From the NCBI GenBank assembly GCA_949430125.1, contig CASQMQ010000061.1, forward strand, positions 1 to 42,257: a stretch of 42,257 bases of DNA, written 5' to 3'. The notes beneath the pieces were generated by a model. It worked only from the letters and a program-made list of their open reading frames with translations, made no database searches and was not told where the DNA came from. The stretch is from an uncultured Pseudomonadales bacterium (lineage in GTDB: Bacteria; Pseudomonadota; Gammaproteobacteria; Pseudomonadales; Pseudohongiellaceae). Positions 1 through 42,257 of this stretch are shown here, piece after piece; within the stretch, counting starts at the first letter, position 1, and each line of letters begins with the position of its first letter. A program made the position numbers and the translations under genes.

Positions 1-806
1 GTAGTAAATGTATAAACTAGCTGCAACCCGTTATCGTTAAGCTCAAGTTCGTAGTCGGCCATACTTTCGGGTACAGCGCTCAGCTGATCACAGAGATCGA
101 GGATCAATTGCTTTTTGCCAAGCTTCGCCATCAGCTTTTCTTTGTTTTCCATCAGAATGATCTCGCCATTGTTAATCACTCCAATTCGGTCCGCTATCTC
201 TTCAGCCTCTTCGATATAGTGTGTGGTTAAAATGATCGTTACGCCTTCAGCTTTTAGTTCTTGCACGATCTCCCACATGTCTTTCCTAAGATTGACATCC
301 ACACCCGCCGTCGGTTCGTCGAGGAACAATACAGCCGGCTCATGGGAGAGCGCCTTTGCGATTAATACGCGACGCTTCATGCCTCCGGACAACGTCATGA
401 TCATATCGTCTTTCTTGTTCCACAGAGACAAAGAGCGAAGTACTTTCTCGATATGCGCAGCATTCGGTGGCTTACCAAACAGGCCGCGACTAAACCCGAC
501 AGTATTGAATACAGTTTCGAAGGAGTCGGTGGTGAGCTCCTGCGGAACTAACCCGATGATTGAACGTGTCTTGCGGAAATCTTTAATGATGTCGTAGCCA
601 TCTACGCTCACTGTCCCTGAACTAGGATTCACGATACCGCAAACGACAGAGATAAGAGTTGTCTTGCCAGCACCATTTGGTCCGAGTAGAGCGACAATTT
701 CCCCTTTCTCAATTTCGAGGTTTATATCTTTGAGCGCCTGAAAACCGCCCGGATAGAATTTATTCAAGCCGTTGATACGAAGAATAGGTTTTTCGTCAGA
801 GTTCAT
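1..806 (-). CDS. ABC transporter ATP-binding protein (YadG-like), 3' end outside window
   Basis: ATPase subunit of an export-type ABC transporter. It is absent from the ORF track because it runs off the left edge, but reading the minus strand from ATG at 806 gives about 268 residues. All nucleotide-binding motifs are visible in order: Walker [10 protein letters not shown] near residue 41, Q-loop VPQE, signature LSGGMKRR, Walker B VLFLDEP followed by TAGVD, and H-loop TTHY. The run [10 protein letters not shown] after the H-loop matches the YadG/CcmA-like ABC-2 ATPase group. In that group the permease (YadH-like) is usually the next gene, so it should lie left of this window. The substrate cannot be told from the ATPase. 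Confidence 0.93.
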
Positions 807-896
807 GGGCTGAGGAGTATGAACACTGTCACATACAAATACAACTTACGTTGTGGATGGATTATAACCGGCATCGCAGCTGCCTATACTGGCGCC

Positions 897-1545
897 ATGT
901 CAGAAGAACTCCATCTGCAGATTGATCGAGCGATTCCCTGGGTCGACGCTATTGTCGCTGCAGTACCTGATTCTATTTAAGCTGGGTACTATTCAACTTA
1001 TGGTACGAGCCGATAGCCTGGAATGATGGCAATTGGGTACGACTGGGCGCTGTTCAAATTCATCTTGCTACACTCAAGCGCTTTCATGGCCAGCATACTC
1101 AACCAGCAACAGGACACTAAAAATCAAATAAAAGTATCTGTCGGCCTTCTCACGTTCTATTCACTTATGATGTGGGCTTTCGAAGTGTCTCTAGATACAC
1201 CTGGCGCTGCTTTGAGTTTTCGCCGGCATCATTTTGGGACGCCGCCTCAATCTACTACTAAACTCGCAAGACTGCAAAAAAGCGATTGTGGCGAGATCGG
1301 GCATTGGCGTGCTACTTTACCTGCTCGTCGTATCTGGCACACTGTTTCTACCGATACCTGAACTCGGTATCATCGGCACGGTATTGGACGAGGTATATCC
1401 AGATAGAGGCGGTGGCCTCTGGGAAAAAGAGCCAGAACGTGCAATCGCAGTCGCTGCACTCTACTTCTTCCTCATTGGCCTCGCCGAGATCACCGTGCTG
1501 CGACCATCGAGTAAACAGAGCAGCGGCAATGCTCCGAATGAATAA
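897..1545 (+). pseudogene. Broken gene for an uncharacterised multi-pass membrane protein
   Basis: No single frame is open through this stretch, but hydrophobic protein-like segments follow each other in different frames. ATG at 897 gives a 28-residue start. Another frame then reads WVLFNLWYEPIAW. A third reads ALFKFILLHSSAFMASI and LLTFYSLMMWAFEV. From about 1258 a fourth segment reads GVLLYLLVVSGTLFLPIP and ends AVAALYFFLIGLAEITVL before a stop at 1545. Together they would make one membrane protein of roughly 200 residues with three or more frame changes. I do not recognise the family. Given the other single-base shifts in the window, sequencing error is as likely as decay. The tracked ORFs at 1023 and 1234 are pieces of it. 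Confidence 0.4.
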
Positions 1546-1572
1546 ACCTGCTATCAAGATGAGAAGACGCTA

Positions 1573-2923
1573 ATGAACCGATTAACCAGCAACGCCACAC
1601 ACTCGAAGCTTTTACAGATGTTGAATGTAATGAAACTGAGAGCAACATCTCTACTTTTATTGTCCGTATTCTTTTTCACGTTGTCTGGATATGCGCAGGA
1701 TACTGTTGAGCCCTCACTCAATACCGAAGAGATTGAACTCACTTCCTGGCTGGATTCGCAGGAAGAAAATATGCTCGAGATGCTCGAGCGGATCACCAAT
1801 ATTAATTCAGGGAGTCTCAACAAGCAGGGCGTCAATGAACTCGCTTCGATATTTGGCGAGGAATTACGCCAGCTAGGTTTTTCACTCTCAACCCTGCCCG
1901 GAGAAGTCATCGAGATGCCGAGCTGTCCAGGAAGCGATTACAATGTCGACGTCGCCGACCATATTCTTGCTAGCAAGAGTGGCAGTGGCTCAAAACTATT
2001 AATGATGGGCCATCTGGATACGGTGTTTCCTCCTGGGCAGCCCGTTCCAAGAATTTAGTCGCGAAGGTGACACTATGTATGGACCTGGCGTATCCGACAT
2101 GAAAGGCGGTTTGGTCGTGATGCTGTATGCACTCAAGGCACTGAACGAAAGCGGCGAGCTAGGGGATAAGTCTATTACCGTGCTACTCAATAGCGACGAG
2201 GAAATCGGCTCGCTCTCGTCCAGAAAGTATCTCGAAGAACAGGCGCTACTGCATGACTGGGGCCTAGTGTATGAATCATCTGGTAATAATCGGCTCACCA
2301 GAGAACGCAAGGGGTTGGGTCAGGCACGGTTCGTCGTGCACGGTAGAGCGTCTCATGCAGGTGGCGCTCACGAACAAGGCAGGTCGGCGATCAAAGAGCT
2401 AGCCTACAAAATAGTACAGATTGAGAACATTACAGACTATGAGACCGGAGTAACCGTCAACGTGGGCGTGATTAGCGGCGGAGAAGCACGCAATACAATA
2501 GCCCCCTGCGCAGAAGCACTAATAGATCTGCGCTATCCAGAAGCGCAGCAAGGTATTGATGCAGTCGCCCAGTTCGAAGAAATTTTCGGTAGCGTCTTTA
2601 GCTACCCAGTAAATTCCGGAGAAATCACAACTGAAAGTTGGAGCAATCTACATCGCCCAGCAAAGATAGCCACACCTGAGTCGGACTACCTATTAAACAA
2701 GACCATCGCCATTGGCCGCCTGCTAGGACAGGAGCTAGGTGTAGGTGATTCCGGCGGGGGAACCGATGGATCGCTTACTCAGGCAGTTGGGCTGCCGACG
2801 CTAGATTCCCTAGGCAGCGCCGGCACCGGCGCCCACTCCAATAGGGAGCAGGGCCGAGTGAGCTCACTGGTAGAACGCGCAAAACTCAGCGCGGTACTTA
2901 TCCGTAGACTGGCAGCGGAATAA
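1573..2923 (+). CDS. Secreted M20 family metallopeptidase (carboxypeptidase G2-like), one frameshift
   Basis: Zinc-dependent M20 exopeptidase of the glutamate carboxypeptidase (CPG2) type, predicted to be exported: a hydrophobic segment around LLLLSVFFFTLSGYAQ ends near residue 42. Two tracked ORFs (1573-2058 and 2075-2923) are one gene. Removing one G from the GGG at 2035-2037 joins GHLDTVFPPG to SPFQEFSREGDTMYGPG in frame and gives about 449 residues. Metal-site motifs are GHLDTVF, GVSDMKGG, NSDEEIGS and the final GTGAHSN. The GRASHAGGAHEQGRSA stretch belongs to the M20 dimerisation domain. The gene precedes the MFS carrier by about 100 bases on the same strand, so peptide or folate-like substrate use and transport may be coupled; that is inference. 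Confidence 0.85.
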
Positions 2924-3025
2924 ATGTTTTGATGCTATACATCGAAGTCCAGTCAATGAACTGGGCTCTTAGTGCCGGTTGGATTCTTTCCTGACCCGAA
3001 AAAAGAATAACGCTGAGGACAGCGA

Positions 3026-4381
3026 ATGACTGCGAACACCGATAGTAACTCCGAAAACACTTCCGAAGATTCAGCATCCAACTTATCGCCGGAAAAAGTA
3101 GCTGCCGCCAAGGCCTACCAGAACCCTTATTACCGCTATCTAGTGTTAGGCATACTCACAGCCGCCTATGTCTCCAATTTCGTAGACAGGCAGGTCATCA
3201 ATGTTCTCGCCCAGTTCATCATCGACGACCTGCAGATTAGCGATGGTCAATTTGGCATGCTATCCGGTCTCGCCTTCGCATTGATCTACACAACCCTCGG
3301 CATACCCATCGCGCGTTTGGCCGACATCAGTAACCGACGTAATATTATTGCTATATCAATTACCATATGGAGCATAATGACCGCTCTCTGTGGAGCGGCA
3401 AATAATTTCTTTCAGCTATTCATGGCTAGGTTTGGCGTCGGCGTCGGAGAAGCAGGAGGATCGCCTCCAGCTCACTCCATTGTCTCCGATATTTTCCCAG
3501 CAGCCCAACGAGCCACGGCTTTATCCATTTATTCTCTCGGAGTATACGGCGGCATTCTGGTCGGTACGGTCGGCGGCGCCTATCTCGTTCAATATTTCGA
3601 TTGGCGTACTGCTTTTGTAGTAGTTGCTATCCCTGGAATATTTCTCGCGCTACTCGTTAGATTCGTAATCAAAGAGCCGCCGCGCGGCATGGCTGAATCA
3701 CGCAAAGACGTGGCGCCACCGGGCTTCCTGCGTGTGCTGCATTTCCTTTGGGATAGAAAATCATTTAGACATCTTTCCTTTGCCTGCGCACTACATGCCT
3801 TCGTTACCTATGGCATGGGCAACTTTATGCCGCTATTTCTAGGTCGCGTCCATGGTATGCCAATTCTAGATGTGGGTTGGTACTACGGTATGATTGCGGG
3901 TATCGGTGGCTTGGCTGGCACGTTCTTTGGTGGTTGGATGTCAGACCGTATGGCAAACAAGACTGGGGACAAGACTTGGTATATATGGATTCCCTTCATC
4001 TCCACAATATTGGCAATTCCATTGGGACTAGTTACTTTTCTGCTGATGCCCAACGGATATAGCGCGGCATTCTCCTACTTTCTGCCGGTATTCTGTGGCG
4101 GATGGTATCTTGCGCCCTGCATTGCATCCACTCACTTCTTGGTTGGCATTCGCATGCGCGCCATGGCATCGGCGATCTTGCTATTCATGTTAAATCTAAT
4201 TGGCTTAGGGCTAGGCCCGATGCTAACTGGCTTCATGAGCGACTTTTTCGAACCAACTTACGGCTCTGATTCGCTGCGCTATGCGATGTCGATTACGCTG
4301 CTGGTGAATTTTTGGTGTGCCTTCCACTATTGGAAAGCGTCCCGCACGATTAGCGCAGATTTCGATAGGGCTCCAGACTAA
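3026..4381 (+). CDS. Spinster-type MFS transporter
   Basis: Inner-membrane major facilitator superfamily carrier of 451 residues, a typical length. A hydrophilic acidic N-terminal tail of about 35 residues precedes the first membrane segment (YLVLGILTAAYVSNFVDRQ). The VDRQVINVL motif in TM1, the loop motif GIPIARLADISNRR and the GVGEAGGSPPAHSIVSDIFP stretch are typical of the Spinster/sugar-phosphate-related bacterial MFS group. About 12 hydrophobic segments are visible. The start is supported by GAGGA about eight bases upstream. It lies 102 bases after the M20 peptidase and ends convergent with radA. Substrate unknown; homologues are often annotated vaguely as hexuronate or lipid carriers. 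Confidence 0.85.
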   Translation: MTANTDSNSENTSEDSASNLSPEKVAAAKAYQNPYYRYLVLGILTAAYVSNFVDRQVINVLAQFIIDDLQISDGQFGMLSGLAFALIYTTLGIPIARLADISNRRNIIAISITIWSIMTALCGAANNFFQLFMARFGVGVGEAGGSPPAHSIVSDIFPAAQRATALSIYSLGVYGGILVGTVGGAYLVQYFDWRTAFVVVAIPGIFLALLVRFVIKEPPRGMAESRKDVAPPGFLRVLHFLWDRKSFRHLSFACALHAFVTYGMGNFMPLFLGRVHGMPILDVGWYYGMIAGIGGLAGTFFGGWMSDRMANKTGDKTWYIWIPFISTILAIPLGLVTFLLMPNGYSAAFSYFLPVFCGGWYLAPCIASTHFLVGIRMRAMASAILLFMLNLIGLGLGPMLTGFMSDFFEPTYGSDSLRYAMSITLLVNFWCAFHYWKASRTISADFDRAPD

Positions 4382-4422
4382 GCAGATCACGAATAGAGTG
4401 CTAGCTTAGTTGCTAGGATGCT

Positions 4423-5802
4423 CTAGATCGCCTCGAGAGCCTGAGTGATCTTGCTTACGCCGATTACCTCGAGCCCTGGAATCTTGTTCTTCGGCGCATT
4501 CGCCTTCGGTACGATAGCTCTAGTGAAGCCATGTTTGGCTGCCTCCTGCAATCGTTCCTGCCCACCGGGCACAGGTCGAATCTCACCGGCTAAGCCCACC
4601 TCTCCGAACACGACCAGATCCTTGGGCAGGGATTTATCCTGAAAGCTGGATACGATCGCGAGCAACAATGCCAAGTCGGCACTTGTCTCGGTCACTTTGA
4701 CCCCGCCCACGACGTTAACGTAGACATCCTGATCCGCCATATACAATCCGCCATGACGGTGCAGAACTGCTAGCAGCATGGCTAAGCGGTTCTGCTCGAG
4801 ACCGACTGCCACTCGACGAGGGTTACCTAATTGACTGCCATCGACCAGGGCTTGAATCTCCACCAGCAGAGGGCGCGTGCCCTCCCATAACACCATGACT
4901 ATCGAGCCGGGTGTGTCTTCTTCGGTTCGCGCCAAGAATATCGCAGAGGGGTTCTTAACTTCTTTGAGCCCAGTTTCCGTCATGGCAAACACGCCTAGCT
5001 CGTTGACTGCTCCGAAGCGATTCTTCTGCCCACGTAGGATGCGATACTTACTGTCGTTGCCGCCCTCCAACATGATGAAGCAATCGATCATATGTTCCAG
5101 CACTTTGGGGCCCGCCAGATTGCCATCCTTCGTCACGTGACCAACCAGAAATAAAACCGTGTTGGTCTGCTTCGCATACTGAATAAGATAGGCGGCGCAC
5201 TCGCGCACCTGAGAGACACTGCCTGGTGCCGACGCCACGTCGCCGCTATGCATGACCTGAATCGAGTCCACAACCAACAGCTGTGGCTGGTGCTCCTGGG
5301 CCGCCTTACAAATCTGCTCGACATTAGTCTCGGCCAGCATCTTTAAATTCTTCTGGGGCAGATTCAAACGCTTTGCGCGCATGCCAACCTGCTGCAAGGA
5401 TTCCTCTCCAGTGACATACAGGGCTGGCTTTCCGGTATTTGCTAACAGGCACATTATTTGCAGTAACAGCGTACTCTTGCCCGCGCCTGGATTGCCACCG
5501 ATCAGAATGGCCGACCCCGGCACCAGACCACCGCCGAGAACGCGATCCATCTCATCGATGCTGCTGCTAAAACGCGGGAGGGCCTCTAGGTCTATGTCGG
5601 AAAGATTCTGTACATTAGATTTATCGCCGGAGTAACCCTGCTTGCGGAAGTCGGCTTTGGTTGCTGGCGAGGTGCTACTGCTATTGCCTAGGTTAATCTG
5701 CGATAGCGTATTCCATGCCTTACAGGAGGCACATTGCCCCTGCCATTGACCGTGTTCAGTGCCACAGTCTGTGCAGACGAATGCGATTTTGTTTTTAGAC
5801 AT
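4423..5802 (-). CDS. radA: DNA repair protein RadA
   Basis: RecA-related, DnaB-like ATPase that promotes branch migration during recombination repair. The 459-residue protein has the full family architecture: a C4 zinc finger (CTDCGTEHGQWQGQCASC, residues 10-27), Walker A GGNPGAGKST at about 102-111, the RadA-specific KNRFG motif near residue 260, and a C-terminal Lon-like domain (GEVGLAGEIRPVPGGQERL). The frame is intact. It is followed on the same strand by no close partner and faces the MFS gene tail to tail. The alr gene ends 65 bases upstream. Confidence 0.97.
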   Translation of the reverse strand: MSKNKIAFVCTDCGTEHGQWQGQCASCKAWNTLSQINLGNSSSTSPATKADFRKQGYSGDKSNVQNLSDIDLEALPRFSSSIDEMDRVLGGGLVPGSAILIGGNPGAGKSTLLLQIMCLLANTGKPALYVTGEESLQQVGMRAKRLNLPQKNLKMLAETNVEQICKAAQEHQPQLLVVDSIQVMHSGDVASAPGSVSQVRECAAYLIQYAKQTNTVLFLVGHVTKDGNLAGPKVLEHMIDCFIMLEGGNDSKYRILRGQKNRFGAVNELGVFAMTETGLKEVKNPSAIFLARTEEDTPGSIVMVLWEGTRPLLVEIQALVDGSQLGNPRRVAVGLEQNRLAMLLAVLHRHGGLYMADQDVYVNVVGGVKVTETSADLALLLAIVSSFQDKSLPKDLVVFGEVGLAGEIRPVPGGQERLQEAAKHGFTRAIVPKANAPKNKIPGLEVIGVSKITQALEAI

Positions 5803-5867
5803 ACTCTGTATTCAGCTTTTCTGTAGTTTGCTTTGTTAGAAATGGGTGAGGAAAAGTGCATCCCAAG

Positions 5868-7021
5868 TCACTCATCAGTATAGACAAATTCAACTCGCTT
5901 GGTGACTTTGCAGAACAATTCGTAGGAGATTGTATCTGCATAGCGGGCTACCTCATCGGCCGAAAGCCCATCTCCCCATAGCACAGCGTCATCGGCTATC
6001 TTTACCGTATCGAGTCCAGTCAGGTCGATCGCAATCGTGTCCATAGACACTCGACCTAGTAGTCCAGCGCGGCGTGGCCCCTGCTTAGTATTGACCAGAA
6101 CTGGCGTACCATTCTTCGCCGAGCGCGGATAGCCATCGGCGTAACCTATGGAGACGATCCCTACCCGCGTGTATTGTCTACAACGATGGGTCGCGCCGTA
6201 GCCTATAGTGCCGCCAGCCTCAACGTTGTTGATAGCAATGATCTTCGCGCGCAGCGTCATGACTGGCAGCAGCCCTATTTCCTCGCGCAGTGCGGTTCGT
6301 AAAAGGCGATCCGCCATACAACATAAACCCGGGCCGCACGAATTGATGATGCGTTTGGGGAAGTGACAATATGCCGGCCGAAGCGGCGAGGCTTGCCTGC
6401 ACCGGCCCCTGAGTCGAGTTAGCGATCTGCTGTTTAAGCGAGTCGAACTCCGCTATCTGCCTTTGTGTGAAGTTCCACCGCGGATTGACTCTCGGGATCG
6501 TCGGCGCTGGCGAGATGAGACATGAATACGACCTCTGTCTCCGGGTGCCGGTGCAAGTCTCCATAGACTCGCAAGGCCTGTTCTTTGTCGAGGCCGAGTC
6601 GATTCATGCCGCTATTGAACTTCACCCAAACTCTGCCAACCCCGTGAGAGATTTCGGTTTCCAGATATTTATCGATTTCCTCAAACTGATACATCGAATG
6701 AATCACAGGCTCAATCTTGTGATTGAGACAGAGATCCATTTCCACTTTGTCACGAAACCCAGAAAGGAGGAGGATTGGAGTACTAATGCCGAGGGTACGC
6801 AGCTGAATGGCTTCTTCCATAGAAGCCACAGCAAGGGCTGCAAATTTTCTGTGCATCGCATTCAGCGCCAACGCCACTTTTTCGACGCCATGGCCATAGG
6901 CATTCGCCTTTATCACAGGAACGATTTGTGATTCGGGACAATGAGCGCTTACTTGTGAGAGGTTTTTCTTGAGCGCACGTAGGTCTATCGTAGCCCGAGC
7001 TCTAAATGAGGAGTCAATCAT
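5868..7021 (-). CDS. alr: Alanine racemase (two frameshifts)
   Basis: PLP-dependent enzyme that makes D-alanine for peptidoglycan. Three overlapping ORFs in three frames make one protein. The N-terminal part has the PLP-lysine motif VIKANAYGHG (residue about 40). The middle part runs RQIAEFDSLKQQIANS to VRPGFMLYGGSPF. The C-terminal part runs IGLLPVMTLRAKIIAINN with GRVSMDTIAIDL and GDGLSADEVA. Start-to-start distances show one extra base near 6455 and another near 6290-6325; removing both gives about 383 residues, close to the usual 360-380. The gene sits just downstream of dnaB, as in many gammaproteobacteria. A lost alr would normally be severe, so the shifts are probably sequencing errors. 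Confidence 0.92.
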
Positions 7022-7048
7022 GATCGATCCGGATCAGTTGCGGCGTGA

Positions 7049-8454
7049 CTATCCATGGGTGTAGCTGTCGTCGTACCTCGGTTGTGCATGATTCTCGAAG
7101 CGAGTGTACTTACCAACGAAACTCAGCCTTACTGTGCCGATCGGACCGTTACGGTGCTTACCAATAATCACTTCGGCTACTCCCTTGTCCGGCGAATCCT
7201 CATTGTAGACCTCGTCTCGGTAGATGAACGAGATAATATCGGCGTCCTGCTCGATCGCACCCGATTCACGCAGGTCCGACATTACGGGCCGTTTGTTTGG
7301 TCGTTGCTCGAGGCTACGATTGAGCTGCGACAGTGCTATAACTGGACACTCGAACTCGCGCGCCAACAACTTCAGTGATCGTGATATCTCAGAGATCTCT
7401 CCGACGCGATTGTCGCCAAAGCCTTTGATTTGCATTAGCTGTAAATAGTCCACTACCACCATACCGAGGCTGCCATGCTCGCGCACGATTCTGCGTGCCC
7501 GCGCTCGCATCTCCATCGGACTCAATGCTGCACTGTCATCGATGAAAAGGGGTCGGTCTTTAAGTTTCGCCACGGCGTTGTTAAAGCCCGGCCAATCTTC
7601 TTCAGTTAGTTTCCGGTACGCAGTTTGGTCTGATCTAGCTTGCCGATCGAAGAGAGCATACGAAAGATGAGGCTCTGTGCTGGCATCTCGAGACTGAAGA
7701 CCAGTACTGGCTCGTCAGAGCTCATCACTGCATTCTCAACCAGATTCATGGCAAATGCCGTCTTACCCATCGAGGGCCTTCCGGCGACGATAACCAAATC
7801 CGATTTCTGCCAGCCGGAGGTCATCTCATCAAGATCGGTAAAGCCAGTGGACAGGCCAGTGAGGCTGCCATCTAAGCCCGCAAGTTCATCGATTCTATCC
7901 ACGGCCTTGCTGAGCAAGGGATTGATAGGGACGGGGCCCTGATCCTGCGGTCGCTCATCCGCAATGCTAAAGACTTCTTGCTCTGCCTCGTCCAAGACGA
8001 CGGCGGCCTTCTTGCCACCGGTGTTGTAGCCGCTGTTGGCAATACCGTTGGCGACACTGATCAACCGGCGCAGGATCGCCCGCTCGCGAATGATCTCGGC
8101 GTAGGCATGTATATTTGCCGTGCCTCTGGCATTGTCTGTCAACTCGCTAAGGTACTCGATGCCTCCAGCACTTTCTAATTCGTTCAAGCTATTAAGGGAT
8201 CCCATCAATGTCACGACATCGATAGGACTGCGGTCTTCGCTTTGCTGTGACATTACTCGGAAGATGATCTGATGCTCAGGGCGATAGAAATCTTCGGGAA
8301 GCAGCACATCTGCCAGATTGTCCCATTCTGTGTTGTCCAGCATCAGACCGCCCAATACCGCCTGCTCCGCATCGACTGAATGAGGGGGCACTTTCAATGC
8401 CGCTACATTACTAATTGCACGGTTCTGAGGACTATGAGGGGTATCAAAAGACAT
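7049..8454 (-). CDS. dnaB: Replicative DNA helicase DnaB (one frameshift)
   Basis: Hexameric helicase that unwinds DNA at the replication fork. The N-terminal ORF (7606-8454) holds the DnaB-N domain (PPHSVDAEQAVLGGLMLDN) and Walker A (GRPSMGKTAFAMN). The C-terminal ORF (7049-7573) holds Walker B (MVVVDYLQLM), SQLNRSLEQRPNKRP and SDLRESGAIEQDAD. They join if one base is restored at the short A-run near 7610 (minus strand GGAAAC): TGK then LTEEDWPGFNNAVAKLKDRP reads through, giving about 468 residues. DnaB is essential, so the break is almost certainly a sequence error. Upstream lies the rplI terminator; alr starts 27 bases downstream. Confidence 0.95.
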
Positions 8455-8497
8455 CTTTTGCTTCTATTTGATTGAGATTTGTTCTTAGAAAGAGGCG

Positions 8498-8530
8498 AAA
8501 AAAAACACCAACTGAGTGAACAGATGGTGC
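8498..8530 (-). terminator. Intrinsic terminator of the rpsF-rpsR-rplI operon
   Basis: On the minus strand a stem CACCATCTG / CAGTTGGTG (8 of 9 pairs, loop TTCACT) is followed directly by eight T residues. It lies about 75 bases after the rplI stop and before dnaB, so it should separate the ribosomal-protein transcript from dnaB. Confidence 0.85.
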
Positions 8531-8605
8531 TTGATGAAGATAGATTGGTCAAGGGCTAGAAACAGACTCCTCTAGCCTTAGGCGATTAAACCTAGAGATT
8601 CAATC

Positions 8606-9184
8606 TTAGTCTTCCTTTGTCTCTACTTTCTCTTCCTCGGCTTGCTCAGCTTCTTCCTTCGCAGCCACTTCAGCAGCCTCGGCCTCTTCTATCTCTTCGA
8701 TCATGCTGCCGTCAGCGCTGACGCCTGCAGCGGCATCAAGCCCTTGAACTGCAAGATTGATAGTCGCAGTAACTGAGTAGCCAAGATCCAATACGACCTC
8801 AAAGCTGCCCAACTCGCGAATAACACCGTTTGGCAGCAATACTTCTGCCTTAACGATATCGGAGCCGCATTGCGCGTTCAATGCATCCGCAATATTCTGC
8901 GTACCAACAGAGCCGAATAGCTTGCCTTCATCGCTCGCATTTACCTGCATGCTAAGCGAAGCATCAGCAACGACAGCCTGACGCTTCTGCGCGGCGGCTA
9001 CGTTGGAATCGTGAGCTGCCATTAGTTCTGCTCTACGACCTTCAAAATCGGCCAGGTTCTGCTTTGACGCAGGTATCGCTTTTCCCTTTGGGAACAGAAA
9101 GTTGCGCGCAAATCCAGATTTCACATTAGCGGTATCGCCGATTTCACCCAGGTTTGCCATTTTCTCAAGCAAGATAACGTTCAT
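8606..9184 (-). CDS. rplI: 50S ribosomal protein bL9 with long acidic C-terminal tail
   Basis: Large-subunit protein bL9. The N-terminal domain is canonical (MNVILLEKMANLGEIGDTANVKSGFARNFL begins the protein, with the LFPKGKA loop) and the C-terminal domain contains GKLFGSVGTQNIADAL. The family normally ends near residue 149. Here about 44 more residues follow, dominated by Glu and Ala (IEEIEEAEAAEVAAKEEAEQ region). The frame is open throughout, so the tail is encoded and not a visible frameshift product. It is the last gene of the rpsF operon and is followed by an intrinsic terminator. Confidence 0.96.
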   Translation of the reverse strand: MNVILLEKMANLGEIGDTANVKSGFARNFLFPKGKAIPASKQNLADFEGRRAELMAAHDSNVAAAQKRQAVVADASLSMQVNASDEGKLFGSVGTQNIADALNAQCGSDIVKAEVLLPNGVIRELGSFEVVLDLGYSVTATINLAVQGLDAAAGVSADGSMIEEIEEAEAAEVAAKEEAEQAEEEKVETKED

Positions 9185-9241
9185 TGGTTCTTCCTCATCT
9201 CTAATTCTTATCTAGCATTGACTGCCAGTGCTTCATTCTGT

Positions 9242-10069
9242 TTACGCCGGCTTCTGCAGGCGCGTTCTAAAATCGTACCAGCTATCTAGTAGTGCAAGCA
9301 GCACGATCATATTCGCTATTAATGGCAACACGATTATCGCATACAGCACGGCTAACCAGAGGCTCGATAACTTCTTCGCCGCCACCACCGCATGTACTAG
9401 GGCAAGCCCGGAGAACATCAGCGGTAAAACCAAATACAGCATCCAACTTTGCGGGATTAGTATCCCAAAATTTGCCAGCATCATTGAGCCGACTAGAAGC
9501 AGTGCCACTTTCTGTTCTACCCGGAGTCCATGAAATTCTTTTTGAAATCCACCGGGATTAAACACTGCAGCCTGCATCCAGCGAGAAAGCATCAGCAGGA
9601 CTATGGCGAGAAACATATAGACCGCGCCCATAAAGCTGGTCATAACATTTCTCAACGAATCCAGTTGCTCGCCTTGTATGCCGTTTGCATCGAAGTAGGG
9701 CTGCATCTGAAGAAAGATCAAATCCAACACTGCCGGCTGCAAACGCAAGTAAATCTCTACGCAAAGACCAACGACGATTGACCCTAGCAGAGTAAATTCC
9801 CAAGACTCTGATGCTCTCAGTAGTCCTGCCAATCCGGTAATTCCCAACAACATAATCAAGGGAACTGGATCGCCTGCTATGGCCCACCCGCCTATCGGGA
9901 AAATGGCCCAAACTAAAACCTGCGTGGCCTCGGTCAAACCTTTGCGTAATACGACTAAGCCAACTACTACCGGACTTAGAAAATTTACGATGGGTATCAG
10001 GCCTAATAGCAGTACTGCCATTATGGCCTGCTTGCGTCCCTTCATTACGAATTCAGCAAGGCCGCGCAT
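9242..10069 (-). CDS. DUF2232-like multi-pass membrane protein
   Basis: A 275-residue polytopic membrane protein with about eight hydrophobic stretches (for example MAVLLLGLIPIVNFLSPVVVGLVV and VYMFLAIVLLMLSRW). Its position between rpsR and rplI is where Pseudomonas and relatives carry a DUF2232/YybS-like gene, and the NPGGFQKEFHGLRV segment before the last helices is consistent with that family. The assignment rests mainly on position and topology. Function is not established; co-transcription with ribosomal proteins is suggested by the 12-base gap to rpsR. Confidence 0.7.
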   Translation of the reverse strand: MRGLAEFVMKGRKQAIMAVLLLGLIPIVNFLSPVVVGLVVLRKGLTEATQVLVWAIFPIGGWAIAGDPVPLIMLLGITGLAGLLRASESWEFTLLGSIVVGLCVEIYLRLQPAVLDLIFLQMQPYFDANGIQGEQLDSLRNVMTSFMGAVYMFLAIVLLMLSRWMQAAVFNPGGFQKEFHGLRVEQKVALLLVGSMMLANFGILIPQSWMLYLVLPLMFSGLALVHAVVAAKKLSSLWLAVLYAIIVLPLIANMIVLLALLDSWYDFRTRLQKPA

Positions 10070-10081
10070 GGTTATAACCTT

Positions 10082-10312
10082 TTAAACCTGATGGCTATCC
10101 GTGTAAGGAATCAACGCCAAGTAGCGCGCACGCTTAATTGCAGTTGAAAGCTGACGCTGATAACGAGCCTTTGTGCCGGTGATTCTGCTAGGGACAATCT
10201 TACCCGTCTCAGAAACATACGCTTTCAAAGTTTCAAGATCTTTGTAATCTATTTGTACTGTACCTTCTGCAGTGAATTTGCAGAATTTACGCCGTCTAAA
10301 ATAACGAGCCAT
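10082..10312 (-). CDS. rpsR: 30S ribosomal protein bS18
   Basis: Small-subunit protein of 76 residues, full family length. Diagnostic segments are [12 protein letters not shown] near the start, [19 protein letters not shown] and the basic end [20 protein letters not shown]. bS18 pairs with bS6 on the ribosome platform, and the gene follows rpsF as in nearly all bacteria. Frame intact. Confidence 0.98.
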
Positions 10313-10373
10313 AATTTTTATCCTGTCTGTCTATCTCTATTCTTACTAGGAAAGGGTTCGGATTCGCAGTGAC

Positions 10374-10944
10374 TTAGTCCTGCTTCTCTGCGTCAGGAGC
10401 AGTAGCTTCTTCAGCTGGTGCTTCCGGTGCAGCTGCAGGCACTTCTTCAGCTGTTGCATCCGGTGCAGCTATCTTCAGGGGCTTCTTCTACAGGAGCCTC
10501 TTCAGCAGGAGCGGCAGCTTCTTCCGCGGCTTTCGCTGCAGCTGCTTTTGCTGCAGACGCTGCGGCTGCGTCATCTTCCATCTTGCGCTTCTGCTCGGCA
10601 CGTTGCTTGCGCTCTTTGCCTTCGCGCTCGCCCTTCAGAATAAAAGTTTCTTCCGTTACAGGCGCCTTTGTCTTAATAACAAGGTTACGAATAACCGCAT
10701 CATTGAAGCGAAATAGAGTAGTAAGCTCTTCCAAAGCTTCACCGTTGCACTCGATGTTCATGAGTACGTAGTGCGCTTTGTGGATCTTATTTATTGGGTA
10801 GGCGAGTTGGCGTCTGCCCCAGTCTTCCAATCGGTGAATCTGCCCACCGCTATCGGCCATCAACTGAGTATAGCGCTCGATCATCCCGGCGACCTGCTCT
10901 GACTGGTCGGGATGCACCAAGAATACAATTTCATAGTGTCTCAT
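10374..10944 (-). CDS. rpsF: 30S ribosomal protein bS6 with Ala/Glu-rich tail (one frameshift)
   Basis: Partner of bS18 in the 30S platform. The start is set at the ATG of [14 protein letters not shown] because AAGGAG lies six bases upstream; the tracked ORF begins 12 codons too early. Core motifs are [20 protein letters not shown] and [13 protein letters not shown]. After about residue 100 the protein becomes a basic then Ala/Glu/Pro-rich tail. The tracked ORF ends in an unlikely CTGCNS. Deleting one base near 10469-10473 restores [20 protein letters not shown] and a stop at 10374, giving about 189 residues against the usual 95-140. The repaired tail has the same composition as the tail before the break, which supports the repair. 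Confidence 0.93.
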
Positions 10945-11271
10945 AGAGACTCCTTCTGGGTTAATGCCTTCCATCAGCACTGATGTGCGCGGTAAGACAA
11001 GGAGTTATGTAGCTGCGGAAACTAGTCCCGCAGATAAAAACGAGGGGGAATTCTAGGGATTCTGAGTGGGGGATGCAAGCTTTACTCATACTTAGAGAGG
11101 CTAAATCACGATTAATAGGCCGTTTCTTTCTATTTCTAACCAATACTGAAAAGTCATGCATGGCTTTTCAGTATATCGCGCGCCAAAAGCTGGCGTAAAA
11201 ATTTAATTTTACTTGCTATTGGCACACTCGCATTGGCCTTAGCGGGCAATGGTTGCACATCCCTGTGCAAC
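10945..11271 (-). promoter_or_regulatory. rpsF leader region: candidate promoter and three inverted repeats
   Basis: This 327-base gene-free stretch separates rlmB from rpsF. On the minus strand a candidate promoter has -10 TATACT (11170-11175) with TTTACG (11194-11199) 18 bases upstream. The -10 overlaps a perfect 11-base inverted repeat, ATACTGAAAAG / CTTTTCAGTAT (11143-11174, 10-base loop). Two more palindromes lie in the presumed leader: CTGCGG / CCGCAG (11013-11033) and CATCAGCACTGATG (10972-10985). Many bacteria control rpsF through a leader bound by bS6:bS18; whether one of these hairpins is that element cannot be decided here. The first repeat lacks a T-run, so it is not an obvious rlmB terminator. 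Confidence 0.45.
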
Positions 11272-12033
11272 TCAGTCGATACTAATTCGCTGCCTACGGG
11301 CCTCATACAGACAGACTCCCGTCGCCACGGATACGTTTAGACTGCTGAGCGCGCCCGCCATAGGTATAGATATCAGAAAGTCGCAACTCTTGCGCGTTAA
11401 ACGGCGTAGACCCCTGCCCTCCGAGCCCATGATCAGCGCTATCGCGCCGCCTAAATCTTGATCATACAGAGAGCTGTCAGCCTGATCGGCGGCACCCACC
11501 AGCCAAATGCCTTCTTCCTTCAGCTTGTCCAAACAACGAGCTAGGTTCGTCACCGAGGCGAGATTAACCGTCTCAGCAGCCCCGCAGGCCACCTTGCGCA
11601 CTGTAGCGTTCAGGCCCACTGAGTTATCTTTGGGGATGATCACGGCATCGACGCCCGCCGCATCCGCGCTGCGTATGCAGGCCCCCAGGTTATGAGGATC
11701 GGTAACGCCATCCAGTATCAGCAATAAAGGCGGATGATCTAGACCCTTTAGCAGCTCAAACAGACTATTTTCCGACAGAATGCTGTTTTCGAATTCCGCG
11801 ATGGCAGCGACACCCTGATGCACGCCCTCGAATTCTCTCTCGAAGGCTTCCTTGCTGAGTTCTTCTACCGTGACATTCCCAGCAGCCGCTAGCTCTCGAA
11901 GCTCATTGATGCGCTTGTCGTTTCTACCAAGCTGGATTAGCAGCCGGCTTACAGACCCAGGTCGCTGAACGAGTAGCTCGGAGACCGCATGTATGCCAAT
12001 TACTTTTCCTTGATTGTCTTTTTCGTTCTTCAT
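11272..12033 (-). CDS. rlmB: 23S rRNA (guanosine-2'-O-)-methyltransferase RlmB
   Basis: SPOUT-class enzyme that 2'-O-methylates G2251 in the peptidyl-transferase P-loop of 23S rRNA using SAM. 253 residues with a substrate-binding N-terminal domain (VIGIHAVSELL) and the catalytic knot: ILDGVTDPHNLGACIRSADA, LIMGSEGRGLRRLT and IPMAGALSSLNVSVATGV. It follows rnr by 56 bases on the same strand, the usual rnr-rlmB pair, and both probably share a transcript. Frame intact. Confidence 0.97.
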   Translation of the reverse strand: MKNEKDNQGKVIGIHAVSELLVQRPGSVSRLLIQLGRNDKRINELRELAAAGNVTVEELSKEAFEREFEGVHQGVAAIAEFENSILSENSLFELLKGLDHPPLLLILDGVTDPHNLGACIRSADAAGVDAVIIPKDNSVGLNATVRKVACGAAETVNLASVTNLARCLDKLKEEGIWLVGAADQADSSLYDQDLGGAIALIMGSEGRGLRRLTRKSCDFLISIPMAGALSSLNVSVATGVCLYEARRQRISID

Positions 12034-12089
12034 GATGATCGTTGTTATTCTTGTTAAGACCCTGTTTGCACTCAGGGCTAAGCTCGCAG

Positions 12090-14627
12090 TTACGCTTTGG
12101 GCTTCGCGTTCGGTTTCTTGCTGCGTCTGGACGAAGGTTTCTTTTTAGGCTTTCCAGGTTCCGCACTAGCCTTCTTTCCAGGAGACTTTGTCGCAGTAGA
12201 TGTTCCCTTTCCAGATTTAGACTCCGCATTGGCTTGGCGTTTCTTGTGCTTCAATTTCTTAGAGGGCTTCGGCTTCTTCGAAGAATCAATTTTCTTCTTG
12301 GCGTGTTTTTCTTTTTTCGATTGCGGCTTTTTAGAATCAGGCTTTTTCGCTTTCGACTTGCCGAATTTTTTGGCCGACTGCTTCAGGCCAACCATCTGCA
12401 GGTCGATCTTCTTTTCATCCAGATCAACGCGCACAACTTTAACTTCAACGCTGTCACCCAGACGATAGGTCTTCTGGCTGCGCTCACCACTCAGGCTATG
12501 ATGCACTGGATCGAAGTGGTAGTAATCGTTGCTAAGCTCGCTAATATGCACCAAGCCTTCAACGTAAATTTCATTCAGCTCTACAAACAAACCAAAACTC
12601 GTCACCGAGGTAACAGTACCTATGAACTCGTCTCCCACTCGATCCTGCATGTATTCGCATTTCAACGCATCAATAACGCTATAGCTCGCCGCATCAGCGC
12701 GACGCTCAGAAGTGGAACAGATCTCGCCTAACTCAACCATCTGCTTTAAGTCGAATGGGTAAATTGTTTTCTTTGCAAGATCAGCCGCTCCAGGATGCTT
12801 CTTAACATGAGCTCCGGGCTTGTTACGAACTAGGTAACGGATGGCGCGATGCACCAACAGGTCTGGGTAACGACGAATGGGCGAAGTGAAATGCGCATAA
12901 GCGTCATAGCCCAAACCGAAATGCCCTAGATTTTCAGGCGAATAGACGGCCTGCATTAAGGAGCGAATCAGCATCGTCTGCAATAAAATACGGTCGGGAC
13001 GACCCGCCATCTGCTTCAGAACATACTGGTAGTCCGCCGGCTCTGGCTTGTCTCCACCGGGAAGATGCAGGTCCAACTCCTTGAGGAACATGCGCAGATT
13101 CTCTAGCTTCGCCGGATTAGGACCTTCATGCACACGGTACAGAGCGGGCAATTTGGAGTCTTCCAAAAGGCGTGCAGCCGCTACGTTCGCGCACAGCATG
13201 CATTCTTCGATCAAGCGATGCGCGTCGTTGCGAAACACCGGGACGATCTCTCGTATCTTTCTGTCTTCGCCGAATACGATGCGCGTTTCCGTCGTGTCGA
13301 AGTCCATGGCGCCGCCACTATCTCTTACTGCTCTTAGCGCATGAAAAAGAGAATATAGATTCTCGAAGTGCTCAATGAGGGAGTCATGACGCTTTTTAAT
13401 AGTTTCCTGTATGCTTTTCTGGGCATCATTCTCGGCAAGTTCGACTATGTCGGAAACTTCGTTGTAAGTCATGCGCCCATGAGAATGAATAACTGCTTCA
13501 TAAAAACTGTAGTCAGTCATCTCACCACTTTCCGAGATCTCCATCTCGCACACCATCGTCAGTCTGTCGACTTTGGGCTTCAAGGAGCAGAGGCCATTGG
13601 AAAGTTTTTCGGGCAACATGGGAATCACGTGGCCTGGAAAATAGACAGAGGTGGCTCGTGTGATAGCTTCTTCATCTAGCGCGCTGCCGATCTTCACGTA
13701 GTGTGAGACATCGGCGATCGCAACAAAGAGTGTCCAGCCGCCCTCTTTATGCTGACGTGCAAACACGGCATCATCGAAATCCTTCGCGTCTTCGCCATCG
13801 ATAGTAACGAATGGAATATCGCGTAAATCTGCGCGTCCTTGAAGATCGGCTTCACCGACCTCTTGCGAAAAGCGGTAAGTTTCTTTTTCTACGGCGGAAG
13901 GCCAGACATGGGGAATGTCGTGACTGCGCACTGCTACTTCTATTTCTAGACCAGGAGTCGTGCTGTCGCCAAGAACCTCGACAATCTTCGCGACAGCCTT
14001 GCGTCTCTTGCTAGGGTATTCGGTAATCTGCGCAACGACGAACTGACCATCTTCAGCGCTGCCCGCATTCTGGTCAGGAATTAGAATCTCATGGCTCACA
14101 CGCTTGCTATCAGGAACCAGAATGCCGAATCCATCTTCACGATAGTAGCGACCTACTATTTGCTCGAAGCGGCGCTTGAGTATCTCGACGATCATCCCTT
14201 CGCGCCGGCCACGGTTATCAAAACCGGAATGCCGCGCAAGCACCTCATCGCCATCGAAAAGCTTCTCCATCTCCCGCGTACCGAGGAACATATCGCCGGA
14301 GCCGTCTTCAGGAATGAAGAATCCATAGCCGTCCTTATTACCCTGAATACGACCCTTGATCAGATCCATATGCGCAGCCAAGCCGAATAGGCCCCGCCGG
14401 TTGCTGATGATCTGACCATCACGACTCATCGCGATTAGTCGCCGGCGTAACGCCTCAATCTGCTCCTCGGAAGTTAATTTCATCTGCTCACACAGCGCTA
14501 GGTGGCCGATTGGCTCACCGATCTGCTCTAACAGTTGAAGAATAAATTCCCGGCTGGAAATGGGATTGGCGTAGTTTTCAGCCTCACGCTGCGCGTGAGG
14601 ATCTTTGGATTTTGGGGTTTTAGGCAT
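12090..14627 (-). CDS. rnr: Ribonuclease R
   Basis: 3'-5' exoribonuclease of the RNB family that degrades structured RNA. 845 residues. In order: an N-terminal winged-helix region (SREFILQLLEQIGEPIGHLALCEQMK), cold-shock domains (GYGFFIPEDGSGDMFLGTREM), the RNB catalytic core with DGEDAKDFDDAVFA, the HFTSPIRRYPDLLVHR motif, an S1 domain (GTVTSVTSFGLFVELNEIYVEG), and a long Lys/Ser/Pro-rich basic tail of about 110 residues typical of RNase R. The 229-residue plus-strand ORF opposite the tail is a low-complexity shadow. The gene starts 158 bases from the divergent tRNA-Leu. Confidence 0.98.
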   Translation of the reverse strand: MPKTPKSKDPHAQREAENYANPISSREFILQLLEQIGEPIGHLALCEQMKLTSEEQIEALRRRLIAMSRDGQIISNRRGLFGLAAHMDLIKGRIQGNKDGYGFFIPEDGSGDMFLGTREMEKLFDGDEVLARHSGFDNRGRREGMIVEILKRRFEQIVGRYYREDGFGILVPDSKRVSHEILIPDQNAGSAEDGQFVVAQITEYPSKRRKAVAKIVEVLGDSTTPGLEIEVAVRSHDIPHVWPSAVEKETYRFSQEVGEADLQGRADLRDIPFVTIDGEDAKDFDDAVFARQHKEGGWTLFVAIADVSHYVKIGSALDEEAITRATSVYFPGHVIPMLPEKLSNGLCSLKPKVDRLTMVCEMEISESGEMTDYSFYEAVIHSHGRMTYNEVSDIVELAENDAQKSIQETIKKRHDSLIEHFENLYSLFHALRAVRDSGGAMDFDTTETRIVFGEDRKIREIVPVFRNDAHRLIEECMLCANVAAARLLEDSKLPALYRVHEGPNPAKLENLRMFLKELDLHLPGGDKPEPADYQYVLKQMAGRPDRILLQTMLIRSLMQAVYSPENLGHFGLGYDAYAHFTSPIRRYPDLLVHRAIRYLVRNKPGAHVKKHPGAADLAKKTIYPFDLKQMVELGEICSTSERRADAASYSVIDALKCEYMQDRVGDEFIGTVTSVTSFGLFVELNEIYVEGLVHISELSNDYYHFDPVHHSLSGERSQKTYRLGDSVEVKVVRVDLDEKKIDLQMVGLKQSAKKFGKSKAKKPDSKKPQSKKEKHAKKKIDSSKKPKPSKKLKHKKRQANAESKSGKGTSTATKSPGKKASAEPGKPKKKPSSRRSKKPNAKPKA

Positions 14628-14724
14628 TAAGGAAGGATACTAGAATTAAGAAGGTAGTATTATACACCCAGCAATGCCCAAATGTATGTGACAACAGTCA
14701 CTAGGAACTGTGGAAACCTTGGTA

Positions 14725-14753
14725 TTGACAGGCTCAGTGGCTATAGATAGAGT
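14725..14753 (+). promoter_or_regulatory. Promoter of tRNA-Leu
   Basis: A perfect -35 TTGACA (14725-14730) is followed after 17 bases by TAGAGT (14748-14753), a reasonable -10. Initiation would fall near 14760, about 25 bases before the tRNA. Confidence 0.6.
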
Positions 14754-14785
14754 TGCGATCCGGTGATTTCAACGCCGCAATTATT

Positions 14786-14872
14786 GCCCAGGTGGTGGAA
14801 TTGGTAGACACGCTAGCTTCAGGTGCTAGTGATCGCAAGGTCGTGGAGGTTCAAGTCCTCTTCTGGGCACCA
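14786..14872 (+). tRNA. tRNA-Leu (anticodon CAG)
   Basis: Class II tRNA of 87 bases including an encoded CCA. The acceptor stem GCCCAGG pairs with TCTGGGC (one G-T). The D-arm contains TTGGTAGAC. The anticodon arm CTAGC-TTCAGGT-GCTAG gives anticodon CAG. A variable arm (TGATCGCAAGGTCG region) of leucine type and a T-arm with GGTTCAAGTCC follow. It would read CUG codons. A tRNA-Leu next to rnr is also found in Pseudomonas. I looked for a downstream copy of its 3' end that would mark integration and did not see one. Confidence 0.96.
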
Positions 14873-15081
14873 CTCTATAGTCCGAATCAAGTCATAATCG
14901 CAGTTAGCCTTAAAAGCATTATTCCTGATTACTAATAATCCTTCCCATACATCGCAAATACCTTTGTAAATATTTTCAACCTTTTACCTCTAATTGTGGG
15001 TTTAGAGCCTTATCAAAATAAGACTCTACTGATCAGAAGTTTAAAGCTTCGAATCGGGTACGGCCCCTTAATATGTCAAAG

Positions 15082-15459
15082 CTAGCTACGGCGAGTCATT
15101 GTCCAGGGTACTTCAGTTCCCATGGCGCTGGCGCTTCCGATAATGCTATCACCCTCGACGGTGGCTGACATATCGTAGACCATCGGCGAACCGTCACGGT
15201 CAAGACGGAAGGAGATCTCGTTGCCCTCGGCTACGCCTTCGTCGATCGGCCAGGTGCGGCCGTCACCCAGATCAAAGGATCCAGTCAATGTATCGCCCTC
15301 GGCCGTCATAATAACCGTGGCGGTTAGTGCTCCAAAGGGGCTGCTCATGGTGAAATCCCAGGTTCCATCTGCCGGAGACGAGCTTGCATTCGTTGCGCAG
15401 GATGTGAGTGCGATAAGTATTGTTGAAAAGAAAAAGGCAGAGTAGAAATTTCTGTTCAT
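15082..15459 (-). CDS. Small predicted lipoprotein, function unknown
   Basis: 125 residues with a lipoprotein signal: hydrophobic FFFSTILIALTSC with the lipobox cysteine at residue 21, so it should be lipid-anchored in the periplasm. The mature part looks like a small beta-sandwich: alternating hydrophobic stretches in WDFTMSSPFGALTATVIM and GDTLTGSFDLGDGRTWPI, ending WTMTRRS. This style (GTWDF...TGS...G.EI.F) is common in exported proteins of unknown role. No partner is adjacent: 209 bases separate it from the tRNA and 333 from the next gene. Confidence 0.75.
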   Translation of the reverse strand: MNRNFYSAFFFSTILIALTSCATNASSSPADGTWDFTMSSPFGALTATVIMTAEGDTLTGSFDLGDGRTWPIDEGVAEGNEISFRLDRDGSPMVYDMSATVEGDSIIGSASAMGTEVPWTMTRRS

Positions 15460-15792
15460 TGGGTTCTCCCTAGTGATCCGATTTTTTCGTTGAACTGCTG
15501 AGCTTTTATATGAAGCTTTTTAAACGCTGGAATAGCCGAATTGGATCAGCCCCGGTAGTTGTTTTCAATCAGCTGGAGATAATATGCGAGCTATTCAATT
15601 ATACTTAAAGACACAACCTCGATGGACTGAGAAGAACCACATAGAACTATCTAAAGCTGAATCCCACAACGTACTTTGCCGCGGCAAATTATATTCAGAC
15701 ATCCTCAGGCAGACTTGATCATACTTCAAGAAGTCTTACCCGCTTTGAGCATCTAAGGTTAAGCTGAAGGGCGGACCCTAAATCAGTTATGG
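15460..15792. other. Gene-free 333-base stretch
   Basis: No convincing ORF, RNA or terminator. It presumably holds the promoter of the minus-strand lipoprotein (15459) and the 3' end of the CopC-like transcript. I see no strong motif. Confidence 0.5.
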
Positions 15793-16179
15793 TTAACGAT
15801 CGGTCGCGACATAAAATCGATAGGAACCTTCGTGGACAGTAGAGTCTTCTCCGATCACGGCCGACCAATCGACCACATATTCTCCATCCGGAATCGATGG
15901 ATTGGTGATTTCTATCATGAGATCGTCGGATCCCATGGTGTGAAAACCGCGTAAATCGTAATTCCCATCTGGGCCCGTAAGCGTAAGACCGCTATTTGGC
16001 ACATCTGGTAACGCGTCATAGAAGAGCCGCAAATTACGTGGGGCACGATTTAATACTGAATCTGCGGCAGGCTCAGCACGCAGAAAAGGTGAGTAACCAG
16101 TGCTACTAGCACAACTAACAAGAGAAGCTGCTACTACAAATAGCGCTAATAAGGATTTGAGTCTTCTGTTGCCCAGCAT
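15793..16179 (-). CDS. CopC-like domain lipoprotein
   Basis: The start is placed at the ATG of MLGNRRLKSLLALF because GAAGGAAG precedes it; the tracked ORF start is 24 codons further out and adds a non-signal-like extension. The signal ends at a lipobox (SLVSC, Cys 23), giving a 128-residue precursor. The mature domain follows the CopC/YobA pattern: FLRAEPAADSVLNRAPRNLRLFYD near the start, then LTGPDGNYDL, and DGEYVVDWSAVIGEDSTVHEG with GSYRFYV at the end. CopC proteins bind copper in the periplasm, but the usual copper-binding N-terminal His follows a cleaved signal, whereas here the domain is lipid-anchored, so metal binding is uncertain. No copper genes are adjacent. Confidence 0.75.
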   Translation of the reverse strand: MLGNRRLKSLLALFVVAASLVSCASSTGYSPFLRAEPAADSVLNRAPRNLRLFYDALPDVPNSGLTLTGPDGNYDLRGFHTMGSDDLMIEITNPSIPDGEYVVDWSAVIGEDSTVHEGSYRFYVATDR

Positions 16180-16408
16180 GTCGAACTTCCTTCTTGGGAT
16201 TTCACTGACTAGCGAATGCAAAATCCACGCGTGTAAGTAGATTGATTTCATGGGTCCAGTGTAACGCTTTGAAGGCCTAAATTCATCGACAGAATTTCAT
16301 CTGCAGCAATATGACGCGCAGCCTTAACTTGGATTTGGAACGAATTGCGAAGGGGGTGGGCGCTGGGATCTGAACGCGCCTTGGGATAATAAGTAGTAGG
16401 TTTAGTGC

Positions 16409-16597
16409 CTAGTGTTGATCTCGCTGCTTCTTCACCTGAGAGAGTTCTTTGGCAAATTGGTCGAGTCTCATGCGGATTTCGTCTTCTTTCTGCTTTTTAA
16501 GAAAATTCAGATCGCTATCTGCTTTCGCTTCTTGAATAGCTTCCGCTATGGCATCTGATATTGGCTTTTCTATTGCTGCTTCAGCAGATTTTTTCAT
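16409..16597 (-). CDS. Small charged helical protein, hypothetical
   Basis: 62 residues, highly charged and almost without Gly or Pro, with a heptad-like Lys/Glu/Leu spacing over AIAEAIQEAKADSDLNFL and LDQFAKELSQVKKQ, so probably one helical or coiled-coil element. GGAG lies about ten bases before the ATG. No family recognised. The composition is protein-like, but the length leaves doubt that it is expressed. Confidence 0.4.
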   Translation of the reverse strand: MKKSAEAAIEKPISDAIAEAIQEAKADSDLNFLKKQKEDEIRMRLDQFAKELSQVKKQRDQH

Positions 16598-17205
16598 TCG
16601 CTTATAACTCCAGCTAATGTGCGATTTCTAAGTAGGACTAGTTTCGGTTTATTCTTGTTTTACTACCTGCCCAGTAAATTATCGGAGAAGAATCACGTTT
16701 GAGACGATCAAACCACCAATTCTAAACAGGCTTACTACTTCAAAAAGCTAATAATTTAGCTACCTCTATTGAGCGCAACATATAGTGTACGTCGGCCAAA
16801 GTCAAACAATATATAGTGCTTTCAACTGCTTACAGATGCTTTTCCGACCCCCAAAATACATGATATATCTGGCCCCTTGCCCCTGTGCCACTGCATTCGC
16901 AGCCCAATAAACTTAATGATTTCTTACACTTAGCCCCAGGATGCAATGTCTGAATTCATCATAGTAAGGATCACCTAATTTTATAAATAAGGACACCCAA
17001 TTTAACTATTAATTGTTCAAACTAAGCTATCGACACGACGAATTGTCAATGAGATTGAAATTTCACCAGCAGCGTAGCGGGATTGTTAGGAATTCGAGTT
17101 ACTGAACGGAAATCAGCGAGGCCAAAAGCAGCTTTCCCGCTATGGGAGACATCGAGGATGAACTAATAGGTTTTCGTGAATGCAATTATGAAGGAGAGTT
17201 GGTAG
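16598..17205. other. Gene-free 608-base AT-rich stretch beside the RAYT transposase
   Basis: No ORF of interest on either strand. It is more AT-rich than its neighbours and contains the direct repeat described separately at 16966-17003. It lies just downstream of the minus-strand transposase gene and may be remnant mobile DNA. Confidence 0.5.
16966..17003. repeat. REP-like direct repeat near the Y1 transposase
   Basis: Two imperfect copies, AAGGATCACCTAATTT and AAGGACACCCAATTT, lie head to tail with seven bases between them. They sit about 200 bases beyond the 3' end of a REP-associated-type transposase. RAYT enzymes act on short repeated extragenic palindromes, so this is a candidate target, but I did not find a clear hairpin in it. 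Confidence 0.35.
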
Positions 17206-18303
17206 CTAAGTACTGCCGTATAACAATCGGGAGGAATTTATTCCCCTAATCCATTTGCGCGGGTGTTTTAAACTCACCCCTGACTTGATCCTGCTTTCAT
17301 GAAAATGAATGAGTGCCGATTCGGAACCCGCCGCCACTGAATAGTGGCGATGAAACGTTGTGACACTCTTGAGCCAAGATTCTGCACTTATTCCCAGTTC
17401 ATTTAACAATCTGTTCTTCTCATCCAGGGTATCGGTAATTCGGTGCGCCAAATACTCTTCTGGGTGCAGCGCTTTGCAAGTGACCTCTAACAGATCGAAG
17501 TAGCTTTGCGGCGTGATGGACAATCCCTCCTCGGCTACCCCTTCCATTTCGGACATAAGCCGAAGCTTCGCCTGCTTGCCTCCAGACTGGCGGCCCACGA
17601 GGTGCTTGGTAGTGCGTCGTTTAAGCAGACGATGCTGACGATAGCTTCTATTTTTGACTTTCTTAGCGTGATAAATTAGCCGCTCTTGAATCGACGTGAA
17701 GTCGCTATTCTCAAGAGAGTCCGTTATACCCGCTCGAATAGGGTTTAGATCCACATAAGCCATGCAGGTAACAAGTGCTTTCTCATCGAGAAGAGCCTGA
17801 CTCTTGAACCGTCCTTCCCAGAAACGTCCGCTGCATTCGTCTTCTCGGTTAGCTTGCCGTGCCACAATCTCGTTTACGCAGCGCATGAACCAACTAATAT
17901 CCATTAGTCGTTCGCGCCATAGGCTGATCTGTTGTTGCAGGCGCTTCTGCGCCGCCTTGCTCGATTTGTTTTTCTGCAGAGTTGCTATTAGAGCTGCGTT
18001 GCGAGGAAAGAGTGCTGTCCAGCGCTTGACCACCTCAGAGTCATCCCATTCTCCAGCCTGCTGCTCATTGACGAACAGTACGAGGTGATAGTGATTACTC
18101 ATGATGGCATAGGCACAGATGTCGATCGAAAACTGTGCAGCCAGCGTCTTAATTCGAGACACCAACCACTGCTTGCGATGATCGAAATTCTTACCAGTAA
18201 CAGGGTCGTCACCACATAGATAGGCGCGACGAACACAGCGTGAGATACAATGGTAGTAGGGCGTGTCTTGCAGCGACACTTGTTGGTATCTGGCTCGGGT
18301 CAT
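17206..18303 (-). CDS. REP-associated-type tyrosine transposase (Y1/IS200-like domain)
   Basis: 365-residue protein with an N-terminal Y1 transposase domain. The HuH metal-binding motif is in AIMSNHYHLVLFV (about residues 67-79). The segments GRFWEGRFKSQALLDE and CMAYVDLNPIRAGI are characteristic of the RAYT branch of PF01797. The C-terminal half, about 170 residues, is the longer basic extension common in marine gammaproteobacterial copies (RKWIRGINSSRLLYG near the end). It is a single gene with no second transposase ORF and no clear terminal inverted repeats. RAYTs are usually domesticated and act on REP sequences rather than moving themselves. Frame intact. Confidence 0.85.
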   Translation of the reverse strand: MTRARYQQVSLQDTPYYHCISRCVRRAYLCGDDPVTGKNFDHRKQWLVSRIKTLAAQFSIDICAYAIMSNHYHLVLFVNEQQAGEWDDSEVVKRWTALFPRNAALIATLQKNKSSKAAQKRLQQQISLWRERLMDISWFMRCVNEIVARQANREDECSGRFWEGRFKSQALLDEKALVTCMAYVDLNPIRAGITDSLENSDFTSIQERLIYHAKKVKNRSYRQHRLLKRRTTKHLVGRQSGGKQAKLRLMSEMEGVAEEGLSITPQSYFDLLEVTCKALHPEEYLAHRITDTLDEKNRLLNELGISAESWLKSVTTFHRHYSVAAGSESALIHFHESRIKSGVSLKHPRKWIRGINSSRLLYGST

Positions 18304-18491
18304 CGAACTTTTCTATCTAGCTCTGGTCATTTTTATTGCTGTGTCCAGTCAGATCGCCTCGAGATTTACGCCAAGACAAAATGCAAGCGGACCGCAGATT
18401 CTAGAGGGTTTGTAGTACTATGCAAGGCGAAATTAAAATCTGCTAAAGTAGCAGTGACACAACAAGCAGCAGAATTGCATTGAGGTAGTAA

Positions 18492-19409
18492 ATGAGAATT
18501 GGAGTCGACCTAGGCGGAACAAAGATTGAAGGCATATTGCTCTCACCTGACGGTAGGGTAGCCGATAAAATTCGTGTGGATACGCCTGCGCAAAAATATC
18601 TCGAGACTGTTGATGCACTATGCGCTGTGATCGAGCAGCTGCAGCAACTGTCTTCATCGAAGAAGTGTTCTGTTGGAATTGGGACTCCTGGCGCCTTATC
18701 TCCTTCGAATGAACACGGTCTCGAACTGATGAAGAACTGCAATTCGATCTGCCTCAATGGCGAACCGTTGAAAGTCGATATTGAAAACCGCCTTGGCTAT
18801 GCGACGCGTGTCGAGAACGATGCGAATTGCTTTGTCCTTTCAGAAGCCTGTTACGGTGCGGCGATGTCCGCCAAAACAGTATTTGGGGTAATTCTAGGCA
18901 CGGGAACCGGTGGCGGCATCGTCATAGACAAGCAACTGCACACAGGCCCGAACCGAATCGCCGGTGAATGGGGACATAACTGCATTCCAAGTTCTGTCCG
19001 CGACCTAATCACCCAGGACCGGCAATGCTACTGCGGCAGAACGAACTGCAATGAGACTGTTCTTTCTGGGCGGGGCTTGAAACAGAGCCATTTCGAAAGA
19101 TCCGGAACCGAGCTGGAGGCTTCGGAAATAGCGAGCTTGGCAACTAGCGGAGATGTTGAATCCAGCGAAAGTATTCAGATCTACTGCGAGCAATTGGCGC
19201 GCTGCCTCTCTACGGTGGTGAATCTTATGGACCCAGATATGATTGTGTTAGGAGGTGGTCTATCGAATATTTCGCAGCTGTATGAGCAGGTTCCAAGCCT
19301 CATGAATGAGCATGTATTCACAGATGACATGCTTACCATGCTTGCAGCACCGATGTTCGGCGATGCAAGCGGTGCCATCGGTGCCGCCTGCTTGTGGCCA
19401 CTGGATTGA
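18492..19409 (+). CDS. ROK family sugar kinase (fructokinase/Mak-like)
   Basis: 305-residue ATP-dependent sugar kinase. The ROK phosphate motif DLGGTK is at residues 6-11, followed by GIGTPGALSP, ENDANCFVLSEACYGA with the catalytic Asp, and VILGTGTGGGIVID. HTGPNRIAGEWGH precedes the zinc cluster CYCGRTNCNETVLSGRGL, and the end carries VLGGGLSN. The zinc motif and spacing resemble E. coli Mak (fructokinase) and NagK; sugar specificity cannot be fixed. GAGGT lies eight bases before the ATG. It is the only plus-strand gene between the tRNA and the halogenase and faces purA tail to tail. Confidence 0.88.
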   Translation: MRIGVDLGGTKIEGILLSPDGRVADKIRVDTPAQKYLETVDALCAVIEQLQQLSSSKKCSVGIGTPGALSPSNEHGLELMKNCNSICLNGEPLKVDIENRLGYATRVENDANCFVLSEACYGAAMSAKTVFGVILGTGTGGGIVIDKQLHTGPNRIAGEWGHNCIPSSVRDLITQDRQCYCGRTNCNETVLSGRGLKQSHFERSGTELEASEIASLATSGDVESSESIQIYCEQLARCLSTVVNLMDPDMIVLGGGLSNISQLYEQVPSLMNEHVFTDDMLTMLAAPMFGDASGAIGAACLWPLD

Positions 19410-19432
19410 AGTTAAGCACAGAGCGTAACTTC
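19408..19432. terminator. Possible bidirectional terminator between ROK kinase and purA
   Basis: A short inverted repeat GAAGTTA / TAACTTC with an 11-base loop lies in the 37-base gap between two convergent stops. The stem is weak and no long T-run follows on either strand. Confidence 0.3.
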
Positions 19433-19446
19433 AGTTAAACTATCCA

Positions 19447-20748
<1,302 letters not shown>

Positions 20749-20776
20749 CTACTCAATATCTTATTCAAAACAAACA

Positions 20777-21970
20777 CTACGTTAAGTTTTCAACTATCCA
20801 CTTGCCATCAACTAGCTGTAGTTGCCGATCGCAATTTAGATCTTCCAATTCCTGCTCCGCTAGTTCGCTCTCCAGCAGATTAGTAATTACAATCTCGCCA
20901 CTGGCGCGCAGTTCAGCTATCGTGCTCAGTAAGTCAGCATCATTTCCACTTGGCGCGATGATCACTGTCTTTTGAACAAACGTTTTACTGCTCAGTCTAG
21001 CGATAGTCTTTAGATCGCTGTCAAAACCTGACGCCGGCCGCGAGCGACCAAAGACTTCACCGATGTGGTCATAACGACCGCCTTTTGCTACCGCTCTGCC
21101 GTAGTCCGGTGTATAGGCAGCGAATACGATGCCCGTATGATATTCATAACCACGCAGTTCGCATAGGTCGAAGCAGAGAGTCATCTCGGGATGACGTTCC
21201 TTGACTCCTTCCACTATCAATACCAGTTCGAGCAGTTCTTTCTTTACTGAGTTGGGAGCATATTCGAAAACTGTTATGGCCTCTTGCAGTATTGCCTCGT
21301 CACCACTCAGCCGCGTTAGCTGCCTCAACATGGAATGCAAGGTTGCATCTTTCACGGCAGCATCCAAGACGACATCGATCTCATCATAAGCTTTACGCTG
21401 CACGGCATCGAATAAAGTTGATTCGATGTCCGCATCTATCGCGGCTTCTTTGACGAGCGCACGGAAGATACCAACGTGCCCTAACACGATAGATATGTTT
21501 TCAATTTCCGCCGCATTCAAGGTGGCATACATAAGACAAATTAGTTCTATGTCACAGTCCACACCGGCGTGACCGTACATCTCAGCGCCGATACGAATGG
21601 GTACCCGCGAGGCAAGCAGACCCCGTGGCTTTGTATGCAAAACGTTGTCTGCGTAGCACAGACGCACCGGACCTTCTCTGTTCATACAGTGTGCGTCGAT
21701 ACGCGCAGCCTGCGGAGTAATGTCTGCACGGATGCCCATCATGCGCCCGCTAAGCTGGTCGGTAATCTTGAACGTGTGCAGTTCCAAATCATGTGACGAG
21801 CCGACTAGTAGCGAATCCAGATACTCGATAAGTGGAGTGATAACTAGCTGATAGCCCCAGGATTCATAGAGATCCAGAAGCTGACGACGCAAGTATTCTA
21901 ACTTGCTCGCCTCTAGGGGGAGAATTTCCTCGACACCATCGGGAAGTAACCAGCGTTTTGCAGAAGTCAT
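20777..21970 (-). CDS. hisZ: ATP phosphoribosyltransferase regulatory subunit HisZ
   Basis: 397-residue HisRS paralogue that allosterically controls the short form of HisG in histidine synthesis. The N-terminal LPDGVEEILPLEASKLEYLRRQLLDLYESWGY and ITDQLSGRMMGIRADITPQAARI match the class II synthetase fold, and GYEYHTGIVFAAYTPDYGRAVAKGGRYD is the HisZ version of HisRS motif regions. The anticodon-binding domain of a true HisRS is missing, as expected. Its presence implies a short HisG elsewhere in the genome. Neighbours purA and the DUF2065 gene support the call. Confidence 0.93.
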   Translation of the reverse strand: MTSAKRWLLPDGVEEILPLEASKLEYLRRQLLDLYESWGYQLVITPLIEYLDSLLVGSSHDLELHTFKITDQLSGRMMGIRADITPQAARIDAHCMNREGPVRLCYADNVLHTKPRGLLASRVPIRIGAEMYGHAGVDCDIELICLMYATLNAAEIENISIVLGHVGIFRALVKEAAIDADIESTLFDAVQRKAYDEIDVVLDAAVKDATLHSMLRQLTRLSGDEAILQEAITVFEYAPNSVKKELLELVLIVEGVKERHPEMTLCFDLCELRGYEYHTGIVFAAYTPDYGRAVAKGGRYDHIGEVFGRSRPASGFDSDLKTIARLSSKTFVQKTVIIAPSGNDADLLSTIAELRASGEIVITNLLESELAEQELEDLNCDRQLQLVDGKWIVENLT

Positions 21971-22027
21971 GTTTATTTATTTTTCACTCATCAAACTTTA
22001 AAAATTTATTCGTAAACTTACGACGAT

Positions 22028-22213
22028 CTAATTAATCATCAACAGCAGAACCGTTCCGGTCAGCATGCTTCCTAAACCAATAATGCGCATGGTGTTGTCG
22101 TCTATTTGATCCAACACGAGCAACATCTTTCGCCACCTACCTGGGCTGATGAAGGGAATAATCCCCTCTATTACAAGCATCAGACAAAATGCAACAGCCA
22201 GCTCGTGCCACAT
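22028..22213 (-). CDS. DUF2065 (YjeT-like) small membrane protein
   Basis: 61 residues, two hydrophobic helices: LAVAFCLMLVIEGIIPFISPGRWRKM and IIGLGSMLTGTVLLLMIN. The motif VIEGIIPFISPGRWRKM is diagnostic of the YjeT/DUF2065 family, which sits downstream of hflC in E. coli and many relatives. Its role is unknown. A terminator separates it from hflC here, so it more likely leads the hisZ-purA transcript. Confidence 0.9.
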   Translation of the reverse strand: MWHELAVAFCLMLVIEGIIPFISPGRWRKMLLVLDQIDDNTMRIIGLGSMLTGTVLLLMIN

Positions 22214-22261
22214 AATCTCGCCTCTTCTTGTGAGCCACTAGCTGACAGCTATGCGCGCAGC

Positions 22262-22302
22262 AAAAAAGTAAACCTGAATCGCTAAACGCGATTCAGGTTT
22301 AC
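22262..22302 (-). terminator. Strong intrinsic terminator after hflC
   Basis: A perfect 15-base stem, GTAAACCTGAATCGC / GCGATTCAGGTTTAC with a 5-base loop, is followed on the minus strand by TTTTTT. It ends the hflX-hflK-hflC transcript 48 bases after the hflC stop. Confidence 0.93.
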
Positions 22303-22350
22303 GGTTGTTAACTTATCTGGTTTTCAAAAAGCCTATTGATTAACTAGAGC

Positions 22351-23217
22351 TTACCGCGAGATCCCGCTCTTAAGATACTTGAAGTAGTCGCTGTCTGGAT
22401 CAAGCAAGAGCACGTCACCTTTCGAACTGAACGTCTCTCTATATGAATTCAGGCTGCGGGTAAACGCATAGAACTCAGGGTCTTTGTTGTAGGCATCAGC
22501 ATAGATTGCCGTTGCTGTTGCGTCACCCTCACCGCGTAGTTGCTCAGCATCTCTGTAAGCCTCTGCACGAAAAATTGTCGCCTGACGATCAGCGTCGGCA
22601 CGAATACCAATCGCGAGCTCTTCACCGAAAGAACGTAACTCCTGCGCCTCTCTGTTTCGCTCGGTGATCATACGCTCATAAACAGAAGAGCGTACGTCTT
22701 CGGGTAGATCGATTCGCTTCACGCGTACGTCGATGATCTCTATACCTAGGTCCGCCGCCGTAGTCTCATTGAGATCGGCTGTCAGAGCGAGCATCATCTG
22801 ATCTCTCTCTCCAGCGACAACTTCTGCAAGAGTACGGTCACCAATCTGGTCACGCAGACCGTCGTTGATACGTTCTGCAAGCAGGCTGCCGGCTGTAGTC
22901 GTGTTGCCGCGTGTAGAGATGTAGAACTGGCCCACGTCGACGATACGCCACTTCGCGTAGGAATCGACTTCCAGCGCCTTCTGCTCCAGCGTCAGGTAGC
23001 GACGCCGAGGCGCGTCTTCAGTCAAGATCCGCGCGTCAAATTTACGCACATTATTAACCCAAGGAATTTTGACATGCAGACCTGGGTCGATGGAATCTTG
23101 AACCAATTCACCAAATTGCAGCATCACTGCGCGTTCTGTTTCCTTAACGACGAAAAGAGAATTGCTAGCGACTATGACGACTAGAAAAATAAGACCTACC
23201 GCTATAAAATTTTTCAT
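22351..23217 (-). CDS. hflC: FtsH protease modulator HflC
   Basis: SPFH/prohibitin-family membrane protein that with HflK forms a cage around FtsH and controls its access to substrates. 288 residues: one N-terminal membrane anchor (FIAVGLIFLVVIVASNSLFVV), the band-7 domain starting KETERAVMLQFGELV, and the helical stretch RAEAYRDAEQLRGEGDATATAIYADAYNKDPEFYAF, which is the HflC signature. Its ATG overlaps the hflK stop (TAATG), indicating translational coupling. Confidence 0.97.
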   Translation of the reverse strand: MKNFIAVGLIFLVVIVASNSLFVVKETERAVMLQFGELVQDSIDPGLHVKIPWVNNVRKFDARILTEDAPRRRYLTLEQKALEVDSYAKWRIVDVGQFYISTRGNTTTAGSLLAERINDGLRDQIGDRTLAEVVAGERDQMMLALTADLNETTAADLGIEIIDVRVKRIDLPEDVRSSVYERMITERNREAQELRSFGEELAIGIRADADRQATIFRAEAYRDAEQLRGEGDATATAIYADAYNKDPEFYAFTRSLNSYRETFSSKGDVLLLDPDSDYFKYLKSGISR

Positions 23218-24431
23218 TATCGATTTCCCCGTCCCGTAGTAGGTAGTCGCGAACGATCTACACTGTTTGTACTATTTGATCCCGGTAAAAATGGCGCCAA
23301 CTGGTCTGCCAAATTTCTGAGGTCTGTCGTAGTATTATTCGAATTGATGCTTGAATTGCTCTGCTCCATAAGCTTGTCCAATGGCAGGAACAACATATTG
23401 TTGCCGCCTTCGACATCTACCATGATCTTGCTACTCGCCGTCATCACGTCTTCGATCGAGTCGATATAGAGTCGCTGTCGAGTCACCTCAGGAGACTTCA
23501 AGTATTCCGTTAACAACTGGTCGAAGCGAGACGCATCACCCGTTGCTTCAGCCACGACTTCTGCGCTGTAAGCGTTTGCCGCTTCGATTCGCCGCTGTGC
23601 TTCACCGCGAGCCTCAGGAATAATCTGATTCGAATATTGCTGGGCCTGGTTCTGCACACGTTGCTCGTCTTCTCTGGCGCGGATCACGTCATCGAAGGCG
23701 GGACGAACAGCATCAGGTGGCTGAGCATCGACCACGTTAACCTGGCTTACAAAGATACCGGTATTGTAAGCATTCATATAATCCTGCAGACGCTCCTGCA
23801 CATCGGCGGCCATTCGATCGCGACCCGTGGTCAGAATTTGATCCATGAAGTTGCCACCAACTACGTGGCGAATTGCAGATTCGGACGCGTTATCCAGACT
23901 AAGCTCTGGGTCCTGCACAGCGATCACATACTTCACTGGATCCTGAATCAGATACTGCACGGTGACTGCGATGTCGATGATGTTTTCATCGGTAGTCAGC
24001 ATCGCGCGATTTTCATAGGTCTTCGCGTTTAACTCGGAAACGTTAACCAGGCTAACTTCATCAACGACCGGTGGATTCCAGTGCAAACCCGGCTGCACTG
24101 TCAAATCCATCACCCTACCGAAGCGCAAGACGACGCCGCGTTCGGCTTCGTCCACGATATAGAAACCCATGAATCCCCAGATGACAGCTACCACGGCTAA
24201 TAGTCCTGCGATTAGACCCGCGGACAAACCACCACCGCCGCTTGACGAAGAACCAGTGGAACTAGAACCACCGCTGCCCCCGCCGAACAGATTATTGAAT
24301 TTTTTGGTCAGATTGCGCACAACCTCATCGATATCAGGAGGGCCCTGGTCGCCGCCCTTACGACCTCCACCCCAAGGGTCTTTGTCTTTGTCGTTTCCAT
24401 TTCCGTTATTTCCAGGTTCGTTCCAAGCCAT
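23217..24431 (-). CDS. hflK: FtsH protease modulator HflK
   Basis: Partner of HflC in the FtsH-controlling complex. The start is set at MAWNEPGNNG because GGAG lies six bases upstream; the tracked ORF starts four codons earlier. About 404 residues: a Gly/Asp-rich cytoplasmic N-terminus with DKDPWGGG and a Gly/Ser run, a membrane segment (AGLIAGLLAVVAVIWGFMGFYIV), and the SPFH domain (DEAERGVVLRFGRVM, NVVDAQPPDAVRPAFDDVIRA). The low-complexity Ser/Gly stretch (about residues 50-70) is longer than in E. coli but in the usual place. Confidence 0.96.
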   Translation of the reverse strand: MAWNEPGNNGNGNDKDKDPWGGGRKGGDQGPPDIDEVVRNLTKKFNNLFGGGSGGSSSTGSSSSGGGGLSAGLIAGLLAVVAVIWGFMGFYIVDEAERGVVLRFGRVMDLTVQPGLHWNPPVVDEVSLVNVSELNAKTYENRAMLTTDENIIDIAVTVQYLIQDPVKYVIAVQDPELSLDNASESAIRHVVGGNFMDQILTTGRDRMAADVQERLQDYMNAYNTGIFVSQVNVVDAQPPDAVRPAFDDVIRAREDEQRVQNQAQQYSNQIIPEARGEAQRRIEAANAYSAEVVAEATGDASRFDQLLTEYLKSPEVTRQRLYIDSIEDVMTASSKIMVDVEGGNNMLFLPLDKLMEQSNSSINSNNTTTDLRNLADQLAPFLPGSNSTNSVDRSRLPTTGRGNR

Positions 24432-24543
24432 TGGCTTCTCCATAACTTTCTAAACACGTAGAAGGTCGATTTTAGCTAATAATTGTTCATTTACACAGCA
24501 ATTTGCACTTTCAAAAGGCTATTTGATGCGATCAAGCGGTTGG

Positions 24544-25869
24544 TCACTTAATCTCGACTGCCAAATTAATCTGCTCCTGCACTGCAATAGTGTGACTTAT
24601 AACTTCTGTACCGCTTTGTTTGAGAATACGATCGAGGTCTGTGCGCGGCAATTTGATCCGCAGCTCATAGAAACCTTCCTCGTCTATATGTTCTTCCTCG
24701 ATGAATCCGCTATCGTAAAGCTGACTACGAAGCTTCGTCTGGCTCGGCGAGACTCTCAGAGTCTCGACAGCCATATTACCAGCAAGCAGCTCGCTCATCG
24801 CGCCCTGCAATAGATCCATCCCGGCGCCAGTCTTTGCAGATACCCAAACCTTTATAACCTTACCTTTCTCATTGCGTTGAATATGTGGCTCGACGCCTGG
24901 AAGCAGGTCGATCTTGTTAAATACCAGCAGCTGCGGCACGGACTTCGCGCCTATTTCTGCCAAGACCTTATCGACTTCAAAAATGTGATCTGGATGAAAT
25001 TCATTCGCCGTGTCCACGACATGGATAAGCAGATCCGCTTGAGCCGTCTCCTCAAGCGTAGCACGAAACGCCTCAACCAGTTGATGCGGCAGATGGCTAA
25101 TGAAACCTACCGTATCGGCGATGACCACCGGTCCATAGTTCTTCAGGGTAATACGGCGTAGCGTCGAATCCAACGTGGCAAACAATTGGTCCGCTGCATA
25201 AGTATGCGCACGGGCCATCTTATTAAATAGTGAGGACTTACCGGCGTTGGTGTAGCCAACCAGAGATATCGTTGCTACCTCCGAACGACGCCTAGAGCGG
25301 CGCCCTTGGTCGCGCTGTCCACGCACCTTCTCTAGGCCTTTGTTGATGGCCTTGATTCGCTGCCCAATCATGCGCTGGTCGAGTTCCAACTGCTTCTCAC
25401 CCGCGCCACGCATGCCGATGCCACCCTTCTGTCTATCCAGGTGAGTCCATCCACGTTTCAAGCGTGTGCTCAGGTGTTGCAACTGCGCCAACTCTACCTG
25501 CAGCTTACCTTCGTGGCTGCGCGCGCGTTGCGCGAAAATATCCAGAATTAATCCAGTACGATCGAGTACGCGACACTTGAGTTCGGCCTCTAGGTTACGT
25601 TCCTGACTCGGAGAGAGTGTGTGATTGAACAGAACTAGCCCTGCTTTATGTGCGAGCACGGCGGCTCGAATCTCTTCAAGTTTGCCTGATCCGATAAAAA
25701 GGTTTGGTGAAGGAGCCTTTCTAGAGCCTGTGATGAAGTCCACCGGCTGGGCGCCGGCAGAGATTGCCAATTCTTCAAATTCGGCTGGGTCCTCCCGTTC
25801 ACTCTCTGAATCTATAATGAGGTGAACGAGGATAGAGATCTCGCCGGAATCGGGTCTGTCAAAAAACAA
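24544..25869 (-). CDS. hflX: GTPase HflX
   Basis: Ribosome-associated GTPase that splits stalled or heat-damaged 70S ribosomes. 441 residues. The N-terminal HflX domain has NLFIGSGKLEEI and FNHTLSPSQERNLE, followed by GIGMRGAGEKQLELDQR. The G domain has G1 VGYTNAGKSSLFN, the G3 region DTVGFISHLPHQLVEAFRATLEE, and G4 FNKIDLL. The gene follows hfq by 22 bases, the standard miaA-hfq-hflX order. Confidence 0.97.
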   Translation of the reverse strand: MFFDRPDSGEISILVHLIIDSESEREDPAEFEELAISAGAQPVDFITGSRKAPSPNLFIGSGKLEEIRAAVLAHKAGLVLFNHTLSPSQERNLEAELKCRVLDRTGLILDIFAQRARSHEGKLQVELAQLQHLSTRLKRGWTHLDRQKGGIGMRGAGEKQLELDQRMIGQRIKAINKGLEKVRGQRDQGRRSRRRSEVATISLVGYTNAGKSSLFNKMARAHTYAADQLFATLDSTLRRITLKNYGPVVIADTVGFISHLPHQLVEAFRATLEETAQADLLIHVVDTANEFHPDHIFEVDKVLAEIGAKSVPQLLVFNKIDLLPGVEPHIQRNEKGKVIKVWVSAKTGAGMDLLQGAMSELLAGNMAVETLRVSPSQTKLRSQLYDSGFIEEEHIDEEGFYELRIKLPRTDLDRILKQSGTEVISHTIAVQEQINLAVEIK

Positions 25870-25891
25870 TCAATTTCCTCACTGAGAAATG

Positions 25892-26173
25892 CTAAACCGC
25901 GTTACCCGGCTCATCAGCGTCATCTTCGACTGCTTCAGCCCCTTCGCCTGGATTCTGCATGGGCACTTTTACCATGCGCGAGGGTACTACTGTTGAAATC
26001 GCGTGCTTGTAGACCATCTGGCTAACAGCGTTCTTGAGCAGAATCACAAATTGGTCAAATGATTCGATCTGACCCTGCAACTTAATTCCACTAACCAGGT
26101 AAATGGCCACCGGGATTCGCTCCTTGCGAAGCACGTTCAAAAACGGATCTTGTAATGTATGCCCTTTAGACAT
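25892..26173 (-). CDS. hfq: RNA chaperone Hfq
   Basis: Sm-like hexameric RNA chaperone that pairs small RNAs with mRNAs. 93 residues. The conserved core is nearly canonical: [20 protein letters not shown] (Sm1) and [16 protein letters not shown] (Sm2, with the YKH motif). The C-terminal tail of about 25 residues is short and acidic ([17 protein letters not shown]), as in several gammaproteobacteria. Between miaA and hflX as expected. Confidence 0.98.
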
Positions 26174-26306
26174 TATTTATTCCCCTTACAATCGACAATC
26201 ATTAAAACTGAGTTTTTGCCGTCTCGAAATCGAGTCTGGCGGAACCGGTTTAATATCTGTGGATCTTCCTATAAAAATTTAACGAACTCTCTACCTTCCA
26301 TACTGT

Positions 26307-27260
26307 CTATATAGAGATGGTATCCATGTATTTCAAGACATGTCGTACGGATTGAGTGGAAGAATTACTCAAACTTTGCAGGCTTGGCCAACTACGCAGC
26401 CAAGTAAACTGCCGCTTAGCGAGTTGCCTGGTAGCAATAATACTCTTTTCCACCATACCATCATAGTCAATTTCGCCGTCCAAATACTGCCAGACCTGTC
26501 TGTATCCTACTGATTTTATTGAAGGAAGTAGGCGATTGAGATCACCTCGAGAGCGTAAAGCCTGCACCTCGTCGACTAAGCCCTCATTAAGCATCTGTCG
26601 GAAACGTGTCTCTATCTGATCGTGTAATACGCCGCGATCTTCTGGTTGGATCGCGAAGAAATGTAAATTGTATGGGAGCAGGGCCTTTTGCTGCGCCTGC
26701 ATCTCGGCGTGAAAGCTAGTCATTGTCTTGCCTGAGACCCTATATACCTCCAATGCCCGTTGTATTCTTTGCGGATCGTTAGGGTGAATCCTGGCTGCTG
26801 AATCCGGATCGACTGCCGCAAGTTGCTGATGTACTGCCTCCCAGCCCTGTTCCTGTGCCAACATCTCGATCTCAGCACGTATTTCTGGATCGGCATGAGG
26901 CATGTTTGCGAGGCCGTCTCGCAAGACGCGAAAATACAACATCGTGCCGCCAACAAGCAGCGGGGTGTCGCCAACGTCTAGTATCTCGTCGATTTCCCTA
27001 AAAGCATCCGCCCTGAATTGAGAGGCCGAATACGGCACAGCTGGATCGATAAAATCGATCAAGCGATGGGGCGCGATATCTAAAACCCCTTTCTGGGGCT
27101 TGCCTGTGCCAATATCCATCTGCCGATAGATCTGCGCCGAATCCACGCTGACGATCTGAAACGGATGCTGCTGCACCAGGTCGACGGCAAGAGAGGTTTT
27201 GCCCGATGCGGTCGGGCCCATCAGGCAGATCACGTTGGGTTTGGAGGAGGACGAATTCAT
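26307..27260 (-). CDS. miaA: tRNA dimethylallyltransferase MiaA
   Basis: Adds the dimethylallyl group to A37 of tRNAs reading U-starting codons. 317 residues. Walker [15 protein letters not shown], then [19 protein letters not shown] (substrate-binding Asp), [31 protein letters not shown] and [16 protein letters not shown] near the C-terminus are all present. Frame intact. It lies 43 bases after mutL and 133 before hfq. Confidence 0.97.
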
Positions 27261-27303
27261 AGTGGAGATTGTACGCGACTAGAGAGGAAGTTCGTTCTCG
27301 ATC

Positions 27304-29181
27304 TTACTGCCCACGAAGAAAGAGTTTATCCAGCTCATCCAGACCCTGATACACCCATGTTGGTCTACCATGATTGCACTGACCGCTGCGCTCGGTAGTT
27401 TCCATGTCGCGCAGCAACGCATTCATCTCTGGGATAGTTAAGTGACGATTGGCGCGGACCGAACCATGACATGCCATGGTGGAGAGTAGCTCATCCTGAT
27501 GCGCTTGGATGCGATCACTGCTACCGTATTCGAGAACATCGGACAGCACATCGCGCACCAGTTGTTCGATATTAGCGTTACGCAAAATCGAGGGGACCTG
27601 CCTTACTACTATCGATTCCGCCGCGGCTCTCTCTAACTCGATTCCAATACTAAGCAACGCTTCTCGTTCAGTCTCCGCGCAGTCTGCTTCTGATTGACTC
27701 ACCGCGATAGACAAAGGTACGAGCAAGGGCTGCATCTTCAATTCTTCATTCTGGCAGGCTGTTTTCATGCGCTCGTAGGTGATGCGTTCGTGTGCCGCAT
27801 GCATGTCCACGGTAATCAGCCCTTCCTTATTCTGCGCAAGAATATAAATTCCATGCAGTTGTGCTATGGCGTATCCCAGCGGTGGCACTTCTGAATCGTC
27901 GGCAGTGAGCTTCGCGAAATTTTCCAATTGGCTTTGTATCGCACCGGCAGCAGGTTGCCCTGTGCTCGGTCTGTAGGAATAATTATTCGAAGCCGGTCCC
28001 GCAAGTGACAGACTACTCTGATCGCTGAAGTTTCCCGCTGCAAAGTTTGAATCTGGGTTAGCTGCAAAATTTCCTGCAGCGCTACCGCTGCGCATAGCTA
28101 CAAACGGATCGCCCTCGTGTCCATTGTTCTGTGCGTTATCTGCGAGCCGATCGGACGGCCTCAGTTCTGCTAACGCCTTGTGCAATGAACTAAAAAGAAA
28201 GTCATGCACTAGGCGGCTGTCGCGAAAACGTACCTCATGCTTCGTTGGATGCACGTTCACATCAACTGCTGATGGCGCCAACTCCAGATACAACACATAG
28301 GCAGGATGACGTCCATGAAACAACACATCACGATAGGCTTGCTTTACTGCGTGTGTCACCAGTTTGTCGCGAATGATCCGGCCGTTCACATAGAAGTATT
28401 GCAAGTCTGCCTGAGAGCGCGAAAAGGTCGGTAGACTGACCCAACCCCAGAGACGTAGACCCTGCCCTTCCATTTCTACGAACACAGAGCTTTCGACAAA
28501 GGCAGGACCGCACACCAGAGCGACGCGTCGCTGTTTTTCCTGATCGGACTTTGCTGGAAGCAATTTACGAATCGCGCGCTGATTGTGAGTAAGTGAAAAC
28601 TGCACATCGAAGCGACTCAGCGCGATACGTTTTAGAACCTCATCGATGCGCGAGAATTCCGTTTTCTCTGTTTTCAGAAATTTCTTGCGCGCAGGCGTAT
28701 TGAAGAATAAGTCTCGCACCTCGACCGTGGTTCCGCGCGAGTGTGCGGCGGGTGAAAGTATGACATCCATCTCCTGCCCCTCGGCGATGACCTTCCAGCC
28801 GCTATTGTCGCCACTAGCTGCGGCTACATCGTCGTCTGCCTTTGAGGTCATAGTCAGGCGTGAGACCGAACTGATACTGGCTAGCGCCTCGCCACGAAAG
28901 CCCAGGCTGGCGATGTTTTCTAGGTCTTCGAGGTCGGTGATTTTACTGGTGGCATGCCGGCTAAGCGCCAACTCTAAGTCCTGCTTATGAATGCCTAGCC
29001 CGTCGTCCTTGACCTTGATTTGTTTCGTGCCGCCCTGCTCAACTTCGATCTCTAGTCGACTAGCGCCGGCATCCAGAGAGTTCTCCATTAACTCCTTGAC
29101 GACCGAGGCGGGGCGCTCGACGACCTCGCCCGCGGCAATCTGATTCGCGAGGCGTTGACTGAGAAGATTAATCCGTGACAT
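27304..29181 (-). CDS. mutL: DNA mismatch repair protein MutL
   Basis: GHKL ATPase that couples mismatch recognition by MutS to strand processing. The start is set at the ATG of [20 protein letters not shown]; the tracked ORF uses a TTG two codons upstream. N-terminal ATPase motifs: [20 protein letters not shown] and TSKI...SLGFRGEAL. The C-terminal dimerisation domain carries [22 protein letters not shown] and CNHGRPTWV, which match the metal-binding endonuclease motifs of MutL proteins from organisms without MutH. The variable linker (about residues 350-420) is Ser/Asn/Gly-rich. About 625 residues, in the usual amiB-mutL-miaA order. Confidence 0.97.
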
Positions 29182-29278
29182 TGGCAAGTAGCAGTAAAGA
29201 GAATGGGGCTAGCATTGTAGCACCAACCACAGAGCAAAACTATGGGAACCAACACAGAAGAAGCCAACTAAACTAGAG

Positions 29279-30834
29279 CTAGGATGCGGGTATTTTTAGA
29301 ATTTGCCCGACCATGATGCGATCGTTAGTGATGTTGTTTACCTGGCGCAAACTACCCAGACTAACTTGATACCGCTGCGCGATCTCGGAGAGCGTTTCCC
29401 CGCGACGAATCGTGTGTTCTTCCTGCTCCCCTGCGCCGACTCCCGGAATAGTAAGTTCCTGACCTACGTGAATCGTGTTCGAAGAAATTTTATTAGCCGA
29501 TTTTAATTCCGCTAGACTAACGTTGTAGCGCTGCGCGATTACCGAAAGGCTATCACCTCTCTTCACCATATAGATGCCAGGCATGGGCACGATGCCGTTT
29601 GCCTTCTGCCAGGCGACAAGAGAACCCTGGGGGGGCGCATCGTAGAAATAATTCATCACGCCCTGCGCGATGCCGCGCGCAAGCTTCTGCTGGAATGCAG
29701 ATGTGTTAAGCCTTCTGGCTTCATCAGGGTTCGTGAGATAACCAGTTTCGATAAGCATCGAAGGTATGTCCGGCGACTTCAACACTTCTAACGATGCCTG
29801 CTGCACCTTGTCACGGCGCAGACGTGTCATGCCATCCAAGGATTCCAAAACACGAGTACCCGCGATCAGACTCTGCTCCATGCTCCAAGCCATCTGCAGT
29901 GAGACGAGCGTAAGCGCGACATCGTCGTCCCAGGAACTGAGATCAAGATCGCCGCCCACGCCGCCTAGTAAGTCCGCAGTTATTTTCCTTCTGCGCGACA
30001 CGACGAGAATTTTCTCGGTCGGCTCTATCACCCGATAGCGCATAAATAGTCAGGCCATTGGCACGGCTAGTACGATACCAATCGGTATGCACCGCGACGA
30101 AGAGGTCAGCGCGCTTCTCGCGGGCGATTTCAGAACGGCGCTGTAATTCAACATAGTAGTCACCATCACGAATCATGATTGGCGTGTAGCCGGGCATTCT
30201 TTCAAGTTGATTGAATAAGAGCGCGCGCTATTTTTAGCGTGATGTTCTTCTCTCTTAGCTTGCCATCAAATCCGATGCCGCCGGGATCTTCACCGCCGTG
30301 TCCTGCCGAGATCGCAACGATTATATTACGACGCTCATCGCTACGGGGAGCACTAGTAGAATTCGAGGATACGGTGCTGGTGTTTTTCGGCTCATCAGCA
30401 GATGGCGACTCGCCATAAAGATCGACAACCAGACGATCGCCTTGTTCGCTATTCGGTGCGAGCGTAAAACTACGCGGCTCAACCTCAGTAACAAGATCGA
30501 TCACCATGCGCAGAGTGTCGCCATCTCGAATCGCACTGCGTATGCCGCTAATCGGACTCTCATTAAAATCGAGTCTAGACAAATCGCCACCCAAGGACGA
30601 GCCTTCTATGTCGATAACCACACGAGCTGGGTTCTCGAGCGTGAACAGCTTGTATTCCACCTCGCCGGACAGATCAAAAACGAGACGAGTATGGTCCGGC
30701 GCACGCCACACCCTTACCTCTTCCACATCAGCAGCAGACACAGCAAAACTCACCAGCAGCGTACAAACTGCTAGAGCGAGGGTAAGACAGCGATTGCTGC
30801 CCTCAATACTGCTTAGATTGTGTTGTGATTTCAT
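29279..30834 (-). CDS. amiB: N-acetylmuramoyl-L-alanine amidase AmiB/AmiC-like with two LysM domains (two frameshifts)
   Basis: Periplasmic zinc amidase that cuts septal peptidoglycan during daughter-cell separation. Three ORFs in successive frames form one protein of about 517 residues. The signal sequence is LALAVCTLLVSFAVSAA, followed by an AMIN domain (VRVWRAPDHTRLVFDLSG). The Amidase_3 core starts AISAGHGGEDPGGIG (zinc His) and includes FVAVHTDWYR and SMLIETGYLTNPDEARRL. Two C-terminal LysM repeats begin YMVKRGDSLSVIAQRYNVS and HTIRRGETLSEIAQRYQVS. Single extra bases near 30214-30219 and 29979-29981 explain the breaks (ARAL then FNQLERM; KENN then ADLLGGVGGD). The gene name rests on its place before mutL. 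Confidence 0.92.
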
Positions 30835-30879
30835 GACAAATTCTTTGAGACATACTTCACGTTGTCTAATACAACGGCC

Positions 30880-31395
30880 TCAGGGCCATAATCTTTTGGC
30901 AATTATGGCGCCTTTCTCCGTGAGACTTTGACAAGTAAGACACCGACCCGTTCCCTGATCGGCCATATCGATCACCAAATCCGCGCCAGGAAGCCATTTC
31001 ACGCCCTTCTCGGCCCACTCCACGAGGCAGAGATTCGACTCTGCGAAATACTCATCAGTACCGAGATAGGCCACCTCCTCGGGATCAGAGAGGCGGTAGA
31101 GATCGAAGTGATAGATGTTACAGAACTCGAATTCGTAGGGCTCTACCAACGTATAGGTAGGGCTTTTAACCGCGCCGGTGTAGCCGAAGGCACGCATGAA
31201 GCCCCGGGACAGGGTTGTCTTGCCTGCGCCTAGGTCGCCTTGGAGATAGATCATGCCGCCTAAGTGGGGGATACCCATCCCTTCAAGGACTGCATCGCCC
31301 GCCCTGCTTTCCCGGAATGTTGCGGCAGCTAGTTCAGCACCAAACTCAAGAGTGGCTGCCTCATCTGATAAATTTATTTGGTTCACTGGCCTCAT
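30880..31395 (-). CDS. tsaE: tRNA threonylcarbamoyladenosine biosynthesis ATPase TsaE
   Basis: ATPase that works with TsaB and TsaD to make the t6A37 modification on ANN-reading tRNAs. 171 residues with Walker A GDLGAGKTTLSRGFMRAFGY, then VKSPTYTLVEPYE and IYHFDLYRLSDPEEVAYLG, and LVEWAEKG, all typical. It precedes amiB by 45 bases, the usual order. The NAD(P)HX epimerase gene that often precedes it elsewhere is not present here; the accessory locus begins instead. Confidence 0.95.
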   Translation of the reverse strand: MRPVNQINLSDEAATLEFGAELAAATFRESRAGDAVLEGMGIPHLGGMIYLQGDLGAGKTTLSRGFMRAFGYTGAVKSPTYTLVEPYEFEFCNIYHFDLYRLSDPEEVAYLGTDEYFAESNLCLVEWAEKGVKWLPGADLVIDMADQGTGRCLTCQSLTEKGAIIAKRLWP

Positions 31396-31471
31396 AGCTA
31401 CAAGTATAAAGCAGAAAGGCTTATTGGCGGGAGTTGCTGTGGCTTTCAGAATAAATTTTTAACGAATAAAG

Positions 31472-31529
31472 ATAAATGGGTCCAGTATAAATATACGTTA
31501 TCGTACATTTATCCTGGAGCCCATTTATT
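31472..31529. repeat. Long imperfect inverted repeat upstream of tsaE
   Basis: Left arm ATAAATGGGTCCAGTATAAAT and the reverse complement of the right arm, ATAAATGGGCTCCAGGATAAAT, differ by one inserted base and one substitution, with a central segment of about 15 bases. The element lies 77-134 bases upstream of tsaE and just beyond the TonB-receptor terminator, at the junction of the housekeeping and accessory blocks. It has no T-run, so it is not an obvious terminator. Confidence 0.6.
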
Positions 31530-31547
31530 TACTTCCCAATTGAATAC

Positions 31548-31582
31548 AAAAAAAGCCAAGGCACCCACATGCCTTGGCTTTT
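31548..31582 (-). terminator. Intrinsic terminator of the TonB-dependent receptor gene
   Basis: A perfect 13-base stem AAAAGCCAAGGCA / TGCCTTGGCTTTT with a 6-base loop is followed on the minus strand by a run of seven T residues. It lies about 50 bases after the receptor stop at 31632. Confidence 0.93.
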
Positions 31583-31631
31583 CCTGCGGCAGGACTGAAA
31601 ACCAACATCAGCCTGCCGATTAGCAACGCTT

Positions 31632-34546
31632 TTATCCGCCGGGAGTAAAATCGATGGACACGAAGAATTGACGATAAAAGTTATTGATCAACCTAGACTC
31701 AAAGCCTCCTATTTGCCCAGTCAACGTAGGCTTGTAATCCAGGAGATTGTTCACTCCAGCAGACAGGGTAACTGCGCTGTTGAAGAAATCGTCAATGAAA
31801 TACGAGTAGCGCACATCGATGATAGGGTCCTCATCAATTTCACTAGGGGCCACAAACTGCCCATCAAATTGGTACAAGTCAACTATCTGGGCGTCATGAT
31901 CAACAGCACTAAACCAGCTTACCGACATTGACGCACTGTGATTGTTGCGGAACCAATTGTTTTGCCATGCCATTTTTACTTTCGGAATTGGGGGGGCGAT
32001 ATTAGTCCGCGCGTTCTGTTTTCCGAGAACATCTACAGGATTACCTTTCTTGTCTGTAAAGAGATAATCTGTATAGACCGTGGCATTGAGGCGTGTGTTG
32101 AATGTTCCCCAGTCACCTGGACTAAAAGAGTATTCCGCTTTCATGTCGAACAAGCTGACATCAAATTGTGCTACGTTGGCTGACTGAATCAGCACAAGTG
32201 ACACACGGCCATCAGGGTCGCGGAAGATATTCCCGCCGGCACCACCAACAGGCTGGGCACCCAGCCAGGCATCGGCGGCCTTTCGAGAGGCTGAGCCGGG
32301 AGTGGAGTCATAGGACCCTTCACTTTGGCCAGTATCCCGAAGCATAGAAGCGAACTGGTTCCGAGTTACGTCATCCTCAGTTAGAGTACGAATTCGGTCA
32401 GTATATTCAATTTCCTGATAGTCCATGGACAACTCAAAGCCTTCAAGCCTGCCCTCTGCCTGCCAAGTGAATCCGACATTAAGAATCTCTGCCTGTTCTG
32501 GGCCGAGATTTGGATTGCCCGATTGACATTTCAGTCCGCCAAGCAGCAGTTGCCCGCTGAAGTCGTCACTGCCGCTGTACATATCACCGCAGTTTTCGTT
32601 CGTAGTGGCCGCTCGGGTCTGGAATGAGGTCGGTGCCAAGAAGCTTTCGCCCCAAGACGCTCTCAGTGCTAGTCCAGGAATTATTTCATACCGCGCGGAA
32701 ATCTTGGGTGTAGTAGTCGACAGACCTTGGTCAGTAAATTGCTCACTCCGCACCGCAGCCTTGATAGCCAGATTCTCTAAGATAGGAACTTCTATCTCAG
32801 CAAACACTGAGCGGACTGCAGAGTTAAATACTTCGTCGCCTGCTATAGGCTCGCCATTCACTCCCCAGATGAAATTCTCTCCTGAAGCTTCGAATGGCTC
32901 TTGAAAAGTGCGCTCTTCCAAGTCACGCCATTGAAAGCCAAAGGCCATCTGCACAGCGCCGGCCGGAACATCAAATACTTCGCCCGTGAGCATAGTTTCA
33001 AAAACATCCAGAGCTTTACGTGAATTTTCCTGGTTTGGATTCTGGTACTGCATCCAGTTATTTAGTTCTCTGGGATTTTCGAATCCCGGCTCATGATAAG
33101 GAGATCGAGGGTCTCGAGAGCCGAAGGGATTAAACCACTGATCACCGGAGGCGCCACCTTCCCCGCGAAGAGCTAACTGCAGGCGGGATGCGTAGACACC
33201 TGAAACATCGCGTTTACTGGAGCTATCTTGCTTGGTGTAGTAGGTATAACCAGACCAACTAGTGTTGCCGAGGTCATAATCTGCAGACAGCTTGACGCGA
33301 TTGGTTTGATAGATCCCGTCGAACTGGCGAGATGTGTCAGTATTAATGCCATCAGGGAGGTACTGCGGCAGGGGATGAGTATAAATTCTCCACAGATCAG
33401 GGGCCACGTCAAACCCATAAGGGTTGGCAGGGTGCTCCTCTGGGATCACTAGCATTGATCGGTTATTAGCCGGATTAGGCGAAGCAAATGTGCTTCTGTC
33501 TTGGTTAACACGCGCATGGTTATTCATCATGAAGCCAAAACTCAACCAGTCGGCAGCTTCCCATTGAAGGTTGTTATAAACGTTATATTCTTGTTGCTGC
33601 AGAACCACTTCAGCCTGAGCGCTGTACTCAAAAGTACAGAAGTTGCCACTGTGTGCGGTTCCAGATGGCAGGGGAGAGGGCCCGTAGCCATGGGTTGGAG
33701 TGCCTTGGTTAAACGTTCCGCATGAAGGGTCTAGCAAGCGGGGACCCGTCAGTGTAGCCCCGCTCTTTCCTCTTAATGGAAGGGTGCTAAGGTCGTCAGG
33801 GACCCCCTCAAGCTGCTTAAATGATCCAGGGTTTCCGGAACTGGAGGTGCCTCGGGATACATTGTGTTCGCGTCCGCGCTCGTACCACATAAGGGGTGTG
33901 CGCTGATAGGTTTCGGCGGATCCGACATAACTGAGACCGTTGTCCCATGACTTACCCCATAACGCGGAGATACGCATTTCTTCCATCTTTCCATCTTCAG
34001 GCCTCTGATAAAAAGTACGGAATTTAACTCCGTCGTATTCCTTGATGGGAATCAGGTTGACCACGCCGGCCACCGCGTCGGACCCATACAGCGCGGAACC
34101 ACCATCCAACACCAGTTCCATCCGTTCCATCGCGATGTCCGGGAAGGCGGTATTCAAGCGCGAATCGATTGTACGTACACCATCTACCAGGGTCAGAGTG
34201 GAGTTTTCACCCAGGCCACGTAGGTTGAAACTGGCCCCTTAGAGCGGTTTGTGGGCCGTCCTGGCTACCAAGTACAACGTCGACAATATCAACGTTCTGA
34301 ACATAGCTCAGCTCGCGTATGTATTCCGACATGTTCGGCGTGCCTGATGCTGAGAAGGTCCGCACCCGTGACTGTATCTGCCGCTGTATCCTGCGAGAAC
34401 GCACTGTTCCTAATGTAGGAGCCTGTGACGACAATTTCTTCAACCTCGTCATCTTGGGCTTGGGCTATTACCGGCGCTACAAGTGAAGACATGAGAGCCG
34501 TATGAATGAGATATGAAAGCTTCTTACGTCGAAATTTATTGGGCAT
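31632..34546 (-). CDS. TonB-dependent outer-membrane receptor (two frameshifts)
   Basis: Outer-membrane beta-barrel importer of about 970 residues. The N-terminal ORF has a signal peptide (ALMSSLVAPVIAQAQ) and the TonB-box region EEIVVTGSYIRNS. The plug continues in a second frame as SASGTPNMSEYIRELSYVQ and in a third as GASFNLRGLGENSTLTLVDG, then LDGGSALYGSDAVAGVVNLI. Extra bases near 34355 and 34238 account for the two changes. The barrel ends LINNFYRQFFVSIDFTPGG. GGAGAGG precedes the ATG. It is the last gene of a minus-strand series and has its own terminator. The plug style is of the long receptors that import complex organic ligands; the ligand is unknown. Confidence 0.92.
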
Positions 34547-35041
34547 TTACCCTCTCCTTGGCTGCACGTTGGAGGCTTAAAATCCGGCCTCAAGTGCTGC
34601 TCGTAATTTTAATAAGTACTCTCTGAGTAAGTTTCCCTGCATCTCCATGACAACAATATTGAGCGAGCAGTATGGTCCCTTAGAAATAAAACTAGCATAT
34701 AGTAATATAACATTAAAGTGTTTTTAAAGGTTTATAAGCTTTATAGGTTATGGTGCTTGGTGGAACATATGCATATCGAAGATAGCGCGCTTATAGCAGG
34801 GGCGCCGCAATGCCCGCAGGTAGGACCCTCGCGGTGCATGCAGTAATTCAAATCGGCGGTAGGGGGACCCGGCACAATGCTGTATAAACACACATCCCGC
34901 CGGTTACAATTTATTACAATCTAGAGCGATATTCAGTATCAACTGACAACTATCTATATCTTTCGCCACGTATCTTTGCGCCCGGAGAAATCTAATTTTT
35001 TTAGAGCTAACTTATCAATGCCATTTAATGTATTTATTATT
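34547..35041. other. Gene-free 495-base region upstream of the TonB receptor
   Basis: No supported ORF. It must contain the receptor promoter and leader. It includes AGGGGGAC (34861-34868) followed after ten bases by GCTGTATAAACA, a combination that recurs upstream of the cytochrome gene. On the minus strand this reads TTTATACAGC then GTCCCCCT, so the TATACA could be a -10 giving a long leader of about 320 bases; this is tentative. Confidence 0.4.
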
Positions 35042-35962
35042 TCATTGTGTAACACGAACACGCTGGTAAGCGTTGCTCCAACAGCACTGATCTAGGCCAT
35101 CGCTATCAGAGGAGTTCCAATTATCCAGCCGGGCGCGAATCATATACTCACCAGGTTCAGTGAAGGTAGCCATAACCCTCGCCGGGCCCTTGCCAGCAGG
35201 TATTGAAACTCTAGATGCAGCTGCCGGTATCATTCCGCGGGTTGATCGAGCTGGAGTTGTGATGAAAGGCGTAGAAGCATGTTCAGTAAAACTCACTTCA
35301 CCAGGACCCTGATGCTTGTACCATATGACGCGGGAGTCAAGGGGCTTGGCAAAGAGAGGATTTGAAGGATCACGCACGGACGGATCTTCGGTCTCAACTC
35401 CCAAAGTAAGCGGAACGCCGACGGAAATTGTTCTAGTATTGGCCGCTACGACACCTTCAGGACCAGATCCACGATTTTCATTTTCAAACCAAATAAATGG
35501 TTGAACACTGCCCTGTGGCCGTGGGTTTCTATCAAGCTCATACGCACTCGACCCGCGCTCGCCAGGCACTTTAAGCTCTTCTAGGTTGTCGGTTTTGATG
35601 TGCCACCAAACAGACTCATCCTTCATTGATTCTGGAATAGTGACCCCAAAGACTCCAGGATGTCGGCCTGAAAAATAAATATCAGGCTGCATCCCGTCCA
35701 ACTGGGCAGGCTCAACGCGATTATTCTCACCCAATGGGACAATTACATCTTCAGCATTTCTGTTGTGGTACCCAAACGAGACAGTGACAGTGCCGTCCTC
35801 GTTAGCATACCAGCCTTCCATAAAAGGAATTATTGGTATGCCTGCCGGGGAAGGCGGACGTAAAGGTCTTACTGCTTGCTGTGCATCAGCAGAAACTACC
35901 ATTACAACATTTACTAGTAACGCCAAAGCTACACTGGCCACAGCTGGCCTAACACTTCTCAT
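35042..35962 (-). CDS. Exported protein of unknown function
   Basis: 306 residues with a signal peptide (VALALLVNVVMVVSADA, cleavage near residue 28). The mature protein starts Pro-rich (VRPLRPPSPAGIPIIPFMEG) and looks all-beta: GWYANEDGTVTVSFGYHNRN, then several Trp/Asn/Asp-rich stretches, then MATFTEPGEYMIRARLDNW near the end, which resembles the last strands of an Ig/cadherin-like or PKD-like domain. Two adjacent Cys (CCW) lie near the C-terminus. I do not recognise a named family. It follows the cytochrome-monooxygenase gene by 56 bases on the same strand, so the two probably act together in the periplasm. Confidence 0.75.
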   Translation of the reverse strand: MRSVRPAVASVALALLVNVVMVVSADAQQAVRPLRPPSPAGIPIIPFMEGWYANEDGTVTVSFGYHNRNAEDVIVPLGENNRVEPAQLDGMQPDIYFSGRHPGVFGVTIPESMKDESVWWHIKTDNLEELKVPGERGSSAYELDRNPRPQGSVQPFIWFENENRGSGPEGVVAANTRTISVGVPLTLGVETEDPSVRDPSNPLFAKPLDSRVIWYKHQGPGEVSFTEHASTPFITTPARSTRGMIPAAASRVSIPAGKGPARVMATFTEPGEYMIRARLDNWNSSDSDGLDQCCWSNAYQRVRVTQ

Positions 35963-36018
35963 GAATATCAGTCTCCAATATTATTAGATCTATAGCGGGA
36001 GTTGTATTGTGTAACTTA

Positions 36019-37383
36019 CTAATCTCCAGATGGTAGCTGGGACTGCTTGTTACTTTCTCGCGCTTCAGCAAGTTCCTGATAAGTTTCATCATCAAGATGA
36101 CTTATGGCTATCCAGGAATGAGACATCTCGTCTGCTGTACGTTGGCCCCAGCCTACCCACTGCCTAGGGTCAGGGTTGTTGGGGTTATTGGCCGTATTGT
36201 CATACCACTGCTTGGTTATGAGAACGGCTCCTGTCGGCAATAGTGGAGCTGTATCTGGCTCATACAGATGACTATGATGCCAAGTGGCACTCCAATTGGA
36301 TATCATACTGACCAATTCAGTGCGGCCGGTTTCTGGATAGAAAATCTCCAATGAAGCAGCATTCATGCGCAGATGCCCATGGGGTTGGTAGCTGTCGATG
36401 CGAACCGGGTGATCAAAGGAGTGGAAGCCCTGAGTCATAGCCAATCCATGAGGCGGGATAAATAGATCGCCCTGGTCTAACTGGTAAGATGCCAGGTCCT
36501 GAGTGATTTTGGCTTGATACCCTTTCGGATGAAGCCAGATACCCAACTCCACTACGTTGTCCTTAACCACTGCGTTTGGTGCAGTCCCGCCCAAGCCGCC
36601 GGGATACATATGGATGTCCCATTGAATCGTGCTGTCTTCAAAAGCTGTACGGCAAACACCTTCCGGTACGACTTCGCCCCACTTACCCATGGCATATTCA
36701 GTAACGGGCTTTCTATCGACACTGCCGTCCTCTTTTACCTCTGCAAAATACGTGTTGGCGTGATGGACTACTGTCTTCGCAACGCCGCGAGGCTTGACCT
36801 GAAGAGCCTTGATGCAACGGTCTTCGGTGATACCACTTTCAATAAAATGCTTGTCCCACAGGTCGTTGCCATTAGCAGGTACATCGATCGGATTGGATGC
36901 GACCACGATATCTGGCTGGCCGAATTGAGCAGAGAAATTCCAATCATCAATAGCTCGCAGTTTTGGTGGGGCAGGCAGTTCTTCAAGATTTCCCAAGGGA
37001 GAGCCCTGATTAACCCACGCCACAACGGTATCGATATCTTCCTCAGAAAGGCGCCAATCTGCCTGAAGGTTTTGATTGCCGATATCATGGTCATAGGCGT
37101 AAGGGGGCATTTCTCGGTTTGCCACCTTCATCTGAATCAAGGGCGCCCAAGGGCGCACTTGATCATAGCTACTCAGTTCCATAGGCCCAATGCCACCTTC
37201 ACGGTGACAGACCACGCAATTCTCATTAATAATACTGGCTACGTGGCCTGAGTAAGTCACGGATTCTTCACTATTTGCTGTGTTCGCAGCAATCACCGTT
37301 TGTGCCTGAAACCCCAAAAAAGTAACAACCGCAATGCCAGCTCCAAGATGTGGCAACTTATTCAATTTCTGCAAAATACTCAT
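36019..37383 (-). CDS. Exported c-type cytochrome fused to a copper type II monooxygenase-like (PHM/DBM) module
   Basis: 454 residues. A signal sequence (VVTFLGFQAQTVIAA) precedes a cytochrome c domain (residues about 40-145) with the heme motif CVVCH followed by REGGIGPMELSSYDQVRPW, a possible distal ligand in ANREMPPY, and the closing LSEEDIDTVVAWVNQGSP. The rest resembles peptidylglycine or dopamine-beta monooxygenase folds: TVVHHANTYF could supply the first copper His pair, HGHLRM an HxH pair, and YDNTANNPNNPDPRQWVGWG with TADEMSH the methionine ligand region. That gives a heme electron carrier joined to a two-copper oxidase-like core in the periplasm. Substrate unknown. No frame break. 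The 245-residue plus-strand ORF inside it is a shadow. Confidence 0.78.
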   Translation of the reverse strand: MSILQKLNKLPHLGAGIAVVTFLGFQAQTVIAANTANSEESVTYSGHVASIINENCVVCHREGGIGPMELSSYDQVRPWAPLIQMKVANREMPPYAYDHDIGNQNLQADWRLSEEDIDTVVAWVNQGSPLGNLEELPAPPKLRAIDDWNFSAQFGQPDIVVASNPIDVPANGNDLWDKHFIESGITEDRCIKALQVKPRGVAKTVVHHANTYFAEVKEDGSVDRKPVTEYAMGKWGEVVPEGVCRTAFEDSTIQWDIHMYPGGLGGTAPNAVVKDNVVELGIWLHPKGYQAKITQDLASYQLDQGDLFIPPHGLAMTQGFHSFDHPVRIDSYQPHGHLRMNAASLEIFYPETGRTELVSMISNWSATWHHSHLYEPDTAPLLPTGAVLITKQWYDNTANNPNNPDPRQWVGWGQRTADEMSHSWIAISHLDDETYQELAEARESNKQSQLPSGD

Positions 37384-37409
37384 TAGCCTCTCCTAATTAT
37401 TTGGGTAAG

Positions 37410-37562
37410 TTAGAAAACTACAAAACTGAGAGACGCCAATTCACAGTTGGTCAGTTGCATCGAGGCGATACCGGTTTCACGGTGGCTGACCACGTATTTT
37501 CCTTCTAGAATTGCTACGGCGCAGCCATTGCAAGCGACATCGAGCTGCTCAGCAGCCAACAT
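37410..37562 (-). pseudogene. Relic of a cytochrome c heme-binding segment
   Basis: A 50-residue minus-strand reading frame, too short for the ORF track, ends 27 bases before the cytochrome-monooxygenase start. Its middle reads YVVSHRETGIASMQL, which lines up with CVVCHREGGIGPMEL of the neighbouring gene, and the preceding NGCAVAIL aligns with SGHVASII. The match is also visible in the DNA (CGTGGTC and CACCGTGAA are shared in register). Both heme cysteines are replaced, by Tyr and Ser, so it cannot bind heme covalently through this motif. It is best read as the remains of a duplicated cytochrome gene. A working small protein is possible but I see no ribosome-binding site. Confidence 0.55.
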
Positions 37563-37630
37563 GGTCCTGCTGAGAAATCACTGAGCCAGCGTCAGGCCGA
37601 CAATCATTGGTGAGCGCTGCGGCGCCATAG

Positions 37631-37652
37631 TTTGTCTATACAAATTTAGACA
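37631..37652. promoter_or_regulatory. Candidate GntR-family operator upstream of the cytochrome-monooxygenase gene
   Basis: TTTGTCTATACAAA is a near-perfect palindrome whose core GTCTATAC fits the general GntR operator pattern GT-N4-AC. It overlaps a second inverted repeat TGTCTA-N8-TAGACA (37633-37652). A GntR/FCD regulator is encoded about 4 kb away in the same locus, which makes a local regulator plausible but unproven. Confidence 0.4.
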
Positions 37653-37797
37653 GGGGGACAATCCAAGGCGCTATAACATATACAACGTTTGGACTTTAAT
37701 GTTTCTAAAGACATTTGTCCAATGGCTTTTCTCGGAAATAGAGCGATCTTTCAAGCCCTAGCTGAGGTGCAGTCAGCCACTTTTTGGGCTTGTCTGA

Positions 37798-38535
37798 TCA
37801 GGTGACCTTGCTGGTCGCTTTCGCTAGATCTGCCGCATGCTGCAGATGGGTCAGCCGGCCGAGCTGTTGTAATGACGTCAAGTGTGAATAAATCAGGGGC
37901 AGTAATCCCCGTTCGCGCAGTTCCTGAAATTCATCATTACTGAGTTTTTCAAGCGCATCCTCATCTATCATATACATTCCCTCCACTTCATATTTTGGGG
38001 AGCTCTCTGTATGTTGCAGTTTAAGTGGGCGCGAGGTGAGCAGTCGTTTTTCGGCCAGGTAGCGGCACAGTGCAATAGACTGCACGGATTGCTGAGTTAC
38101 TCTGACCACGTGATCAATACGCTTATTTAAGTAGTCTGTCGGCAGACCATCGCTCCGGTACAAGGGTTCGCCGACGGTTTCACTCAGCAGCGGACTCTGT
38201 TCATCGATGGCTATATCTGCCTCGTTGCTGTCAGGATCCAGTCGACTCACGGATAGCGGCGCAAGGGTGAAACTTGCTGGTATGAAAACCGGCTGCCATT
38301 CGAGTGTCTGACAATAGAGATTAACGCCCTTGTTCAAGCCCATCATAGCGCCCGGCACAAAATCTCCGGTCTTCTTGTTTCTGATAAAAACCAGCGGGAA
38401 CTCCGTAGCCAACTCATAGAATTCTTGGAACACCACTGGAACAAAATTCTCTGCTTTATGGCTTGTGAAATCTTTTGGCTCGCTCAAGCAAAGCTTGCCG
38501 TGTTTCTCGAAATTAAGAAGAACCGGTTCAGACAT
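37798..38535 (-). CDS. SapC family protein
   Basis: 245 residues matching the SapC family (PF07277, first named in the Campylobacter S-layer locus). The typical core is visible: FYELATEFPLVFIRN, then KKTGDFVPGAMMGLNKGVNLY and WQPVFIPASFTLAPLSV, with DEQSPLLSE and the later DEDALEKLSNDEFQELRERGLL. It has no signal peptide or membrane segment, so probably cytoplasmic. SapC genes commonly sit beside tryptophan-halogenase-like flavoproteins and TonB receptors in Proteobacteria, as here. The biochemical role is not known. It follows the DUF6445 gene by 49 bases. Confidence 0.88.
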   Translation of the reverse strand: MSEPVLLNFEKHGKLCLSEPKDFTSHKAENFVPVVFQEFYELATEFPLVFIRNKKTGDFVPGAMMGLNKGVNLYCQTLEWQPVFIPASFTLAPLSVSRLDPDSNEADIAIDEQSPLLSETVGEPLYRSDGLPTDYLNKRIDHVVRVTQQSVQSIALCRYLAEKRLLTSRPLKLQHTESSPKYEVEGMYMIDEDALEKLSNDEFQELRERGLLPLIYSHLTSLQQLGRLTHLQHAADLAKATSKVT

Positions 38536-38584
38536 GTTAGTAATCAGCCTTTTGTGTTTGATCTACGGTCCACTTGAAACTTCT

Positions 38585-39300
38585 TCACGCGCTCAGTAAC
38601 CGATGGGGTTTTTGTTCAAGCCTGAAAAAAGATGCGACTGAAAGCCTACCTTTAGAGGTGTCACTATCGAGGCTGTCTGGCGACGAGAGCATGGCGCAAT
38701 GTAGCAAATTTGAAGGGTATAGTACCAGTCGATTCAATCTGGCCTTGACCACCAGCTCCTGCTTGAACAGGTTGTGTCGCCGTTCAGGTAGCCTAAGTGC
38801 TCGGCTGGGTGACTCCGCACGTTTTCAATCATCTCATCCATAACACCGCGATCATCACGCCTTATCTTGACTAAGTTACGTGGACGATAACGATAAATTG
38901 CCGTGCCCCCATGTGGCTCACCACAGAGATAATGTACGGCAGCATATTGATCATCACTGAACGCATCGACGTGCGGCATCTTTTGGGCTGCACTCAGTTG
39001 TGTCGGCTGGAGAGTAGTCAATGAAATCATGCTGCGATGGACTACAGGGTTGTGGAAACCGTATACCAGTTCTATGACCTTACCCATGGCCTCATCATAA
39101 GAGCTTGGCAGACGATCACGAATACCCGGGTAGGCTGTGCCGTCATCGCCAACATTACCGAAGTAGGCTTTTTCCCGCGCATACTCGACTAATACCTCTG
39201 GATTCGCTAAAAAATTATCGACGACATACACCGAAATCTCAGGATCCGTATGCTGAATTTTCTCGACGTTCATTGCTTGATTAAGTATAAACTCTAGCAT
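38585..39300 (-). CDS. DUF6445 family protein (one frameshift)
   Basis: The tracked ORF (38734-39300) has an unnatural end after GYLNGD. In the next frame the sequence continues LFKQELVVKARLNRLVLYPS, then NLLHCAML, and stops at 38585, giving about 238 residues with a plausible C-terminus. One missing or two extra bases near 38770 explain it. Conserved points are VYVVDNFLANPEVLVEYA, YPGIRDRLP, MPHVDAFSDDQYAAVHYL with HxD, GGTAIYRY, and NRLVLYPSNLLHCA with the later His. This HxD...H arrangement resembles 2-oxoglutarate/Fe(II)-dependent or prolyl-hydroxylase-like folds; activity is not established. It is divergent from the halogenase gene and followed by SapC. Confidence 0.82.
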
Positions 39301-39574
39301 GGTTAGCGGTACTTACTTATTGCCTGCACTTAGAATGATGTTCTCTGGTTTGAGCGAGCCGCCCAAATATTCCATAAACCTATAAAACATATAAAACATA
39401 TCAGATTGAATAATGTAAGCTCCGGAATGTCAACCCGGAAGTATCATTGCGGACTTGGGCGGTGACGGCAGCATGAAGGCAAGTCTTTATTAAACTTGGT
39501 GAATTCAACGAACGAATCCAGTAGTGCATCGCCAATATACCAATTGGCAGCTGACAGAAAAGAAAGGGATTTCC
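39301..39574. other. Divergent intergenic region between DUF6445 and halogenase genes
   Basis: 274 bases that must hold promoters for both directions. It is AT-rich in the middle and contains a short tandem repeat ATAAAACAT ATAAAACAT at 39382-39399. No operator palindrome like the one upstream of the cytochrome gene was found. Confidence 0.4.
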
Positions 39575-41093
39575 GTGGACAATAACAATATCAAACACAT
39601 AGTAATCGTTGGGGGCGGCACGTCGGGTTGGATGTCAGCAGCCGCCCTGAGCCGCATCGTCGGTACGCAAGATTGCAAGATCACCTTAGTCGAATCCGAA
39701 CAGGTAGGTACGGTAGGCGTCGGTGAAGCGACGATTCCACCCATTGTAGAGTTCAATAACCTGCTTGGTATCAATGCCGACGAAATGCTAAGTGCGACAC
39801 AAGGCACGTTCAAGCTCGGTATTGAATTCACAAACTGGGGCAGAATAGGTGACGCCTACATGCACCCTTTCGGAGTCTTTGGGCGCACCATTATGAATGT
39901 CAGTTTCTGGCACTATTGGAAAAAGGCCTATGAACTCGGCCTTTCGCCTCCACTGGATGCTTACTCGCTGAATTGGCTTGCGGCAAAGCAGAACCGATTT
40001 TTACGTAGTGGTAATGTCCCCAACTCGCCACTATCCAAGGTGCACCACGCCTATCACTTTGACGCCAATCTTTATGCGCGTTTTCTCCGCGAGTTCAGTA
40101 CTGGCCTTGGTGTAAATCGAATTGAAGGGCTCGTAGAACAAGTAATTCAGGATCCACAGTCAGGCTTTATCAAAGGCATCAAGCTTCAGGATAGTACTAT
40201 TGTCAATGGGGACTTCTTCATAGACTGCACAGGGTTTCGGGGTTTACTGATAGAGCAATGCCTAGAAACTGGCTATGAGGATTGGAGTCACTACTTGCCC
40301 TGCAACAGTGCCCAGGCCGTGCCAACGGCAGCGCTAAGCCAGAAAGCAGCCTTATACCAAATCTATTGCGCACTCCAACGGCTGGCAATGGCAAATTCCT
40401 CTACAGCACAGAACAGGCAACGGCATTGTCTACAGCACCGAATTTGCCAGTGACGAACAGGCGCAGGAGATGCTGTTGGCGAACTTGCCCAGTACAGCGC
40501 TTGCGGAGCCTAGGCAGCTTCGTTTTGTGACAGGAAAGCGCAAGAAGAGTTGGAATAAAAACTGCCTCGCTGTTGGTCTTTCCAGTGGCTTTATGGAACC
40601 GCTTGAATCGACTAGTATTCATCTCATCCAATCAACAATCATGAGATTCCTTTCCCTGTTTCCACGCCGCGACAATTTTGATATTGAAATGAATCGCTTC
40701 AATAATGACGTCGATCGAGAATTCCGGACGGTCCGCGACTTTCTCATTCTGCATTACAAGGCGACGCAGCGTGATGACTCTGAGCTATGGAATTATTGTC
40801 GCAACATGGAGATTCCAGATTCCTTGCAGGAAAAACTGGATCTTTATCAATCAGGTTCCTGGCTTGAGAGAGATAAACAAGAGTTATTTGGTGTCGACAG
40901 TTGGTTGGCAGTACTCAATGGTCAGCACGTTAGAGCCGAGAGCTATAGTCCCCTGGTTGATAGTTTGCCTAAGGACAAGCTTGAAAGCATACTGCGAGAA
41001 ACTCGCGAAGTTATCGCGCAATGCGCGACAGCCATGCCTTCTCATGAAGATTTTATCCGCAAACATTGTGCCGACCCGACCCTGCATCAGTGA
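39575..41093 (+). CDS. Tryptophan-halogenase-like flavoprotein (one frameshift)
   Basis: FADH2-dependent halogenase family protein of about 505 residues after repair. The GTG at 39575 is chosen over the tracked start because AAAGGGA lies just upstream and the FAD motif then comes near the N-terminus (IVIVGGGTSGWMSAA). Other family marks are VGVGEATIPPI, GTFKLGIEFTNW with a candidate catalytic Lys, and DCTGFRGLLIEQ. In the second frame come GWQWQIPL (the WxWxIP halogenase motif) and SGFMEPLESTSIHLIQ with the Glu that binds substrate. The two ORFs (39524-40453, 40470-41093) join if one base is removed near 40344 (SQKQPYTKS). Closest known style is the BrvH/Xanthomonas type linked to SapC and TonB receptors; the substrate may be an indole or another ring. 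Confidence 0.88.
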
Positions 41094-41260
41094 TGCATAA
41101 CTGAGTAAATCAGGGCCCTCTAGCTCTTTGTTTCGATTGACTTCACTAAAGGGGGACAGAATAGGCTTTCTGCTTAATACAAGGTAAGGGTTTGCTTAGT
41201 CGCAAAAAGCCAAGGCAGCTTCCATTTTTTATGCAAGGGTTTCAATCTATTTATTGTTGG

Positions 41261-42032
41261 CTAATTGCGAGGCAATGTACCGAGACTATTGTCGCGTTGT
41301 CCGGTGAATTCGAAGCCACGTTCTGGCCAGGAACGAATTAATTTTGAACGCTTCTTCCAGGCACTTATAGCTTTATCCTTGTCTTTGCTCAGGACGGCTT
41401 TAGCAAAGCTGATCCTGCTGGCGTGGTTGGATACCATAATTTCTTTATTCCCCTCGAAAGTGCCGGAGAAGCGACTCAGACTGACTTGGTTCCAGAGGAT
41501 TCCGAGAAATAGCTCCAGCAGGATATTGTTCGACATCCGGGCAAGCAAAGCCATTAAATCATGCTGACACTTTGAACGAATATTCATGAGGCAGCTGGGT
41601 ATTATCGCTACTCTCATGCTTCCCCCCTACAAACAATCTAAGTTCATTTATCAGCCCCTCGTCTTTGCATTTTACCGCGGCTTTTAGAGCCTGGATCACC
41701 ATCGGATCGGCTACATCCATGAATGTGGCGTTACTGATCAAAACTTTGGAAGCCAAAAACTGGCTAGCTGACTTCATGGCAGTTTCTATAGTAGGCCGAC
41801 GCGTGAAATAGCCTCCTCCTTTGCCTGGCTTGATCGTAAGCAGCTCCTCGTATTCCAGCATGCGAGCGGCTTGCCGTAATGTGGGCAGACTGACACCGAC
41901 TTCTGCCGCTAGGTCGGCTTCCGAACCCATATACGCCTCTTCTTCCATGATCAAGATACGTTCACGCAAGATAATTGCGACACGATCAGCTGTCGAGCTT
42001 GATTTTACTAATGGTGGTCTTTTAGCTTTCAC
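41261..42032 (-). CDS. GntR family transcriptional regulator with FCD domain (one frameshift)
   Basis: About 256 residues after repair. The N-terminal winged helix-turn-helix reads MGSEADLAAEVGVSLPTLRQ then AARMLEYEELLTIKPGKGGG. The helical FCD ligand domain follows. The tracked ORF 41559-42032 ends at HEYSFKVSA; removing one A near 41579 continues as CQHDLMALLARMSNNILLEL and reaches the stop at 41261. Start is GTG at 42032, preceded by a run of nine G with five bases between, an unusual ribosome-binding region. FCD regulators sense small organic acids or sugars. The neighbouring locus is the probable target. Confidence 0.85.
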
Positions 42033-42037
42033 TATAG

Positions 42038-42046
42038 CCCCCCCCC
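42038..42046 (-). promoter_or_regulatory. Poly-G tract at the ribosome-binding position of the GntR gene
   Basis: Nine consecutive G (minus strand) lie five bases before the GTG start, where the Shine-Dalgarno sequence should be. Such tracts can change length by slipped-strand mispairing. Given the indel errors in this window, the exact length is uncertain. Confidence 0.45.
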
Positions 42047-42140
42047 GGCGGCAATTTCATTTTTCACCTACATCTATTGTACGTTATGACAGTAAAAAAT
42101 CAGAATAATTCGCCTGCTCTGAATCTTTTATGCAAGGAGC

Positions 42141-42257
42141 TCAAGCTATGTTGCGATTTCTGGTTAGGTCGAAACCGCGTTTTGGGCAGGAACGAAGAAA
42201 CTTTGAGCGTTTCCTCCAGGCACTTAGGGCTTTATCCTTGTCTTTGGCCAGGACAGC
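42141..42257 (-). CDS. Second GntR/FCD regulator, C-terminal end only
   Basis: The last 38 codons of a gene that begins beyond the right edge; missing from the ORF track. It reads AVLAKDKDKALSAWRKRSKF and GFDLTRNRNIA before the stop. This is closely similar to the end of the complete GntR gene (AVLSKDKDKAISAWKKRSKL, GFEFTGQRD). In an 87-base comparison by eye about 72 bases agree. It is therefore a tandem paralogue upstream of the first on the same strand. Confidence 0.8.
   Translation of the reverse strand, partial: AVLAKDKDKALSAWRKRSKFLRSCPKRGFDLTRNRNIA

Follow-up and report, generated by a model that had tools for sequence, protein, structure and literature searches.

Between a SapC-family gene and a cytochrome gene on the minus strand of the window (the whole stretch of 42,257 nucleotides analysed here) lies an open frame of 50 codons, MLAAEQLDVACNGCAVAILEGKYVVSHRETGIASMQLTNCELASLSFVVF, read from 37562 to 37410. 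Is this short frame a gene, a piece of DNA kept for another role, or what is left of a gene? The initial annotation had taken it for a decayed duplicate of the heme-binding segment of the next gene, pointing either to a former tandem cytochrome gene or to a small product kept for other reasons. The gene order on the minus strand is DUF6445, SapC, relic, cytochrome, 306-aa gene and TonB-dependent receptor, and the features of the locus, all on that strand, are as follows.

39300-38734, minus strand: DUF6445 gene
37798-38535, minus strand: SapC-family gene (Pfam SapC, E=1.5e-56), the upstream synteny anchor; order the same in L004-L007, L009, L010 and G054
37672-37739, minus strand: conserved promoter-like block upstream of the relic, common to L009; presumed promoter function
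37563-37628, minus strand: putative decayed start and signal-peptide region of the relic, MAPQRSPMIVGLTLAQ-stop-FLSRT, in the same frame upstream of the open frame; a weak, tentative assignment
37410-37562, minus strand: 50-codon open frame, whole in the window and G050 alone; L004, L005 and L007 have it broken, and L006 lacks this ATG
37443-37547, minus strand: recognisable core of the relic, QLDVACNGCAVAILEGKYVVSHRETGIASMQLTNC, which aligns with the heme segment in intact members of the family, matches the family profile and precedes the same gene in six species
37485-37496, minus strand: former heme motif CxxC(H), reading TAC GTG GTC AGC (Tyr-Val-Val-Ser)
37384-37412, minus strand: conserved ribosome-binding-site block before the intact gene, AATAATTAGGAGAGGCTA, identical in five of the six relic species, one base off in G050 and similar in L009
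36019-37383, minus strand: intact cytochrome gene, 454 aa, with the motif CVVCH (Pfam Cytochrom_C, E=6.7e-4) and the codon-position pattern 60/24/219
35962-35042, minus strand: 306-aa gene
34157-31632, minus strand: TonB-dependent receptor gene

The stretch is very probably what remains of the 5' end of a former gene of the cytochrome family, lying between SapC and the present cytochrome and having no protein function now.

Resemblance to the cytochrome heme segment

A local alignment of the relic with the adjacent cytochrome gene at the DNA level gave a score of 30; of 2,000 dinucleotide shuffles, 7 did as well. Because the significance of this comparison with the neighbour was modest, we used a family profile made from 128 intact cytochrome heme segments of relatives, leaving out the window's own gene. 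The profile matched residues 6-40 of the frame with 21.1 bits; when the 414-base intergenic stretch was dinucleotide-shuffled 3,000 times, no shuffle scored as high (maximum 9.8). The same profile also matched the homologous stretches of L007, L005, L006 and L004 at the same place, more weakly than in the window. A Pfam search of the 50-codon frame gave no match. The only moderate DNA similarity to the neighbour would fit a chance resemblance to a heme segment, but the profile test and the matches in the relatives' homologous DNA make chance hardly credible; judged from these comparisons, the resemblance is real. The likeness of YVVSHRETGIASMQL to CVVCHREGGIGPMEL of the next gene, on which the initial annotation was built, is likewise confirmed.

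The window reads YVVSH at the former heme motif, its two heme cysteine codons now being TAC (Tyr) and AGC (Ser); the loss of both cysteines had been noticed initially. The second codon is AGC in the relatives as well, or GGC in L006. None of the six relic-bearing species has a cysteine at either heme-binding place, and the CxxCH motif of a functional c-type cytochrome is absent. About 35 of approximately 450 residues are left.

Decay of the frame in related genomes

Relic DNA is present at length in six of the 84 genomes of the genus, namely the window, G035, G050, G082, G013 and G040; judging by agreement in length and identity, we took G035, G082, G013 and G040 as the genomes of L007, L005, L004 and L006, respectively, in all four of which the relic sits between SapC and the cytochrome. 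In L007 a nonsense codon interrupts the frame at residue 11. L005 lacks 31 bp that in the longer form lie between two TGGCTGC repeats, and the ATG is gone with them; L004 combines a similar deletion with a frameshift and an internal stop, and L006 has no matching start. The ATG that opens the 50-codon frame is not conserved across the six species, and indels of 12-31 bp inside the relic are tolerated.

The variable sites of the relic were distributed 12/14/11 by codon position in five species, and 17/21/15 in a fresh alignment with G050 added, as against 60/24/219 in the intact cytochrome gene and 36/15/84 in the SapC gene. Comparisons taking in L004, L005 or L006 gave pN/pS values of about 0.55-1.6 for the relic. 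The even spread over the codon positions, together with the frames broken in relatives, argues that there is no selection for a protein. As far as substitutions tell, the frame is without sign of purifying selection, except between the window and G050, where three changes, all synonymous and with no other change beside them, are too few to weigh.

These data bear on the small product kept for other reasons, a candidate that we rejected on the codon positions and pN/pS. A small peptide or translated leader with some other role could account for the open frames of the window and G050 and their exclusively synonymous changes, but three relatives (L004, L005 and L007) have broken frames and L006 a different one, the codon-position pattern is flat and Pfam has no match to the frame, all of which makes this role very unlikely.

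The locus and the cytochrome family in other genomes

The initial annotation proposed looking for a full second cytochrome gene at homologous loci. None stands at the relic position in the seven genomes with this gene order, window included. L009 and L010 have the order DUF6445-SapC-cytochrome-306aa-TonB with neither relic nor second gene. L009 aligns to the 37739-37672 block with a local score of 39 (0 of 1,000 shuffles reach it; maximum 37), and it keeps both this upstream block and the ribosome-binding block, the relic-sized DNA between them being missing. In G054, a distant relative, DUF6445 and SapC are directly followed by a complete 468-aa cytochrome at the site of the window's relic, and no other cytochrome stands behind SapC there. 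A quick tree of 133 proteins puts this cytochrome, on a long branch, in the other major clade, and puts that of the window in a 15-member clade with L004-L017. The 306-aa gene was not found within the 9-kb stretch of G054, and between 23 and 86 of 500 shuffles reach the similarity of the window and G054 leaders, so that a shared promoter is not clearly significant. The G054 gene could be the ancestor of the relic or have arrived independently.

L007 and the window are 97-99% alike over SapC and the relic and only 84% alike in DNA over the cytochrome and the 306-aa gene. G050 resembles L007 in this pattern (cytochrome 86% identical in protein over 99 residues). Since the L007 cassette is divergent while the DNA upstream is near-identical, exchange at the boundary seems to occur, and the pattern has the look of allelic exchange whose breakpoint falls where the cytochrome gene starts (window 37384; L007:3000; L142:299). 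In G050 the relic also precedes the cytochrome, and the DNA further upstream is not SapC (L142, that is G050 C7, 616-2581); the next gene there reads like a cysteinyl-tRNA synthetase, and either the locus is rearranged or the contig misjoined.

Pfam matches to the intact cytochrome are weak and confined to its N-terminal third, and a PDB sequence search with it returned nothing. The C-terminal two thirds, with motifs such as PHGHLR and WHHSHLYE, had no Pfam, NCBIfam or PDB sequence match and may form a metal-binding enzyme domain. Consecutive cytochrome copies, two to five per locus and five in L039, occur in the relatives L018, L020, L023, L039 and L067; the three to five successive paralogues in these relatives are about 60-65% identical to the gene of the window. 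The assemblies of L004-L007 carry a tandem cytochrome pair elsewhere (contigs L070, L058, L043 and L038). One copy of the pair at L070:1325-2655 matches in two pieces and its frame ends early, which suggests either that the family has another, younger pseudogene here or that the assembly is wrong. In the window's own genome, 69% complete, 17 sequences match the cytochrome, mostly distantly.

Origin and standing of the fragment

Over 26 codons, the relic is identical to L016 and L028 at 55 of 78 bases, to G054 at 52 and to the adjacent cytochrome at 47, and it has MQLTN with the other paralogues, not MELSS. This placement is an identity ranking only, as 26 codons cannot resolve a tree, and it does not settle the source because relic and neighbour have both changed; it leans towards a paralogue other than the neighbour. 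Of the duplicate proposed initially, the decayed family copy stands, and this copy need not descend from the next gene itself.

Two origins fit such a copy. The older cytochrome adjacent to SapC might have been displaced by a cytochrome-306aa-TonB cassette, its 5' end being left in front, an origin to which we give somewhat less than an even chance. The arrangement in G054, where the cytochrome behind DUF6445-SapC belongs to the other major clade and the 9-kb stretch yielded no 306-aa gene, points this way, as does the exchange at the boundary indicated by the divergent L007 cassette; but L009 and L010 have the cassette without the relic, the leader similarity to G054 is not clearly significant and the G054 gene sits on a long branch. 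The neighbouring cytochrome gene might instead have been duplicated locally in tandem, the upstream copy then decaying; this would agree with the frequency of tandem copies in the family and with the position of the relic, immediately upstream on the same strand. The slightly better identity of other paralogues and the MQLTN sequence speak against it, and we regard it as possible but rather doubtful.

The fragment probably belongs to the 5' leader of the intact gene, because it lies between the conserved upstream block and the ribosome-binding site. This position, and a core conserved above the DNA just upstream (88% versus 75% between the window and L006), would suit DNA retained because it encodes a regulatory leader RNA for the cytochrome. 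However, an Rfam search of the leader found no match up to E=1, the relic tolerates its inner indels, and L009 lacks it yet keeps the flanking blocks; we consider such a role unlikely. The core may be better conserved because the start of the gene is near or because the leader has some function. That the relic was co-opted both as regulatory 5' leader of the surviving cytochrome and as homology anchor for cassette exchange between strains seems more unlikely still.

The best reading is the fragment of a decayed gene. A gene of the cytochrome family would once have been located after SapC and before the present cytochrome, and most of it, about 1.2 kb, would have been lost by deletion of its 3' part. 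Its 5' end would have stayed behind, with the old promoter region on one side and the surviving gene's ribosome-binding site on the other, presumably being transcribed within the leader of the intact gene, while the remnant drifts through substitutions, small deletions and stop codons. This reading is favoured by the profile match, the presence of the relic before the same gene in its six carriers, the lesions in L004, L005 and L007, the flat codon-position pattern beside those of the cytochrome and SapC genes, the pN/pS values, the tandem copies common in the same genomes and relatives, and the complete paralogue of G054 immediately behind DUF6445-SapC. Against it stand the lack of a full second gene in all relatives with the relic, the absence of both relic and second gene from L009 and L010, the better-conserved core, and the synonymous changes between the window and G050. 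The former cytochrome gene suggested by the initial annotation is supported by the family-profile homology, the broken frames and the neutral pattern.

As a gene relic the fragment is ordinary. Tandem arrays are frequent in its family, and a literature search found nothing relevant. The relic gives a clean small example of gene loss within a paralogue-rich cytochrome family and accounts for an otherwise odd short open frame, which should not be annotated as a gene; beyond this warning and this example, its significance is local.

Like bacterial pseudogene fragments of tandem paralogue families, the relic is truncated, has lost active-site residues, has broken frames in relatives and shows neutral substitutions; it differs from them in nothing of note and happens to sit in the leader of an intact family member. 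With the 454-aa cytochrome c-type family of the genus (Pfam Cytochrom_C, weak) it shares heme-segment sequence, position and strand, but the two heme cysteines are lost, as is about 90% of the protein.
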